From Nissabacter sp. SGAir0207 (GTDB lineage Bacteria > Pseudomonadota > Gammaproteobacteria > Enterobacterales > Enterobacteriaceae): a DNA stretch of 64,000 nt. This document shows, piece by piece, positions 1-64,000 of the stretch. The notes under the pieces were generated by a model. That model ran no database searches and was not told where the DNA came from. It saw only the letters and a list, made by a program, of their open reading frames with translations. The stretch spans positions 1,364,001 to 1,428,000 of the forward strand of contig NZ_CP028035.1 of assembly GCF_005491205.1 (NCBI RefSeq), given 5' to 3'. The position numbers were made by a program, and so were the translations under genes. Within the stretch, counting starts at the first letter, position 1. Every line of letters starts with the position of its first letter.

Positions 1-3
1 AGA

Positions 4-360
4 CTATTTTCGCGATATCACCCCATTGGCAAACTGCTCAGTCACGGCGGCCGCATGGTTCAGCGCATTGGCCTGCGCCAAATACCCTTTCTGCCTGGCG
101 CGCTCCGCCTGCTGGCGCAAATAAGCGATGATTTTGCTGGTGGCCTGCGTCTCAATGTCCGCAATCACGGCATTGGTCAGGGGAATGTTTTGCAACGCGC
201 CGCCAAGGGTCTGGATGGCAAACACCACCCGCCCACAACTGGCGAGCTTTTTGGCTTCTGCCACGCGCTGTTTGAGGGCCGCATTCTCCGCGGCCAGCGC
301 CACATAGGTAGCCGCCGTGATCCGCGGCCGGCGCGCCCTTTGCTGCAATGATATCGACAT
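4..360 (-). CDS. Prophage early-region-like hypothetical protein
   Basis: A 118-residue protein. The ATG at 360 is preferred over one 63 bases upstream because GGGAGG lies about 7 bases before it. It starts with a basic stretch (QQRARRPR), then an Ala/Lys-rich helical region (ALAAENAALKQRVAEAKK) and a helical C-terminus. The pattern of AAENAALK, then NIPLTNAVIADIETQA, then a helical tail resembles small proteins of lambdoid early regions (Ead/Ea22-like); this comparison is from memory and its function is unknown. It lies downstream of, and on the same strand as, the XRE repressor, with a repressor-like operator between the two genes (426-442). Confidence 0.55.
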   Translation of the reverse strand: MSISLQQRARRPRITAATYVALAAENAALKQRVAEAKKLASCGRVVFAIQTLGGALQNIPLTNAVIADIETQATSKIIAYLRQQAERARQKGYLAQANALNHAAAVTEQFANGVISRK

Positions 361-425
361 GGCAACCTCCCGCAACGCACACGCTGTCGGCCCAGTACCG
401 ACGGGCAGGGACTGATACACCAAAT

Positions 426-442
426 ATAAGCCTGAAGCTTAT
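426..442. promoter_or_regulatory. Operator-like palindrome O1
   Basis: ATAAGCCTGAAGCTTAT, a 17-bp imperfect palindrome with ATAAGC/GCTTAT half sites. It lies upstream of the gene at 4-360 and matches the sites at 884-900 and 926-942, so it is probably bound by the XRE protein encoded between them. Confidence 0.55.
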
Positions 443-484
443 AAACTGTCAACGTACAGCCTGATGGTCAGCACCTCATGCCGC

Positions 485-868
485 TCAGAGATCACGTTTG
501 CGGCGCAACAGGTAGCTCTCAGTGAAGGCGTCCAACTCCTTAAGGCGCTGCTCAAACACCGCCAGCATGTTCTCCTGCTCCAGATCTGGCAGCTGGTCGA
601 ACAGGTCAAGTAGCCGTTGCTGACGGTGGCTGAGGCCGGAGACCGGCTCCACCTGCTCACCCAGCAGCCACGGCAGCGGAATGCCCAGCGCCTGCGCCAG
701 CCGCAGGGCCGACGTCTTGCTAATCTGCCCACGCCGGTACCAGCCGTTAACCGACTGCGGGCTGACGCCAGCTATCCTGGCCATCTCGGCTTTCGAGATA
801 CCCTTCATTTTGATCAGTTCATCCAGCCGGTTGGCCAGGGCATGATCGGCGCGGTTTAGTGATTTCAT
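485..868 (-). CDS. XRE-family phage-type repressor, short form
   Basis: A 127-residue protein with an N-terminal Cro/CI-type helix-turn-helix at residues ~12-70 (LIKMKGISKAEMARIAGVS, then VNGWYRRGQISK, then ALGIPLPWLLG). The C-terminal 55 residues are helical and charged; there is no S24 peptidase domain, so RecA-dependent self-cleavage is not expected. A TATACT -10 box on this strand (875-880) sits only about 7 bases before the ATG, so the message may be leaderless, as lambda cI is from its maintenance promoter. Operators at 884-942 and 426-442 flank the gene. Likely role: repressor of a prophage remnant or satellite, acting on its own promoter and a divergent one. Confidence 0.8.
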   Translation of the reverse strand: MKSLNRADHALANRLDELIKMKGISKAEMARIAGVSPQSVNGWYRRGQISKTSALRLAQALGIPLPWLLGEQVEPVSGLSHRQQRLLDLFDQLPDLEQENMLAVFEQRLKELDAFTESYLLRRKRDL

Positions 869-874
869 CAATCG

Positions 875-880
875 AGTATA
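875..880 (-). promoter_or_regulatory. -10 element of repressor gene
   Basis: Minus-strand TATACT (5 of 6 to consensus). The expected start point falls at or next to the repressor ATG at 868. The -35 position (898-903, TTCATA) is poor and lies inside the operators, fitting control by the bound repressor. Confidence 0.4.
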
Positions 881-883
881 TCC

Positions 884-900
884 ATAAGGTTCAAGCTTAT
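884..900. promoter_or_regulatory. Operator-like palindrome O2
   Basis: ATAAGGTTCAAGCTTAT, related to O1 and O4. Together with the next site it forms a perfect inverted repeat with 14-bp arms at 887-900 and 903-916, separated by GA. Confidence 0.6.
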
Positions 901-902
901 GA

Positions 903-919
903 ATAAGCTTGAACCTGAA
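903..919. promoter_or_regulatory. Operator-like palindrome O3
   Basis: ATAAGCTTGAACCTGAA: O2 in opposite orientation with a diverged outer end. The back-to-back placement with O2 suggests cooperative binding of repressor dimers. Confidence 0.5.
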
Positions 920-925
920 TTTATT

Positions 926-942
926 GTAAGCCTAAGGCTTAT
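926..942. promoter_or_regulatory. Operator O4 inside a rightward promoter
   Basis: GTAAGCCTAAGGCTTAT with a perfect TAAGCCT-A-AGGCTTA core. It overlaps and follows a weak -35 (TTGTAA, 924-929) and precedes a -10-like TATGGT (948-953) at 18-bp spacing. A bound repressor would block rightward transcription towards the hairpin-rich leader. Confidence 0.5.
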
Positions 943-959
943 TGTGCTATGGTGAAAAG

Positions 960-1323
960 ACCACCACTTTATGATGCTGGTGAGGCTTCTCAGTGAGAGT
1001 GGTGAGCCAGCAGGGTTAACCTCCGCTCATCTTTTGCACAGGGCACCCTGTGGGGGAGCCGCCGGTGATTCTGCCGGCAGGGATGATTCCTGTTTAAGTG
1101 TCAGACATACACCACGCATAAATTTAACGGCTGAAGGTACGCCGCGCCACCGCTCTTTATGGCTAACAGAATGGCGCGGGTAATAAAAAACCGGGGGAAT
1201 GCCCCTTTCCCTCCCGACTTCAGCGCGGCTAATTTGATGAATAGCCCATTCAGGTATTAGATAATAATTCGCGCGCAAGGATTAAATGGACAGGCCCCCG
1301 CAGGGGATGAACAATTAATCGGA
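960..1323 (+). other. Hairpin-rich leader region, no firm gene
   Basis: Downstream of the O4 promoter. It holds several inverted repeats: CACAGGG-CA-CCCTGTG (1037-1052), CCGCGCCA...TGGCGCGG (1142-1149 with 1172-1179) and GGGG-AATG-CCCC with a T-run (from about 1194). A 70-codon plus-strand reading frame (971-1183) and an 83-codon minus-strand frame (1027-1278) overlap here; neither shows a recognisable domain and neither is called. A structured, immunity-type leader RNA is a reasonable alternative. Confidence 0.35.
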
Positions 1324-1506
1324 ATGACGGCTATGACGTTTGACAACTTACGTGAATATATCTCGGTGGCGGGGCGGTATGAACTGTATACCGATGGCGA
1401 AGAGATTATCTGGGTATTACCGCTTACGGATGACCAGGTGATCATTACGCCGGAATCCTATGAAGAATTATTAAACCAATACGGTTATAAAATTGTCCCG
1501 ATCTGA
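1324..1506 (+). CDS. Small acidic hypothetical protein
   Basis: A 60-residue acidic protein (LYTDGEEIIWVLPLTDDQVI, then TPESYEELLNQYGYK). A second ATG at 1333 is an equally possible start because no strong ribosome-binding site distinguishes them. Residue composition looks like a real folded small protein and it lies between the phage-type leader and the holin, so it may belong to the same remnant. No family recognised. Confidence 0.5.
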   Translation: MTAMTFDNLREYISVAGRYELYTDGEEIIWVLPLTDDQVIITPESYEELLNQYGYKIVPI

Positions 1507-1588
1507 CCCGTGCGGCGCGCCATGCCGCAGGGTGGCGCGCTTGCCGATGGCCGGACATGGGCACATTCACCAGAGCGTTGGAGGCGTT

Positions 1589-1936
1589 ATGTCGACTTCA
1601 CAACCCGAATGGCTGCTTCACCTGTGGCAGCTGGGCCAGTGGTTGCTGGCCCATCCACTGGGCTTTTTTACCGGCCTGTCTGCCTTTGTGGTCTCCTGCT
1701 GGTCAGGGCTGGCGGAGGGGCGGCGCGGTAGCCGGCTGCTGACCGGCGGCATTGTCTGCGTCCTGATCACCCTGGCGGTGGTGGGCGCGATGCGTTCCAG
1801 TGGGCTACATGCCGCCTGGATGCCCATCATCGGCATTCTGGTGGGCTTTATCGGCGCGGATCGCATCCGTGACGCGATCCTCTCCGCCTGGGAGAGCCGG
1901 CGTATCCCACCTTTTATCGATCCGGGAAATAAATAG
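1589..1936 (+). CDS. Lambda-type phage holin family protein
   Basis: A 115-residue inner-membrane protein. The ATG at 1589 follows GGAGG at 1580-1584; longer upstream in-frame starts have no such site. Three hydrophobic segments (about residues 20-36, 46-64, 71-88) follow a short N-terminus, and the pattern G-F-x-x-x-L-S-A-F-V-V-S, then R-L-L-T-G-G-I, then GILVGFIGADRIRD matches Phage_holin_3 members. Such proteins open the inner membrane for endolysin release. No endolysin or spanin follows, so this is either a remnant or a domesticated membrane protein. Confidence 0.7.
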   Translation: MSTSQPEWLLHLWQLGQWLLAHPLGFFTGLSAFVVSCWSGLAEGRRGSRLLTGGIVCVLITLAVVGAMRSSGLHAAWMPIIGILVGFIGADRIRDAILSAWESRRIPPFIDPGNK

Positions 1937-2019
1937 CGCAGAAAAAACGCGTTATTCCTTGAAATTATAAAGCGATGCCCCCATATGGCCTTTTCTGTTA
2001 CCCAACCAAGGAGAGAAAA

Positions 2020-2283
2020 ATGGGCATTAGCGAAAAAGAACATCTCCGTCGTCAGGCGCATGAGAAGCACCAAATTAGCCACAGTGCGACCTGGCTGGCC
2101 GCCGTCTCAGGTGCCTACTTTATTCTGATGGCCTGCTACGGCCAGCCCATTGGGGCGATGGTGCTCTCTGGGGGATTTTGTGCGGTAGCGACCGTCAAGG
2201 CCTGGACAAAGCGGCGCAAGGCGAACGCCTATAAAAGAAAGCTGCGTGGGCTGGAGCGGGAGCAGGGGGCACCGGTCGCCTGA
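2020..2283 (+). CDS. Small membrane protein
   Basis: An 87-residue protein; ATG at 2020 is preceded by AAGGAGAG. A charged N-terminus (SEKEHLRRQAHEKHQ) is followed by one or two hydrophobic segments (residues ~23-60) and a very basic tail (KRRKANAYKRKLRGLER), giving a positive-inside prediction with both ends cytoplasmic. It follows the holin by 84 bases on the same strand. No family recognised. Confidence 0.55.
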   Translation: MGISEKEHLRRQAHEKHQISHSATWLAAVSGAYFILMACYGQPIGAMVLSGGFCAVATVKAWTKRRKANAYKRKLRGLEREQGAPVA

Positions 2284-2299
2284 CCGGTACCCACCAACG

Positions 2300-3061
2300 T
2301 TACAGGAAGGAGTCGTCGTCGTCGCTGCCGAAGCTGTCGTCGCCGAAGCCACCGCCAAACGTATCGTTCTGCTGATCAAGGAAGCCATTGCTGGCAAACT
2401 GGTCATCGTTGCCGTTGAAGGTATCCAGGTTATTGGATTGGTCAAAATCCTGGAACATCTGCTGGTCTTCTGCGGTATTGACCGGCAGCGGCGCTTCTTC
2501 ATTCACGATGTTCACAATCTCTTCCGGCTGGGAGTGATGGAACATGCCCGTCAGCATATCTGCCAGCATTACCCCGCCTGCCACACCGGCCGCCGTTTGC
2601 AGCGCGCCGCCAATAAAACTGCCCGCGCGTGAAGGGGCCTGCTGCTGCGCATAGGGCTGGCCATAGGGCTGCTGCTGGGGCGCGTTGTTCCAGGCAGCCT
2701 GATTTTGCTGCGCGGCCTGATAATTGTTCTGGCCGGGGATCGGCTGTGAACCGGCGTTATTGCGCTGGCCGCCGCCAAACAGGCTGGAGAGGAAGCCGCC
2801 GCTCTGCTGGGGCTTGGCCGCTGCCTGTTGCTGCAACGCAGTGACCTGCGCTTCCAGGTCACGCACCCGCTGATCCATCCGCTTCAGCGCCGCTTCCTGG
2901 ATGATGATGGATTGCGCCATATAGTAAGGTGCGGCGGGCTGATCGCGCAGGCGCTGTTGGATGTGCTGCTCTGCGCCACGGTCGCGGGCCGCGGTCTGGG
3001 ACTCGGTCTGTTTGAGACGATCAAACAGCCCGTCAATCAGGCGTTGTTCTTCATTTTGCAT
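2300..3061 (-). CDS. DUF2076 domain-containing protein
   Basis: A 253-residue protein of the DUF2076 family: N-terminal helical segment (MQNEEQRLIDGLFDRLKQTE), the region YYMAQSIIIQEAALKRMDQRV typical of the family, a coiled coil (residues ~85-105), a Gln/Asn-rich linker, a short glycine/alanine hydrophobic segment (SFIGGALQTAAGVAGGVMLADML) and an extremely acidic Asp/Ser/Phe C-terminus (DDSFGSDDDDSFL). The family is often called a periplasmic ligand-binding sensor, but no signal peptide is visible here and the role is not established. It converges on the small membrane protein. Confidence 0.85.
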   Translation of the reverse strand: MQNEEQRLIDGLFDRLKQTESQTAARDRGAEQHIQQRLRDQPAAPYYMAQSIIIQEAALKRMDQRVRDLEAQVTALQQQAAAKPQQSGGFLSSLFGGGQRNNAGSQPIPGQNNYQAAQQNQAAWNNAPQQQPYGQPYAQQQAPSRAGSFIGGALQTAAGVAGGVMLADMLTGMFHHSQPEEIVNIVNEEAPLPVNTAEDQQMFQDFDQSNNLDTFNGNDDQFASNGFLDQQNDTFGGGFGDDSFGSDDDDSFL

Positions 3062-3810
3062 AGAAACCTCCAGTGGTGTTGCAGCGCCGCATTACGTTGA
3101 CGCGGCTAATGGCAAGGCCAATTGACTGCACGGTATTCAGGTTAATAATAGTTGACGTTACATCCTTTCGAGCAGTGAATAAACGCGCCAAAAGTAAAGC
3201 TGTCCAGAAATTTGTTACTATTTAGTTCCTTAGATGGATTTTGCACCAGTCCGCCGCACCAGCTCCCGCGCTTTTGCCCCTTTTTGCGCTTTCATCCGCC
3301 GCCTATAGACAAGTCAAACGATCTCTGAAGCGGATTTCACTTTTATTCCACGCCGCTAAGGGGGTTGACAGCCTTTATAAAGATTGCATCCGGGCCAAAA
3401 CCGGTCATTTCCGGGGTGATTTATTAGCCATGTCGATGTTTTATGCTTCTTTGTTCCGAATTTTTAGCGGTTTTGTGGAAGGCATTTGCCAAAAAAAGCC
3501 GAAGAAAGGGAAGGGAAGCGGCTCATTTAGGAAAAAAGAGCCAAATGGCATGAAAAAAAGCCAAACGTAGGAACTTTGAATTTAGCCATTACTTATCATG
3601 CAGTTGCAAAGTTAACTCTCTCGGATTTCACTTTTCTCGTGACGCGCGGCCAGGAAATAAAGTGAAAAGTCGTAAAATCTGAGGAGGTTTTACATTTCAC
3701 TGATTGCACTGCCTGGGTGGCTATGTGATGGTCGAAAGGTCTAAGACAAATCGCAGGAAAGCAATAATAAGGATTACTGATTAAATCGTCTCTTGTTACG
3801 GAGGTTTTGT
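3062..3810. other. AT-rich intergenic region with repeated 14-mer
   Basis: About 750 bases without a convincing gene. The 14-mer CGGATTTCACTTTT occurs twice (3331-3344, 3622-3635), and CTTTTCACTTT occurs on the minus strand at about 3659-3669. A 109-codon open frame at 3241-3570 has no ribosome-binding site and atypical composition. Confidence 0.5.
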
Positions 3811-3960
3811 ATGTCTATCGTCTGGCCTTGCCTGGCACTGTTATTACTGGTTGTCTCCTTTTACGCATTTAAAATGCATCGTGGCCAAAAAGAGAAAAAA
3901 CGGCTGATTGTGCGCTCGCGGATGATGTCATTCCGTCGCCGCCACCACAGCCATAGTTAA
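3811..3960 (+). CDS. 49-residue single-span membrane protein
   Basis: ATG at 3811 preceded by GGAGG (3800-3804). The product begins MSIVWPCLALLLLVVSFYAF, a single membrane segment, followed by a strongly basic tail (KKRLIVRSRMM, then RRRHHSHS). Inferred topology: N-out or N-terminal anchor with cytoplasmic basic tail. Short and easily missed; the good ribosome-binding site and typical small-membrane-protein layout support it. Function unknown. Confidence 0.6.
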   Translation: MSIVWPCLALLLLVVSFYAFKMHRGQKEKKRLIVRSRMMSFRRRHHSHS

Positions 3961-4070
3961 AGCGTGCCCGCTGCCACAGCAATCACCACTGATTTAAAAA
4001 ATAAATGGGCATGTCCTAACCACGCATTTTTATTTTTTGACTTAGGATGCGTTCGTTTCACGACGCGCAG

Positions 4071-4097
4071 GCGCATCCGGCCCCTTGCCGGATGCGC
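4071..4097. repeat. REP-like palindrome
   Basis: Perfect inverted repeat GCGCATCCGG-CCCCTTG-CCGGATGCGC upstream of the phosphatase gene. The GCCGGATGCG core resembles enterobacterial REP/BIME units. No T-tract, so not an obvious terminator. Confidence 0.5.
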
Positions 4098-4153
4098 TCC
4101 TCCTCTCTCCCGAGCCGCTATACTTGCAGGATATTTTCTGCATGGGGCGTGCT

Positions 4154-4822
4154 ATGTACCTTCGCATCGACGGCAGCCAATACCGGCAAATTTTGGTCGC
4201 CGGCGATATCCACGGCTGTTACCAACTGCTTCACCAACAACTGCAAGCCTACCAATTCGACCCCGAACAGGATCTGCTGCTCTCGGTCGGTGACATCATC
4301 GATCGCGGGCCACAGAGCCTCTCCTGCCTTGGGCTGCTGGAGGCCCCCTGGTTCCGCATGGTGCTGGGCAACCACGAGCAGATGGCCTTCACCGCGCTGC
4401 TGAGCGGCATGGAGCAGCACTGGCAACGCAATGGCGGCGACTGGTTCAGCCGGCTGCGCGGCGAAGCGCGTTTGCGGGCCGAGCGCCTGCTGCGCCGCTG
4501 TGAGCAGTTGCCGCTGGTGATGGAGGTGACCCACCTGCCGCAGCGCGTGGTCATCGCCCACGCGGACTATCCGGCGGCGCACTACCGCTATGAGCAGCCA
4601 GTGGATGCCGAGGCGCTGGTCTGGAGCCGCGATCGCGTCAGCCGGGCGCTGGAGGGGGAGGGGGAGCGCATTGGCGGCGCCGACCTGTTCCTGTTTGGCC
4701 ATACGCCCCTCAAGCGGCCACTCAAATTCCTTAACCAACTCTACCTGGATACCGGCGCGGTCTTTGGCGGCCGCCTGACGCTGCTGCGCATCAAGCGGCC
4801 TGAACCTCTTCCGTCACGGTAG
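4154..4822 (+). CDS. PphA/PphB-type serine/threonine phosphatase
   Basis: A 222-residue metallophosphatase. Metal-binding motifs occur in order: GDIHG (~18), GDIIDRG (~45), GNHE (~75), IAHADYP (~138) and FGHTPL (~185), with DTGAVFGG near the end, all as in E. coli PphA. It hydrolyses phosphate esters of phosphoproteins using two divalent metals; in E. coli PphA and PphB respond to protein misfolding. The start is ambiguous: ATG at 4154 (GGGGC about 9 bases upstream) or ATG at 4142. Stands alone; next gene begins 85 bases later. Confidence 0.88.
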   Translation: MYLRIDGSQYRQILVAGDIHGCYQLLHQQLQAYQFDPEQDLLLSVGDIIDRGPQSLSCLGLLEAPWFRMVLGNHEQMAFTALLSGMEQHWQRNGGDWFSRLRGEARLRAERLLRRCEQLPLVMEVTHLPQRVVIAHADYPAAHYRYEQPVDAEALVWSRDRVSRALEGEGERIGGADLFLFGHTPLKRPLKFLNQLYLDTGAVFGGRLTLLRIKRPEPLPSR

Positions 4823-4906
4823 ATGGCACTGCCGCGCAGGCCCGGCGAAGTGCTATGATGCGCAGCGGGCGCACTGGGCGCTGCTTTGGGCATAAGGAAT
4901 TTTGCA

Positions 4907-5917
4907 ATGCAGATCATGTCGTTGAACCAAGTCCGCTGGCTGAGCCTGATTGTGGTGATGGGGGGGCTGATACTGGTGCTGCCGCTGCACCTGCTCGGCT
5001 GCTTTATCGCAGGCTTTGTGGTGTATGAGCTGGTCAACACCCTGACACCGCACTTCCAGAAGGTGATCAGCGGTGACCGCGCCCGCTGGCTGGTGGTGGC
5101 GCTGATCAGTACGGTGGTGGTGAGCGGCCTGATTGCCGCGGTGGCCGGCATCATCAGCTTCCTGATGCAGGATGTGCAGAACATGGCGGCCTTCAGCGCC
5201 AAGCTGGCGGTACTGCTGGAGGATGCCCAGTCACGCCTGTCGCCGGTGATGTCGCGCTACTTGCCCTCCAACATTGAGGAGCTGCAACACCAGTTTCTGC
5301 TCTGGCTGCGCGCCCACGTGGCCATGCTGCAAAACATCGGCAAGAACGCGGCGCACACCTTCATCACCATGCTGATTGGCATGGTGCTGGGCGCCATTGT
5401 CTCCCTACAGCGCGATGACGGCGCCCAGCCACAGCCACCGCTGAAGGCGGAGCTGACCCAGCGCGTGCGCCTGCTGGCGAGCGCCTTCCGCAATATCGTC
5501 TTCGCCCAGTTCAAGATCTCGCTGATTAACACCGTGCTCTCGGCGCTGTTCCTGTTTGGCGTGCTGCCGCTGTTCGGCATCCACCTGCCGCTGGCCAAGA
5601 CGCTGGTGGTGGTAACGTTCCTCTGTGGCCTGATCCCCGTGATCGGCAACCTCATCTCCAATGCCCTCATCTTTCTGGTGGGCCTCTCCCTCTCGCTGTG
5701 GGTGGGGATTTTGGTGCTCAGCTACCTGATCATCATCCATAAGGTCGAGTACTTCCTCAACGCGCGCATAGTCGGCACCCGCATCAATGCCCGCTCCTGG
5801 GAGATTCTGCTGGCGATGCTGGTGTTTGAGTCCGCCTTTGGGCTGCCGGGGGTGATCGCCGCACCGATCTACTACGCCTATCTGAAGAATGAGTTACGCC
5901 ATGCGGCGCTGATTTGA
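4907..5917 (+). CDS. AI-2E family transporter (YdiK/PerM type)
   Basis: A 336-residue inner-membrane protein with about seven to eight hydrophobic segments: paired spans at the N-terminus (residues ~8-45), one at ~60-85, a large soluble region (~85-150), then a C-terminal bundle including CGLIPVIGNLISNALIF, a signature stretch of the family. The ATG at 4907 has AAGGAA upstream; a TTG 21 bases earlier is less likely. Family members were linked to autoinducer-2 export or Na+/H+ exchange; the substrate cannot be told from sequence. Confidence 0.85.
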   Translation: MQIMSLNQVRWLSLIVVMGGLILVLPLHLLGCFIAGFVVYELVNTLTPHFQKVISGDRARWLVVALISTVVVSGLIAAVAGIISFLMQDVQNMAAFSAKLAVLLEDAQSRLSPVMSRYLPSNIEELQHQFLLWLRAHVAMLQNIGKNAAHTFITMLIGMVLGAIVSLQRDDGAQPQPPLKAELTQRVRLLASAFRNIVFAQFKISLINTVLSALFLFGVLPLFGIHLPLAKTLVVVTFLCGLIPVIGNLISNALIFLVGLSLSLWVGILVLSYLIIIHKVEYFLNARIVGTRINARSWEILLAMLVFESAFGLPGVIAAPIYYAYLKNELRHAALI

Positions 5918-6017
5918 TTGCGGCGCGAAATAAAAAGTGTGATCCCGGTCGGGGGTGGCTTCTCCCGTCCGGGAGCTGGTGGTATTCTCTGTGGCTTTCG
6001 TGGGCGAAGGGAAAAAA

Positions 6018-6359
6018 GTGGCAAAAGATTTAGATCAGTTACTCAGAGATATCGATCTTCTGATTGAGCAAGCAGAGCACCTGAAAGCGATACCCCCCCG
6101 CCCGGAACGTCTTCCCCCCACTGTCAATGGCCGGACTTACGACTCGTTCTGCGAAACCTTCGCCATCAAGGCAGTGCTGCGGGCGCTGATTGGCTCGGTG
6201 GATACCATCGTCAAGGTGCAGATGGCGCATAAGGTGGAGCAGGACATCGCCCGGCTGGATGATCAGGTGCGGCAATTGGGCGGCGAGCACGCCGGGCCAG
6301 AGGAGCTGGCGCAGATCACTGCCTATGTGCGACATGCGGTATCACAAATTTTAGGGTAG
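6018..6359 (+). CDS. Conserved hypothetical helical protein
   Basis: A 113-residue protein read from GTG at 6018, which follows GAAGGG at 6006-6011; the in-frame stretch upstream (from 5955) lacks such a site. It is mostly helical and charged: LDQLLRDIDLLIEQAEHLK, a Pro-rich turn (IPPRPERLPP), a Cys-containing motif (YDSFCETFAIK) and a C-terminal helix. No signal or membrane segment, so probably cytoplasmic. Family not recognised. Confidence 0.6.
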   Translation: MAKDLDQLLRDIDLLIEQAEHLKAIPPRPERLPPTVNGRTYDSFCETFAIKAVLRALIGSVDTIVKVQMAHKVEQDIARLDDQVRQLGGEHAGPEELAQITAYVRHAVSQILG

Positions 6360-6377
6360 ACCCAACAGGCTGAAAAA

Positions 6378-6407
6378 GGGGCGCGACACCCGCTGGGGCC
6401 GCGCCCC
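6378..6407 (+). terminator. Hairpin after the 6018-6359 gene
   Basis: GGGGCGCG (6378-6385) pairs with CGCGCCCC (6400-6407); the loop is 14 bases. No T-tract follows, so termination is uncertain. Confidence 0.35.
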
Positions 6408-6525
6408 TGCTGCATCTGGCGGGGCAGGCACGCCGTGGCAGGTGCCGGGAATAGCAGCAGTTGCCATGCCCCGTCATAAAAAAGGTTGCTATTAGGGGGC
6501 GGCTATGAGTAAATGAGTCTCGGCC

Positions 6526-6696
6526 TGTGGAACAGACCTATTTATGCACGACATCCTGAGTAAAGTAGTTTCAATCTAAGCGTTATCGTTGATAGCCCTT
6601 CTGTGACGAATTTCCTTCTGAGTGCCTCATAAGTAATGACTGAAAGCCGGCTATATTTCGCCTTCGGCGTCTCATTTTATTTTTAAGGAATTTATC
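6526..6696 (+). promoter_or_regulatory. CspA-type cold-shock 5' leader
   Basis: TGTGGAACAGACC (6526-6538) matches the cold-box end of the E. coli cspA leader (TGACGTACAGACC) at 10 of 13 positions. GTTATCGTTGATA (6582-6594) followed by a CCCTT stretch matches the internal conserved part of that leader. The distance from the cold box to the ATG (about 170 bases) fits the known ~159-base cspA leader, which refolds at low temperature to expose the start. AAGGAA precedes the ATG. Confidence 0.75.
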
Positions 6697-6906
6697 ATGA
6701 CTATGATGAAAGGTCAGGTTAAGTGGTTCAACGAGTCTAAAGGCTTCGGTTTCATTACTCCGGCTGACGGCAGCAAAGACGTGTTCGTACACTTCTCCGC
6801 TATCCAAGGCAACGGCTTCAAGACCCTGGCTGAAGGCCAGAACGTACAGTTCTCCATCGAGAACGGTGCTAAAGGTCCGTCTGCGGCTAACGTTACCGCT
6901 ATCTAA
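6697..6906 (+). CDS. CspA-family cold-shock protein
   Basis: A 69-residue single OB-fold protein. RNP1 (KGFGFITP) and RNP2 (VFVHFSAI) single-strand nucleic-acid-binding motifs are intact. The N-terminal two thirds match CspC ([15 protein letters not shown]), while the C-terminus ([15 protein letters not shown]) is more CspA/CspE-like, so I give no specific symbol. The long cspA-like leader argues for a truly cold-inducible paralogue. It acts as an RNA chaperone and antiterminator. A strong terminator follows at 6946-6971. Confidence 0.95.
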
Positions 6907-6945
6907 GCTGACTGCCGTGCCGCCTTATGCGGCGCCGCACCAGTT

Positions 6946-6971
6946 AAAAAACCCGCTTCGGCGGGTTTTTT
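6946..6971 (+). terminator. Intrinsic terminator of the cold-shock gene
   Basis: AAAAAACCCGC-TTCG-GCGGGTTTTTT: perfect stem with a UUCG tetraloop and a T-run. Confidence 0.9.
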
Positions 6972-6996
6972 TGTTTTTGTCGCCCGGAAAAAGGGC

Positions 6997-7021
6997 AAAA
7001 AAAAGCCCGCTGTGCGCGGGC
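6997..7021 (-). terminator. Minus-strand intrinsic terminator
   Basis: Read leftwards: six-base-pair GC stem (7005-7010 with 7016-7021), then eight T residues. It probably ends the candidate small RNA. Confidence 0.7.
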
Positions 7022-7117
7022 AAAGTTCCTTGTTACATCGTTTTTAAAGCTACTACTTTGGGGGGTAGTACAGACGTAGTCTAGGGCAAAGCGGGTGCAA
7101 GATTCTCGCCGCTAACT
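6997..7117 (-). ncRNA. Candidate minus-strand small RNA
   Basis: On the minus strand a -35 TTGACC (7140-7145) and a weak -10 TTTAAC (7118-7123) are spaced by 16 bases; transcription would start near 7111-7115. The predicted RNA of about 115 bases has a small AGAC-TAC-GTCT hairpin, a TACTAC/GTAGTA hairpin displaying a C-rich loop (about 7050-7070) and ends in GCCCGC-GCACA-GCGGGC followed by eight T residues (7021 down to 6997). There is no minus-strand gene upstream to need this terminator, so an independent transcript is the simplest explanation. Not matched to a named small RNA. Confidence 0.4.
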
Positions 7118-7203
7118 GTTAAAGTTTTGAAAAGATGCAGGTCAAAGACAGTACGCGCAGGCTATGGTAGCTTTAATGGGCCATCTGATAACGAGGAGCG
7201 GCC

Positions 7204-7398
7204 ATGAAAGTCAATGACGTGGTAACAGTGAAGACCGACGGGGGGCCACGCCGTGAGGGCGTCATCCTGGCGGTGGAGCAGTTTAATGAAGGGGTGATGT
7301 ATCTGGTGAAGCTGGAGGATTACCCCACCGGCATCTGGTTCTTCAATGAGGTGGACAGCCTGGATGGCACCTTTGTGGAGCCGAAAGCACAGGATTGA
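7204..7398 (+). CDS. Conserved small protein of unknown function
   Basis: A 64-residue protein; ATG preceded by GAGGAG (7193-7198). Beta-rich with a KOW/SH3-like feel ([20 protein letters not shown], then [17 protein letters not shown]). No membrane segment or signal. Compact single-gene unit between the cold-shock locus and rcsA. Family not recognised. Confidence 0.65.
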
Positions 7399-7778
7399 CC
7401 CCGTGGGGGTGGCACTCGCTGCCCCCAGCCGCCTGCCAACTCTTCCTTCCTTCTCCCTTATTCCTCTCGTCTGGCTGGCCTTGCGCTATGCTCAGGCAGA
7501 ACCCAGAACAGCATTATCGGCAGCACGGGCAATAACTTTAATCGGTTAAATAACAGGCAAATTTCACACGAACATTGATAAGAAAGGGGCATGAACCCAG
7601 GCGTGGCGCGGCTTGCGCGCTAGTATAAAATTCTGCGGCTGCTGCTCGGAATGTTCTTAAAAATGAGTGAAATTAAGTGTGAATGGATAATTTTATATGA
7701 AATGCAGTGAGGCCAACGCGAAATGCGCAGGCGTCGTCAAGATGAAACATGTAAACACATTGACGGGTGGAGCGGGAT
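7399..7778. other. Intergenic region
   Basis: About 380 bases with no supported gene. I looked for a DsrA-like small RNA, which lies next to rcsA in E. coli, and did not find a convincing one. Confidence 0.4.
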
Positions 7779-7810
7779 AAAAACCCCCACACGAATCACT
7801 TCGTGTGGGG
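7779..7810 (-). terminator. Strong terminator downstream of rcsA
   Basis: Perfect 11-bp stem CCCCACACGAA-TCAC-TTCGTGTGGGG (7785-7810). Reading leftwards it is followed by GTTTTT. Confidence 0.85.
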
Positions 7811-7843
7811 TAAGCGCGCAAAAAAAGTCACTGGGATACACAC

Positions 7844-7875
7844 TCATTTTTAATTGCCGAAGCAATTAAAAATGA
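7844..7875 (-). terminator. AT-rich hairpin after rcsA
   Basis: TCATTTTTAATTGC and its exact complement form a 14-bp stem; the minus-strand loop is TTCG. It lies 41 bases after the rcsA stop and 34 bases before the stronger terminator. Confidence 0.7.
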
Positions 7876-7916
7876 CAATAGCTCTTTTGGCGATAAATAG
7901 GTAAAGCGTCAATCAC

Positions 7917-8546
7917 TCAGCGGGAATTAACATAAATGCCGCTGGTCAGCGTATCGGTCAGGCGCACCACATGATAAATAACCTGCTTATTATGAGTTTT
8001 AATTTTGCGCTTAATATTTCCTTTGTGGGAGGAAACCGTTTTTGCCTTGATTTGCATCTTATCGGAGATCTGGATGGTACCCTCGCCGGACATCCACATG
8101 CGTAGCATGTTGGACTCGGTCTGGCTCAGCGTCACCGGCGTCACATCAAGCTTCGGGCGCTCTGCGGCGTGGCTGTTCTTCTCCAGGTAGCCCTTCAGCA
8201 GCTCGTTGAGCGTCTGCGGCTTGATGGCCTTGGAGGAGATGATCACGTTCTTGCGAACGAACAGATACTCTTCGAAATGGATATTGGTAATTGCCATGAA
8301 AATAAAGAATAGCGTATCCGGGTGCTGCATGATGATACGTTTAATTCTCTCTTTGGCGTTGGCTTCGTGAATAAAGCAGTCTTCGTTAATAAAGACCACG
8401 CTGGGATTTAATTTTTCACAGCGCTCATGAAGGCCTTCAATATCGTTGATGGCATTAATATGTTTCTTTTTGACCCCGTTATTGGTGAGATAATCGGTCA
8501 AGCCCAGGCGTGTGTAGCTGCATGAATCCATAATGATCGTCGGCAT
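7917..8546 (-). CDS. rcsA: Transcriptional activator RcsA of capsule synthesis
   Basis: A 209-residue LuxR/FixJ-type regulator. The N-terminal half keeps RcsA-specific stretches ([34 protein letters not shown]); the C-terminal HTH is nearly identical to E. coli ([15 protein letters not shown], then [20 protein letters not shown]). RcsA partners with RcsB to activate capsule/exopolysaccharide genes and is degraded by Lon. The ATG at 8546 has GAGGGG upstream (8553-8558). Two hairpin terminators follow. The long AT-rich upstream region suits H-NS silencing known for rcsA in E. coli. Confidence 0.97.
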
Positions 8547-9403
8547 AAGAGAACCCCTCAATTTAAATCCGTTTTTAACCGTTAAAGTACAGTAAGAAAA
8601 ATCCTGAAGACGAAAAATAGATCGGATACATAACGTTGGTGTATGTTCTACCAACAAACCCATCATCAGTTCAATGAGAATTTAAGACTATGCCGCTGTT
8701 TCCCCGTTAACTATAAATTTGCCTTAAGTCAGTGGGGGTTGGTAAACCGGGTTCTGGGGGGTCAAAACGGGGGGTCTACCTCGTTCAGGTTAGGATAAAT
8801 GCTGATAGACGGCGCATTGGCGCTGTTGGGGCGAGAAGTGGGTGTTATAGACAAGTTATCTTTGTTTGGGTAACTGTTAAAAATAATTCATCTATTGTTC
8901 GGCGCTGCTTAACCATTTCTTGATGCCACTGATGTGGTTGTTTTTTATACAGCAGGTGTGATATTTTATATTTTAAAAACAACAAGTTAAATAATGGGGC
9001 CCGTTTAGGGAATGAGAATTAGTTTAAAAATGCTCAGATATTCCACAAATTTGCAACATTTTTGAAACTAAAATCACGTATGCGTGCGTATTTTGTAACT
9101 CATTTTACAGCCTGCGCGTATGCTTTTTATTCAATTTTGTGAAGTAAAAGCATTTTAGCTGTACGAATAATCTATAAATCTAAACAGTTGCATGTGAAAT
9201 CGCCCGGATTTCATCGGGGATTTGCCTCTTTTGCCGTTAACCGGTTGTGTAGATTTCTGCGACAAAATCTGATTTTTTCTGAGTAACATCAGGCAGTTGT
9301 TGTCATATAACGAGGTGAAATCACCTGATTCCCTCCCACTTACCGCCCCCTACCAGCGCGATAGCTTTCATTGGGGGCACTAACTGGTACAAGGATGAAA
9401 TTT
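8547..9403. other. Long AT-rich upstream region of rcsA
   Basis: About 860 bases with no supported gene in an otherwise GC-rich window; it separates divergent rcsA and the GNAT gene. Composition resembles H-NS-bound promoter DNA. A possible degenerate RcsAB-like motif around 9034-9044 is too weak to call. Confidence 0.5.
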
Positions 9404-10105
9404 ATGCCTGTCATTAATCATTTCGGCCAGCCCATCGGCGAACCCTTAACCGGCTGGACTGCCCGCCCGCGGCCTGCCCGCATCATGTTGCCGGGCGATT
9501 ACTGCCGACTGGAGCCGCTGGAGCCGGCACGCCACCGTCAGGCGCTCTATGATGCCTACTACAGCGTGCCACATACCGAGGAGTGGACTTACCTGCCCGT
9601 GGAGCGTCCGGCAGACCAGCGTGGGTTTCAGGCGCTGTTGGAGGGGCTGGCCGGCAGTGAGGATCAGCACATGGCGGTGATTGACAAGGCGAGTGGCGAG
9701 GCGGTAGGCAGCGCGGCCTTTATGCGCATACAGCCAGTGCATGGCGTGGCAGAGCTGGGCTGGATCAACTGGTCACTGCGGATGCAGCGTCAGCGCACCG
9801 GCACCGAGGCCATCTACCTGATGCTGCGCTACCTGTTTGACGATCTCGGCTATCGCCGCTGTGAATGGAAGTGCGACAGCCTCAACGCGCCGTCACGCGC
9901 CGCAGCGCTGCGTTATGGCTTCCAGTATGAGGGCTGTTTCCGGCAGGCGATCGTCACCAAGGGGCGCAACCGCGACACTGCATGGTTCGCCCTGCTGGAC
10001 AGCGAGTGGCCAGCGGTGCGGCAGGCATTGGCGCAGTGGCTGGCACCAGAGAACTTTGACGAGCAGGGCCAGCAGCGCCACCGGTTGCAGGCGCTGATGC
10101 CATAG
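9404..10105 (+). CDS. GNAT family N-acetyltransferase (RimJ/RimL-like)
   Basis: A 233-residue protein. ATG at 9404 is favoured by AAGGATG starting at 9391; an ATG at 9395 overlaps that site. An N-terminal extension (PIGEPLTGWTARPRPAR) precedes a GNAT fold: RLEPLEPARH, YSVPHTEEWTYLP, AVIDKASGEAVGSAAFMRI, ELGWINWS, QRTGTEAIYLMLRYLF (acetyl-CoA loop region) and LNAPSRAAALRYGFQYEG. This layout fits the RimJ/RimL-like acetyltransferases; the substrate is unknown. Converges on the GH88 gene with a shared hairpin between them. Confidence 0.85.
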   Translation: MPVINHFGQPIGEPLTGWTARPRPARIMLPGDYCRLEPLEPARHRQALYDAYYSVPHTEEWTYLPVERPADQRGFQALLEGLAGSEDQHMAVIDKASGEAVGSAAFMRIQPVHGVAELGWINWSLRMQRQRTGTEAIYLMLRYLFDDLGYRRCEWKCDSLNAPSRAAALRYGFQYEGCFRQAIVTKGRNRDTAWFALLDSEWPAVRQALAQWLAPENFDEQGQQRHRLQALMP

Positions 10106-10109
10106 GGAG

Positions 10110-10130
10110 AGGCGGGGCGCGGCCCCGCCT
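10110..10130. terminator. Convergent hairpin
   Basis: AGGCGGGGC-GCG-GCCCCGCCT lies between the GNAT stop and the convergent GH88 stop; it could stop transcription from either side. Confidence 0.5.
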
Positions 10131-10134
10131 GCCT

Positions 10135-11289
10135 TTACCAGTAGGGCTGCCACACCTGCGTCAGCCGCGTCAACGCCTCGACGTAGAAGTAATCCCCCCA
10201 GCTACAGCACTCATCCACCCCCTTATTGTCCGCCAGATGGTAGACCGCATGTTTCAGCAAGCCACTGCCCACCTCGTCGGGCGCACTCAGGTAGTCCACT
10301 GTCAGGCTCTGCATGATGAAACAGGCGGCGTCATGGTAGCGGCCCGCCTCAGCCGGTGGCAGCGCCGCCGCCAGTTCCAGCAGCCCACACACCGCAATCG
10401 CCGCCGCCGAACTGTCACGCAACGCCCCGGTGCCGAGCAGCGCCAGATCCCAGTGGCAGACGCCATCCTCCGGCAGGCGGGGCAGGAAGTAGTCCGCCAG
10501 CCGCCGCGCCAGTGCGACATGTTGGCTGTCGCCGGTGTAGCGCCAGCTCAGCATAAAGCCGAGGATGCCCCAGGCCTGGCCGCGCGCCCAGCAGGAGTCG
10601 TCGGCGTAGCCCTGATGGGTATTGCCGAAGCGTGGCGCGCCGCTCTCGGTATCCATATAGAAGGTATGGAAGGTCGAGGCGTCCGGGCGCACCAGATAGC
10701 GCGCCGCCTGCTCGGCATGGGTGCGCGCTGCCGTGGCGAAGCGGCCATCGCCAGTTTGCTGGCTGGCCCAGTAGAGCAGCGGCAGGTTGAGGTTGCAGTC
10801 GATGATCATCCGCCCGCGCTGCGCCGGGTCATCCAGATCCCCCCATGCCTGAATAATGCCCGCCTGCGGGCTAAAGCGCTCCAGCAGCGCCTCGGCCGCC
10901 AGCAGGGCGATGCCGCGCGCGCTGGGGCTGCCGGTCACCCGCCAGGCGGCCACGCAGGAGAGGGTATACAGGAAGCCAAGGTCATGGGTGGCGGTATCGA
11001 TGCGCTGCACGATGCGCTGGCCGAAAGAGATGACATGCCGCTCCGCCAGCGCGCGGTAGGCCGGGTTGCCGGTGCGCTGGTACGCCAGCCAGAGCTGGCC
11101 GCTCCAGAACCCGGTGGTCCACTCGACGTTATCGCGCACCGGGTAGTGGCCGTTGGCGCAGGTCTCCGCCGGGAACCGTTCGCCAACCAGCAGGCGGGTG
11201 GCGTCAAGGCGCGCCAGCACCGTGGCCCAGGCTTGCTCCAGATGGGCGGCGAACCGCGGGTGATCGGGTGGGGTAAAGGGGAAAGTCAT
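10135..11289 (-). CDS. GH88 unsaturated glucuronyl hydrolase
   Basis: A 384-residue cytoplasmic (alpha/alpha)6-barrel enzyme. It aligns by eye with Bacillus UGL: HDLGFLYTLS, GIIQAWGDLDDP, IIDCNLNLPLLYWA, STFHTFYMD, THQGYADDSCWARGQAWGI, RDSSAAAIA and WGDYFYVEALTRL. The catalytic aspartates correspond to D103 and D164, the same 61-residue spacing as D88/D149 in UGL. The family hydrates the double bond of 4,5-unsaturated glucuronyl oligosaccharides left by polysaccharide lyases. The start has AGGAGAAGCGT before ATG. It is the last gene of the symporter/DUF2264 operon. Confidence 0.93.
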   Translation of the reverse strand: MTFPFTPPDHPRFAAHLEQAWATVLARLDATRLLVGERFPAETCANGHYPVRDNVEWTTGFWSGQLWLAYQRTGNPAYRALAERHVISFGQRIVQRIDTATHDLGFLYTLSCVAAWRVTGSPSARGIALLAAEALLERFSPQAGIIQAWGDLDDPAQRGRMIIDCNLNLPLLYWASQQTGDGRFATAARTHAEQAARYLVRPDASTFHTFYMDTESGAPRFGNTHQGYADDSCWARGQAWGILGFMLSWRYTGDSQHVALARRLADYFLPRLPEDGVCHWDLALLGTGALRDSSAAAIAVCGLLELAAALPPAEAGRYHDAACFIMQSLTVDYLSAPDEVGSGLLKHAVYHLADNKGVDECCSWGDYFYVEALTRLTQVWQPYW

Positions 11290-11309
11290 ACGCTTCTCCT
11301 GATAAAAGG

Positions 11310-12578
11310 TTAAGGGCGGGAGAGATCGGCCGTCGGCGGTGCCGGGCGCGCGGCGCGGCGGCTCTGGCAGGCTGACAGGGTAAAGGCCGACACCAGGGTG
11401 AACAGCAGGGCGGTGGTGCCCATCAGCAGGTAGGTGGAGCCAAAGCCGATGCGGTCATAGAGGTAGCCAGCGGGCGGCGCGACCACCACCGACCCGACAT
11501 AGATCATCGCCTGATAGCCGAGCAGGTACATGGTGGCGTTGACCCGTTTCGGGAAGTGCTCCGCGATATACTTGAACACCGAGATCAGCAGCAGCGAGAT
11601 CTCCAGGCCATACAGCGGCTTGATCAGCGCGATCAGCCACGCCTCATGCACCAGCCCGGAGGCGATCAGGCGCAGCCCGACCACCACGCCGGTCAGCAGC
11701 AGCCCCTTCTTGGCACCGAAGTGGTTCACCAGCCAGGGGATCACCATCATCATGAAAAACTCCAGCCCGGACTGGAGCGTGCTGAGGTAGCCGTAGAGGG
11801 CGTTGCCCTGCTGCTGGCTGGCAAAGAAGGAGACGAAATAGCGCGGGAACTGCTGCTCAGCGATAAACATCATCCAGGCAACGCCCGCCACATAGAGGCT
11901 GAACATCCAGAATTTGCGATCCCGCAGCAGCAGGATCACGTCGGCAAACACGATCTTCTGTTCAGCGATCACCTGGTTATTGCGCAGTTGCGCCTCGCCA
12001 ATCTTCAGGCTGGCCAGCACCGCCAGCATCAGCAGGGAGGTGGCGCTGCTCAGGCAGAAGTTGAACAGCGGCGAGAGGTTGAACAGCACGCCAGAGGCGG
12101 CGGCAGCCAGCGCCCAGCCCAGCGATCCCCACATGCGGATCTGGCCGAACTCCAGCCCATAGAGGCGGCTGAAGCGATCGGCATAGGACTCCGACGCCGC
12201 CACCCCGGCATACCAGCCGAGGCTGAGGTAGAGTGCGCCGAGCAAAATGCCAGCCAGCGGCCGTGAAACCAGCAGCGGCTGGTAGAGGTAGGTAAAGAAG
12301 GGAGCCATCAGCGCGGAGACCAGCACCACAAAGCAGAGCAGCCGCTTGCTCATGCCGATCTTGTCCATGATGTAGCCATAGAGCGGCTTCATCACCACGG
12401 CGAACACGCCGTTGACGGCAAATACCGTGCCGATGGTCATGCTGTCGAGGCCCACCTTCTGGCTCAGCCACAGCGCGTAGAGGCCAAAGCTGGCCGACCA
12501 GGTAAAGAAGTAGAGAAAGATAAAGCTGCTCATCTTTATGTAGGCCGTGCGGGCAACGGCCGGGGCGGAAGCGTCCAT
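11310..12578 (-). CDS. LacY-type oligosaccharide:H+ symporter
   Basis: A 422-residue, 12-span MFS permease of the oligosaccharide:proton symporter family. Alignment by eye with LacY keeps the Glu126-like residue (ASESYAD), Arg144-like residue (FGQIRMWG), Arg302-like (GLRLIASG) and Glu325-like (PLYGLEIS), whereas LacY His322 is Tyr. The DK motif (YGYIMDKIGMSKR) is present. It most likely imports the oligosaccharide used by the adjacent GH88 and DUF2264 proteins. ATG at 12578 follows AGGAGA; a GTG 6 bases upstream overlaps that site. Confidence 0.88.
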   Translation of the reverse strand: MDASAPAVARTAYIKMSSFIFLYFFTWSASFGLYALWLSQKVGLDSMTIGTVFAVNGVFAVVMKPLYGYIMDKIGMSKRLLCFVVLVSALMAPFFTYLYQPLLVSRPLAGILLGALYLSLGWYAGVAASESYADRFSRLYGLEFGQIRMWGSLGWALAAAASGVLFNLSPLFNFCLSSATSLLMLAVLASLKIGEAQLRNNQVIAEQKIVFADVILLLRDRKFWMFSLYVAGVAWMMFIAEQQFPRYFVSFFASQQQGNALYGYLSTLQSGLEFFMMMVIPWLVNHFGAKKGLLLTGVVVGLRLIASGLVHEAWLIALIKPLYGLEISLLLISVFKYIAEHFPKRVNATMYLLGYQAMIYVGSVVVAPPAGYLYDRIGFGSTYLLMGTTALLFTLVSAFTLSACQSRRAARPAPPTADLSRP

Positions 12579-12638
12579 AGGCACTCTCCTGTACAGGGTC
12601 AGGGAGGCCCGCCGGTGGCTGGCGGGCCGGAAAGGGGG

Positions 12639-14480
12639 TCAGAGCCAGATATGGCGCTGGCCGTGGCGGAAGGTCAGGGTCAGCCGCTGCGCTGTGCGAA
12701 CCAGTTGCGGGGGATCATCCGGCTGTGGCTGTGGGCTGGCCGCCACCCAGCAGGCGAGCCAGTGCTCGCCGGGCGGCAGCACCCCGCGCAGTACCGGGAT
12801 GGCGGCGGTCTCCGCGAACATCAGGTTATTGTTGGGCGGGGTGCGCACCCACTCCGCCTGCCGCCGTTCGTCCTCATCCAAACTCTGGATCACACTGACG
12901 CCGTTGCGCGCCGCAATCTCACAGCGGCCGCCGGAGGGCTGGCTAATGCGGGTGTCAGGTGCGGCGATCACCGCGAAGCCCCCCTCGGCGCAGGCCAGCT
13001 GGCGCGCCGTCACCAGATGGTGCAGCCGCAGATGGCCGTCACCGGCCGGGATCAGCCAGCTCGCCACCTGCACATCGCGCCACGGCGACCAGCGGCAGAA
13101 GATCAGGTCAGCGCGCGTCACCACCTCGTGGCATTCGCGCCGCCCGCGCCAGTACTCATCCTCCTCCGCCAGCAGCAGCATGGAGTCCACCGCCGCATGG
13201 GGCAGGCCATAGCGCCCGCGCTCCAGACAGAAGCCAAAGCGGTTGGAGTAGGCAAATTTGGTGTATTTCGGGCCGCTGTTGACGAAGTTATTCAGCTCCA
13301 GCTGGCCAGCGGTGAGCAGGTAGAGGTGATCGCCCGGCGCGTCGCGCACAATCAGCTGGCTAGCGTGGGGCAGGGCGCGCAGGCGATCCAGCGGCGGCAG
13401 CGGCTGCTCCTCCGCCTGCCAGAAGGCGCCCTCCTCGGGCAGCGCCAGTACCAGAAACAGCTTCAGCGCCCAATAGGGGGAGCCGGGGGCGTTGTAATCC
13501 TCGGCCATCACCAGATTCGGGTAGTGGTAACCGATGCTCAGCACCCCGTCGCGGTCGAAAATTGGCTGTTGCAGCCAGTGGCGCAAATGGCGCAAGACCA
13601 GCCCCTTGACGACGCCGGGGCTGAACACCGGCAGGCCGGAGAAGGCCACCGCGCTCCAGAACGCCCCCTCGGCGAAGCGGTAGGTGAGGCTGCGACCAAA
13701 CGGGATGGCGGAGCCGTCGGCGGCAAACTGGTGGATGAAGTCCTGGGCGAAGGCCGTGGCGCGCTCCCGCAGGCAGGCGGCGCGCGCCGGGTCTTCATCG
13801 GCCATCAGGGTGGCGTAGAGCAGGCCGTAGAAGTGGAAGCCCATCGAGATGTAGTAGTCGCGCGGCCGCCCCGGCCCGTCGGCATACCAGCCGTCGCCCA
13901 AATAGTAGCGCTCCATGCTGGCGAAGTGGCGCGCCACGCAGTCGGCATCATAGGGCTGGCCGGTGCGGTGGAAACCGACCTGCACCAGAATCGGGAAGTA
14001 GTGCCAGTTGTTGTCCGGGATGGCCGCCTCCGCCCCCTGCGCCAGCCAGGCCGTGATGCGCTGTTGCTGTGGCGCAGCAAACAGCGTCTGCCAGCGCGGC
14101 CCCAGCAGCGCCATGCCGACGCCAAAGGCCGCCATCTCCACGCAGCGCTGGTCATACTCTCCCACCTCGCCCCAGTAGCCGGGATGCGCCGGATCGGTGC
14201 CGTGATCAATCGCGGTCAGGCAGAAGGGCAGCGCGGCTGGCTGGCCGCCACCGGCCAGCAGCGGGAAGATCCCCCACAGCAGGCGCGCCAGCGCTTCCAT
14301 CTCCGCCACCCGTGGGCCATAGTGGGCGGTAAAGTGGCCGAGCGGGATGCCGCTGGCACCGGGCTGGCAGTATGGCTCGACCGCCGCCAGCAGCCGGTTC
14401 AGGGCCGCCTGCATCTGCGGCCGGGTGGCAAGTTCCGCCGGCTGCGGCGCGGCGGGCACAGATCGGTTTTCAGGACACAT
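12639..14480 (-). CDS. DUF2264 domain-containing protein, putative glycoside hydrolase
   Basis: A 613-residue protein with no signal peptide. N-terminal helical region has WGIFPLLAGGG, GYWGEVGEYDQRCVEMAAFG, NNWHYFPILVQVGFHRTGQ, YYLGDGWYADGPGRPRDYY and FGRSLTYRFAEGAFW, all typical DUF2264 signatures; the C-terminal ~250 residues look beta-rich. As I recall, DUF2264 proteins overlap family GH154, which includes a beta-glucuronidase, fitting the GH88 neighbour; the activity here is inferred. AGGAGG precedes the ATG. First gene of the minus-strand operon, divergent from the AraC regulator. Confidence 0.85.
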   Translation of the reverse strand: MCPENRSVPAAPQPAELATRPQMQAALNRLLAAVEPYCQPGASGIPLGHFTAHYGPRVAEMEALARLLWGIFPLLAGGGQPAALPFCLTAIDHGTDPAHPGYWGEVGEYDQRCVEMAAFGVGMALLGPRWQTLFAAPQQQRITAWLAQGAEAAIPDNNWHYFPILVQVGFHRTGQPYDADCVARHFASMERYYLGDGWYADGPGRPRDYYISMGFHFYGLLYATLMADEDPARAACLRERATAFAQDFIHQFAADGSAIPFGRSLTYRFAEGAFWSAVAFSGLPVFSPGVVKGLVLRHLRHWLQQPIFDRDGVLSIGYHYPNLVMAEDYNAPGSPYWALKLFLVLALPEEGAFWQAEEQPLPPLDRLRALPHASQLIVRDAPGDHLYLLTAGQLELNNFVNSGPKYTKFAYSNRFGFCLERGRYGLPHAAVDSMLLLAEEDEYWRGRRECHEVVTRADLIFCRWSPWRDVQVASWLIPAGDGHLRLHHLVTARQLACAEGGFAVIAAPDTRISQPSGGRCEIAARNGVSVIQSLDEDERRQAEWVRTPPNNNLMFAETAAIPVLRGVLPPGEHWLACWVAASPQPQPDDPPQLVRTAQRLTLTFRHGQRHIWL

Positions 14481-14794
14481 CAGGGCCTCCTGACATTCAG
14501 GACTGGGTGAAAGAAATAAGGTTAAAAAACGCCAGGGAAATAAAAAATTACGCTAATCTTGAAATCAATTTATTTAAAACCGTCGTCCGGCCGACGCAGC
14601 GAATAGTACAGGGAGCCGTGCGTTACCATTTGTTAGCTCGCTCACAAAATAGCGGGCATTGCAAAATAAACGTTGATTTTCAAGGTCTAAAGTGGGCTAA
14701 ATTATAAAAAAACGCGCAAAAACTTCATTTTGTTGTCTTCGCCATAAAGGGAAAGGGTTTCAACAATAATAAAACCTCAGCCGGGAGCCTCCGA
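14481..14794. promoter_or_regulatory. Divergent control region of the glycan cluster
   Basis: A 314-base AT-rich spacer between DUF2264 and the AraC gene. It must hold both promoters; no clear operator repeat was identified. Confidence 0.5.
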
Positions 14795-15649
14795 ATGGCG
14801 GAAAATGATTTTTTGGAACGCATTGCCCTTAATGAACGTTATATCTCCTTCAACCGAATAAGCGCGACCAGCGCCAATTACTACCACTGGCACCAGTGCC
14901 TTGAGATCCTGTTTGTGATGCGCGGCTACGGGCTGGTGATTGTCGATAACCAGCAGTACACCCTGCGCCCCGGCCGGATGTTCATCTTCCCACCCTTCAA
15001 GCTGCACAAGGTATTTGTCGAGCAGGGGGCCGCCAATCCCTATGAGCGCACCACGCTGCATGTGGAGAACGTGGTACTGGAGAGCACCCTGCAACCCTTT
15101 CCCACCCGGCAGAGGATCTTCCACCAACTCTGTGACAGCCAGGGGCCGGCGCGCGTCTACGATCTCAGCGAGCAGGCCGAGCACCTGGATTACCAGCTTG
15201 AGAGCTTCCACCGCCTCTGCCAGCAGAACCAGCACCAGCTGGAGGATGTAGCGGTGCTGATGCTGCAACTGATGAGCTTTATGCCACAGCAGGATGCGCC
15301 GCACCCGGCGCGGGTCGAGACCACCGCCACCAAGGTGATGAACTGGATTGAGGGGAACTATGACAGCAAATTCTCGCTGGAGCGGCTGGCGCTGGCGATT
15401 GGCCTGTCGCGCAGCTACACCTCTCGCGTCTTCAGCCAGGAGACCGGCGGCTCCATCCAGGAGTACCTGGTGACCCGCCGGGTCAAGTGCGCCTGCGAGC
15501 TGCTGCGCAACAGCGAATTGACGGTGGAGCAGATTGGCCAGCGTAGCGGCTTCTCCGATACGCCCTATTTCATCACCAGCTTCAAGAAGCTGATGGGCCA
15601 GACCCCGTTGCAGTACCGCAAAACCAGCGGCCGCGCCCAGCCGCAGTGA
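14795..15649 (+). CDS. AraC-family regulator of the glycan cluster
   Basis: A 284-residue regulator. N-terminal cupin (YYHWHQCLEILFVMRGYG, LRPGRMFIFPPFKLH) for ligand sensing; C-terminal double HTH (LERLALAIGLSRSYTSRVF, then VEQIGQRSGFSDTPYFITSFKKLMGQTP). GGGAG lies upstream of the ATG. Divergent position from the DUF2264-symporter-GH88 operon indicates local, probably inducer-dependent activation. Effector unknown. Confidence 0.9.
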   Translation: MAENDFLERIALNERYISFNRISATSANYYHWHQCLEILFVMRGYGLVIVDNQQYTLRPGRMFIFPPFKLHKVFVEQGAANPYERTTLHVENVVLESTLQPFPTRQRIFHQLCDSQGPARVYDLSEQAEHLDYQLESFHRLCQQNQHQLEDVAVLMLQLMSFMPQQDAPHPARVETTATKVMNWIEGNYDSKFSLERLALAIGLSRSYTSRVFSQETGGSIQEYLVTRRVKCACELLRNSELTVEQIGQRSGFSDTPYFITSFKKLMGQTPLQYRKTSGRAQPQ

Positions 15650-15653
15650 ACAC

Positions 15654-16235
15654 TCAGAGTGGCGCGGCCTGGATGCTGTCGCCGGTCAGCACAAAGCGGC
15701 CGCCGCCCAAGTGGTGGATCGCATGCAGCTCACGGTTTTCGGCAGTGAACATCCAGCGCCCGTCGCGGAAGACCCGCTCATCGGCTGCCGCGGCCACCAC
15801 CTCACCGAAACAGGTGTCGTAGCGCGTCTGCGCGTTCGGCTCCGGCAGCAGGCGGCAGGCCAGCCAGGCCGAGCAGCCCGACTCAATCAGCGGCACGCCG
15901 CTCTCCGGGCAGCGCTGGCTGGCGATCTGGAAGCGGTCAAACTTGTCGCCGTCGCGGCCCGAGACACTGCCGACCGCGTAGGCGGTATCGACAAAGGCGG
16001 CCGTCGGCACGCAGATGCCGAACACGCCGCTCTCCTCAATCATCGTCCGGCTCAGGGTGGCTTTGTCTACCACGATGGCGACGCGCGCCGGGGTGAACTC
16101 CACTGGCGTTGACCAGGCGGCGGCCATCACATTGCGCTGTGTGCCGTCCGCGCTGCGGCTGGTGATCAGAATGGTTGGGCCGTGGTTCAGCAGGCGGCTG
16201 GCGTGTTCCGGGGCGACCGGGCGGAAATGGCTCAT
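15654..16235 (-). CDS. Flavin reductase-like FMN-binding protein
   Basis: A 193-residue protein of the flavin reductase-like domain family: NVMAAAWSTPVEFTPARVAIVV near the N-terminus, ESGVFGICVPT, the segment SGRDGDKFDRF and a C-terminal beta region. Such split-barrel proteins bind FMN and reduce flavins or act in small oxidoreductase systems. ATG at 16235 follows GAGAGGA; an upstream in-frame start lacks a site. It converges on the AraC gene with 4 bases between stops. Confidence 0.85.
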   Translation of the reverse strand: MSHFRPVAPEHASRLLNHGPTILITSRSADGTQRNVMAAAWSTPVEFTPARVAIVVDKATLSRTMIEESGVFGICVPTAAFVDTAYAVGSVSGRDGDKFDRFQIASQRCPESGVPLIESGCSAWLACRLLPEPNAQTRYDTCFGEVVAAAADERVFRDGRWMFTAENRELHAIHHLGGGRFVLTGDSIQAAPL

Positions 16236-16788
16236 GGCGATCCTCTCAGGCAAAAAGGGCAGTGTACGGCATCCGCCGCCCACCACAACAAGTCAACCGT
16301 GCGCAAGCGCATTATCATTACAACATACTTAAAAAACTCATCCGCTACCGGTGGCGATTGGGAACGACGTGGCCGGGCTGTGCAGGGCAACAAGGCCGTG
16401 GAAGCAGGTCGGGGTGATTGCCGATCAGGCGGGCGTGCCGCGGGTGGGGGAGGGAAATCCCGTCCGCCGGTTTTTCCGCCAATTTTTCTCAATCGCCGCG
16501 CCAGAATCTTCTGAAAAAGCCGTGCCGGATGAACTTTTCGTCAACCGCCAACCACCATATTGCGGCGGGTGCGCAGCCCGCTTACACTGCGGCGTTGCGG
16601 AACTTCTCCACGCTGCGCGGCAACGCGTAAGGTGCTGGCATCGTTGGGCATTGGGCTGTTCACTCCATGAATTTTCCGCAACCCTTGATGTCGTAACTTT
16701 TCGAGCCCCGGCGCGCCGGCCCGGTTCATGATGAGCCGCCCAGAGCGCCCGGACTGATACTTTGCCCAGCACAGGAACTTCTCCAGGC
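16236..16788. other. Intergenic region upstream of opgD
   Basis: About 550 bases separating the divergent flavin reductase and opgD genes. Open frames here have no ribosome-binding sites or recognisable domains. No repeat or operator was identified. Confidence 0.4.
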
Positions 16789-18438
16789 ATGGAAAGAAGA
16801 GCATTTCTCAAAGCTTCACTGGCATTCGCCGCCTATTGCGGTATGCCGGCAATGTCGTCACTGTTCAGCCGCACCGCGGCCGCGGCGGAAGTGGCCGACG
16901 GTGACGTGACCCCGTTCGACTTCTCCACCCTGCAAACCATGGCGCAGGAATTGGCCGCCGCCCCCTATGGCGGGCCGCCCGCCGCGCTGCCGCCGACCCT
17001 GGCTGGCCTGACGCCGCAAGCCTACAACAAGATCCAGTATGACCATGACCACTCGCTGTGGAATGGCAACGGCCCCGACCGCCAGCTGGATGTGGAGCTG
17101 TTCCACGTCGGCATGGGCTTCAAGCGCCGGGTGCGGGTCTTCTCGGTGGATGCGCAGAAGCATCAGGCACGCGAGATCCACTTCCGCCCGGCGCTGTTCA
17201 ACTACAACGATGCGGGCGTGGACACCAAACAGCTGGAGGGGCATGAGAGCCTCGGTTTTGCTGGCTTCAAGGTCAACAAGGCCCCGGAGCTGACGCGCCG
17301 CGACGTGGTCTCCTTCCTCGGGGCCAGCTACTTCCGCGCGGTGGATGACACCTACCAGTATGGCCTCTCCGCGCGCGGGCTGGCGATCGACACCTTCTCC
17401 GACCACGAGGAGTTCCCGGACTTCACCGCCTTCTGGTTCGATCGCCCCTCGCCAGCAGACACCACCTTCACCGTCTACGCGCTGCTCGACAGCCCAAGCG
17501 CCACCGGCGCCTACCGCTTCACCATCCACTGCGAAAAAGACCGGGTGGTGATGGACATTGAGAAGCACCTGCACGCGCGCAAGACCATCACCCAGCTTGG
17601 CATCTCGCCGATGACCAGCATGTTCAGCTGCGGCACCAACGAGCGCCGCATGTGCGACACCATCCACCCGCAGATCCATGACTCGGATCGGCTGGCGATG
17701 TGGCGCGGCAATGGCGAGTGGATCTGCCGCCCGCTCAACAACCCGCAGCGCCTGCAATTCAACGCCTACGACGACGAAAACCCGCGCGGCTTCGGCCTGT
17801 TGCAGACCGACCATGACTTCGAGAACTATCAGGACATCATTGGCTGGTACAGCAAACGCCCCAGCCTGTGGGTGGAGCCAGTCGGCAACTGGGGCAAGGG
17901 GGCGGTAAACCTGATGGAGATCCCGACCACCGGCGAGACCCTCGACAACATCGTCTGCTTCTGGCAGCCGGCCGAGCCGTTGCAGGCCGGGCAGCAGCAC
18001 AGCTACCGCTACCGCCTCCACTGGTGCGCCCAGCCACCGGCGCGCAGCCCGCTGGCCAACGTCAAGGCGACGCGCACCGGCATGGGCGGGTTCCCGGAGG
18101 GGTGGGCGCCGGGCGAGCACTACCCGACCGTCTGGGCACGCCGGTTTGCCGTCGATTATATTGGCGGTGACCTGAAATCTTACGCGGATAAAGGGATCGA
18201 ACCGGTGATTAATGCCTCCGCCGGCCGCATCAATAATATTGAAATTCTCTATGTCGAGCCGATGAATGGTTATCGCATTCTGTTTGACTGGTATCCCGAT
18301 AGCGATAAGGCCGATCCGGTGGAATTACGCATGTTCCTGCGCTCTGGCCAGGAGACATTGAGTGATACCTGGCTCTACCAATATTTCCCGCCGCCGGCAG
18401 ATAAACGGCAATATATTGACGACCGCCAGATGCGTTAA
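16789..18438 (+). CDS. opgD: Glucans biosynthesis protein D, OpgD (MdoD)
   Basis: A 549-residue periplasmic protein with a twin-arginine signal ([18 protein letters not shown], cleavage likely after AAAA around residue 33). Extensive identity to E. coli OpgD includes [57 protein letters not shown] and LWVEP. OpgD shapes the branching or linkage of osmoregulated periplasmic glucans. ATG at 16789 places RR at the very N-terminus as in E. coli; a TTG 27 bases upstream is less likely. An intrinsic terminator follows. Confidence 0.96.
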
Positions 18439-18452
18439 TTAGCCCATGCCGC

Positions 18453-18476
18453 CCCCGGCAATTTGCCGGGGTGTTT
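18453..18476 (+). terminator. Intrinsic terminator of opgD
   Basis: CCCCGGC-AATTT-GCCGGGG followed by TGTTTT. Confidence 0.8.
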
Positions 18477-18540
18477 TCCGGGATTACTACTCATTTTTCA
18501 AAAGTTTGCCAGCCATCGGCCGGGGCCAGACGCGCCGGGA

Positions 18541-18810
18541 TTATTGGGTAATAATCGCGTGGGGCGCGTGCGGTTTTTCGCTTTTTATTTGCTGCTGCAC
18601 CGGCAGATTACCTTGGGCGCTGGCCTGCGCGCGCACCGCGCTATTTGGCTGGATGGCCCAGCCGCTGCGCGCAATCGCCGTGGCCGGGTAACGCGCGTCC
18701 AATGTCCGTAGGCTCGCCTGATCATAATTGGCGACCGTGGTATGGTGGGAAGCCAGGGCAGGCGTGCCGATCACCAGCCACAATGCGGCCGTCAGAAATA
18801 GTGGTTTCAT
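18541..18810 (-). CDS. Small secreted protein
   Basis: An 89-residue protein with a clear signal peptide (MKPLFLTAALWLVIGTPALA, cleavage before SHH). The mature ~69 residues are polar with no Cys and no evident fold. AAGGAAGAG precedes the ATG. Transcribed towards opgD. Family not recognised. Confidence 0.65.
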   Translation of the reverse strand: MKPLFLTAALWLVIGTPALASHHTTVANYDQASLRTLDARYPATAIARSGWAIQPNSAVRAQASAQGNLPVQQQIKSEKPHAPHAIITQ

Positions 18811-19344
18811 TCATCTCTTCCTTAATAGGTGACGGAGCTACCGGATGATTATAGGAAAGCCTCCGCTATTTTTTCACCCATTTCTTTTTTTTTCGCCAGA
18901 ATTTGCCAAACAGGACGCAGGATAACTTTTCAATTTGCATTAAATGCCGTGCGGGCATGGGGATTGCTACAGACTTTTATTTGTCATTTTTCTCATCTGG
19001 TCAAAAAAAATCGCCGAATATAGGGCAGGGTGCCCGGTATTCACGGCGATCATAGGCCATGACTTTTTGCGCAGAACCTATCGGGAGAAACGAAAATAAA
19101 GCGTTTCATAATTGATCAGTGATAAAGATTATTGCGATTCACTTTGCAAATCATGCGTTTTCCCCTGTACCTCACTTCGCCCTGCGCCATGATGCACTAG
19201 GCTTAGCCAGGAAAAGCGTACTGGCGGTGGATTATGTATATCTAATGTTAAAAATTAACATCAAATATACATCGTCGCGACAGCCTGCTGCGTTGGCAGG
19301 TTGCCGCCACAGCCAGATTGGTTATCACATCCGGAGGAGTGAGT
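18811..19344. other. Intergenic region upstream of the dehydrogenase
   Basis: About 530 bases, relatively AT-rich, with no supported gene. It holds the inverted repeat at 19245-19261. Confidence 0.4.
19245..19261. promoter_or_regulatory. Operator-like inverted repeat upstream of gldA-like gene
   Basis: ATGTTAA-AAA-TTAACAT, a perfect 7-3-7 palindrome about 84 bases upstream of the dehydrogenase ATG. The binding protein is unknown. Confidence 0.45.
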
Positions 19345-20442
19345 ATGAGTAAATTTGTTTTCTCGTCACCACGTAAATATGTGCAGGGCAGCGGCGTGAT
19401 GGATGAGCTGGGCCGCTACTTGCCCGCGCTGGGCAACCATGCGCTGCTGATCGCGGATGACGTGGTGTGGAAGATTGTCGGCGAGCGCGTGCAGCGCGCA
19501 TTGAAAGAGGCGGAGGTGGCGCTGCACTTTGAGCGCTTCAACGGCGAGGCCTCGAGCAATGAGATCAGCCGGCTGGCGGACAGCGCCCGTCAGGCGGGCA
19601 CCACGCTGGTGGTGGGGCTGGGCGGCGGCAAGACGCTGGACACCGCCAAGGCGGTGGCAGACGAGCTGCACCAGCCGGTGGCGATTGTGCCAACCATCGC
19701 CTCCACCGATGCGCCGTGCAGCGCGCTCTCGGTGATCTACACCGACGAAGGGGTGTTTGACAGCTACCGTTTCTATGACAAAAACCCGGATCTGGTGCTG
19801 GTGGACACCGCGGTCTGCGCGCAGGCCCCGGCGCGGCTGTTTGCCTCTGGCATTGCCGATGGGCTGGCGACCTACGTCGAGGCGCAGGCGGTGAAGCGCG
19901 CCCACGCCAAATCGATGGTGGATGGCGACCCGACCATCGCGGGCATGGCGATTGCCGAAGCCTGCGAGCGCACGCTGCTGACCTACGGCTACAGCGCCTA
20001 TAAGGCAGTGGAGCAAAAATTGGTGACGCCAGCGGTGGAAGCGGTGGTGGAGGCCAATACGCTGCTCTCCGGGCTGGGCTTTGAGAATGCCGGGCTGGCG
20101 GGCGCACACGCCATCCACAACGGCTTTACCGCCGTGCAGGGTGACATCCACCACCTGACCCACGGTGAGAAGGTGGCCTACGGCACCCTGACGCAGATGG
20201 TGCTGGAGCAGCGCCCGGACGAGGAGATCGCCGCCTACGTGCGCTTCTACCGCGCCATCAAGATGCCGACCACGCTGGCGGAGATGCACCTGGAGCAGGA
20301 GAGCTTCGAGAATCTGGTCAAGATTGGCGCGCTGGCTGGCAGTGAGGGCGACACGCTGAAGAACCTCAACCCCAACCTGACGGCAGAGGATGTGGCGAAC
20401 GCCATCCTGGCAGTGGACGCCTTCAGCAAAACCGTGCAGTAA
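19345..20442 (+). CDS. gldA: Glycerol dehydrogenase (GldA family)
   Basis: A 365-residue iron-containing-ADH-type enzyme. GGGKTLDTAKA forms the NAD site; APTIASTDAPCSALSVIYTDEG-like signatures are conserved. Zn ligands by alignment with Bacillus glycerol dehydrogenase are D172, H255 and H273 (ADGLATY, AGAHAIHNG, THGEK). It oxidises glycerol to dihydroxyacetone or acts in reverse on keto compounds. Only moderate similarity to E. coli GldA, so substrate could differ. GGAGGAG precedes ATG 19345. Monocistronic, with a palindrome upstream. Confidence 0.87.
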   Translation: MSKFVFSSPRKYVQGSGVMDELGRYLPALGNHALLIADDVVWKIVGERVQRALKEAEVALHFERFNGEASSNEISRLADSARQAGTTLVVGLGGGKTLDTAKAVADELHQPVAIVPTIASTDAPCSALSVIYTDEGVFDSYRFYDKNPDLVLVDTAVCAQAPARLFASGIADGLATYVEAQAVKRAHAKSMVDGDPTIAGMAIAEACERTLLTYGYSAYKAVEQKLVTPAVEAVVEANTLLSGLGFENAGLAGAHAIHNGFTAVQGDIHHLTHGEKVAYGTLTQMVLEQRPDEEIAAYVRFYRAIKMPTTLAEMHLEQESFENLVKIGALAGSEGDTLKNLNPNLTAEDVANAILAVDAFSKTVQ

Positions 20443-20450
20443 CCTGACAG

Positions 20451-20476
20451 GGCGCGCCGCTTCCGGGCGGCGCGCC
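20451..20476. terminator. Convergent hairpin between dehydrogenase and YjiN
   Basis: GGCGCGCCGC-TTCCGG-GCGGCGCGCC: perfect 10-bp stem placed between two convergent stops; no T-tract. Confidence 0.5.
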
Positions 20477-20480
20477 TGCC

Positions 20481-21749
20481 TTAGCGCAACAGCAGCGGCA
20501 GCAGCGAGAAGAGGTAGAGCAGCAGGCCGATGCAGGCACCGACCAGCGTGCCGTTGATGCGGATAAATTGCAGATCCTTGCCGATGTTCAACTCAATTTG
20601 GCGCGACATCTCGCGCTCATCCCAACTCTTCACCGTATCGCTAATGTGCTGCGTCAGGAAGGCCGCGAAATCGGGCGCCATCTTGCCGGCGGCCTGCTCC
20701 AGCTGGCGGTTGAGGGAGTTGCGCAGGTTCTCATCCTGTGCCAGCGTCTCGCCCACCCAGCGGCCAGCGTCGCGCATCTTCTGTTGCAGCAGCGAGTCCG
20801 GTTTCTCCAGATCCGCGCGCATCCACTCACGCAGGTCACCCCACAGCGCCCGGACATAGGTGCTCAGCGTCTCGTCACTCTTCAGGTACTCCTTGATCTC
20901 CTCCGCCCGCTGCGCCATCGACGGATCGTGCTTCAGGCGCTCAATAAACCCGGCGACCGCCAGATCAAAGCGCACCCGCAGCGCGTGGCCGCGATCGGCG
21001 CTCACCTCATCCAGTACCGTGCCGACGGCGTTGGCGATCATCTCCGCACCATGCTCGCCCAGCCACTCGGTCGGCAGGATCTTCTCCTTGATCGGGTGCT
21101 CGCGCTTCACCCAGCGCACAATCTGGCGCGACAGGGTGGCGCGGGTGTTGGGCTGTTGCAGCGTGCGAATCAGCTGGCTCACCGCGCTGTCGAGCAGCTC
21201 CTGATGGCGGCCCTCTTTGGTCATGCTCTCCAGAATGCCCGCGACCGAACTGGTCAGGTCAAGCTTGTCAATCAGGGTGAACAGCGCCTTCTTCAAGAAG
21301 CGCTGGATGCGCACGTCATCGGTCATCTCGAACAGGCCGCGCAGCAGCCGCACCAGATAGTTGGCGATGCGGTCGGCATTGCCGGGGGCATTCAGCCAGC
21401 TGGCCAGCATCCCCGCCGGGTTATAGCGGCGGATCAGCCCGACCAGCGAGTTGGCGTCGAGGAATTTTTCCTGCACGAACAGCGCCAGATTATCGGCAAT
21501 CTTGGCCTTATTGCGCGGGATGATGGCGGTGTGCGCGCCCACCAGCGGCAGCGGCACTCGACGGAACAGCGCCACCACGGCGAACCAGTCCGCCAGCGCA
21601 CCGACCATTGCCGCCTCTGACACGGCCTTGACGCCGTCTACCCACAGGTTACGCGGCAAGAACAGGGTGATGAGGAAGATGGCGGCAGCCGCCAACAGCA
21701 GCAGCAGGGCGTTGCGCTTGCTGCGTTTCAGTTCTTTTTCTTTATCCAT
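20481..21749 (-). CDS. yjiN: DUF445 family membrane protein, YjiN-like
   Basis: A 422-residue protein with hydrophobic segments near each end (residues ~13-30 and ~398-420) and a long helical soluble middle. DUF445 signatures: [19 protein letters not shown], then [20 protein letters not shown] near the N-terminus, and [18 protein letters not shown] at the C-terminus. Length and layout match E. coli YjiN. Function unknown. Confidence 0.88.
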
Positions 21750-21821
21750 AAGAGGAGTTTAGGAGCAATTGTGGGAAAAGGGGAGGTTTTGCCGCCGGGC
21801 AGCGGCAAAACAGGAATCTCC

Positions 21822-23039
21822 TTAGAAGGTCAGGCTCAACTGCGCCACCGCCCCCCAGGTGCGCTCCTCACCGGCCATGCCGGCCAGATCGAGCCGCACC
21901 CGCGGGCTGGGGGAGAGGCCGACACCGGCAGTGGCCACATTGGCGTCGGTAGAGCGCATATCGGCGCGGTAGCCAGCACGCAGTTGCAGCCATTCGCGCG
22001 CCCGGTACTCGACGCCCGCACCGGCATACTGGCGTTTGCCCTCGGAGCGGAAGCGGCTGTCGGGCGTCAGATCGACGTCCAGCGCGGCGGTCAGGCGCTC
22101 ATGCTGCCAGGCCACGCCGCTGGTCACCAGCGGGCGGATGCGGTAGGTGTCGCGGCGGCCCTCCACCTCTTTGGTGTCGAGGTCACGCGGCACCAGGTTG
22201 CGGGCGCTCAGCCCCAGCGTCCAGTCGCGACCCGGCTGGGCGCTAAGGCCAGCATCGAGGTTGAAGCCGGTCTGGTTGCGCTGGTAGCGGCCGCTGGTCA
22301 GGTCTGACTTGTCGTAGTCATAGATTGCGCGGTCATAGTTGAACAGCGCGGTGTGCTGGATCTTGGGCGTGATGCCGAACGACACCGGCATCCCACCGAC
22401 GCGGAAGGGGTGCGCCAACGCCACGCCGTAATCCGTCACCAGCGCCGCCAGCCCGTGGCCGCGCGAGGTGAGCTGATCCTGATCGCCGGGCCGCGGCAGG
22501 CGGCGGCCATCGGCAATCTGTTGCAGATAGTCGATATCACCCTGATCGATCTCGGCGGTGACGCGGGCGCTGCCGTAGGCATTCACCACCAGCGCCATCG
22601 GCCACTCGTCGTCGGGCAGGGTGACCGCCAGCGCCGCGCCCGCGTGGCCCCAGGCGCGGTTGCCCTGTACCTCGCGCAACTGGCTGGCGAGGCTGCCCGC
22701 CGCGCCGCGCAGGCTGGCGTAGTCGGTCACCCCGGTGCGAAAGCGGGCAATCGCATCGGGGATCTGATCGATCTTGTCGAGCGTATGGTCACCGTCGGTG
22801 AGCTGCACCCCCACCGCGGGCAGGATCACGCTGACCCCAGCGCCTTCCGCGGCTTGGGTCATCAGCGCCGGGTTGGCGAGCACGGCCGAGCCGTAGAGTG
22901 AGGAGGCGACGCCGACGCCGCCCATCGCGTCATTGCGCGCCTCGACGCCGTGGCCAGCGGCCAGTGCGCTGAACGGCGCAAGAAGGAGCAGGGGCGCAAC
23001 ACGCGCGCGTAACAAATTGAAGTGGCATTGAGGCAACAT
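21822..23039 (-). CDS. TraF-like (PF13729) outer-membrane protein
   Basis: A 405-residue secreted protein. The signal region ends in LLLLAPFSALAAG; the mature start (VEARNDAMGGVGVASSLYG) is typical of the TraF/PilV-like F-type beta-barrel family often annotated 'conjugal transfer protein TraF'. Alternating aromatic strands (QLRAGYRADMR, VRLDLAGMAG) and a C-terminal Phe (QLSLTF) support an outer-membrane barrel. No conjugation genes lie nearby, so a link to transfer is unlikely. ATG at 23039 has a GGGAT site; an ATG 27 bases upstream has GGGA only one base away. Confidence 0.75.
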   Translation of the reverse strand: MLPQCHFNLLRARVAPLLLLAPFSALAAGHGVEARNDAMGGVGVASSLYGSAVLANPALMTQAAEGAGVSVILPAVGVQLTDGDHTLDKIDQIPDAIARFRTGVTDYASLRGAAGSLASQLREVQGNRAWGHAGAALAVTLPDDEWPMALVVNAYGSARVTAEIDQGDIDYLQQIADGRRLPRPGDQDQLTSRGHGLAALVTDYGVALAHPFRVGGMPVSFGITPKIQHTALFNYDRAIYDYDKSDLTSGRYQRNQTGFNLDAGLSAQPGRDWTLGLSARNLVPRDLDTKEVEGRRDTYRIRPLVTSGVAWQHERLTAALDVDLTPDSRFRSEGKRQYAGAGVEYRAREWLQLRAGYRADMRSTDANVATAGVGLSPSPRVRLDLAGMAGEERTWGAVAQLSLTF

Positions 23040-23434
23040 AGCGATCCCAAAAGCATGTCCCTGCACCGGGCAGGAAAAAGGTCAGATCCCCGCGCCGGAG
23101 TGGGGCGCAGGGCAGCGGCTGCTGTGAGTAGGAAAGGCGTTCGCAGGCGATGCGCAGTGACGCCGCTGGCGCTTATAGGTGGCCAGTCAGCAGGGTCTGC
23201 GTGGGAACGCATCAGTGATTTTCATGAAATCGAAACTTTTTTCAACAAAAAAGTGAAAAGTGAAATGGTGTGATTTCTTTAAAGCATGATTAACACAAAG
23301 AGATGTAAGGATTTTTTTCGCAGTGACATAAAATGCTTTCGCCGCGCAATTGTTTAAAAAGCAGTCACGATTTCACTTTTTAGCCGGGGGAGAGGGGCGT
23401 GGGGGAGGAAATAGCGCCCCGCAGGGCGCTGGGA
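23040..23434. other. AT-rich intergenic region with TTTCACTTTT motifs
   Basis: About 395 bases. GATTTCACTTTT occurs at 23369-23380, and AAAAGTGAAAAGTGAAAT (its complement repeated in tandem) at about 23249-23266. The same motif recurs at 3.3-3.7 kb. Confidence 0.4.
23413..23430 (-). terminator. Hairpin after efflux operon 1
   Basis: AGCGCCC-CGCA-GGGCGCT, 7-bp stem just after the stop of the outer-membrane channel gene; no strong T-tract. Confidence 0.4.
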
Positions 23435-24997
23435 TCAGGGAACGGTGACGGCCGGGCCAAACACCGAATACTGGGTAGGGTTGATGCTCTGGTAGGGCTG
23501 CCAGCCACCGCCGAGTGCCTTGTAGAGCGCCACCAGATCGGTGCTGGTGCGCACGTGCGCTTCGGTGGCCTGCTGGCGCGCCTGCGCCAGTTGCCGCTGG
23601 GCATCCAGCACGTTGATGAAGGTGGTGATGCCCTGCCGGTAGCTTTCGCGTGACAGATCGTAAGCGTTCTGCAACGAGCTGGCGGTACGCTCCAGCCGCT
23701 CAGTGCGATCCTGATCGGTGCGGTAGCTCACCAGCGCATTCTCCACATCCTGCAACGCGGTCAGCACCGTCTGGCGGTACTCCAGCGCCGCGCTGGCCTG
23801 CTGCGCCCGCGCCAGCCGCACACTGGAAACCAACTGCCCTCCCTGGAAGATCGGCAGCGAGATCTGCGGCCCGTAGGCGTAGAAGTGGCTGCTCCAGTCG
23901 GTCAGGTAGTCGGTGTCGGTGTTGCGCATCCCGATCTGGCCGGTCAGCGACAGGCTGGGGAAGAGCTGCGCCACCGAGACGCCAATCTCGGCGGTGGCGG
24001 CGTGCAGTGAGGCTTCCGCCTGTCGCACATCCGGGCGGCGGCGCGCCAGTTCGGCCGGCACACCGACCGCCACCACGGCAGGGATCGCTGGCAGCGCCTT
24101 GGTGGCCTGCAACTCACGATCCAGCGCGCCCGGCGGCTGGCCGACCAGCACCGCCAGCGCATTCATCGCCTGCTGCGTCTGGGACTGGTAGGTTGGCAGC
24201 TGGGATTGCAGCGAGGTCAGCTGCGCGCCCGCGTTCTCCACGTCCTGCTGTGGTGCCAGCCCGTTCTGTGCCTGACTCTGGGTCAGTTCCACCGTCTGCT
24301 GGGCGATGTCGATCTGGGTTTGCAACGTCTGCAACACGCTCTGGGCGCCGCGCAGTTGCAGGTAGGTGCGCGCCACCTCCGCCTCCAGCGACACCAGCGC
24401 GTCATTGCGCCGCTCAATGCTGGCCTGACGCTGGGCGTCGGCAGCCTCCACCGAGCGGCGGGTCTTGCCGAACAGATCCAGTTCCCAGGAGGCGTCAAAG
24501 CCGCCCTGGAACAGCGTCACCGGCTGGGTGGCGCTGTCGAGGATCTCGCCGGAGCCGGGTTCATTCTCCTCCAGCTGGCCGCGCACGTCGTGCGCCTTCA
24601 AAATGCCCTCCAGCCCCAGCTGCTGGCGGTTGACGCTGGCATTGGCATTCACCGAGGGGAAGAACGCCCCCTGCGCCTGCGTCACCTGCTCACGCGCGCC
24701 CGCGATGCGCAGCACCGTCTGTTGCAGCGTCAGGTTGCCGTTGATGGCGCGCGCGATCAGGCTATCGAGCTGCGGATCGCGGAAGTTACGCCACCACGCC
24801 GGGTCAGGGGAGGCGGCCAGCGCCTTCGAGCTGGCCTCTGTCGGGGTCTGCACATCCTTGAAGGCGGTGGGCGTCTGGGCGCGCGGCGGCTGGTAGTCCG
24901 GCCCGACCGCGCACCCTGCCAGCGCCAGCGCCGTCAGGAGTACCGTGGCCCGCAGGCGGAAGGGCGCCCGCAGGGAGTAAAGAGTAGAGACAGCCAT
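23435..24997 (-). CDS. NodT/OprM-family outer-membrane efflux lipoprotein
   Basis: A 520-residue channel protein. Signal with lipobox TALALAGC, followed by AVGPDYQPP, the usual start of mature NodT-family proteins. Two OEP repeats with long coiled-coil hairpins follow (GAREQVTQAQGAFFPSVNA; RRPDVRQAEASLHAATAEIG; second repeat ends in ALGGGWQ). It forms the trimeric outer-membrane exit duct of a tripartite pump. One base separates it from the EmrB stop, so it is the third gene of emrA-emrB-channel. GGGAGGG precedes the ATG. Confidence 0.92.
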   Translation of the reverse strand: MAVSTLYSLRAPFRLRATVLLTALALAGCAVGPDYQPPRAQTPTAFKDVQTPTEASSKALAASPDPAWWRNFRDPQLDSLIARAINGNLTLQQTVLRIAGAREQVTQAQGAFFPSVNANASVNRQQLGLEGILKAHDVRGQLEENEPGSGEILDSATQPVTLFQGGFDASWELDLFGKTRRSVEAADAQRQASIERRNDALVSLEAEVARTYLQLRGAQSVLQTLQTQIDIAQQTVELTQSQAQNGLAPQQDVENAGAQLTSLQSQLPTYQSQTQQAMNALAVLVGQPPGALDRELQATKALPAIPAVVAVGVPAELARRRPDVRQAEASLHAATAEIGVSVAQLFPSLSLTGQIGMRNTDTDYLTDWSSHFYAYGPQISLPIFQGGQLVSSVRLARAQQASAALEYRQTVLTALQDVENALVSYRTDQDRTERLERTASSLQNAYDLSRESYRQGITTFINVLDAQRQLAQARQQATEAHVRTSTDLVALYKALGGGWQPYQSINPTQYSVFGPAVTVP

Positions 24998-24998
24998 G

Positions 24999-26567
24999 TC
25001 AGTGCCCTCCCGCACTGCCTTCGCTCTTGATCGGCGAAAGCAAAAAACAGAGTGGAATCATGATCAGCGACATCAGCCCGCACAGCATAAACACGTCGTT
25101 ATAGGCCAGAATGCGGGTCTGGCTGATCATCTCTTGGTAAAGCTGGCCGGTCGCCAGCGACGTTGGGTCGCCCGCCAGCCCGGTAAAGTTGCGGATCGCC
25201 TCCGCGCCCTGCTGCACCGCCTGCCGGAACTGCTCATCCAGCGGCGTCATGTGGCTGACCATATGGGCGCTGTGCGCCTGCGACCGCTCGGTGATCGCCG
25301 CCGTCGCCAGCGAAATGCCGATCGACCCGGCCACGTTACGGAACATGGTGAACAGCGCCGCGCCATCGGCGTTCAATTTCGGTGACAGCGTCACAAAAGC
25401 GATGGTGGTCAGCGGCACGAACAGGAAGCCCAGCCCGATAGACTGCGCGCTGCGCATCAGCACCATGGTTTCGAAATCGACATTCGGCACCAGATGGCTG
25501 GAGTAGACGAACGACATCAGCAGCAGGAAGAAGCCGAAGGCGATGATGATCCGCGTCTGTATGATCGGCATCAGCTTCAGCACCAGCGGGATCGACAGCA
25601 CAATCAAGATCGCCCCCGGCGACATCACCAGCCCGGAGAGGGTGGCGGTGTAGCCCAGTTGCTGCTGCGCCAATTGTGGCATCAGCACCGAGCTGCCGTA
25701 GAGGATCATCGCCATGCCAGCCATCAGCAGGCTGGCGACCGCGAAGTTGCGGTCAAGCAGGCAGCGCAGATCTACCACCGGCCGTTTGGCGTAGAACAGC
25801 CAGTAGACCGCGCCGACAATGCCGATCACCGCCAGCGTGGCGAACAGCACGATAAAGCTGGACTGGAACCAGTCATCATCCTCGCCGCGGTCGAGCATCA
25901 CCTGCAAACAGCCGAGGCCAAGGGCGATCAACCCGATGCCGATGTAGTCGATGCTCAGCTTCTTGCTCTCCACCTTCTTCTCCCACGGCGGATCTTCCAG
26001 CAGCTGCATCACTGCCAGCACCGTCAGGATGCCGACCGGGATGTTGATCAAGAAGACCCAGCGCCAGCTGTAGTGGTCGGTGATCCAGCCGCCGAGCGTC
26101 GGGCCAACCACCGGCGCGACGATGATGGCGATAGAGGAGAGGCCGAACGCCTTGCCGCGATCGGCGGGCTTGAAGTAGTCCAGCAACACTGACTGCTGCA
26201 CCGGTTGCAGTCCGCCGCCGAAGAAGCCCTGCATGATGCGGAACAGGATCATCTGCCACAGTTCGGTGGCGATGCCGCACAGGAAGGAGCTGACGGTAAA
26301 CATGGTGATGCAGATCAGGAAGTAGGTCTTGCGGCCGAACACCCGGCTCAGGAAAGCCGAGATGGGCAGCACGATGCCGTTCGCCACCAGATAGGAGGTG
26401 AGCACCCAAGTGGACTCATCATAGCTGGAGGAGAGCGAGCCGGCGACGTGGGGTAGCGCCACGTTGACGATGGTGGTGTCCAGGATCTCCATGAACACCG
26501 CCAGCGTCACCACCACCGCCACCGCCCACGGGTTGCTGGCGGGTTGCCATTGACGATCGTTGCTCAT
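24999..26567 (-). CDS. EmrB/QacA-type MFS drug efflux transporter (DHA2)
   Basis: A 522-residue permease with 14 predicted spans. Motifs: LDTTIVNVALPHVAGSL in the first span, motif A-like LSRVFGRKTYFL, motif C-like APVVGPTLGGWI and ITDHYSWRWVFLINIPVG, all typical of EmrB. It exports hydrophobic drugs through the adaptor and channel encoded on either side. Start overlaps the adaptor stop by ATGA, implying translational coupling. Substrate cannot be inferred. Confidence 0.92.
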   Translation of the reverse strand: MSNDRQWQPASNPWAVAVVVTLAVFMEILDTTIVNVALPHVAGSLSSSYDESTWVLTSYLVANGIVLPISAFLSRVFGRKTYFLICITMFTVSSFLCGIATELWQMILFRIMQGFFGGGLQPVQQSVLLDYFKPADRGKAFGLSSIAIIVAPVVGPTLGGWITDHYSWRWVFLINIPVGILTVLAVMQLLEDPPWEKKVESKKLSIDYIGIGLIALGLGCLQVMLDRGEDDDWFQSSFIVLFATLAVIGIVGAVYWLFYAKRPVVDLRCLLDRNFAVASLLMAGMAMILYGSSVLMPQLAQQQLGYTATLSGLVMSPGAILIVLSIPLVLKLMPIIQTRIIIAFGFFLLLMSFVYSSHLVPNVDFETMVLMRSAQSIGLGFLFVPLTTIAFVTLSPKLNADGAALFTMFRNVAGSIGISLATAAITERSQAHSAHMVSHMTPLDEQFRQAVQQGAEAIRNFTGLAGDPTSLATGQLYQEMISQTRILAYNDVFMLCGLMSLIMIPLCFLLSPIKSEGSAGGH

Positions 26568-27778
26568 TCCACCGTGACCTTAGGCACCACCGACAGGCCG
26601 AGCGGCAGCGGCTGGTTGGGGTTCAGCCCACTGTCGATGACAATTTTCACCGGCACGCGCTGGACGATTTTCACATAGTTGCCGGTGGCGTTTTCCGCCG
26701 GGAAGGTGGAGAAGCGCGATCCCGATCCCTGCTGGATGCTGTCTATGTGGCCGTGCAGTTCGATGTCCGGGTAGGCATCGATGCTGACCTCCACTTTGTC
26801 GCCGGGGTTCATCCGCTCAAGCTGGGACTCTTTGAAGTTGGCGGTGACCCAGATGTTCGGCGAGACCAGCGAGAACAGCGAGGATCCGGCCTGTACCAGC
26901 GTGCCGAGCTGGACATTGCGTTTGGTGACGTAGCCATCAAAGGGCGCGCGCACCTCGGTGTAGGAGAGGTTGAGGTTGGCGGTTTCCAGCTGGGCTTTCG
27001 CCTGCTCGACCTGTTGCTGGGCCGCTTCGACGTTGGCCTGAGCCTGACGGATCTGCAACTGCACCTGTGACGCCACCTGCACCTGTGCCTTGGCGTTCTC
27101 CAGTTGCGCGGCAGCGGATCGCAGCTGCGCGTTGGCGGCATCGATGTTGCGTTGGGTAGTGGCGCGCGGGTCCACGCCACGTTGGCGTTTGTAGTCCGCC
27201 TGCGCGTTGACCAGATTGGCCTCTGCCTGCGCCTGTTGCGCCTTGGCCTGTGCCAGTTGCGCCGGATACTGCACTTTCGCCAGATCCAGTTGCACCTGCG
27301 ACTGATGCAGTTGCGACAGCGCCGTGCCGAGCTGCGCCTGCGCACGGTCACGCTCCGCAACGGCGTCACGCGGGTCAATTTTCACCAGCAGCTGCCCTTT
27401 TTTCACCAGCTGGTTGTCGTTGACCGCCAGATCGGTGACATAGCCAGCCACTTTTGGCGCGATGGTCACCGCGTCGCCCTCGGTGAAGGCGTCATCGGTG
27501 GTCTCCTGATTACGTGTCAGGAACCAGGAGATCAGCGCGACGATGACAATCACCACCACCACCACGCCGAGGATAATCAGCGGCTTCTTGCCGGGGCCTT
27601 TGCGCTTGCCGCCCTCCTTATCGTCCTGTTTATCCTGATCGTTATCCGATCCTTTCTGGTTGTCCTGTTTTTCCTGTTTGCCCTGCCCATTATCGTGTTG
27701 ACGCTGGGCGTTATCCCGATGCCCGGACTCCTCCGGTGCAGATGCGTCCTGTGACGCGTTATTTTTATCGCTGTTCAT
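26564..27778 (-). CDS. EmrA/HlyD-type membrane-fusion protein with long N-terminal tail
   Basis: A 404-residue adaptor. Residues 1-65 form an unusual hydrophilic tail rich in Asp, Gln, Asn and Lys (HDNGQGKQEKQDNQKG), then a membrane anchor (66-87), barrel-sandwich half (TDDAFTEGDAVTIAPKVAGYV), a very Gln/Ala-rich coiled-coil hairpin (~130-250), and the second half (APFDGYVTKRNVQLGTLV). It bridges EmrB and the outer-membrane channel. First gene of the operon; the structured repeat cluster lies upstream. Confidence 0.9.
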   Translation of the reverse strand: MNSDKNNASQDASAPEESGHRDNAQRQHDNGQGKQEKQDNQKGSDNDQDKQDDKEGGKRKGPGKKPLIILGVVVVVIVIVALISWFLTRNQETTDDAFTEGDAVTIAPKVAGYVTDLAVNDNQLVKKGQLLVKIDPRDAVAERDRAQAQLGTALSQLHQSQVQLDLAKVQYPAQLAQAKAQQAQAEANLVNAQADYKRQRGVDPRATTQRNIDAANAQLRSAAAQLENAKAQVQVASQVQLQIRQAQANVEAAQQQVEQAKAQLETANLNLSYTEVRAPFDGYVTKRNVQLGTLVQAGSSLFSLVSPNIWVTANFKESQLERMNPGDKVEVSIDAYPDIELHGHIDSIQQGSGSRFSTFPAENATGNYVKIVQRVPVKIVIDSGLNPNQPLPLGLSVVPKVTVE

Positions 27779-27934
27779 AGGTCTCATCATGTTATGGCAG
27801 CAAACCGCTGCGCCAATAAAAGTGACTCTTTCAAGCTAGAGCCTAATCGAGAGTTTGCAAGTATGCTGCCGGGAATAGCCTGAAAACGCGGGCGTTTCAG
27901 GGAGAAAGGGCACGTTTTGTCAATAAGTGTAAAG

Positions 27935-28320
27935 GTGGGATCGGGCATGGCGGATGCCCGTGGGCGCGCAGGTTTTCAGGCATTGCGGGTGCTTGTGGCC
28001 TTGCTTAGGCCGGAGCAGGGTTTCGGTTGTTTGGGTTCCTTTGTCTACCTGAGCCTCGGAGCCTCAACCGAGCAGGGCCTGCCGGCGCGCCGGCCCTGCA
28101 CCCGCGCGCTTTGGGGTGAAGTGGCTAATCATTGCCCGCTCTCGCGGGTGACCCTCGCTGCGTCTCCGGGCTTCCGGGCCGGCCCAGACGCGCTCCCGGC
28201 GCGGCTGGCCCTTTCGCGGGCGTCCTGCCCGCTCACCCGGCCCTGCGACTCCACTCGGCAATGATTTAACGCCCCCACCTCCTCTGCGCGCTGTAAGTAT
28301 GTGAGGAAATAGTTGGGGAG
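27935..28320 (-). repeat. Structured repeat, copy 1 (inverted)
   Basis: Reads leftwards. Contains in order: a conserved end (CCCCAACTATTTCCTCAC), half of a long-range stem (28258-28266), an internal hairpin GCGGGC/GCCCGC (28227-28232 with 28216-28221), a CGCGC/GCGCG hairpin, a CCCGC-GAGA-GCGGG hairpin, the second half of the long-range stem (28127-28135), then a 42-base core (28061-28102) identical in all three copies and holding a GCAGGGCC/GGCCCTGC hairpin, and a tail with more hairpins. Differences from copy 2 keep pairing. No coding potential or transposase. Confidence 0.7.
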
Positions 28321-28452
28321 CTTTTTTATTGGAAGGTGGAATGGATTGGCTTTGGAGCTGATTGTATTTTTGTCTAAGGCATACCTTAAACACTACATAC
28401 CCGACCGCATAAAACCCATTACCCTTTAAACAAAAATAATCCCCCCATATTC

Positions 28453-28770
28453 CGCCCCAACTATTTCCTCACATAGCCGAGGATTTGCAGAGGAGGTGGG
28501 GGCGTTAATTATTGCCGACGGAGGATTCCGGGCCGGGTGAGCGCACAGGGATGTGCGCGAAAGTGGCAGTCGCGCTGGGAGCGCGTCTGCCGCGGCCCGA
28601 CAGGCCGGAAGCTGACGGAGGGTACCCGCGGTAGCGGGCAATAATTAGCCGGGGCACCCCAACGCGCGCGGGTGCAGGGCCGGCGCGCCGGCAGGCCCTG
28701 CTCGGTTGAGGCGCAGGCGCACAGGTAGACAAATGAATCCGAACAACCGAAACCCTTCTCCGGCCCCAGC
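28453..28770 (+). repeat. Structured repeat, copy 2
   Basis: Reads rightwards; roughly 80% identical by eye to the complement of copy 1. The long-range stem is AATTATTGC (28507-28515) with GCAATAATT (28638-28646); the internal hairpin is GCGCAC/GTGCGC (28541-28546 with 28553-28558); the identical core is 28671-28712. Its tail diverges after about 28765. Open frames across it are low-complexity and not genes. Confidence 0.7.
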
Positions 28771-28842
28771 GGTGCCAAAGATAACCACGAAAGCCAAAGC
28801 AGAAAAAGACAGTGCCAAACCGAAGGTTAAACACACCCGCGT

Positions 28843-29015
28843 GGTGCAGGGCCGGCGCGCCGGCAGGCCCTGCTCGGTTGAGGCTCGGGAGCACAGGTAG
28901 ACGAATGAATCCGAACAACCGAAACCAGTCTCCGGCCTGATGAGGCCACAGGCACCCCCGAGTGCCCGAAACTAGCGAGGCCCAGGCACCCAGTGCCTAA
29001 AACTGGTGCTGCCCG
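28843..29015 (+). repeat. Structured repeat, copy 3 (3' part only)
   Basis: Begins within the 42-base core (28843-28884) and keeps the GCAGGGCC hairpin and the tail. The tail matches that of copy 1 (GGCC-loop-GGCC, then two GGCAC/GTGCC-type hairpins). It ends a few bases from the stop of the next channel gene (29020), so that operon would transcribe into it. Confidence 0.6.
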
Positions 29016-29019
29016 GGCC

Positions 29020-30399
29020 TCAGCCAGGCCCCCCATACCCGCCCCCCAGCGCGGCAATCAACTGCACGCTGGCGACCAGTTGCTCGCCCTGCAACGACAG
29101 CACGCTCTGCTGCTGCGACAGGCGCGTCGCCTCGGTGGTGGCGACATCCAGATAGTCGATCATCCCGGCTTGGTACTGGTTGTAGGTCACGCGCGCGGAC
29201 TCCGCGGCGGCGTCGGCGGCGCGGCGCTGGGTGGCCAGTTCGCCCTCCAGCGTGTTCAGCTTGACCAGATAGTTCTCCACCTCCTCGAAGGCGGTCAGCA
29301 CGCTCTGGCGGTAGCTGGCGACGCTGGCGTCATAGCTGGCGCGCGCCTGCTCAACACTGGCGCGGGTCGCGCCGAAGTCCAGCAGGGTGCCGCTCAACTC
29401 TGGGCCAAGCGACCAGACGCGGTTCGGCGCGGAGATCAAATTATGCAGCGTCGAACTGCTGTAGCCGCCGCTGGCGCTCAGCGTCAGATCCGGGTAGTAA
29501 CCGGCAATCGCCACCCCCACCGCGGCGTTGGCGGCGGCCATGCTGCGCTCGGCGTAGGCGATGTCCGGGCGGCGCTGCAACAGCTGCGAGGGCAGGGTAG
29601 CGGGAATGGCCGGCAGGGTGGCGGTCAGCGGCGCAACGGCCAGCGTGAAGGTGGCCGGTGGGCGGCCCATCAGCACCGCCACCGCGTGCTCCAGCTGGGC
29701 GCGCTGCCACTGCAAATCCTGCGCCGAGGCGCGGGCGCTCTCCAGCTGGGTCTGCGCCTGCGACAGGGTGCCGCGTGACTCACTGCCAGCGCGGTACTTG
29801 TTCTCAATCACCGTCAGGTAACGCTCATAGGCCGCCACGCTGCGTTGGTAGAGCGCAATCTGCTGATCCAAAATGCGGATCTGGAAATAGTCCTGCGCCA
29901 GCTCCGACTGGGCGCTCAGGGTAATGTTCGCCAGCTCGGCGGCGCTGGCATCGGCGGTGGCGCTCTCCTCCTCCAGTTGGCGGCGCAGCTTGCCCCACAG
30001 ATCCAGCTCCCAGCTGGTCCCCACCTGTGCCTGATGGCTGTTGCCGGGCGAGCCACCGGAAGTGGCGCTGCGGGTACTGCTCGCGGTGCCGGTCACGGTC
30101 GGGAAGAAACTGGCGCGCGCGCCAGAGACCAGCGCCTGTGCCTGACGGTACTGCGCCGCATACTGCGCCACGTTCTGGTTGGAGATGCGCACTTGCGCCA
30201 ACAGGCTGGAGAGCACCGGATCATGGTAACCGGCCCACCAGTCGCCCTTGGCGGCGGCGTCCTGCGGCGTGGCCTGCGTCCAGCCCTTCGCCTCCTTGAA
30301 CTGGGCGGTCATCGGGGCGGGCGGGCGCTGGTAGTCCGGGCCGACGGTACAGCCCGCCAGCAGCAGCGCCAGAAAAAGGGGAGCGAAATTCTTCGTCAT
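29020..30399 (-). CDS. OprM/NodT-family outer-membrane efflux lipoprotein
   Basis: A 459-residue channel lipoprotein: signal and lipobox LALLLAGC, mature start TVGPDYQRP, two OEP repeats (QALVSGARASFFPTVTGTAS; QRRPDIAYAERSMAAANAAVG) and a C-terminus ending in ALGGGYGG. Fourth gene of the MdtABC-type operon, 5 bases after the MdtC-like stop. In E. coli MdtABC uses TolC; carrying a dedicated channel resembles the MuxABC-OpmB arrangement of Pseudomonas. Confidence 0.92.
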   Translation of the reverse strand: MTKNFAPLFLALLLAGCTVGPDYQRPPAPMTAQFKEAKGWTQATPQDAAAKGDWWAGYHDPVLSSLLAQVRISNQNVAQYAAQYRQAQALVSGARASFFPTVTGTASSTRSATSGGSPGNSHQAQVGTSWELDLWGKLRRQLEEESATADASAAELANITLSAQSELAQDYFQIRILDQQIALYQRSVAAYERYLTVIENKYRAGSESRGTLSQAQTQLESARASAQDLQWQRAQLEHAVAVLMGRPPATFTLAVAPLTATLPAIPATLPSQLLQRRPDIAYAERSMAAANAAVGVAIAGYYPDLTLSASGGYSSSTLHNLISAPNRVWSLGPELSGTLLDFGATRASVEQARASYDASVASYRQSVLTAFEEVENYLVKLNTLEGELATQRRAADAAAESARVTYNQYQAGMIDYLDVATTEATRLSQQQSVLSLQGEQLVASVQLIAALGGGYGGPG

Positions 30400-30404
30400 A
30401 ACAA

Positions 30405-33400
30405 TCAGTGTCCAGTTGTCGCGCCACGGGCGCGCACCCGTTGCCAGACCGACCGGGTGCGGCGGCTCAGGCGATCGAGGTAGAGATAGACCACCGGGGT
30501 GGTAAACAGGGTCAAAAGCTGGCTCAGCGCCAACCCGCCGGCGATCGCCATCCCCAGCGGGCTGCGCAGGTCGGCGTCACCGCCACTGCCGAGCGCCAGA
30601 GGCAGCGCGCCAAAGAAGGCGGCCAGCGTGGTCATCATGATCGGGCGAAAACGCATCAGGCAGGCTTGGGTGATCGCCTGCTGCGGCGTCAGGCCGCGAT
30701 CGCGCTCCGCCGCCAGCGCAAAGTCAATCATCATGATGGCGTTCTTCTTCACGATGCCAATCAACAGCAAAATGCCGATCAGGGCGATCACCGTCAGCTG
30801 GGTGTTGGTCAGCAACAGCAACAGCAGCGCGCCGACGCCCGCCGAGGGCAGGGTGGAGAGGATGGTCAGCGGGTGGATATAGCTCTCATAGAGCATCCCC
30901 AGCACGATGTAGACCGCCGCCAGCGCCGCCAAAATCAGCCACGGCATACTGGCGGTCAGGGCGCTAAAGGCTTTCGCCGTGCCCTGGAAGCCAGCCTGAA
31001 TGGTGTCCGGCAGGCCAATCTTCGCCATCGCCTCATCAATCGCCTGCTGCGCCTGCTCCAATGACACGCCATCCGCCAGGTTGAAGGCCACGGTGCTGGT
31101 GGCCGACTGCCCTTGGTGCGCCACCGACAGCGGCGCGTTGGCCCCGCTCAGGCGGGTGAAGGCGTCCAGCGGCACCGCGTCGCCCTGATCGTTCACCACA
31201 TGCAGCTGGTGCAAAATCGCCGGGTCGCCGGTGAAGTTGGCGTTGAGGTTCATCACCACATGGTACTGGTTCAGCGTCTTGTAGATGGTCGCCACCTGCC
31301 GCTGGCTGAAGGCGTTGTTCAGCATGGTGTCGAGCATATTGACGTCCACGCCCAGCCGGGTGGCGGCGTCACGGTCAATGGTCAGCATCACCTCCTGGCC
31401 GCCGGTCTGGGCGTCGCTGTCCACGCTGGTGAGCTGCGGCAGCGCCTCCAGCGCCTTCTGCACCTTCGGCGTCCAGGTGCGCAGCGTGTCGAGATCATCG
31501 GCCTGCAAACTGAACTGGTAGGAGGCGTTGGCGCTGCGCCCGCCGATGTGCAGGTCTTGCGCTGGCATCAGGAACAGTTGCAGCCCCGGCTGGCTCATGC
31601 CCTTCATCGTCAGGCGGTTGGCGACCTCGGCGGCGGTGGCGTCGCGCTGGTCAAAGTCCTTCAGGTGCACGAAGAAGTTGGCGCTGTTGCGCGAGCCAAA
31701 CCCGCCGCTGCCCATCGAGGACATCACACCATCCACCGCCGGGTCGGCCTGGATCATCTTCGAAAACGCCTCCATCTTCGGCTTCATCGACTGGAAAGAG
31801 GTGCTCTGGTCGGCGCGCAACATCCCCATCAACAGGCCGGTGTCCTGATTGGGGAAGAAGCCCTTCTGCACCACGCCATACAAAAACACGTTGAGCATAA
31901 TGGTCAGCAGCAGGCTGAACAGCGTCAGCCGCTGGTGGCGCATCACCCAGTTCAGCGCGCGGCTGTAAGCCGCCAGCAGGCGGGTGAGGGCGCGCTCAAT
32001 CGCCATGTAGAGCGGGTGCGGGCGCTTCTCCACTGGCGGCTTGCGGCGCAGCAGGCGTGAGCAGAGCATCGGCGTCAGGCTCAGCGACACCAGCATCGAG
32101 ATGCCGAGCGAGATGCTCAGGGTAACGGCGAACTCGCGGAACAACCGGCCGACGATGCTGCCCATCAGCAGGATCGGCAGGAACACCGCGATCAGCGACA
32201 GGGTCATCGACAGCACGGTGAAACTCACCTCCTGCGCCCCCTTCAGCGAGGCGCGCACCGGCCCCAGCCCCTGCTCGATGTAGCGGGTGATGTTCTCCAG
32301 CACCACGATGGCGTCATCCACCACAAAACCGGTGGCGATGATCAGCGCCATCAGCGAGAGGTTATCGAGGCTGTAGCCGAGCAGGTACATCAGCGCGCAG
32401 GTGCCAATCAGCGACACCGGCAACGCCAGCGCCGGGATGATCACCGCCTTGATGTCGCGCAGGAAGACGAACACCACCGCAATCACCAGCAGCACCGCGA
32501 TCAGCAGCGTCTCCTCGGTGTCATGCAGCGAGGCGCGGATGTTGGGCGAGCGATCCACCACAATTTGCAGGCCGGTGTCGCTTGGCAGTGCCTCGCGCAG
32601 CGCCGGGATCTGTGCCTTGATGGCGTCGATGGTCTGGAGCATGTTGGCGCCGGCCGAACGGGTGACGCCGAGCATCACCGCGCGCGCGCCGTTGTAGTAG
32701 CCGACGTTGTAGTTATCCTCCACCGCGTCATAGACCTTCGCCACGTCGCTCAGCCGCACCGCCTGCCCATCCTGATAGCGGATCACCAGCGAGCGGTACG
32801 CCTTGGCCTGATCAAGCTGGCCGTTGCTGTCCACCACCCAGGATTGGCCGCTGCCCTGCAACATCCCCTTCGGCTGGTTGCTGGTGGCGTTGGCGATGGC
32901 GCTGCGCACGCTGTCCAGCGACAGGCCAAAGTGGGTCAGGCGCTGCGGCTCCAGGTCGATGCGCACCGCCGGCAGGGCACTGCCGAACAGCGACACCTCA
33001 CCGACGCCCTGCACCTGCGCCACCTTCTGCTTGATCTGGCTGGAGGCCAGATCATACAGCTCGCCGCTGGTGCGGGTGGAGGAGGTGAGCGCCAGCATCA
33101 TGATCGGTGCTTCGGAGGGGTTGGCCTTGCGGTAGGTTGGCAGCGACGGCATGCTGCTTGGCAGCAGGCTGCGCGCGGCATTGATCGCCCCCTGCACGTC
33201 GCGCGCCGCGCCGTTGATGTCCCGGTCGAGGTCAAATTGCAGGATGATGTTGCTGGAGCCTTGCGAACTGCTGGAGGTCATCTCGCTGATGCCAGCGATC
33301 TGCCCCAGCGCGCGCTCCAGCGGCGTGGCGACGGTGGCCGCCATCGTCTCCGGGCTGGCTCCCGGCAGGCTGGCGCTGACCATGATGGTCGGGAAGTCCA

Positions 33401-33551
33401 CCTGTGGCAGCGGGGCTACCGGCAGCAACCGGTAGCCCAGCCCGCCGAGCAGCAGGATCGCCAGCGTCAGCAGCAGCGTCGCCACCGGGCGGAAGATAAA
33501 CAGCCGTGACAGGTTCCACGGCCGTGCGCGGCGCGCGGTCGGTTCACTCAT
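30405..33551 (-). CDS. mdtC: RND efflux pump, MdtC-like subunit
   Basis: A 1048-residue RND transporter with 12 spans and two large periplasmic loops. N-terminal [19 protein letters not shown] and [18 protein letters not shown]; the proton-relay Asp pair lies in [14 protein letters not shown] (~400). MdtC resemblance is clear in [12 protein letters not shown] and [17 protein letters not shown]. It forms a heterotrimer with MdtB and couples proton influx to export of bile salts, novobiocin and similar compounds. ATGA overlap with mdtB. Confidence 0.93.
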
Positions 33552-36500
33552 CGCGCCCCCTGCGGGCCTTTGCGGCGCCAGAAGCGTCGGCCGCGTTCGG
33601 CCAGCCGGTCAAAGTAGAGGTAGATAACCGGCGTGGAGAAGAGCGTCAGCACCTGGCTGAACACCAGCCCGCCGACGATCACCAGCCCCAGCGGCTGGCG
33701 CAGCTCCGCGCCCGAGCCGTGCGCCAGCATCAGCGGCAGCGCGCCGAGCAGCGCCGCCATGGTGGTCATCAGAATCGGCCGGAAGCGCAGCAGGCAGGCT
33801 TGGTGGATGGCGTCACGCGGCGACAGGTGCTGCTTCTGCTCCGCCTCCAGCGCAAAGTCGATCATCATGATGGCGTTCTTCTTCACGATGCCAATCAGCA
33901 GAATCACGCCAATCAACGCGATCAGGCTGAACTCGGTGCCAGCCAGCAGCAGCGTCAGCAGCGCGCCCACCGCCGCCGAGGGCAGGGTGGAGAGGATGGT
34001 CACCGGGTGGATAAAGCTCTCATACAAAATGCCCAGCACCACATACATGGTGAGCAGCGCCGCCAGAATCAGCCACAGGGTGTTGCCGGTGGCGCTCTGG
34101 AAGGCGGAACTTTCGCCCTGGTAGCGCAGGCTGATGCTCTCCGGCAGCTTCAGTTGCGCGCTCAGGTCGGCAATCGCCTGCTGCGCCTGCTCCAGCGAGT
34201 AGCCGTCGTTCAGGTTGAATGACAGCGTCACCGCCGGGAACTGGTTCAGCCGGGCGTGCACCAGCGAGCCGGTGCGCTGGTGGATGGTGGCGATGGCAGT
34301 CAGCTTCACCATGCCCGTGTTGCTCTCCGTGCTGCTGGTGGAGCTGCTGTCGCTTGAACTGCTGCCCGAGGTGTCGCTGGCCGCCAGATAGATGTCATCA
34401 AAGGAGGCGGGCGACTGCTGGAAGCGCGGTGCCACCTCCAGCACCACGCGGTACTGGTTTGACTGGGTGAAGATGGTGGAGACCAGCCGCTGGCCGAAGG
34501 CGTTGTAGAGCGCGGTGTCCACGTCCGAGGCGGTGATGCCATAGCGTGCCGCCGCATCGCGGTTCAGCTCGACATAGGCCACCTGGCCCTGATCCTGCAA
34601 GTTGCTGGTCACCTCGCTGAAGGCCGGGTTGGCCTGCATCGCTGCCACCAGTTTCGGGGTCCAGGTCACCAGATTCTCGCTGTCGGCGTCATCCAGCGTG
34701 AACTGGTACTGGCTCGGCGTCACCTGATCATTGACCGTCAAATCCTGCGCGGATTGCAGGTAGAGCTGGATGCCCGGCACCTGCCGCACCGCCTGCCGCA
34801 GCTCGGCGATCACCGCGTCGGCGCGCCCGTCACGCTCATCAAACGGCTTCAGGTTGATCTGCATCCGGCCGCTGTTGAGGCTGGTGTTGCTGCCATCAAT
34901 GCCCAGCGTGGAGGAGAGGCTCTCCACCGCCGGGTTCTGCAACACCACTTCTGCCAGCGCCTGCTGGCGGCGGCTCATCTCCTTGAACGACACATCCTGT
35001 GACGCCACGGTAATGCCCTGAATCAGGCCGGTGTCCTGCGTCGGGAAGAAGCCCTTCGGCACCGCCAGATAGAGCAGGGCGGTGAGGGCGACGGTCGCCA
35101 GCGCCACCAGCAGCGTCAGGCGCTGGTGGTTAAGCACCACCGTCAGCAGGCGGTCATAGCCAGCGATCAGCCGGTCGAAAATCTGGCCGCCCTTGCGGTA
35201 GAAGCGGCTCTGGCGCTCCTCCGGGATGTGGTGCAGCAGGTAGGCGCACAGCATCGGCGTCAGCGTCAGCGACACCGCCATCGACACCAGAATCGACACC
35301 GCCAGCGTAATGGCGAACTCGCGGAACAGTCGGCCCACCACGTCGCCCATAAACAGCAGCGGGATCAGCACCGCAATCAGCGAGAAGGTGAGTGAAATGA
35401 TGGTAAAGCCAATCTGCCGCGAGCCGTTGAGCGCCGCCTGCATCGGGGATTCACCCTGCTCCAGTCGGCGCGAGATGTTCTCCACCACCACGATGGCGTC
35501 ATCGATCACGAAGCCAGTGGCGATGGTCAGCGCCATCAGCGACAGGTTGTTGAGGCTGAAACCGGCCAGATACATCACGCCGAAGGTGCCGACCAGCGAC
35601 AGCGGCACCGCCACGCTGGGGATCAGCGTCGCCGCGACGTTGCGCAGGAACAGGAAGGTCACCATCACCACCAGCGCGATGGAGAGCATCAGCTCAAACT
35701 GCACGTCGCTGATGGAGGCGCGGATGGTCTGGGTGCGGTCGGAGAGGATCGAAATCTTCACCCCCTCCGGCAGCGCCGCCTGCAACTGCGGCAGCTTCTG
35801 CTTGATGCTGTCCACCACCGAAATCACGTTGGCACCCGGCTGGCGCTGCACGCCGATCACAATCGCTGGCTGGCGGTTGGCCCACGCGGACTGGAAGCTG
35901 TTCTCCTCCGCTTCGGTAATGGTGGCGATGTCACGCAGCCGCAGCGCCGCGCCATCCTGATAGGTGAGGATCAGGTTGCCGTACTCCTCGGCGGTGCGTA
36001 GCTGGTCATTGGCGTCAATGGTGATGGAGTGGTAAGGGCCATCAAAGCCGCCCTTGGAGCCGTTGACGTTGCTGTTGCCAATCAGCGTGTTGACATCCTC
36101 CAGCGTCAGGTTGTGCGCCGCCAGCGCCTGCGGGTTCATCTGCACGCGAATGGCGGGCTGGTGGCCGCCAGCCAGCGTCACCATGCCGACGCCGGAGATC
36201 TGCGACAGCTTCAGCGCAACGCGGGTGTTGACCAGATCCTGCACCTTGATCAGCGGCAGCGAGGAGGAGGTGGCGGCCAGGGTGATCACCGCGCTGTCCG
36301 CCGGGTTGACCTTCTTGTAGGTCGGCGGGTTGGGCAGGTCGTTCGGCAGCAGGCTGTTGGCCGCGTTGATGGCCGCCTGCACCTCCTGCTCTGCCACGTC
36401 GAGTGACAAATCGAGGCTGAACTTCAGCGTGATCACCGAGGAGCCGCTGGAGCTGGTGGAGTACATCTGGCTCAGGCCTGCCATCTGGCCGAGCTGGCGC

Positions 36501-36703
36501 TCCAGCGGCGCGGTGACGGCGGAGGCCATCACGTCCGGGCTGGCACCGGGGTAGAGGGTGGTCACCTGGATGGTGGGGTAGTCCACCTGCGGCAGCGCCG
36601 AGGTGGAGAGCATCCGGTAGGCGAACAGGCCAGAGAGCAGGATCGCGGCCATCAGCAACAGGGTGGCGACCGGCCGCTGGATAAACAGGCGGGACGGGTT
36701 CAT
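33548..36703 (-). CDS. mdtB: RND efflux pump, MdtB-like subunit
   Basis: A 1051-residue RND transporter. Strong MdtB signature: [60 protein letters not shown] with the Asp pair, and [17 protein letters not shown] Ser/Thr/Asp-rich stretch at residues ~774-797 ([17 protein letters not shown]) interrupts a periplasmic loop that is short in E. coli MdtB. The protein lacks the ~10-residue N-terminal extension of E. coli MdtB. ATGA overlaps couple it to mdtA upstream and mdtC downstream. Confidence 0.93.
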
Positions 36704-37962
36704 GGTGCTGGCTTCCCGGCCGGGGCCTGCGCCCCACTGGCGGTGGGTGGCTGCCCACCGGCGGCCGGGGTGGTGGCGTCGGCGGCCTGCGCCTCTACCA
36801 CCCGCACTTTCGCGCCATCTTGCAGGCGGTCGATGCCGGTGGTTACCACGCGATCGCCAGCGGCCACGCCGGAGAGGATGGCGCGGAAATCATTGCCGAA
36901 CGCCGGGCCGCTCTGCACCGCCTTGCGGGTTACGCTGCTGTCCTTGTTCACCAGATAGACGAAATCGCCGTCGCTGCTAAGCTGCAACGCCTGCGCCGGG
37001 ATCACCACCGCATCTTTCAGGGTGCCGGTCTGGAGGCGGACATTGACGAACTGGTTCGGGTAGAGCTGCTCATCCTCATTGGCGAACAGCGCCTTCAGCT
37101 TGATGCTGCCGGTGGCGGTGTCAATCTCGTTGCTGATGAAGCTGAGCGCGCCCTGCGCCAGCACGCTGCTGCCATCCTGATCGATGGCGGTGGCTGGCAG
37201 TTTTTCCCCGGCGCGCAGCGGCTTCAGCACGGTCTGCAAGCTGGCCTGCGGCACGCTGAAGGTGGCGGCAATCGGCTGGGTCTGGGTCAGGGTGACGATG
37301 CCGGTGGTGTCGCTGCTGTGCACCATGTTGCCGGGATCGACCAACCGCAAACCGACGCGGCCGCTGACCGGCGCGGTGATGCGCGTGTACTCCAGGTTGA
37401 GCTGCGCGGCGGCAATCTGTGCCTCATCGGCCTTGATCGCGCCCTGATACTGGCCGACGGTGGCGATCTGGGTGTCCAGATCCTGGCGGGCCAGCGAGTC
37501 CTGTTTGTAGAGCGTGCGGTAGCGCGCCAGCGTCAGCTGAGCACTCTTCAGCAGCGCCTGATTCTCCGCCAGCTGGCCGCGGTACTGGTCCAGCGTCGCC
37601 TGATAGCTGCGCGGGTCAATCTGCGCCAGCAGCTGGCCCGCCTGCACCTGCTGCCCCTCGGTAAAGTAGACCTTCATCAGTTGGCCATCGACCCGGCTGG
37701 TGACGGTGACGCTGGCATTCGGCACCACGGTGCCGAGCGCCGACAGGTAGACCGGCACATCCGCCAGCCGCGCGCTGCCCGCCTGCACCGGCGTCGCCAT
37801 GCCGCCGCCCATCCCCGGCCGGCCCATGCCCGGCGGCCCCATGCCACCGGGCGCGCCATTGCCGGAGAGGTGGCGTGAAAGATAGACGCCACCCGCGATC
37901 AGCGCGGCAGCAATCAGCAAAAGGAGAAGGTTTCGCCGTGAGAGAGGTGTGTGGGATTTCAT
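36700..37962 (-). CDS. mdtA: RND pump membrane-fusion protein, MdtA-like
   Basis: A 420-residue periplasmic adaptor. N-terminal anchor (residues ~9-26), a Gly/Met/Pro-rich linker (34-56, [17 protein letters not shown]), then lipoyl/hairpin/barrel domains: [17 protein letters not shown], short coiled coil ([20 protein letters not shown]), [18 protein letters not shown] and a low-complexity Ala/Pro C-terminus. First gene of mdtABC-channel. The start has only a weak ribosome-binding site. No baeSR two-component genes follow, unlike E. coli. Confidence 0.92.
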
Positions 37963-38035
37963 GCCAGAGCCAAGGTGTCCTGTTAAAAGTGAAGCATTAT
38001 GCCAACTGCGGGGGGAAGGGTTATAGGCCGTATTC

Positions 38036-38048
38036 CGTAAGCATTACG
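38036..38048. promoter_or_regulatory. Short palindrome upstream of mdtA
   Basis: CGTAA-GCA-TTACG about 75 bases upstream of the mdtA start; possible operator, unassigned. Confidence 0.3.
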
Positions 38049-38185
38049 TAAAAGTTCGTCCCCAATAGATTAGCATCCTTTCTGAATGTGACCCACCGCC
38101 GCGGGCAGGCGGGCCAGCCAACGGTTTTACAGGCAAAGCGTGGAGAAAGTGTGGGGGAGGGGCAGGGCAAACGGACAGGGCAGTA

Positions 38186-38211
38186 CGCCCCGCCGGCAGA
38201 CCGGCGGGGCG
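38186..38211 (-). terminator. Hairpin after PAP2 phosphatase
   Basis: CGCCCCGCCGG-CAGA-CCGGCGGGGCG, perfect 11-bp stem 7 bases after the minus-strand stop; no T-tract. Confidence 0.5.
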
Positions 38212-38217
38212 GGGGGG

Positions 38218-39474
38218 TTACTGGGCGGCCAGCACCGCGTCGTGCAGGTTCAGGCGCTGCCAGAAGTTCTGCTCGCCTTCACCGCCAGAGAGCGGGTAGC
38301 CATCCGCCAGCGCGGTGTGGCTCATCAGCTGGCGGCGCTGGTTGGCGCTTAGCTGCGGCAGCGGTGCCTCCAGCAGCACCTCGGCACCCGCTGGCACCAC
38401 CAGCGGCGTGGCGGCGGCGGCGGTTTTCGGCAGGTCATAGGTCATGGTGAAGCGGTAGAAGCTGCGCATCGCCGGGGCGGCGTAGGGGTCATCATGCCCC
38501 TGCGGCTGGGCGCAGCGCGCCAGGCTCATGCCGCACTCTTTCTCCAGCGCGCCGCGCAGCTCGGCCTTCGCCTGCTCAAACAGCGTGCGGTAGGCCGGAT
38601 CATTCAGGTAGTGGGCGACGTTGCGTTGCGCCACCATGCGCGAGCCCATCACGTCCAGCGGGTAGTGCACGCCCAGCACCACGCGCGAGAAACCGTAGCG
38701 CGCGCCACGATCCACCAGCTCGACAAAGCGCTCTGGGAGCATCTCCGCCATCAGCAGCGCGTCGGTGTAGCCGGTGTTGGTGTGGCCGCTCGGGAAGGCG
38801 CCGCCATCGGCGGTGTAGGGGTGGTCGTCGCCAATCACCACGTCATCCGGCACCAGATGGATGGTGTTGCCGGTTTGCAGGAAGGGGCGCGAATAGTTGA
38901 AGTGCTTCTTCGCCGCGCCAGTGCTCACCTCGCTGGCCTTGATCAGCGCTGCCGCCTTGCCCAGCTCGCCCTTGTCATAGGCGGTCAGGAACGCCTGCCC
39001 CAGCCGTGGCCCCATCGCGTCGGCCAGGAAGTAGAGGTAGCCAATCCCCTCGGCATCCGCCAGCGCCTGATGGCGCTCGCCCTGTGTCGCGTCGCGGTTG
39101 ATGATCGTCACCGTCTCCAGGCTCTCCGCCTTGGTCGCCGCTGGCAGGCGGTTGAACGGCTCCAGCAGCGCGATGCCCGCCTGCTGATTGGCCTGCGTGC
39201 CGAAGTCATAGCCGCTGGCCTTCAGCCAGTTGGCGTCCGCCTGACGGGTCTGCCCGGCCTTCTCCAGCTGGTCGCGCGCCAGTGACGGCGCATCGCCCTG
39301 GATGGCCTGCCGCAGCGTGTGCAGCATGGTGGACTCAAGGGCGACGAAGGGGGCCGAATCGGCGGCCGGCGTGGTGCTGTCAACAATCGGGGTGATGCTG
39401 GTGAGGGCCGGCGCCGCCACGGCGGCGTGGGCGGCCAGCAGCGCGCCGGCGATCAGGGTGCGGGAAAAGCGCAT
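38218..39474 (-). CDS. Periplasmic PAP2-family acid phosphatase
   Basis: A 418-residue secreted protein; signal MRFSRTLIAGALLAAHAAVA. The three acid-phosphatase motifs occur in order: KKHFNYSRP, PSGHTNTG and SRVVLGVHYPLD, as in PhoN-type/PAP2 enzymes. It is longer than class A acid phosphatases (~250 aa), with an added N-terminal helical region (ESTMLHTLRQAIQG, EPFNRLPAATKAE). It probably removes phosphate from organic esters in the periplasm. ATG 39474 follows AAGGA. Confidence 0.87.
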   Translation of the reverse strand: MRFSRTLIAGALLAAHAAVAAPALTSITPIVDSTTPAADSAPFVALESTMLHTLRQAIQGDAPSLARDQLEKAGQTRQADANWLKASGYDFGTQANQQAGIALLEPFNRLPAATKAESLETVTIINRDATQGERHQALADAEGIGYLYFLADAMGPRLGQAFLTAYDKGELGKAAALIKASEVSTGAAKKHFNYSRPFLQTGNTIHLVPDDVVIGDDHPYTADGGAFPSGHTNTGYTDALLMAEMLPERFVELVDRGARYGFSRVVLGVHYPLDVMGSRMVAQRNVAHYLNDPAYRTLFEQAKAELRGALEKECGMSLARCAQPQGHDDPYAAPAMRSFYRFTMTYDLPKTAAAATPLVVPAGAEVLLEAPLPQLSANQRRQLMSHTALADGYPLSGGEGEQNFWQRLNLHDAVLAAQ

Positions 39475-39563
39475 AATCAGTCCTTGTGAAATGGTCTTGG
39501 CCGTCAACAAGGTAAACCTGAGTGATGACACTTTTATGTCAATTTACGTCAAGAGATTGTCAA

Positions 39564-40562
39564 TCAAAGCCAACCGGAGCGCCGTAGCTTCAGGTAGAGC
39601 CACAGGCAGCCGAGCACGGTCACACCGATGGTCAGCGGGTAGCCGAGGGTGCTGTCCAGCTCTGGCATGTCCTTGAAGTTCATGCCGTAGAGGCTAAAGA
39701 TCACCGTCGGGATCGCCAGAATCGCCCCCCAGCCCGCCAGCCGCTGCACCACCTCATTCTGCCGCACCGACACCAGCGCCAGGTTGACGTGGGTGGCGTT
39801 GGTCAGCATCTCACGCATGTCATCGGTCATGGTGATCGCCTGATTGGCGTGGTCTTGCACGTCGCGCATGTAGGCGTGCAGCTCCTCCGGCAGCAGCCCG
39901 TCGTGGTGGCGCAGCTGGCCGCAGATGTCCTGCATCGGCACTGCCGCGTTGCGCAGTGAGAGCAGGTGGCGGCGCAGGTGGTAGACCTGTCGCACCGCCT
40001 TTTGGTCAAACTCGGTCTTGAACATGCGTGACTCAATCTCGTCAAACTGGCTGGAGAACTCAGTGACGATGGAGAGGTAGTTGTCCACCACGAAGTCGAG
40101 CACGCAGTACAGGCCGTAGCCGGGGCCGAGCGCCAGCTGCTCCGGGCACTGCTCGGCGTGGTGGCGCACGTCGGCATAGCTGGAGGAGGCACCGTGGCGC
40201 ACGGTGATCAGGAAGTTTTTGCCGTAGAAGATGTGGGTCTCGCCATATTCAATCCGCTCGCGGATCTTCTGGGCGGTCTGTACCACGATAAAGAAGGTGT
40301 CGCCATACTGCTCAATCTTGGGCCGCTGGTGGGCGGTCAGCGCATCCTCAATCGCTAGATCGTGCAGGCCGAACTCGCGCTGGATGTGGCGCAGGTAGTC
40401 ATCCTCTGGCTGCCACAGCCCCAGCCAGATAAAGGTCTCCGGCTCCGCCAGCATCTGGCTGATGTTGTCGGAGGTCACCTCGCCGACCGGCTTGCCCTGC
40501 CGGTAGGCCATGCTTTTTACTACCTGATCCTTGGGATGCTGTTTGTCGTCTGAAGGGTGCAT
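39564..40562 (-). CDS. CorA-family divalent-cation transporter
   Basis: A 332-residue channel protein: N-terminal cytoplasmic alpha/beta domain, long stalk helices (~160-270), and two C-terminal spans with the YGMNF selectivity motif between them (GWGAILAIPTVIFSLYGMNF). It resembles the CorA branch with a short periplasmic loop (MPELDSTLG). Probably takes up Mg2+, Co2+ or Ni2+; zinc export is possible for some relatives. ATG at 40562 follows AGGA; a TTG upstream is rejected. Confidence 0.9.
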   Translation of the reverse strand: MHPSDDKQHPKDQVVKSMAYRQGKPVGEVTSDNISQMLAEPETFIWLGLWQPEDDYLRHIQREFGLHDLAIEDALTAHQRPKIEQYGDTFFIVVQTAQKIRERIEYGETHIFYGKNFLITVRHGASSSYADVRHHAEQCPEQLALGPGYGLYCVLDFVVDNYLSIVTEFSSQFDEIESRMFKTEFDQKAVRQVYHLRRHLLSLRNAAVPMQDICGQLRHHDGLLPEELHAYMRDVQDHANQAITMTDDMREMLTNATHVNLALVSVRQNEVVQRLAGWGAILAIPTVIFSLYGMNFKDMPELDSTLGYPLTIGVTVLGCLWLYLKLRRSGWL

Positions 40563-40649
40563 AACGTCCTGTCTCTTGCTGAAAAATTTCTTCAAGGATA
40601 GACAATGCTACGCGGTGCGGCGGTAGGAATCCGCCGCAAATTGACAGGA

Positions 40650-42416
40650 TCAGGAGGCGACGGCAGGCAGCAGCAGGGCGCTCAGCGCCTCTGGCAGCAT
40701 CGGCCGCGCCAGATGGAAGCCCTGCGCCAGATCGCAGCCGAAGTCGCGCAGGTAGTCGAGGGTGGCGGCATTCTCCACCCCCTCGGCCACCACCACATAG
40801 TGCAACATGTGCAGCATGTTGATGGTCTGCTCGACAATCAGACGGCTGTTGGGATCCTGTTCGAGCGGCCGGATCAGCGACTGATCCAGCTTGATCACCT
40901 CGACCGGGATCTTCTTCAGGTAGGTGAGGTTACTGTGGCCGCTGCCAAAATCATCCAGCGCCAGCACGAAGCCCTCGGACTTCAGGCGGAACAGGCAGGC
41001 CAGCGCCACCGGGCAGTCGAGGATCTTCTGCGTCTCCAGACACTCCAGCTCCAGATCGGCTGGCGTCAGGTCGTGGCGCGCCAGTTGCGCCAGCAGCCGC
41101 TCGACAAAGTCCGGCTCGCCAAAGTTGCTGACCGCCACATTGACCGCCACCGGCAGGGTAATGCCCACATCGCGCCACTGGCGAATCTGCCGCAGCGCCT
41201 GACCAATCACCCACTCGGTGAGCGGGCGGATCAGGGTGGTGTTCTCCGCCAGCGGCACGAACTGCGCCGGGGCCAGCGCGCCAAACTCCGGGTGCTGCCA
41301 ACGCAGCAACGCCTCGGCCCCGACCGCCTGGCCGCTCTGGACATCAAATTTCGGCTGGTAGACCAGATAGAGGCCGGTGTCGCGGTCAAGGCACTCCACC
41401 AGATCGCTCAGCAGGCGGAAGGCCATGCGCTGCGCCAGATCGGTCTCCTGCTGGTAGGGCAGCACGCGCTCATACTGGTTGATGGCGTCGTGCAGCGCGC
41501 TCATCGCCTGCCGCAGCACCCGCTGCGGGTCTTGCACCGGCAGCGAGAAATCCACGTAGCCGATGTGCGGCTCCAGCCGGATCGGCACCGGCAGCGTCAG
41601 CGCACCCTGAATGGTGTCAACGCAGTGCAACAGCGTCTCCAGCACCGCCTCCCGGCGCGCGGCTGGCACCCACAGGGCAAAGCGGCCGGTGGCGACGCAG
41701 TAGAACTTTTCACGGAAGTCGAACGCCTTGCGCAGGTAGTGGCCAATGTCACGCAGCATCTGCTCCAGCACCGGCAGGCCCAGCGAACGCCCCATCTCGT
41801 AGGCGTAGGTGATCTCGATGCAGTCCACCAGAATCAGCACCCCCTGCGCTGGCGCGCCATCCAGCTCGCGCAGATCCTCAATCAGCCGCTGGCGGTTGGG
41901 GAGGCAGGTCACCCCATCCACCAGCCCGATGGCGCTGCGCGACTGCAACAGCGCCATCACCACCGCCGCCATCTCCTGCAATGTGCGGCACTGCGCCGGC
42001 GTGAACGCGCGCGGCTGGTAGTCAATCACGCACAGGCTGCCGATGGCCACCCCACTGGCGGTAGTCAGCGGCGCACCGGCATAGAAGCGCAGCGGCTGTG
42101 CCGCATTCGCCAGCGGCAGGTGGCGGAAACGCGCGTCGAGTTGGGTGTCCGGGCAGACCAGTACCCCGTCATGGTTCAGGGTGTGGAGGCAGAAGGCGTC
42201 CTCTTTGTCGGTCTCATCCAGCGGGAAGTTGGTCTTGGCCTTGATCAACTGCCGGTCGGCGGTGATCAGGGTCACCAGACTGGTGGGCATGTCGAGCAGC
42301 TTGCAGGTCAGGCTGGTGATTTTGTTAAGGATTTCGTCTTGCGACATGTCAAGGATTTGCAGCTCTTTCAGTGCCTGCAAGCGTTGCTGTTCATCCTGAC
42401 TTGAGGGGGTAGACAT
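40650..42416 (-). CDS. GAF-degenerate GGDEF-EAL c-di-GMP phosphodiesterase
   Basis: A 588-residue cytoplasmic protein without membrane spans. GAF domain at ~15-155 (FCLHTLNHDGVLVCPDTQLDARF, SLCVIDYQPRAFT); a degenerate GGDEF domain at ~165-310 (DGVTCLPNRQRLIEDL, with GRFAL in place of GGDEF); an EAL domain at ~345-580. EAL catalytic signatures are mostly kept: AEALLRW, NVAVSNF, ECLET, DDFGSGHSNL, IKLDQSLI, AEGVE and QGFHLARP. It most likely hydrolyses c-di-GMP under GAF control, influencing motility and exopolysaccharide. Confidence 0.9.
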   Translation of the reverse strand: MSTPSSQDEQQRLQALKELQILDMSQDEILNKITSLTCKLLDMPTSLVTLITADRQLIKAKTNFPLDETDKEDAFCLHTLNHDGVLVCPDTQLDARFRHLPLANAAQPLRFYAGAPLTTASGVAIGSLCVIDYQPRAFTPAQCRTLQEMAAVVMALLQSRSAIGLVDGVTCLPNRQRLIEDLRELDGAPAQGVLILVDCIEITYAYEMGRSLGLPVLEQMLRDIGHYLRKAFDFREKFYCVATGRFALWVPAARREAVLETLLHCVDTIQGALTLPVPIRLEPHIGYVDFSLPVQDPQRVLRQAMSALHDAINQYERVLPYQQETDLAQRMAFRLLSDLVECLDRDTGLYLVYQPKFDVQSGQAVGAEALLRWQHPEFGALAPAQFVPLAENTTLIRPLTEWVIGQALRQIRQWRDVGITLPVAVNVAVSNFGEPDFVERLLAQLARHDLTPADLELECLETQKILDCPVALACLFRLKSEGFVLALDDFGSGHSNLTYLKKIPVEVIKLDQSLIRPLEQDPNSRLIVEQTINMLHMLHYVVVAEGVENAATLDYLRDFGCDLAQGFHLARPMLPEALSALLLPAVAS

Positions 42417-42571
42417 GGGCGATACCTTAGGGGCTGTGAACCCCTCATTACAGACATTTCTTTAAAAAAGACAACAAGTAATGACAAATAAATTCCAAAA
42501 GTCTGAAATAAACAAAATTCCCCCGATTTAATCCGGTGGATTGGCGCTGCCGCACGTGACAAGGGCTGTGT

Positions 42572-43018
42572 TTACAGCCGTTTACTCATGTTATAGCCAG
42601 TCAGCTGGAAGTCGCACGCCTCATACAGGTGGCGCGCACGCGGGTTGTCTGCCGCCACCCGCAGGCGCATCTCCGCCACGCCCGCCGCCCGCAGTTGTGC
42701 CTCCAGCTCTGCCAGCGCCCGGCGGCCATGCCCCTGCCCACGGCAGTGCGGCAGCACCATGAAGTCCATGATAAAGGCGTTGGTCTCATTCTGCTGATAC
42801 CAGAGGAAGCCGACCACCGTGCCAGCTTGCTCCAGCGTCAGCAACTGCTGGTGCGCGGTGGCGATGCCGTGGGGCAGCACGCTGGTCAGGGCGTGGCGCG
42901 CCTCTGCCTGCGCCCGCTCCGCCGTATAGCCATAGTTGGCTTGCAGATCCTCGGCGTAGTCCGCGACAAAATAGATTGCCCACTGGTCAAACTCGGTTGG
43001 GGTCATGGTGCGCAGCAT
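42572..43018 (-). CDS. GNAT family N-acetyltransferase
   Basis: A 148-residue GNAT protein. ATG at 43018 with GAGGC upstream gives a typical length. Fold landmarks: LEQAGTVVGFLWYQQNE, AFIMDFMVLPHCRGQGHGRR (acetyl-CoA-binding Q/RxxGxG) and NPRARHLYEACDFQLTGYNM. Substrate unknown. Transcribed divergently from umuD; the LexA box lies between the two starts, so SOS control is possible but unproven. Confidence 0.85.
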   Translation of the reverse strand: MLRTMTPTEFDQWAIYFVADYAEDLQANYGYTAERAQAEARHALTSVLPHGIATAHQQLLTLEQAGTVVGFLWYQQNETNAFIMDFMVLPHCRGQGHGRRALAELEAQLRAAGVAEMRLRVAADNPRARHLYEACDFQLTGYNMSKRL

Positions 43019-43155
43019 TGGTGCCTCTTTTTTCAGGGAGAGATAGGGGTAGTTTGCCGTCTCGCTTGGCGAAATGCCGCCTATTTTCGCGGCATTCAGC
43101 ACAGGCTGAGCGAAAAAAACGGTTGCCAGCCTTTCCCTCGCGCTAAAGTCATGCA

Positions 43156-43161
43156 TATACT
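43156..43161 (+). promoter_or_regulatory. -10 element of umuD
   Basis: TATACT, 5 of 6 matches, overlapping the first bases of the LexA box so that LexA binding would block it. Confidence 0.45.
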
Positions 43162-43175
43162 GTATAAAAAACCAG
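43160..43175. promoter_or_regulatory. LexA (SOS) box
   Basis: CTGTATAAAAAACCAG: conserved CTG-N10-CAG, close to the E. coli umuDC box CTGTATATAAAAACAG. It lies 18 bases upstream of the umuD ATG. Confidence 0.88.
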
Positions 43176-43193
43176 TATATATGGAGTTAAGTG

Positions 43194-43613
43194 ATGGACG
43201 TTTATCGCGCCATGACCGAACCACCGGTGGCAGAGACGCCGCTGTTCCAGGACAGCGTGCCCGCGGGCTTCCCCAGCCCGGCCCAGGATTACGTTGCGCG
43301 CCGCCTCGATCTCAATGAGATGTGCGTGACGCACCCGGCCGCCACCTATTTTGTCCGCGCCACGGGCGAGTCGATGGTGGACGCCGGCATTTTCGAGGGA
43401 TCGCTGTTGGTGGTTGACCGCAGCCTGGAGGCGCGCCACGGCGACATCGTGATCGCCGCAGTCTCCGGTGAGTACACCGTCAAGCGGCTCTGCCTGCATC
43501 CGCAGGTGCGGCTGGAGCCGATGAACCCGGCGTTCCCCAGCATCGTGCTACAGGATGAGGACTCGGTGGAGCTGTTCGGCGTGGTCACCTACACGCTGCG
43601 CGGCCTGCGCTGA
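43194..43613 (+). CDS. umuD: UmuD, SOS-mutagenesis S24 peptidase
   Basis: A 139-residue protein, same length as E. coli UmuD. Catalytic Ser60 (ATGESM) and Lys97 (YTVKRL) are at identical positions. The cleavage site is Ala24-Gly25 (VPAGFP), like LexA, rather than Cys24-Gly25. RecA-stimulated self-cleavage would give UmuD', which activates DNA polymerase V. ATG at 43194 is 7 bases after GGAG (a GTG directly before it is also in frame). No umuC follows: the next gene is convergent ydeP. UmuD may serve a distant UmuC or work alone. Confidence 0.92.
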   Translation: MDVYRAMTEPPVAETPLFQDSVPAGFPSPAQDYVARRLDLNEMCVTHPAATYFVRATGESMVDAGIFEGSLLVVDRSLEARHGDIVIAAVSGEYTVKRLCLHPQVRLEPMNPAFPSIVLQDEDSVELFGVVTYTLRGLR

Positions 43614-43641
43614 AAAAACGGGCGGCCCGTGGGCCGCCCGT
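43613..43641 (-). terminator. Intrinsic terminator of ydeP
   Basis: Perfect 11-bp stem ACGGGCGGCCC-GT-GGGCCGCCCGT (43618-43641); read leftwards it runs into TTTTTT. It lies between the convergent umuD and ydeP stops. Confidence 0.8.
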
Positions 43642-43668
43642 TGCGTCTCTGCCAAGGTGCGCCGTGCC

Positions 43669-45966
43669 TCAGGCGCAGCGCTCAAGGGCGATCGGCACGT
43701 TTTTATAGGCCGGGATGCCGCTCTCCTCATCATGGCTGTTGAGGGGCACCAGCACGTTGCCCTCCGGGTAGTAGGTGGCGACCGAGCCGGGCGCCATGTC
43801 ATACACCACCACCGTCAGGTTATCCATGCGCCGCTCCGGCGACGGCTGGCCGTTGGCGTCCAGCGCAATCACGTTCACCTTGTCGCCCACCCGCAGCTGG
43901 CGGCTCTCCGCCTCATCCGCATTGATAAACAGCACGTCACGGCGGCCGGTCACGCCGCGGTAGCGGTCGTTCAGGCCATACAGCGTGGTGTTGTACTGAT
44001 CATGGCTGCGCAGGGTGGTCAGCACCAGCTCATGCCCCTGCGCCGAGCGCGGGTCTTCGTTGATCCCCTCCATCACCAAAAAGTTGGCCTTGCCGGAGGG
44101 GGTGTTCCACTTGCGCTCCGAGGCGGCGTTGTAGAGCCGGAAACCGCCGGGCTTCATGATGCGCTGGTTGTAATCCTTGAAGGCCGGGAACACCGACTCA
44201 ATGGCATCGCGGATAAAGTGGTAGTCCGACACCAGTTTGTCCCACGGCACCACGCTGTTGGGCAGCGAGGCCTTCGCCAGCGCCGCCACCAGATTGGGTT
44301 CCGAGCGCAGGTGCGGCGAAACCGGCTCCAGCGAGCCGCGCGAGGCGTGCACCATCGACATCGAGTCCTCGACCGTCACCGACTGGTCGCCGGAGCGCTG
44401 GGTATCGCGCTCGGTGCGGCCAATCACCGGGAACAGGTAGGTGTGCTTCGCCACCGCCAGGTGGGAGCGGTTGAGCTTGGTCGCCATATGCACCGCCAGA
44501 TCCAGTTTGCGCATCGCCTCAAAGCAGACCTCCGGGTCGGGCATTGCCACCGGCAGGTTGCCGCCGAGGCAGAACAGCGCCTTGGATTTGCCCTCGCGCA
44601 TGGCGTGGATGGAGGCGATCGCCCCATGGCCATGCTTGGCGGGCGGCTTGAAGCCAAAGGTGCGCTCAATGCCATCCAGCAGATCCTGATTAGGGATTTC
44701 GGTGATGCCCACCGTGCGGTCGCCCTGCACGTTGGAGTGGCCGCGCAGCGGGCAGATGCCCGCGCCCTTTTTGCCGATGTTGCCGCGCATCAGCAGCAGG
44801 TTCGCCAGTTGCTGCACGTTCTTGGTGCCGTACTGGTGCTGGGTGATGCCCATGCCGTAGCAGAGGATGGTGCGCTCGGCGCGGGCGTAGAGCCGCGCGA
44901 CGTGCAGGATATCCTTGTGGCTCAGGCCGGAGACGCGCTCGATGTCAGCCCAGGAGGTGGCCTGCACATCCGCTTTCAGCGCCTCGAAGCCCTCGGTGTG
45001 CTCACGGATGAAGGCCTCATCAATCACCCCCGGTTCGCCCTTGCTCAGCGCCTCGTCATGCAGCGCCAGCAGGGACTTCATGATCCCCTTGACCATCGCC
45101 GCGTCACCGCCGACCCGCACCTTGTAGTAGGTGGAGGAGAGGCGGGTAGAGCTAAGGGTCAGCATCTCCAGCGGGCTTTGCGGCGAAGTGAAGCGCTCCA
45201 GCCCGCGCTCCTGCAACGGGTTGAAGGCGATGATGGTGCCGCCGCGTTTCGCCACCTCGCGCAGGGTGCCGAGCATCCGTGGGTGGTTGGTGCCGGGATT
45301 GTGGCCGATGCACAGCACCAGATCGCAGTGGTCGAAATCCTCCAGCTCCACCGTGCCCTTGCCAACGCCAATCGAGACCGGCAGGCCGACGCTGGTCGGC
45401 TCATGGCACATGTTCGAGCAGTCAGGGAAGTTGTTGGTGCCATACTCACGCGCGAACAGCTGGTAGAGGAAGGCCGCCTCATTGGAGGCGCGGCCAGAGG
45501 TGTAGAACTCCACGCTGTCCGGGTCGTCGTAGCCCTGCATCAGCGCGCCAATCTCACTGAAGGCAGTCTCCCATTCGATGGCCTGATAGGTGTCGCTCTC
45601 GGCATGGTACTTCATCGGATGGGTCAAACGGCCCTCATTCTCCAGGTTGAAGTCATTGCGCTCCCACAGCTCCTTCACCGGGTGCGCGGCGAAGAACTCC
45701 GGGGTGGCGCGCTTTTTGGTCGCTTCCCAGGAGACCGCCTTCGCGCCGTTCTCACAAAACTCAAACGAAGAGGTGTGGAGCGGATCGGGCCAGGCGCAGC
45801 CGGGGCAGTCGAACCCCTGCGGCTGGTTGACCTTGAACAGGGCGATCACATCCTGCTTCACGGACATCTGCCCACGGATGGCGTCTGCCACCGCCTTCAG
45901 CGCGCCCCAACCGCCGGCGGAACCGCCGTAGGGGGCAATGCCAATCGCGCCATTTTTCTGTTTCAT
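43669..45966 (-). CDS. ydeP: FdhF/YdeP-family molybdopterin oxidoreductase
   Basis: A 765-residue protein closely similar to E. coli Yde[92 protein letters not shown] and [17 protein letters not shown]. It binds a molybdopterin cofactor and has no N-terminal Tat signal, so is cytoplasmic. YdeP contributes to acid resistance in E. coli; its substrate is unknown. Single-gene unit with a strong terminator. Confidence 0.94.
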
Positions 45967-46177
45967 GTTATTCCTCTCTCACACATGCTTGCCAAACCAG
46001 TAAGAAAAATTGTAGTTCATGGCGCTAAAAGCGCGCGGTAACCGGTAAACCGCGCCCAATGCTTAAGCGGGCGGCAAGGGTGGTGGGCGAGGGTGGTTGA
46101 ACCCGGTGAGATTTGTTACCGTGGCAACATCTTCGCGTGCCAGACCGGCCGCCTCCCCCCGACTACACAGGGAACGT

Positions 46178-47311
46178 ATGGAACTGACCATAGCCGATGG
46201 CCTGCGGGCCACCCCCCTTCGTCGCTGGCCCCTGCTGGGCCTGGCGGCACTGCTGGCGCTGGCTGGCTGCACCAGCAAAAAAAGCCCGGAGGCACCGGCC
46301 CTGCGCCCGGCCGAGGTGCGCGCGCAGGTGGTGCGGCTGATGCCGCCCTCCGCCGCCGACCGGCAGGGCTGGGCCACCGACATCGTTGCCGCCTTCAGCG
46401 CCCAGCAACTGACGCCCAGCGCCGCCAACCTCTGTGCGGTGCTGGCGGTGACGGAACAGGAGTCCAATTTTAAGGCGGACGCCCCGGTGGCCGGGCTGGG
46501 CAAAATCGCGTGGAAAGAGATTGAGCGCCGCGCTGGCGAGCGCCACATTCCGGCGTTTGTGGTGCGCACCGCGCTGCTGATCCCCTCGTCGAATGGCAAG
46601 TCCTACAGCGAGCGGCTCGACAAGGTGCGCAATGAGAAGGAGCTGAGCGACATCTTCGATGACTTTATCGGCATGGTGCCGATGGGGCAGCGGCTGTTTG
46701 GCAGCCTTAACCCGGTGCACACCGGCGGGCCGATGCAGGTGAGCATCGCCTTCGCCGAGGCACACGCGCGCGGCTACCCCTATCCGGTGGAGGGCACCAT
46801 TCGTCAGGAGGTGTTCAGCCGCCGTGGCGGGATCTACTTCGGCACCCTGCACCTGCTGGGCTACCCGGTGGACTATTCGCAGCCGCTCTACCGCTTCGCC
46901 GACTTCAACGCTGGCTGGTACGCCAGCCGCAACGCCGCCTTCCAGCAGGCGGTGAGTCGGCTCAGCGGCATCCCGCTGGCGCTGGACGGCGACCTGATCC
47001 GCTACGGCAGCGACGAGGCCAGCGCCACCGAACTGGCGGTACGCACCCTCAGTGCGCGGCTGGATCTCAGCGAGCGCGCCATCCACCGCGCGCTGGAGCA
47101 GGGCGAACAGCCGGACTTCGCCGAGAGCACGCTCTACCGCCGCCTCTACGCGCTGGCCGACAAACAGAACGGCAAGCCGGTGCCGCGCGCCATCCTGCCG
47201 GGCATCAAGCTGGAAAGCCCGAAGATCACCCGCAACCTGACCACCGCGTGGTTTGCCCAGCGGGTGGACGCGCGCTACCAGCACTGCATGGCAAAGGCCA
47301 CAGGTAGCTAA
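46178..47311 (+). CDS. DUF1615 lipoprotein (YaiW-like)
   Basis: A 377-residue lipoprotein: basic start, hydrophobic stretch and lipobox LLALAGC. The mature protein has LCAVLAVTEQESNF, IPSSNGKSYSERLDKVRNE, NPVHTGGPMQVSIAFAEAHARGY and FADFNAGWYASRNAAFQ, as in the DUF1615 family that includes E. coli YaiW. The TEQESNF and GPMQVS motifs recall lysozyme-like folds. In E. coli YaiW is an outer-membrane lipoprotein linked to peptide uptake. AGGGAA precedes ATG 46178. Confidence 0.85.
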   Translation: MELTIADGLRATPLRRWPLLGLAALLALAGCTSKKSPEAPALRPAEVRAQVVRLMPPSAADRQGWATDIVAAFSAQQLTPSAANLCAVLAVTEQESNFKADAPVAGLGKIAWKEIERRAGERHIPAFVVRTALLIPSSNGKSYSERLDKVRNEKELSDIFDDFIGMVPMGQRLFGSLNPVHTGGPMQVSIAFAEAHARGYPYPVEGTIRQEVFSRRGGIYFGTLHLLGYPVDYSQPLYRFADFNAGWYASRNAAFQQAVSRLSGIPLALDGDLIRYGSDEASATELAVRTLSARLDLSERAIHRALEQGEQPDFAESTLYRRLYALADKQNGKPVPRAILPGIKLESPKITRNLTTAWFAQRVDARYQHCMAKATGS

Positions 47312-47368
47312 TCGCCCCAGGTGGCGATCGCCTAAGCTGTAACAACATTCCTAACACCGAGAGAGCTT

Positions 47369-48370
47369 ATGTCACAACCAACCAGCATGACCTTTATTGC
47401 CATCCCGCAGACCGGCGGGCCGGAAGTGTTGCAACCGCAGAGTGCGCCAGTGCCGCAGCCAGCGGACGGCGAGCTGTTGGTGAAGGTGCACGCGGCGGGC
47501 ATCAACCGCCCGGACGTGCTCCAGCGCGCGGGCCTCTACCCGATGAAGCCGGGCATGAATCCGGTGCCGGGGCTGGAGATTGCCGGTGAGGTGGTAGCGG
47601 TCGGGGCGAATGTCATCCGCTATGCGGTGGGTGATCGCGTCTGCGCCCTGACCAACGGCGGCGGCTACGCCGAGTACTGCACCGTGCCCGCCACGCAGGC
47701 GCTGCCGGTGCCGGAGGGCGTGTCGATGGTGCAGGCCGCCGCCATCCCGGAGACCTTCTTTACCGTCTGGGCCAACCTGTTCGCGATGGGCAACGCCAAG
47801 GCTGGCGACCGGGTGCTGATCCACGGCGGCACCAGCGGCATCGGCACCACCGCGCTGATGCTCTGCCGCGCATGGGGCATTGAGGCTTACGCCACCGCCG
47901 GTAGCGCGGAGAAGTGTGAGGAGATCCGCGCGCTGGGGGCGACTGCCATCAACTACCGCGAGCAGGATTTCGCCGAGGCGATCCAGCAGCACACCGGCGG
48001 CAAGGGCGTGGACGTGATCCTCGACATCATGGGCGGGCCTTACCTTGAGCGTAACATCGCCTCGCTGGCGCAATGTGGGCGGCTGGTGATCATCGGCTTC
48101 CTCGGCTCCGCCGTCGCCAAGGAGATCAACATCCTGCCGATTCTCGCCAAACAGGCCATCATCACCGGCTCGCTGCTGCGCTCACGCACCACCGAGCAGA
48201 AGGGCGAAATCGCCGACGCGCTCTCCCAGCACGTCTGGCCGCTGCTCGCCAAAGGCGAGTGCCTGCCGATGGTGGACAAAACCTACCCCCTGCGCGACGT
48301 CGCCGACGCCCACCGCCGCATGGAGAACGGTGAGCACATCGGCAAGATTGTGCTGACGGTCGGGGAGTAA
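47369..48370 (+). CDS. NAD(P)H:quinone oxidoreductase, PIG3/Qor type
   Basis: A 333-residue zinc-free medium-chain dehydrogenase: GroES-like N-terminus (VKVHAAGINRPDVLQRAGLYP), PGLEIAGEVVAVG, and an NADP site (LIHGGTSGIGTTALMLCRAWG). No structural-zinc Cys cluster. The PIG3-like pattern predicts NADPH-dependent reduction of quinones or enones. GAGAG precedes the ATG. An intrinsic terminator lies ~90 bases downstream. Confidence 0.92.
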   Translation: MSQPTSMTFIAIPQTGGPEVLQPQSAPVPQPADGELLVKVHAAGINRPDVLQRAGLYPMKPGMNPVPGLEIAGEVVAVGANVIRYAVGDRVCALTNGGGYAEYCTVPATQALPVPEGVSMVQAAAIPETFFTVWANLFAMGNAKAGDRVLIHGGTSGIGTTALMLCRAWGIEAYATAGSAEKCEEIRALGATAINYREQDFAEAIQQHTGGKGVDVILDIMGGPYLERNIASLAQCGRLVIIGFLGSAVAKEINILPILAKQAIITGSLLRSRTTEQKGEIADALSQHVWPLLAKGECLPMVDKTYPLRDVADAHRRMENGEHIGKIVLTVGE

Positions 48371-48372
48371 AT

Positions 48373-48437
48373 TCATCCACGCCCGGCAAAGTTATCCACT
48401 TTTTCTGTGGATAAATAGGCCATCAGGGTGTGGGTAA
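48373..48437. promoter_or_regulatory. Cluster of four DnaA-like boxes
   Basis: Perfect TTATCCACA on the minus strand (48406-48414), TTATCCACT on the plus strand (48392-48400), TTACCCACA on the minus strand (48429-48437) and TCATCCACG on the plus strand (48373-48381). The central two also form a TTATCCAC/GTGGATAA hairpin with a 7-base loop. Confidence 0.5.
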
Positions 48438-48461
48438 GCGGTGAGAAGACCACACTTGACC

Positions 48462-48499
48462 CCCGGCAAGCCCCATTTGGCGCGGCTTGCCGGGCTTTT
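48462..48499 (+). terminator. Terminator after the quinone oxidoreductase
   Basis: CCCGGCAAGCC and GGCTTGCCGGG form a perfect 11-bp stem with an 11-base loop, followed by CTTTT. Confidence 0.7.
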
Positions 48500-48549
48500 C
48501 CACCCGCTATCCGGTTATCCCATCCCCATGAAATCCTCGCGTTTAAAAT

Positions 48550-49035
48550 TCAGCCAGTTGGCGTAGGGTTGCCGATCTCCAGCGGGAGCAGATCGGGGGA
48601 TTTGATCTCCTTAAGCACAAAGGAGGTCTCCATCTCCTTGATGCCCGGCAGCCGCCGAATTACTGTCATGGCGAACTCCGAATATTGGTCAAGGTCGCGT
48701 GCCACCACCTGCAACAGGAAGTCGGCGCTGCCGCCGGTGGCGTAGCAGGCGATCACCTGCGGCAACTGCTGCACCTCGTGTTCAAAGCGGCTGGCCTCCT
48801 GCTCGCTGTGGCTGTCAATCTTGATGCGGATAAACGCCAGAATGCCCAGCCCAAGCCGTTTGCGATCCAGCGCCGCGCGGTAGCCCTGAATCACTCCCGC
48901 CTCCTCAAACTGCCGTACCCGCCGCCAACAGGGGGAGGGGGCCATGCCAGCGTGCTCCGCCAGCTCCTGATTGGTGACGCGCCCGTCGGTTTGCAGGCGC
49001 GCCAGCAGCCGCACATCTTTGCGATCCAGCTTCAT
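48550..49035 (-). CDS. Lrp/AsnC-family regulator
   Basis: A 161-residue regulator: N-terminal winged HTH (RVTNQELAEHAGMAPSPCWRRVRQFEEAGVI) and a C-terminal RAM ligand/oligomer domain (CYATGGSADFLLQVVARDLDQYSEF). Typical Lrp-like octamer/dodecamer, probably amino-acid responsive. Divergent from the DUF2000 gene by ~130 bases, so likely regulates it. AAGG-type site precedes the ATG. Confidence 0.92.
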   Translation of the reverse strand: MKLDRKDVRLLARLQTDGRVTNQELAEHAGMAPSPCWRRVRQFEEAGVIQGYRAALDRKRLGLGILAFIRIKIDSHSEQEASRFEHEVQQLPQVIACYATGGSADFLLQVVARDLDQYSEFAMTVIRRLPGIKEMETSFVLKEIKSPDLLPLEIGNPTPTG

Positions 49036-49165
49036 GGAAGGATTTTCCCTTTAAGACAGTCAATAAGGTTATCCCTACCATAATCCGGCGATACAGGGGA
49101 GAGAAAGGAAATTTTTACCCGGCGACGATGGCTACAATGGCCCCTTCACCACAAGGAGGAACAGG

Positions 49166-49579
49166 ATGAATGATTATCGTGTAGCCATTGTCATCAACCC
49201 GGCGCTGCCGCTGGGGCTGGTGGCCAACACCGCTGCCACGCTGGCGGCCGGGCTGGGGGCGCGCCATCCGCAGTTGCTGGGCGGCCAGTTGGCGGAGGGG
49301 AGCGGGCTGCTGCTCGACCTCAGCGCCAAACTGCCGGTGCCGATTTTGCAGGCGGACGCCGACACCCTCCGCGCGCTGTGGCAGCGCAGTGAGGGGGCGA
49401 ACGCCATCAAGGCGGTGGCAGTGTTCCCGGCCTTCGCCCGCCAGCTGCACAACTTCGATGACTACCGGCAACTGCTGCCAGAGCGTCGGCTGGCGGAGGA
49501 GGCGCTGGACGGCATCGCCTTCTGCGGCCCGAAAAAGTGGGTCACCTCCCTCACCGGCGCATTGAAACTGCTGCGCTAA
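49166..49579 (+). CDS. DUF2000 family protein
   Basis: A 137-residue protein with family features VIVINPALPLGLVANTAATLAAGLGA-like N-terminus, HPQLLGGQLAEGSG, LPVPILQADADTLRAL and a C-terminal GPKKWVTSLTGALKLLR. The fold of this family resembles peptidyl-tRNA hydrolase 2; function not established. AAGGAGG precedes the ATG. Its stop overlaps that of the convergent DUF2938 gene. Confidence 0.85.
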   Translation: MNDYRVAIVINPALPLGLVANTAATLAAGLGARHPQLLGGQLAEGSGLLLDLSAKLPVPILQADADTLRALWQRSEGANAIKAVAVFPAFARQLHNFDDYRQLLPERRLAEEALDGIAFCGPKKWVTSLTGALKLLR

Positions 49580-50058
49580 ATCATGCGCAGCAGGCAGGCG
49601 CTCAGCCACAGCCCCAGCCCAAACACCAGATGGGTGATCAGGCTACGCCGCCGCGCCACGGCGGGGGCAGGCAGCTTCGCACCGGCGATGCCCAGCCCCC
49701 AGGCCGGTTGCATCACCAGCCACGGGGCGGCCAGCGCCAGCAGGCCCGCCAGCAGCGCCGGGCCGGGGGTCGGGGCCGCCAGCCAGCCCGGCCCGGCAAT
49801 GCCCACCAGCGCCAGCGCGAACCCCATGCCAATCCCATAGTGCAGCAGCCAGCCAAGCGGCCGCTCGCCCTGCTCCGGCGCGGCAGCGGGCAGGGCGGTA
49901 CGGCAGAACTGGCCGCGTGCCATGCCCAGTGCCCAGCGCCCCACCAGCGCGTAATCCAGCGACGGCGTGGCAAACAGCCAGCGTTGCACCACCGCCCACA
50001 TATCCATCACCAGCGTCGCGCCAGCTCCCACGGCCAGCGTATGTAACAGCAGATCCAT
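49576..50058 (-). CDS. DUF2938 membrane protein
   Basis: A 160-residue inner-membrane protein with about four spans: LLLHTLAVGAGATLVMDMWA at the N-terminus, SLDYALVGRWALGMARGQF, PLGWLLHYGIGMGFALALVG and a C-terminal pair (WLVMQPAWGLGIAGAKLP, HLVFGLGLWLSACLL). AGGAG precedes ATG 50058; upstream in-frame sequence lacks a site. Divergent MerR-type gene 89 bases away; this pairing, known in other genomes, implies regulation by it. Confidence 0.85.
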   Translation of the reverse strand: MDLLLHTLAVGAGATLVMDMWAVVQRWLFATPSLDYALVGRWALGMARGQFCRTALPAAAPEQGERPLGWLLHYGIGMGFALALVGIAGPGWLAAPTPGPALLAGLLALAAPWLVMQPAWGLGIAGAKLPAPAVARRRSLITHLVFGLGLWLSACLLRMI

Positions 50059-50147
50059 CAGTACACTCCTGATCAGGGCCGGGCGGCCTCCCGCCCGGCG
50101 TGGTAGAGTGCGCCATTCTGCAACTTCATCTTCACTTGAGGTCAAGC

Positions 50148-50552
50148 ATGGAACTGGATATTGGCGAGGTAACGGCACAGAGCGGGGTAACGCCCGCCAC
50201 GCTGCGCTTTTATGAGGCGCAGGGGCTGATTCGCCCGGTGGGGCGGCGTGGCCTGCGGCGGCAGTACCACCCCAACGTGCTGCAACGGCTGGCGCTGATT
50301 GCGCTCGGCCAGCAGGCGGGGTTTTCACTGCGGGAGATCGCCGGGATGCTGGGGCAGGGCGTGGAGGCGGCGCTGGATCGCGCCCAGCTGGCGGCCCGCG
50401 CCGATGAGGTGGATCAGCAGATCCAGCGCCTGATGGCGGTGCGCGATGGCCTGCGGCACGTTGCCGCCTGCCCGGCCGCGGCGCACATGGCCTGCCCGGC
50501 GTTCCAGCAATTATTGCGCGCAGCGCAGGTGCGGCAGCGCAAGGGGCGTTAG
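50148..50552 (+). CDS. MerR-family regulator
   Basis: A 134-residue regulator: winged HTH (LDIGEVTAQSGVTPATLRFYEAQGLIRPVGR, then RRQYHPNVLQRLALIALGQQ), a dimerisation helix and a Cys-containing C-terminus (AACPAAAHMACPAFQQLL) that resembles metal- or oxidant-sensing MerR subgroups. GAGGT precedes ATG 50148. Divergent from DUF2938, its likely target. Confidence 0.9.
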   Translation: MELDIGEVTAQSGVTPATLRFYEAQGLIRPVGRRGLRRQYHPNVLQRLALIALGQQAGFSLREIAGMLGQGVEAALDRAQLAARADEVDQQIQRLMAVRDGLRHVAACPAAAHMACPAFQQLLRAAQVRQRKGR

Positions 50553-50619
50553 CGCGCCTTGCCGCCGCGGGCGCACCATGCTGAAATCAGGCTGAATCGC
50601 CTAACCGGTAACTCTCATC

Positions 50620-51558
50620 ATGAAAACGGATATCAAGAATCTGGATCTCAACTTGCTGAAGGCGCTGGACGCGCTGCTGGATGAGCGCAGCGTGACGCGC
50701 GCCGCCGAGCGGCTGTCGCTGACCCAGCCCGCGGTGAGTGGCATGTTGACCCGCCTGCGGGAGTGCTTCAACGATCCGCTGTTCAGTCGGGCGCAGCGCG
50801 GCATGGTGCCGACCCTGCGGGCGCTGGAGCTGGCCGCGCCGGTAAAGCAGATCCTGAGCGAGGCGGAGGCGCTGTTACAGCCGCGCGCCTTTGACCCGGC
50901 ACAGGCACAGATGACCGTGACCCTCGCCGCTACCGACTATGCGCTGAAAGCGGTGATTGCGCCGCTGATCGCCCGGTTGCGCCCGCTGGCACCGGGTATC
51001 CGGGTGGCGGTGGTGCCGGTGGAGGAGGCGCGGCTGCCGGGCCAGCTGGAGCGCGGCGACGTCGCGCTGGCGCTGGTGACGCCCGAGACTGTCGCGCCCG
51101 ACCTGCACGCCCGCGACCTGTATGACGAGGAGTATGTCTGCATGATGCGCGCCGATCACCCGGACGCCGCGCGCTCGCTGACGCTGGATCGCTTCTGCGC
51201 CCTTGAGCATGTGCTGGTCTCCCACAGCGGGCAGGCGTTTCAGGGCGCGACTGACGTTGCGCTGGCCGCGCTCGGCCGCCGTCGGCAGGTGGTGGCGGCG
51301 GTCAACAGCTTCCTGATGCTGCCGGAGATGCTGCGCATCAGCGATCTGGTGGCGGTCACGCCGCGTCGGCTGGCGGCAGGGACGGCAGGCATGGCGATCA
51401 TGCCGCCGCCGCTGCCGATTCCCGGCTTCACCAAGACGCTGGCCTGGCACGAGCGCAGCCACCGCGATCCCGGCCAGCGCTGGCTGCGCGCCCAGATCTA
51501 CGCCCTGTTTGACTACCAGGCGACGCAGATCTTGCCGAAGTGCTCACCGCTCTCCTGA
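50620..51558 (+). CDS. LysR-family regulator
   Basis: A 312-residue regulator: HTH at residues ~8-66 (LLKALDALLDERSVTRAAERLSLTQPAVSGML) and a periplasmic-binding-like effector domain. The NodD/NocR-type opening (IKNLDLNLLKALDAL) is typical. Its last 46 bases overlap the 3' end of the convergent alcohol dehydrogenase, which may be its partner gene. Inducer unknown. Confidence 0.92.
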   Translation: MKTDIKNLDLNLLKALDALLDERSVTRAAERLSLTQPAVSGMLTRLRECFNDPLFSRAQRGMVPTLRALELAAPVKQILSEAEALLQPRAFDPAQAQMTVTLAATDYALKAVIAPLIARLRPLAPGIRVAVVPVEEARLPGQLERGDVALALVTPETVAPDLHARDLYDEEYVCMMRADHPDAARSLTLDRFCALEHVLVSHSGQAFQGATDVALAALGRRRQVVAAVNSFLMLPEMLRISDLVAVTPRRLAAGTAGMAIMPPPLPIPGFTKTLAWHERSHRDPGQRWLRAQIYALFDYQATQILPKCSPLS

Positions 51559-52526
51559 TAGCGGAACGCCTCCGGCAACGCCTCGAAGGGGAACACCTTG
51601 TCAATCACCGGGCGCAGGCCGGTCTGGTTCATCGCGCTGACATACTGCTGCTGCTGGCGGCGGTTGCCGACAATCAGCCCCTGAATGCGCGCCTGCTTGC
51701 CCATCAGCGCCGCGGTGGGAATGGTGCCCTCCACGCCGGTCAGCACGCCAATCTGCGCGATCTGCCCACCAATCCGCACCGCCTGAATCGACTGCGCCAT
51801 GGTGTTCGGGCCGCCCACCTCAATCACTTGCTCAACGCCGTGGCCGCCCGCCAGCTGGAAGGCCACGCGCCCCCACTCCGGCTCGGTGCGGTAGTTGATC
51901 ACCTCATCCGCTCCCAGCGCACGGGCGCGCGCCAACTTCTCATCGGAGGAGGAGGTGATGATCACCCGCGCGCCCATGCTCTTGGCAATCTGCAACGCGG
52001 TGATGGAGACGCCGCCGGTGCCGAGCGCCAGCACCGTATCACCGGCTTTTAGCTGCCCCTCCACCACCAGCGCGCGCCAGGCGGTCAGGCCGGAGGTGGT
52101 GAGGGTGGCGGACTCCTCATGGCGCCAGCCGGTGGGCGCAAGGGTGAAGTGATCGGCGGGCCGCACCACATACTCGGCGGCGAAGCCGTGCGCGCCATCC
52201 CCCGGCGTGCGGGCGAAGCTGCCCGCCTCATCGTGCGGCAGGCCATCCTGCCACTGCGGGAAGAAGCAGGAGACCACGTGGTCGCCCACGCGGAACGCCG
52301 TGACGCCTTCGCCCACCGCCTCGACCACGCCCGCGCCATCGGCCATCGGGATGCGGCCATCCTCGGTGGGGATGGCGCCGTTGGCGACCAGCAGGTCATG
52401 GTAGTTGAGGGAGGTGGCGTGGATCGCCACGCGGATCTCACCGGCACCGGGCGCGCCGGGATCGGGCAGGTCGGTCAGGGTCAGGCGGTCAAGGCCGCCG
52501 CGGGCAGGGACAATAAAGGCTTTCAT
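51513..52526 (-). CDS. Zinc-type alcohol dehydrogenase-like oxidoreductase
   Basis: A 337-residue medium-chain dehydrogenase: GroES-like N-terminus (HATSLNYHDLLVANGAIP, PMADGAGVVEAVGEGV) and NADP fold (VLALGTGGVSITALQIAKSMGA). Catalytic and structural Cys ligands are largely missing, so it is probably a zinc-free quinone-reductase-like member. C-terminus overlaps the convergent LysR gene. Substrate unknown. Confidence 0.9.
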   Translation of the reverse strand: MKAFIVPARGGLDRLTLTDLPDPGAPGAGEIRVAIHATSLNYHDLLVANGAIPTEDGRIPMADGAGVVEAVGEGVTAFRVGDHVVSCFFPQWQDGLPHDEAGSFARTPGDGAHGFAAEYVVRPADHFTLAPTGWRHEESATLTTSGLTAWRALVVEGQLKAGDTVLALGTGGVSITALQIAKSMGARVIITSSSDEKLARARALGADEVINYRTEPEWGRVAFQLAGGHGVEQVIEVGGPNTMAQSIQAVRIGGQIAQIGVLTGVEGTIPTAALMGKQARIQGLIVGNRRQQQQYVSAMNQTGLRPVIDKVFPFEALPEAFRYQESGEHFGKICVAW

Positions 52527-52686
52527 GCTGGCTCCTATTTTGGACAGTGACGCCCCTTAGTGTAGACCCCCACGCCCGTCGGCGCGGCAATAGGCTTACA
52601 GTTCAACGGCATCCCAAGCCGCGCATTTAAAAATCCCTGTCTATACTGATGAATAGCGCCGCACCGGCCCGCCAGGAGAGAGATGC

Positions 52687-53241
52687 GTGAACAGGAAGAT
52701 GATGCGGGCTGCGGCCCTTGGCCTGCTGCCGCTGGCGGGACAGGCCCATGACTTTGTCGCTGGCCAGCGGGTCGCGCCGGTGGGCGTGGCGGATCGCGGC
52801 GAAGTGCTGTGGCAGCAGGAGGCGTTTCGCTACCAGCAGTGGAACAGCGCGCAGCTCACCGGCAAGGTGCGGGTGGTGCTGCACATCGCCGGCCGGCTGT
52901 CGGCGAAGGAGATGAACCGCGCGGTGATTGAGGCGATCCAGCAGGCGAATTTGCCGCACGATCGCTACCAGACTACCACCATTGTCAACACGGATGACGC
53001 CATTCCTGGCAGCGGGATCTTTGTGCGCAACAGCATTGAGGCGAGCAAAAAGGTCTCCCCCTGGTCACAGTTCGTGATTGATGACCGGGGCGCGGCCCAG
53101 CGTGCCTGGCAACTGCGGCAGGGCGGCTCGGCAGTGGTGGTGCTGGATGCCGACGGGCGCACGCGCTTTGCGAAGGATGGGGCGCTGACGCCAGCCGAGG
53201 TGCAACAGGTGATGAGCCTGTTGCAGCAGCTACTGGGCTAG
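52687..53241 (+). CDS. ytfJ: YtfJ family periplasmic protein
   Basis: A 184-residue secreted protein closely matching E. coli YtfJ: WNSAQLTGKVRVVLHIAGR, LPHDRYQTTTIVNTDDAIPG, PWSQFVIDDRG and DGALTPAEVQQVMSLLQ. Signal peptide (residues 1-20, cleavage after GQA). Thioredoxin-like fold without active-site CxxC. Function unknown. GTG at 52687 is used because AGGAGAGAG lies just upstream; an ATG 12 bases later would shorten the signal. Confidence 0.93.
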   Translation: MNRKMMRAAALGLLPLAGQAHDFVAGQRVAPVGVADRGEVLWQQEAFRYQQWNSAQLTGKVRVVLHIAGRLSAKEMNRAVIEAIQQANLPHDRYQTTTIVNTDDAIPGSGIFVRNSIEASKKVSPWSQFVIDDRGAAQRAWQLRQGGSAVVVLDADGRTRFAKDGALTPAEVQQVMSLLQQLLG

Positions 53242-53273
53242 CGCCGGGCAAGGGCGAGGGTGTGGCCGGGCAG

Positions 53274-53302
53274 TTGCCGCATTCACACTCTTCGATTATG
53301 GT
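53274..53302 (+). promoter_or_regulatory. Putative crtE promoter
   Basis: TTGCCG and TATGGT separated by 17 bases, 39 bases upstream of the crtE ATG. Each hexamer matches 4 of 6. Confidence 0.4.
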
Positions 53303-53340
53303 CAATAAATAACCAAAGCGGGAAACCAGGGACAGCCACG

Positions 53341-54243
53341 ATGAATGCGAACGCCGAAACACTAAGTCAGGACAGCGAACTGCGGGCGATGCGCGATGCG
53401 TTGCAGGCCCGCCTCGACCAACTGTTGCCGGCCGGCGACGAGCGCGATCTGGTCAGCGCCGCGATGCGCGAGGGCACGCTGGCACCGGGCAAACGCATCC
53501 GCCCGCTGCTGATGCTGCTGGCGGCCAGCGATCTGGGCTGTGACGCCCGCCAGCCCGGCCTGATGGATCTGGCCTGCGCCGTGGAGATGGTACATGCCGC
53601 CTCACTGGTGCTCGATGATATCCCCTGCATGGACAACGCGCTGCTGCGGCGCGGCCGCCCCACCATCCACCGCCAGTATGGCGAGAGCGTGGCGATTCTG
53701 GCCGCCGTGGCGCTGCTCAGCCGCGCCTTTGGCGTGGTGGCCGCCGCCCACGGGCTGTCGGGCGTCTGCCGCGCGCAGGCGGTGGCGGAGCTTTCGACGG
53801 CCGTCGGGATGCAGGGGCTGGTGCGCGGCCAGTTCCAGGATTTAAGCGAGGGGGGGCAGGCGCGCAGCGCCGAGGCGATCTCCACCACCAACGATCTCAA
53901 GACCAGCATGCTGTTCTGCGCCACCTTGCAGATGGCGGCGATCGCCGCCGGGGCCTCCGCCGCGGTGCGCCAGAAGCTGCGCTGCTTCGCGCAGGATCTC
54001 GGGCAGGCATTCCAGCTGCTGGATGATTTGGCCGACGGGCTGGCTGGCACCGGCAAGGATCTCAATCAGGATGCTGGCAAGTCCACGCTGGTGGCGATGC
54101 TGGGCGCGGAGGTGGTGCACCAACGCCTGCGCGACCATCTGCGCAGCGCCGACGAGCATCTGGCCTACGCCTGCGATCAGGGCATGGCGACGCGGCGCTT
54201 TATGCACGCGTGGTTCGGCCAGCAACTGGCGATGATGGGGTGA
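53341..54243 (+). CDS. crtE: Geranylgeranyl diphosphate synthase CrtE
   Basis: A 300-residue trans-prenyltransferase making GGPP from FPP/IPP, first committed step of the pathway. First Asp-rich motif LDDIPCMD (D92, D93, D98), second motif LLDDLADG (D228, D229, D232); GKRIRPLLMLL and a Gly/Gln patch (GMQGLVRGQFQDL) are conserved. AGGGAC precedes ATG. The 135-base gap before idi may hold a second promoter. Confidence 0.95.
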   Translation: MNANAETLSQDSELRAMRDALQARLDQLLPAGDERDLVSAAMREGTLAPGKRIRPLLMLLAASDLGCDARQPGLMDLACAVEMVHAASLVLDDIPCMDNALLRRGRPTIHRQYGESVAILAAVALLSRAFGVVAAAHGLSGVCRAQAVAELSTAVGMQGLVRGQFQDLSEGGQARSAEAISTTNDLKTSMLFCATLQMAAIAAGASAAVRQKLRCFAQDLGQAFQLLDDLADGLAGTGKDLNQDAGKSTLVAMLGAEVVHQRLRDHLRSADEHLAYACDQGMATRRFMHAWFGQQLAMMG

Positions 54244-54378
54244 CGCCCCGCGCCTTTCCCGTTTTCCCACTGTTTTGGGCCAACTCGTCCCCCTTTTCCC
54301 GCCTTATGGCGTGCCCGATTGCCCGGCAAGGAGTGAACGCTGGGCGGTTATGACGTGGTTTCACTGACCGGAGAATCA

Positions 54379-55422
54379 ATGAAGGACGCAAACCTGATTC
54401 AACGTAAAAACGATCATCTGGACATTGTGCTGAAGCGCCCCGCCGCGGCCGCGCGGTGCGGCACCGGCTTTGAGCGCTGGCGCTTTGAGCACTGCGCGCT
54501 GCCGGAGCTGGATCTGGATGCGATTGACCTCAGTGCCTCGCTGTTTGGCCGGTCGCTGCGCGCGCCGCTGCTGATCAGTTCGATGACCGGCGGGGCCAGC
54601 CGGGCGCGTGACATCAACCGCCACCTGGCGGAGGCGGCGCAGACGCTGGGGCTGGCGATGGGCGTCGGCTCGCAGCGGGTGGCGCTGGAGAGCGACGGCG
54701 ACTGGGGACTGACGCGCGAGCTGCGCGAACTGGCCCCGGATATCCCGCTGCTGGCTAACCTTGGCGCGGCGCAACTGCGCGGCGCGCGCGGGCTGGAGTA
54801 TGCCCAGCGGGCGGTGGAGATGGTGGAGGCCGATGCGCTGATTGTCCACCTCAACCCCTTGCAGGAGGCAGTGCAGCAGGGCGGCGACCGCGACTGGCGC
54901 GGCGTGCTGGAGGATATCCAGCGCGTGGCGGCGGCGCTGCCGGTGCCGCTGGTGGTGAAGGAGGTGGGAGCCGGGCTGTCACCGGCGGTCGGGCGCGCGC
55001 TGGCGGCAGCCGGGGTGGCGATGCTGGATGTCGCGGGCGCCGGTGGCACCAGCTGGGCGGCGGTGGAGGGCGAGCGCGCCGCCAGCGCCCATGACCGCGC
55101 GGTGGCGATGGCCTTCGCGGAGTGGGGCATCCCCACCGCCGATGCGCTCTGCGCCCTGCGTGAGCTGCTGCCGTCGATGCCCCTGATCGCCTCCGGCGGC
55201 ATCCGCGATGGCATTGACGCCGCCAAGGCGCTGCGCCTCGGCGCGGATCTGGTGGGGCAGGCGGCGGCGGTGCTCGGCAGCGCCACCACCTCCACCGCCG
55301 CGGTGGTGGCGCACTTCCGGGTGGTGATTGAGCAACTGCGCGTCGCCTGTTTCTGCACCGGCAGCGCCAACCTGGCCGCCCTGCGCCGTGCGCCGCTGCA
55401 CGCCAGCGGGGGCGCGGCATGA
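54379..55422 (+). CDS. idi: Type 2 isopentenyl-diphosphate isomerase
   Basis: A 347-residue FMN/NADPH-dependent isomerase (IDI-2/Fni) interconverting IPP and [15 protein letters not shown] at the N-terminus, [39 protein letters not shown] and [23 protein letters not shown] match the family. It supplies DMAPP for carotenoids; its location inside crt clusters is known in Pantoea. GGAGA precedes ATG 54379. The stop overlaps crtX (ATGA). Confidence 0.95.
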
Positions 55423-56699
55423 GCCACTATGCCGTGGTGGCCCCGCCGTTCTACAGCCACATGCAGGCGATGCAGGCGCTGGCCGGGGCGCTGATGGCGC
55501 GCGGCCACCGCATCACCTTTATCCAACAGGAAGATGCCAGCACGCTGATCAACGATCCGCGCATCGCCTTCTGCCCGGTCGGCCGCAACAGCCACCCGGC
55601 GGGCACGCTGGCGCGCACCCTGAAACTCACTGGCAACCCGGCTGGCTTCTCCCTGCTGCGGGTGATCCGCGATCTCTCTGACTCCACCGAGATGCTGTGC
55701 CGCGAGCTGCCCGGCGTGCTGGAGCGGCTGGGGGTGGATGGGCTGATTGTTGACCAGATGGAGGCGGCGGGCGGCGTGGTGGCCGAGGGGCTGGGGCTGC
55801 CGTTTGTCTCGGTGGCCTGCGCGCTGCCGGTCAACCGCGAGCCGGGCCTGCCGCTGCCGGTGATGCCTTTCAACTACGATCAAGACCCGCGCGCGCTGCG
55901 GCTCTACCAGAGCAGTAGCCAGGTCTATGACTGGCTGATGCGCGGGCAGGGCCGGGTAATCGCCCGCCACGCGCAACGCTTTGGGCTGGCCCCGCGTGAG
56001 GCGCTGCACCAGTGCCTGTCGCCGCTGGCGCAGATCAGCCAGACCATCCCGGCGCTTGATTTCCCGCGCCGCGAACTGCCAGCCTGTTTCCACGCCGTGG
56101 GGCCGCTGCGCCCGGCCAGCCGTGCTGTCGCGCCGCTCGCCCTGCCGATCGATCCCGCAAAGCCGCTGGTGTTTGCTTCCCTCGGCACCCTTCAGGGGCA
56201 CCGCTTCCGGCTGTTCCGCGCCATCGCCCGCGCCTGTCGCAGCCTGGACACCCAGCTGCTGGTGGCGCACTGCGGTGGGCTGAATGCCAGCCAGTCCAAC
56301 CGGCTGCTGGAGAGCGGTGCCACCTGCGTCACCGATTTTGCTGACCAGCCAGCGGCGCTGCGTCAGGCGCAGGCAGTGATCACCCACGGCGGGCTGAACA
56401 CGGTGATGGACGCCATCGCCAGCCAGACCCCGATCCTCGCCGTGCCCATCGCCTTTGACCAGCCGGGCGTGGCGGCGCGGGTGGCCTACAGCGGCATCGG
56501 CCGGCGGGCATCGCGCTTCAGCGGCCGCCGGGCGCTGGCCGATAATTTACAGGCGCTGCTGGAGAACGATCGCTACCGGCAGCGGCTGGCGGCGGTCAGC
56601 CCGCAGTTGCAGGCCGCCGGGGGCGCGGCGCGGGCGGCCGGGATTGTTGAGCGGGCGCTCGGCAGCCGCCGCCCGGTGGTGGCGGGGGAGGTGGCATGA
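55419..56699 (+). CDS. crtX: Zeaxanthin glucosyltransferase CrtX
   Basis: A 426-residue GT1 glycosyltransferase. N-terminal acceptor domain ([36 protein letters not shown]), C-terminal nucleotide-sugar domain with [20 protein letters not shown] and [10 protein letters not shown], corresponding to the UGT signature. It glucosylates the hydroxyls of zeaxanthin using UDP-glucose. ATGA overlaps couple it to idi and crtY. Confidence 0.94.
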
Positions 56700-57862
56700 G
56701 CGCGCGCTGGGACGTGATTCTGGTGGGCGGCGGGCTGGCAAACGGCCTGATCGCCTGGCGGCTGCGCCAGCGCCAGCCCGGGCGGCGGGTGCTGCTGCTG
56801 GAGGCCGGGCCGCAGGCTGGCGGCACCCACACCTGGTCATTCCATCAGGATGACGTGACGCCCGAGCAGCACGCGTGGATCGCGCCGCTGGTGGCGCACC
56901 GCTGGCAGGGCTACGACGTGCGTTTCCCGCAACTGGCGCGCACCCTGCCGGGCGACTACCTGAGCATCAGCGATGAGCGCTTTGCCGCCGTGATGGCGGC
57001 GGAGCTGGGCGACACGCTGCGCACCCACGCGCCGGTGGCGCACCTCTCGCCGGATGGCGTAACGCTGGCGGACGGCGAGCACCTCGCGGCGGCGGCGGTG
57101 ATCGATGGGCGCGGCTACCAGCCCAGCCCGCATCTGGCGCTGGGGTTTCAGGCGTTCCTCGGCCAGACGTGGCGGCTGGCGCGCCCGCACGGGCTGGTGC
57201 GGCCAATCCTGATGGATGCCACCGTTGACCAGCTGGCGGGCTATCGCTTCGTCTACACCCTGCCGCTCTCCGCCGACACGCTGTTGATTGAGGATACCCA
57301 CTACATTGACCAGCCCGCGCTGGCGGCCGAGGCGGCGCGGCGACGCATCCGCGACTACGCCGCCGCACAGGGCTGGGCGCTGGAGGCACTGCTGCGCGAG
57401 GAGCAGGGCAGCCTGCCCATCACCCTCGCCGGTGACCCGGACGCCTTCTGGCAAGCCGCCGCTGGCCAGCCGTGCAGCGGGCTGCGCGCCGGGCTGTTCC
57501 ACGCCACCACCGGCTACTCCCTGCCGCAGGCGGTGGCGCTGGCCGATGCCATCAGCGAACAGCGCGATCTCAGCCATCCGGCGCTGTTTGCGCTGATCCG
57601 CCAGACCGCGGCGCGCCACTGGCGGCGGCAACGCTTTTTCCGCCTGCTCAACCGGATGCTGTTTCTGGCCGGGCGGCCGGAGCAGCGCTGGCAGGTGATG
57701 CAACGCTTTTATGGGCTGGGGGAGGGGCTGATCGCGCGCTTTTACGCCGGGCAGCTCACCCCGCTCGACATGGTACGGATCCTGACAGGCAAACCCCCGG
57801 TTCCGGTGGGTGAGGCGCTACAGGCCGTGCTCAAGCACAACCCTCGGCTGCGAGCCTTCTAA
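56696..57862 (+). CDS. crtY: Lycopene beta-cyclase CrtY
   Basis: A 388-residue flavoprotein cyclising lycopene to beta-carotene. N-terminal dinucleotide site (DVILVGGGLANGLIAWRL), AGGTHTWSFHQDD, ATVDQLAGYRFVYTLPL, LLIEDTHY and HATTGYSLPQAVALAD are typical of bacterial CrtY. ATGA overlap with crtX; 3 bases to crtI. Confidence 0.95.
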   Translation: MSARWDVILVGGGLANGLIAWRLRQRQPGRRVLLLEAGPQAGGTHTWSFHQDDVTPEQHAWIAPLVAHRWQGYDVRFPQLARTLPGDYLSISDERFAAVMAAELGDTLRTHAPVAHLSPDGVTLADGEHLAAAAVIDGRGYQPSPHLALGFQAFLGQTWRLARPHGLVRPILMDATVDQLAGYRFVYTLPLSADTLLIEDTHYIDQPALAAEAARRRIRDYAAAQGWALEALLREEQGSLPITLAGDPDAFWQAAAGQPCSGLRAGLFHATTGYSLPQAVALADAISEQRDLSHPALFALIRQTAARHWRRQRFFRLLNRMLFLAGRPEQRWQVMQRFYGLGEGLIARFYAGQLTPLDMVRILTGKPPVPVGEALQAVLKHNPRLRAF

Positions 57863-57865
57863 CGA

Positions 57866-59347
57866 ATGAAAAAAAATATTGTCATCGGCGCCGGCTTTGG
57901 CGGCCTGGCCCTCGCCATCCGCCTGCAGGCGGCGGGCCGGCCCACCCTGCTGCTGGAGCAGCGCGACAAACCGGGCGGCCGCGCCTACGTCTATCAGGAT
58001 CAGGGCTTCACCTTTGACGCAGGCCCAACGGTGATCACCGACCCGACCGCGATTGAGGAGCTGTTTACCCTCGCTGGCAAGCGGATGGCCGACTATGTGG
58101 ATCTGCTGCCGGTCACCCCCTTCTACCGGCTCTGCTGGGAGGATGGGCAGGTGCTGGACTACGACAACGATCAGGCGCGGCTGGAGCAGGCGATCCGCCG
58201 CTTCAACCCGCGTGACGTGGAGGGCTACCGCCGCTTCCTCGACTACTCGCGCGCGGTGTTCAAGGAGGGCTACCTGAAACTCGGCACCGTGCCCTTCCTC
58301 TCCTTCCGCGACATGCTGCGCGCCGGGCCACAGCTGGCGCGGCTACAGGCGTGGCGCAGCGTCTACAGTATGGTCTCCGGCTTTATTGAGAATGAGCACC
58401 TGCGGCAGGCGTTCTCCTTCCACTCGCTGCTGGTGGGCGGCAACCCGTTCGCCACCTCCTCCATCTACACGCTGATCCATGCGCTGGAGCGCGAGTGGGG
58501 CGTCTGGTTCGCCCGTGGTGGCACCGGCGCGCTGGTGCAGGGGCTGGTGCGGCTGTTTGAGGATCTGGGCGGCGAGCTGCTGCTCAACGCGCAGGTCAGC
58601 CAACTGGAGACGCAGGGCGCGCGCATCAGCGGCGTGGAGCTGACCGATGGCCGCCGCTTCGAGGCGGCGGCGGTGGCCTCCAACGCCGATGTGGTGAACA
58701 CCTATGACCGCCTGCTCAGCCGCCACCCGCACGGCGCGGCGCAGGGCCGGACGCTGAAGCGCAAACGCCTGAGCAACTCGCTGTTCGTGCTCTACTTTGG
58801 CCTGAATCACCACCACAGCCAGCTGGCGCACCACACCGTCTGCTTCGGCCCGCGCTACCGCGAGCTGATTGATGACATCTTCAACCGCAACGGGCTGGCG
58901 GAGGACTTCTCGCTCTACCTGCACGCCCCCTGCGTGACCGACCCGTCGCTGGCCCCGCCCGGCTGCGGCAGCCACTATGTGCTGGCCCCGGTGCCGCACT
59001 TGGGCACCGCCGACCTCGACTGGGCAGTGGAGGGGCCGCGCCTGCGCGACCGCATCTTCGACTATCTGGAAGCGCACTATATGCCCGGCCTGCGCAGCCA
59101 ACTGGTGACGCACCGCATCTTCACGCCGGTCGATTTCCGCGACCAGCTTGGCGCGCACCACGGCTCGGCCTTCTCCATTGAGCCGATTCTGACCCAGAGC
59201 GCGTGGTTCCGGCCGCACAACCGCGACAGCCGCTTCAAGAATCTCTATTTGGTCGGCGCGGGCACCCACCCCGGCGCCGGGGTGCCGGGGGTGATTGGCT
59301 CCGCCAAGGCCACCGCCGGACTGATGATGGAGGAGGTTGCCCCATGA
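57866..59347 (+). CDS. crtI: Phytoene desaturase CrtI
   Basis: A 493-residue FAD-dependent desaturase/isomerase converting phytoene to lycopene in four steps. N-terminal GAGFGGLALAIRLQAAG and PGGRAYVYQDQGFTFDAGPT; C-terminal LVGAGTHPGAGVPGVIGSAK is the bacterial-type desaturase signature. Membrane-associated. Starts 3 bases after crtY and overlaps crtB by ATGA. Confidence 0.97.
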   Translation: MKKNIVIGAGFGGLALAIRLQAAGRPTLLLEQRDKPGGRAYVYQDQGFTFDAGPTVITDPTAIEELFTLAGKRMADYVDLLPVTPFYRLCWEDGQVLDYDNDQARLEQAIRRFNPRDVEGYRRFLDYSRAVFKEGYLKLGTVPFLSFRDMLRAGPQLARLQAWRSVYSMVSGFIENEHLRQAFSFHSLLVGGNPFATSSIYTLIHALEREWGVWFARGGTGALVQGLVRLFEDLGGELLLNAQVSQLETQGARISGVELTDGRRFEAAAVASNADVVNTYDRLLSRHPHGAAQGRTLKRKRLSNSLFVLYFGLNHHHSQLAHHTVCFGPRYRELIDDIFNRNGLAEDFSLYLHAPCVTDPSLAPPGCGSHYVLAPVPHLGTADLDWAVEGPRLRDRIFDYLEAHYMPGLRSQLVTHRIFTPVDFRDQLGAHHGSAFSIEPILTQSAWFRPHNRDSRFKNLYLVGAGTHPGAGVPGVIGSAKATAGLMMEEVAP

Positions 59348-60270
59348 ACCAGCCACTGCTTGACCACGCCACCCAGACGATGGCCGCTGGCTCCAAGAGC
59401 TTTGATACCGCCGCCAAGCTGTTTGACGCCGAGACGCGGCGCAGCGCGCTGATGCTCTACACCTGGTGCCGCCACTGCGACGACGTGATTGACGGCCAGA
59501 CGCTGGGCTTTGCTGGCGCGGGCATCACCGACAGCGCCGACGAGCGGCTGGCGGCGCTGCGCGACCTGACGGAGCAGGCCTACCGTGGCGTGCCGATGAA
59601 AGACCCGGCCTTCGCCGCGTTTCAGGAGGTGGCGCTGGCGCACGCCATCCCGCGCCAGCAGGCGTTCGACCATCTGGAGGGTTTCGCGATGGACGTGCGC
59701 GACACCCACTACCGCAACTTCGGCGACACGCTGCGCTACTGCTACCACGTCGCGGGCGTGGTGGGGCTGATGATGGCGCGGGTGATGGGGGTGAATGACG
59801 AGAAGGTACTGGATCGCGCCTGCGATCTGGGGCTGGCGTTCCAGCTCACCAACATCGCGCGTGACATTGTGGAGGATGCGGAGATTGGCCGCTGCTACCT
59901 GCCCGAGGATTGGCTGGCGGCGGCCGGGCTGGCCGGGCGCAACCTGGCCGATCCGGCGCACCGTGAGGCGCTGGCGCGGCTGGCGACGCGGCTGGTGGAG
60001 GAGGCGGAGCCATACTACGCCTCCGCCCGCGCCGGGCTGGCCGGGCTGCCGCTGCGCTCGGCCTGGGCGATCGCCACCGCGCGCGGCGTCTACCGGGAGA
60101 TTGGCGTCAAGGTGCGCCGCGCCGGGCCACACGCGTGGGATCGTCGGCAGGGCACCAGCAAGCCGGAAAAATTGCTGCTGCTGATGGCCGGTGCCGGGCA
60201 GGCGCTCACTTCTCGGGTGGCGCGCTCTGCCGCGCCGCGTCCCGCCGGGCTCTGGCAGCGCCCGCGTTAG
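59344..60270 (+). CDS. crtB: Phytoene synthase CrtB
   Basis: A 308-residue head-to-head prenyltransferase joining two GGPP. Asp-rich motifs HCDDVIDG (~residue 45) and NIARDIVEDAEIGRCYLP (~170) bind the diphosphates. ATG at 59344 overlaps the crtI stop. Its last 65 bases overlap the convergent crtZ coding sequence. Last gene of the plus-strand operon. Confidence 0.96.
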   Translation: MNQPLLDHATQTMAAGSKSFDTAAKLFDAETRRSALMLYTWCRHCDDVIDGQTLGFAGAGITDSADERLAALRDLTEQAYRGVPMKDPAFAAFQEVALAHAIPRQQAFDHLEGFAMDVRDTHYRNFGDTLRYCYHVAGVVGLMMARVMGVNDEKVLDRACDLGLAFQLTNIARDIVEDAEIGRCYLPEDWLAAAGLAGRNLADPAHREALARLATRLVEEAEPYYASARAGLAGLPLRSAWAIATARGVYREIGVKVRRAGPHAWDRRQGTSKPEKLLLLMAGAGQALTSRVARSAAPRPAGLWQRPR

Positions 60271-60742
60271 CCGGGCGGCCATGCTGGCGGCGCAACTCGG
60301 CCTGTAGCTTCTCCACCGGCGGCGCGTAGAGAAAACCAAATGACACGCCGCCCTCTTTGCCGCGCACCACGTGGTGCAGGCGGTGTGCCAGATAGAGGCG
60401 CTTCAGGTAACCGCGGCGCGGCACATAGCGGAACGGCCAGCGCCGGTGCACCAGCCCGTCATGGACGATGAAGTAGAGCAGGCCGTAGAGCGTCATGCCC
60501 GCGCCAATCCACTGCAACGGCCAGACGCCAGCGGTGCCCACCGCGATCAGCACAATCGCCAGCACAGCGAACAGCACCGCGTAGAGATCGTTCAGCTCAA
60601 ACCAACTATGGCGCGGCGTGTGGTGCGACAGGTGCCACCCCCAGCCCCAGCCGTGCATGATGTATTTGTGCGAAAAGGTCGCCACACCCTCCATGATCAC
60701 CACGGTCAGCAGCACTATCAGGGTATTCCAGAGCACAAGCAT
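60206..60742 (-). CDS. crtZ: Beta-carotene hydroxylase CrtZ
   Basis: A 178-residue diiron membrane hydroxylase turning beta-carotene into zeaxanthin. Histidine motifs HKYIMH, HLSHH, HDGLVH and HRLHHVV are complete, with membrane spans between them. A long charged C-terminal tail (RARRDAARQSAPPEK) is encoded within the crtB overlap. AGGAGAAATT precedes ATG 60742. It has its own promoter, converging on crtB. Confidence 0.95.
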   Translation of the reverse strand: MLVLWNTLIVLLTVVIMEGVATFSHKYIMHGWGWGWHLSHHTPRHSWFELNDLYAVLFAVLAIVLIAVGTAGVWPLQWIGAGMTLYGLLYFIVHDGLVHRRWPFRYVPRRGYLKRLYLAHRLHHVVRGKEGGVSFGFLYAPPVEKLQAELRRQHGRPANAGAARARRDAARQSAPPEK

Positions 60743-60923
60743 AATTTCTCCTGGTCGCCCACGCGGGCGTTGGCCATCACTGGCCGGTTCCTTCACCTGA
60801 TGCCGCCCATGCCGGGGGCGGCGTCAGGGCCAACTATCAAGGTAGTCGATAACCGGCCACTCCCGCCAGCGCGTGTCCCTTGCTCGTGCATCTTTCTACG
60901 GTGCCTGTCGCGTCGGCAGAGGG

Positions 60924-61460
60924 CTACTTCACCGGCGGGAAGTCAACCACCGTGTCATTGACGCGGTTGACCATATTGGTGAACAGGATGGCGCTGACCG
61001 CGCCGAGCGTCTCGACCACCTGCTGGTCGCTGAAGCCAGCGGCGCGCAGCGCCTCCACGCGGGCGGCGGGCAGGGTGCCGCGCGTGGAGACCACGTACTG
61101 CACAAACTGCACCAGCGCGTCGAGGCGGGCATCCTCGTCATAGCGGGCCTCGCGCAGCTTCAGGGTCTGCGCCTCGCTAAAGCCCGCTTTTTTCGCCGCC
61201 AGGGTGTGCGCCGCCAGACAGTAGTCACAGCCGCTCTCCTCGCTGACCGCCAGATTGATCGCCTCCAGCTCGCGGGCGCTCAGGCTGCCCTTGTGCAGGC
61301 TGGCGTTGAGTTGCAGCATCTGCCCGAGCAGCGCTGGCGCATTGCTGCCGATGGTCAGGTAGGCGTTGGGCACCTTGCCCATGCTTTTCTGAAGCGTGCC
61401 AAACAGGTCGGCGGTTTGGCCGGTGGCGTCGCTGGCGGTCAGGGTGTGTAAACGGCTCAT
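60924..61460 (-). CDS. AhpD-like carboxymuconolactone decarboxylase family protein
   Basis: A 178-residue helical protein with the CxxCxxxH redox motif (GCDYCLAAHTLAAKKAGFS) of AhpD-type alkylhydroperoxidases. MGKVPNAYLTIGSN and YVVSTRGTLPAARVEALRAAGFSD match the family. Probably reduces peroxides using a thiol partner not encoded here. AAGGAG precedes ATG 61460. Confidence 0.9.
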   Translation of the reverse strand: MSRLHTLTASDATGQTADLFGTLQKSMGKVPNAYLTIGSNAPALLGQMLQLNASLHKGSLSARELEAINLAVSEESGCDYCLAAHTLAAKKAGFSEAQTLKLREARYDEDARLDALVQFVQYVVSTRGTLPAARVEALRAAGFSDQQVVETLGAVSAILFTNMVNRVNDTVVDFPPVK

Positions 61461-61595
61461 GGTGAACTCCTTATTCATCTGGGGGGCAGGTCGGCACGGC
61501 CTGATGCCGTGCCCGTTGAAACCAGAATAGGGCAAATCGACGTGGCGGAAATGACGTACATGGGCAGGTTTCAGGACAATCGGTTAACGGCACGA

Positions 61596-61611
61596 TGCCC
61601 CCGCAGGGGCA
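61596..61611 (-). terminator. Hairpin after the citrate transporter
   Basis: TGCCCC-CGCA-GGGGCA, 6-bp stem shortly after the stop; no T-tract. Confidence 0.35.
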
Positions 61612-61618
61612 CCGGGGG

Positions 61619-62932
61619 TTAGCCGTGGTAGAGCGGGAAGGCACCGAAGATCACCCCGCCCGCCAGCAGGGCGAAGCTGACCAGAATCCCCCACTTGATG
61701 GCGAAGCGCTGGTGGTCGCCAATGTCCACTTTCGCCAGCCCCACCAGCAGGTAGACCGACGGCACCAGCGGGCTGAGCAGGTGGAACGGCTGGCCGATGA
61801 TGGAGGCGCGGGCAATCTCCGCCGTCGAGATGCCATAGCCCGCAGCGGTCTGCGCAATCACCGGCAGGATGCCGAAGTAGAAGGCGTCATTGGACATAAA
61901 AAAGGTAAAGGGCAGGCTGACGATGGCGGTAAACAGCGCCAGATAGGGGCCGAAGCTGTGCGGGATCACCGCCAGCAGGCTCTTGGCCATCGCGTCCACC
62001 ATGCCAGTGCCGGAGAGGATGCCGGTAAAGATGCCAGCGGCGAAGATCAGCGAGGTCACCGCCAGCACGTTGCCCGCGTGCTCGCTGATGCGCGCCTTCT
62101 GCTGCTCCAGCGTCGGGTAGTTCAGCATCACCGCGATGGCGAAGGCCAGCATAAACAGGATCTGGATCGGCATCACGCCCAGCACCAGCAGCACCAGCAG
62201 CGCGGTGGTCAGGATGAAGTTGGGCCAGAACATCTTTGGCCGACGGTTGGCCTCGCACTCCTGCGCATCACCAAAGCCGAGGCTGATGTCATTGAGGTGG
62301 GCGCTGTCCATCTCCATCACCCCCAGCCGGCGGCGCTCCCGCACGCCGAACAGTACCGCCATTGCCACCAGTGTGGCGCAGGCGAACAGCATCGCCGGGA
62401 TCATCGGGATAAAGATATCCAGCGCGTCAATGTTCAGCGCGGCGGCGGCGCGGGCGGTCGGCCCGCCCCAGGGCGAGAGGTTCATGATGCCGCTCGCCAA
62501 GTTGACCAGACAGGTCATCGCCAGGATGTTCATCCCCAGCTTGCGGTAGAGCGGCAGGAAGGCCGCCACGGCGATCATGTAGGTGGTGGAGCTGTCGCCA
62601 TCCAGCGAGACCAGCAGCGTCAGCACCGCCGTTCCCACCAGCACCTTCAGCGGATCGCCCCGCACCACCTTCAGGATGGCGCGCACCAGCGGGTCAAACA
62701 GCCCGGCGTCAATCATCAGGCCAAAGTAGAGGATCGAGAAGGTGAGCATCACCCCGGTCGGGGCCAGCGCCTTGATGCCACTCAGCATCATGTCGCCCAG
62801 CCCGTGGTAGTAGCCGCCGATCACCGCAAACAGCGTCGGCACGATGATCAGGGCGATCAGCGCGGACATGCGCTTGGTCATGATCAGGTACATGAAACAG
62901 GTCACCATGGAAAAGCCCAGCACGGTCAGCAC
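61619..62932 (-). CDS. CitMHS-family citrate:cation symporter
   Basis: A 437-residue permease with about 12 spans: LTVLGFSMVTCFMYLIMTKR at the N-terminus, LDGDSSTTYMIAVAAFLPLY, NLSPWGGPTARAAAAL, and a C-terminal MSNDAFYFGILPVI with GQPFHLLSPLVPS, as in B. subtilis CitM/CitH. It likely takes up citrate complexed to Mg2+ or Ca2+. GTG at 62932 follows AAGGAG and gives the family's usual N-terminus; an ATG 48 bases upstream lacks a site. Downstream of a same-strand LysR gene. Confidence 0.9.
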   Translation of the reverse strand: MLTVLGFSMVTCFMYLIMTKRMSALIALIIVPTLFAVIGGYYHGLGDMMLSGIKALAPTGVMLTFSILYFGLMIDAGLFDPLVRAILKVVRGDPLKVLVGTAVLTLLVSLDGDSSTTYMIAVAAFLPLYRKLGMNILAMTCLVNLASGIMNLSPWGGPTARAAAALNIDALDIFIPMIPAMLFACATLVAMAVLFGVRERRRLGVMEMDSAHLNDISLGFGDAQECEANRRPKMFWPNFILTTALLVLLVLGVMPIQILFMLAFAIAVMLNYPTLEQQKARISEHAGNVLAVTSLIFAAGIFTGILSGTGMVDAMAKSLLAVIPHSFGPYLALFTAIVSLPFTFFMSNDAFYFGILPVIAQTAAGYGISTAEIARASIIGQPFHLLSPLVPSVYLLVGLAKVDIGDHQRFAIKWGILVSFALLAGGVIFGAFPLYHG

Positions 62933-63164
62933 ATGACGCTCCTTATAATCAACAGGAATGAAAAAATGAGAACTGCACATGCCCCGCCACGCGGGGACTC
63001 TCCCTGAAAAGCATGATTATTGTGTTGATCTGACTGGCTAATCTGCCGCCGGTTTTTTTCTATACAACCTAGCAACATTTTTTAACATTTAGTTCATGCC
63101 GCAGAAGAATGGTGATCGGCGTCATGATTTATCCCTATCAATAGACGATTTTGTGATAGCGATA

Positions 63165-64000
63165 TCATTGTGACAACGGCGGCAGGGGCGCGCGCAGCGC
63201 CTCTACCACCAGTGAAAAGGCGGGTGAGGGCTGGCGGCGGCTGGGGTAGTAGAGGTAGTAACCGGGGAAGGGGCGGCACCACGCCTCCAGTACCGACACC
63301 AGCCGTCCCTCTTTCAGGTGCGCGCCAAACTCCTCCTCCGGCAGGTAAGCGATGCCCAGCCCGGCCAGCGCCGCCTCGACAATGTGGCTCGAGGTGTTGA
63401 AGGTGAGCTGGCCATTGACCCGCACGTTGAGCGGCCCGCGCTCGCCATCAAACTCCCAGGTGAACAGGCCGCCGCCGCTGACCATGCGCTGGTTGATGCA
63501 ACTGTGGGCCGTGAGGTCACGCGGCGTGGCGGGGGCCGGGTGGCGGGCAAAGTAGGCGGGCGCGGCCGCCACCGCCATGCGCAGCGGCGGGCCAATCGGC
63601 ACCGCAATCATGTCCTTGTCGATGGTGTCGCCCAGCCGCACCCCGGCGTCAAAGCGATCCGCCACAATGTCACGGAAGCCATAGTTCACGTCGAACTCAA
63701 CGTGGATGTCAGGGTAGGCGTGCAGCAGCGGCGTCAGCTTCGGCAGCAGCGTATTGCGCAGCACGTGGGAGCCACAGGTGATGCGCACCGTGCCCGCGGG
63801 TGTGTCACGCAGCGCGGCCAGCAGTTCCAGCTCCGCCTCAATCTCATCAAAGCGCTGGCCGAGGGCCTGCAACAGCCGCTCCCCGGCGACGGTCGGCGAG
63901 ACGCTGCGGGTGGTGCGCGTCAGCAGGCGGATCTGCAACCGCTGCTCCAGCCCACGGATCGCCTGGCTCAGGGCCGGTTGCGTCACGCCGAGCAGGGCAG
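63165..64000 (-). CDS. LysR-family regulator, N-terminus cut by window end
   Basis: At least 278 residues are present. Reading continues past 63986 through ALLGVTQPALSQAIRGLEQR to the window end, so the first ~25 residues of the HTH are missing. The effector domain starts around VRITCGSHVLRNTLLPKL and ends PLPPLSQ. This subgroup (RLGDTIDKDMIAVPIG) resembles CrgA/DmlR-like regulators. The gene is followed by the citrate transporter on the same strand. Confidence 0.9.
   Translation of the reverse strand, partial: ALLGVTQPALSQAIRGLEQRLQIRLLTRTTRSVSPTVAGERLLQALGQRFDEIEAELELLAALRDTPAGTVRITCGSHVLRNTLLPKLTPLLHAYPDIHVEFDVNYGFRDIVADRFDAGVRLGDTIDKDMIAVPIGPPLRMAVAAAPAYFARHPAPATPRDLTAHSCINQRMVSGGGLFTWEFDGERGPLNVRVNGQLTFNTSSHIVEAALAGLGIAYLPEEEFGAHLKEGRLVSVLEAWCRPFPGYYLYYPSRRQPSPAFSLVVEALRAPLPPLSQ

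Follow-up and report, generated by a model that had tools for sequence, protein, structure and literature searches.

An element of two divergent arms between efflux genes

The window, i.e., the whole 64,000-nucleotide stretch of DNA that was analysed, carries an element between two codirectional genes, an emrA-like ORF and an outer-membrane efflux ORF. It extends from approximately 27941 to 29001, the limits of the sequence common to other copies in its own genome (G000), and comprises two inverted structured arms of approximately 140 nt with a spacer between them; the outer hairpin is present once more, as an incomplete third copy. An earlier note on this DNA had placed the feature at 27935-29015, a range that includes these limits, and had described copies 1 and 2 as inverted, copy 3 as retaining only the 3' hairpins, and a 42-base core as present in all three. 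Sequence and repeat search confirm these points: there are three inverted matches (27996-28149 with 28624-28777, 86%; 28151-28225 with 28549-28623, 75%; 28224-28275 with 28498-28549, 71%), and the core GGTGCAGGGCCGG...GGTTGAGGC occurs at 28671-28712 and 28843-28884, with copy 1 containing its reverse complement (28061-28102). Copy 2 (28507-28646) is a plus-strand arm, copy 1 (28127-28266) a minus-strand arm, and the two diverge from the central spacer. Each arm has, in order, an outer stem (AATYATTGC/GCAATRATT), a stem formed by GGGC/GCCC and CGGG/CCCG, hairpins H1, H2, and H3, the GC-rich hairpin H4, and a tail. The long-range stems proposed in the same note, AATCATTGC/GCAATGATT and AATTATTGC/GCAATAATT, are exact once copy 1 is taken in its minus-strand orientation; the internal hairpins GCGGGC/GCCCGC and GCGCAC/GTGCGC are exact as well, with compensated changes.

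On the left, the minus-strand outer tail (27941-28006) contains short repeats matching the tails of other own-genome copies. The left H4 (GCAGGGCC/GGCCCTGC, 28072-28099, minus strand) lies within the 42-base core and corresponds to helix 7 of the covariation analysis. The left arm core (28127-28266), which is of the L type, holds the outer stem, two hairpins with GGA loops, and H3, and is matched by our covariance model R1 at G000:C1:1392127-1392266. Upstream of it is a conserved block (28267-28318, minus strand) with 22- and 21-bp inverted repeats common to the right arm; the corresponding block upstream of the right arm (28455-28506, plus strand) was recognised from the repeat search and the printed upstream sequences. 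The central spacer between the divergent arms (28319-28454) is AT-richer by eye and is matched by the spacers of other own pairs.

The right arm core (28507-28646, R type), in which 28507-28514 pairs with 28639-28646 as the outer stem, is matched by R1 at G000:C1:1392507-1392646. All features on this side are on the plus strand. H1 (28541-28558) displays the loop AGGGAU (28547-28552) and includes ACAGGGAUGU, to be compared with the SELEX consensus RUACARGGAUGU quoted in a passage of PMC7652899. H2 (28563-28593) has the loop UGGGA (28576-28580), H3 (28625-28638, CCCGC/GCGGG) is helix 6 of the covariation analysis, and the right H4 (28674-28701) again falls within the 42-base core. A link (28771-28842) leads to copy 3 (28843-28937), which consists of a second H4 and the next hairpin and matches 28671-28765 at 94%; link and H4 are also found in tandem at the own locus at 2681.3-2681.6 kb. 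The outer-membrane efflux ORF has its stop end at 29020, 19 bp beyond the right outer tail (28938-29001).

The block of approximately 50 nt next to each arm core (CTATTTCCTYACATA...TTTGCAGAGGAGGTGGGGGC) is largely conserved upstream of the 26 arms inspected, and may contain a promoter or a binding site.

Dispersed copies in Chimaeribacter

R1 was built from 37 Chimaeribacter arm cores and used at E ≤ 0.01, with 150 first-look candidates scored per genome and rough E-values. Searching the own and related genomes with this model uncovered dispersed copies: 16 arms in G000 and 40, 46, and 26 matches in three congeners, some of which are contig-end fragments (G001-G003 belong to the same genus as G000). 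The 16 own arms make up 8 elements, i.e., five divergent pairs, one pair joined by another arm, a lone arm, and a wide pair with its arms 1.4 kb apart and ORFs for a TacA-like antitoxin and an acetyltransferase in between. By our reading of the ORFs, 7 of these 8 elements lie between convergent genes, the window copy being the exception, and tRNA-Lys genes adjoin one of the seven. Nine neighbouring ORFs were checked against Pfam, the others being judged from their sequence. A 41-base core is found in 31 stretches, and the named contigs all belong to Chimaeribacter arupi, C. coloradensis, or C. californicus; the host is therefore most likely a Chimaeribacter (Yersiniaceae). C. arupi has an element at the same site as the window copy. 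The whole element has no DNA match in the phage and plasmid collections, and neither has a 100-base piece of it in E. coli genomes. The element is very probably a dispersed, non-autonomous repeat whose commonest form here is a doublet of divergent arms, with cores approximately 240 nt apart.

Some further features of these copies were seen in passing. All 16 own arms lie within G000:C1 1.245-2.683 Mb, i.e., in 1.44 Mb of a 3.93-Mb contig and a 5.03-Mb genome. The antitoxin (PF08681) and the GNAT acetyltransferase between the divergent arms of the wide pair (L092:5505-6308; G000:C1 approximately 1245.5-1246.3 kb) mean that this pair encloses a toxin-antitoxin-like module. Truncated arms are present in L095:14297-14546 and in the L049 and L065 spacers, some of them cut near the apex of H1 and followed by a fresh upstream block.

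Among known repeats, the ERIC2 primer sequence matches nowhere in the window when up to 3 mismatches are allowed, and nothing supported a P4-satellite immunity region, which was also considered. ERIC, Yersinia palindromic, and RU repeats resemble the element as small intergenic repeats of Enterobacterales in the passages available from PMC2229807 and PMC2759123, the RU and Yersinia palindromes being compared by description only.

Folding, covariation, and loop conservation

The core of copy 2 (28507-28646) folds with a z-score of -5.0 (0 of 200 shuffles as good) and that of copy 1 (28127-28266) with one of -2.6 (2 of 200). The antisense strands fold about as well (-4.9 and -2.7, respectively), so that the strand cannot be told from folding energy alone. 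Two other cuts are no more stable than shuffled sequence (28571-28720, z 0.3; 28130-28275 on the minus strand, z -0.65).

For covariation, 52 distinct complete Chimaeribacter arms were kept from 73 matches at the loci used. Among these arms, 98.2% of 2483 pair cells are formed and 16 of 48 pairs show two-sided changes, counts that are not independent events since the arms are related paralogues. The covariation score is 0.222 versus 0.084 in shuffles, and pairing falls to 29-40% when the register is slid along the alignment. Four of the five measures exceed all 500 shuffles, the fifth being that of further pair types, for which 478 of 500 shuffles are as high. On those four measures, the selection on secondary structure that the earlier note had suggested is supported. 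For other genera, 34 matches at 32 chosen loci gave 31 distinct arms, whose alignment was made with R1 and is therefore biased towards it; in this R1-fitted alignment, 89.8% of 1188 cells are paired and 36 of 40 pairs have two-sided changes, the predicted pair 41-212 fails, and helix 6 stands at 83%.

GGA is present in the H1 loop of 49 of the 52 Chimaeribacter arms, with CGA in the remaining three, and in 31/31 arms of other genera; for the H2 loop, the numbers are 52/52 and 29/31. The loop GGA is thus kept in other genera though the stems beneath it differ. The motif CA(N)GGAYG occurs 0.94 times per arm on the sense strand in Chimaeribacter and 1.42 times in other genera (0.09 and 0.07 in shuffles) versus 0 and 0.03 times on the antisense strand, and plain GGA is only slightly above shuffles (5.62 versus 4.56 per arm core in Chimaeribacter; 5.32 versus 4.46 in the others). 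The exact SELEX core ACARGGAUGU was found in 17 of 50 distinct Chimaeribacter arm cores and in 7 of the 31 arms from other genera. The CsrB-type repeat CAGGA(U/A/C)G, which like the SELEX consensus comes from the passages of PMC7652899, is present in 18 of the 50.

The non-Watson-Crick cells bear on the strand. G-U outnumbers A-C by 54 to 15 in Chimaeribacter, where 30 of the 54 fall in a single helix and may go back to one early event, and 8 of the 15 are in H4, where the alignment was read as off register in one variant. In other genera the ratio is 37 to 14, and other mismatches occupy 30 and 107 cells in the two sets, respectively. The excess of G-U over A-C fits an RNA read from the sense strand.

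Relationship to the TwoAYGGAY motif

At the gathering threshold, no Rfam family matches the element, a cspA element being the only match in the window. With a relaxed threshold, the left arm matches TwoAYGGAY (RF01731) at 28179-28235 with an E-value of 0.17 and 26.4 bits, as against a gathering score of 43 bits; the best congener match has 42.8 bits. The family was found in 22 of 60 genomes of relatives at E ≤ 1, and over the cut-off in 7 of the 60, versus 0 of 14 controls. A class-wide draw at the stricter E ≤ 0.01, which misses the own copies, gave matches in 12 of 143 genomes, 7 of them over the cut-off and four with 6-18 copies. Among 20 other genomes chosen for a search with R1, 9 of the 15 RF01731-positive and 0 of the 5 RF01731-negative ones have matches, many at the same places. 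R1 matches the RF01731 places at full length in G006, G017, G019, G023, G044, and G046, and some of the copies over the RF01731 cut-off in G023, G006, and G046 are also found by R1. It misses the RF01731-positive G005, G020, G028, G034, G037, and G047, so that the Chimaeribacter arms are not equally close to all TwoAYGGAY branches.

TwoAYGGAY and the arms both have two adjacent GGA-loop hairpins inside an outer stem, and RF01731 matches fall on the same elements in the congeners and in several other genera. The own loops are not strictly AYGGAY (AGGGAU or AGGAC in H1, YGGGA in H2). Through chained alignments, the arms are a homologous variant of TwoAYGGAY, not a strict member. The element is thus in part one that has already been described, by its homology to an Rfam family below whose cut-off the own copies stay.

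Rfam types TwoAYGGAY as Cis-reg and places it in the same clan as CsrB (CL00106). The passage of PMC2864571 that lists the motif (in 2010) gives it as probably an RNA and probably not cis-regulatory, and a role in CsrA binding or as a decoy was proposed from motif matches in a passage of PMC4333381. The passages found in the open-licence literature include no published test of TwoAYGGAY function. Two features of the copies studied here, the dispersed divergent doublets and the likeness within a genome, have no counterpart in those passages.

Arrangement and history of the doublet

Our pairing count merged at least 420 match rows, corresponding to at least 367 arms in 33 genomes. Among the matches listed, arms at most 1 kb apart are divergent in 55 cases, tandem in 10, and convergent in 0, in 14 genomes; a partial subset of these data has 47 divergent, 4 tandem, and 0 convergent. 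Many arms have no neighbour within 1 kb, and contig breaks hide some partners; none of the 25 R1 matches in G006 has a close partner. The divergent layout of close arms is apparently new, the passages of open-licence literature that came up containing no description of dispersed divergent TwoAYGGAY doublets.

In a tree, the Chimaeribacter arms split into two deep types, L and R. Of 14 aligned loci with two opposed arms, 12 combine one L and one R arm, the exceptions being L053 and L092, which are both L/L and widely spaced. This regular combination suggests that the doublet probably predates the species. Own R arms are 97-100% identical and own L arms 95-100%, each forming a tree group with 100/100 support. 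Arms at the same site in congeners are 77-83% identical (three shared sites, including that of the window, and one type-mismatched comparison). High identity within the genome and low identity at the same site mean either that the copies have been homogenised within genomes or that arms have been replaced at the same sites.

Species differ in which sites are occupied, by gain or loss. At one site, C. californicus and C. coloradensis have the doublet, remnants are present at a contig end in G001, and G000 is unoccupied. The L096 flank is found at length only in G002, without an element match in approximately 1.5 kb beyond, and the far flank is also unaligned; the L098 flank is found in G001-G003, without an element match in the approximately 1.5 kb fetched beyond. 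The outer ends are inverted; at the C. californicus copy, inspection by eye shows a 24-bp repeat.

A possible role as CsrA decoy, and alternatives

The explanation of the whole that we favour, at a little short of even odds, is a non-autonomous doublet with arms that serve as RNA decoys for CsrA. Transcription of an arm would come from a neighbouring gene by read-through, or else start at a promoter as yet unrecognised. With its two adjacent hairpins, whose loops show GGA like high-affinity CsrA sites, the arm RNA would bind a CsrA dimer, and the bound CsrA would be drawn off other mRNAs. The divergent layout would provide one sense-oriented arm whichever way transcription runs, and the doublet, which has been gained or lost one site at a time and whose copies are kept alike within the own genome, would move as a unit. 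A structured RNA and a non-autonomous mobile element, both offered by the earlier note, are supported as parts of this one picture, in which we infer transcription and movement.

The step by which an arm would bind and titrate CsrA is itself tentative, at somewhat under even odds. The own genome has csrA, and CsrB/RsmZ sRNAs are like the arms in their GGA hairpin loops and in belonging to the same Rfam clan as TwoAYGGAY, for which decoy action has been proposed (in the passage of PMC4333381). Unlike E. coli CsrB, an sRNA with 22 GGA according to a passage of PMC7652899, the arm cores average 5.6 GGA, are multi-copy, and are known here from sequence alone; the CsrB family (RF00018) does not match the element even when E-values up to 10 are admitted. 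CsrB itself is over the cut-off at C1:760256 in the own genome, away from the element, and in 10 of the 10 genomes searched, so that an additional decoy is not obviously needed. Also counting against CsrA are the arm stems, which are long and GC-rich, whereas the SELEX hairpins are short-stemmed, mostly with at most 4 contiguous pairs (PMC7652899, same passages). A consensus search of 27780-29100 found 0 sigma-70-like promoters (0.3 expected), none thus in the spacer. Read-through of one gene would, moreover, also yield antisense RNA to the near arm that might anneal to the sense arm, an argument against a decoy. Also weighing against the favoured explanation are the slight enrichment of plain GGA, the three H1 loops with CGA, the own copies' scores below the RF01731 cut-off, the RF01731-positive genomes that R1 misses, and the many single arms.

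The main rival is a mobile doublet at the DNA level, similar to a REPIN or MITE, in which a transposase or nuclease would read the hairpins as single-stranded DNA and the RNA would have no role; we consider this rather unlikely, if less so than the other alternatives. It would account for an inverted doublet as the repeated unit, for dispersed intergenic copies, and for the differences in occupancy, and REPINs share the first two of these properties in the passages available from PMC3116915. However, the Y1 transposase/RAYT domain PF01797 has 0 matches in the arm-rich G006, G023, and G044, which leaves mobilisation by a RAYT unsupported; its matches in G000-G003 are on contigs without a listed arm, and it was also matched in G046. 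No target-site duplication was recognised by comparison with the unoccupied G000 site, where the flanks have diverged. A REP is also much shorter than an arm core of approximately 140 nt, and the bias for G-U over A-C and the CsrA-type loop motifs on one strand argue for RNA.

Much less probable is an element acting at 3' ends, which like BIMEs would lie between convergent genes and there either terminate transcription in both directions or stabilise mRNA 3' ends. The location of 7 of the 8 own elements and the strength of the GC-rich hairpins fit such a function, as do 5 terminator-like sites in 27780-29100, where 1.9 (sd 1.4) are expected. Yet none of the five is at the left or right H4, the conservation of the GGA loops would be left unexplained, and the genes on either side of the window copy are codirectional. 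An attenuator serving only the two efflux operons, as suggested by the earlier note, would agree with the position of the window copy and with the same-site element in C. arupi; this highly improbable reading is largely refuted by dispersal, the same element being present at seven other own loci beside unrelated genes and at many sites elsewhere.

That the arms encode small proteins is the least credible reading: a 55-codon ORF with AGG upstream (28733-28900) begins past copy 2 and finishes within copy 3, but it has no Pfam, NCBIfam, or PHROG match, and a homologue search at E ≤ 0.1, with 1 candidate, found none. Arm cores differ in length by single bases (138-142), and any one frame is open in 24 of 52 arms at most. 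Three ORFs compared with the same three collections gave nothing useful, with one NCBIfam match (E 0.14, 11.2 bits versus a cut-off of 820), in agreement with the earlier view that no recognisable protein is encoded.

Returning to the decoy, relatives of TwoAYGGAY are copy-rich and dispersed in several genera, and opposed arms at most 1 kb apart are always back to back, which narrows the hypotheses to a decoy RNA or a mobile doublet. Should the arms indeed bind CsrA, the number of repeat copies could set the activity of a global regulator. A wider, and on present grounds doubtful, extension is that TwoAYGGAY sequences across Gammaproteobacteria might be the working parts of widespread mobile divergent doublets that spread CsrA decoys. 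Were this true, the copy number of a selfish element would titrate a global regulator, and the doublet layout would secure a sense arm in any insertion orientation. Chimaeribacter is a genus in which a direct test of the arms is easy.

Two other RNA families were encountered in these searches. AaHKsRNA22 (RF02902), for which no paper was found in the open-licence literature, has near-threshold matches at L115:1391-1485 and L116:2745-2841, that in L115 being directly downstream of a TwoAYGGAY core, and is just under the cut-off beside TwoAYGGAY in one G044 locus. The cspA element of the window is a cspA thermoregulator RNA (RF01766) at 6519-6974, matched with 212 bits.
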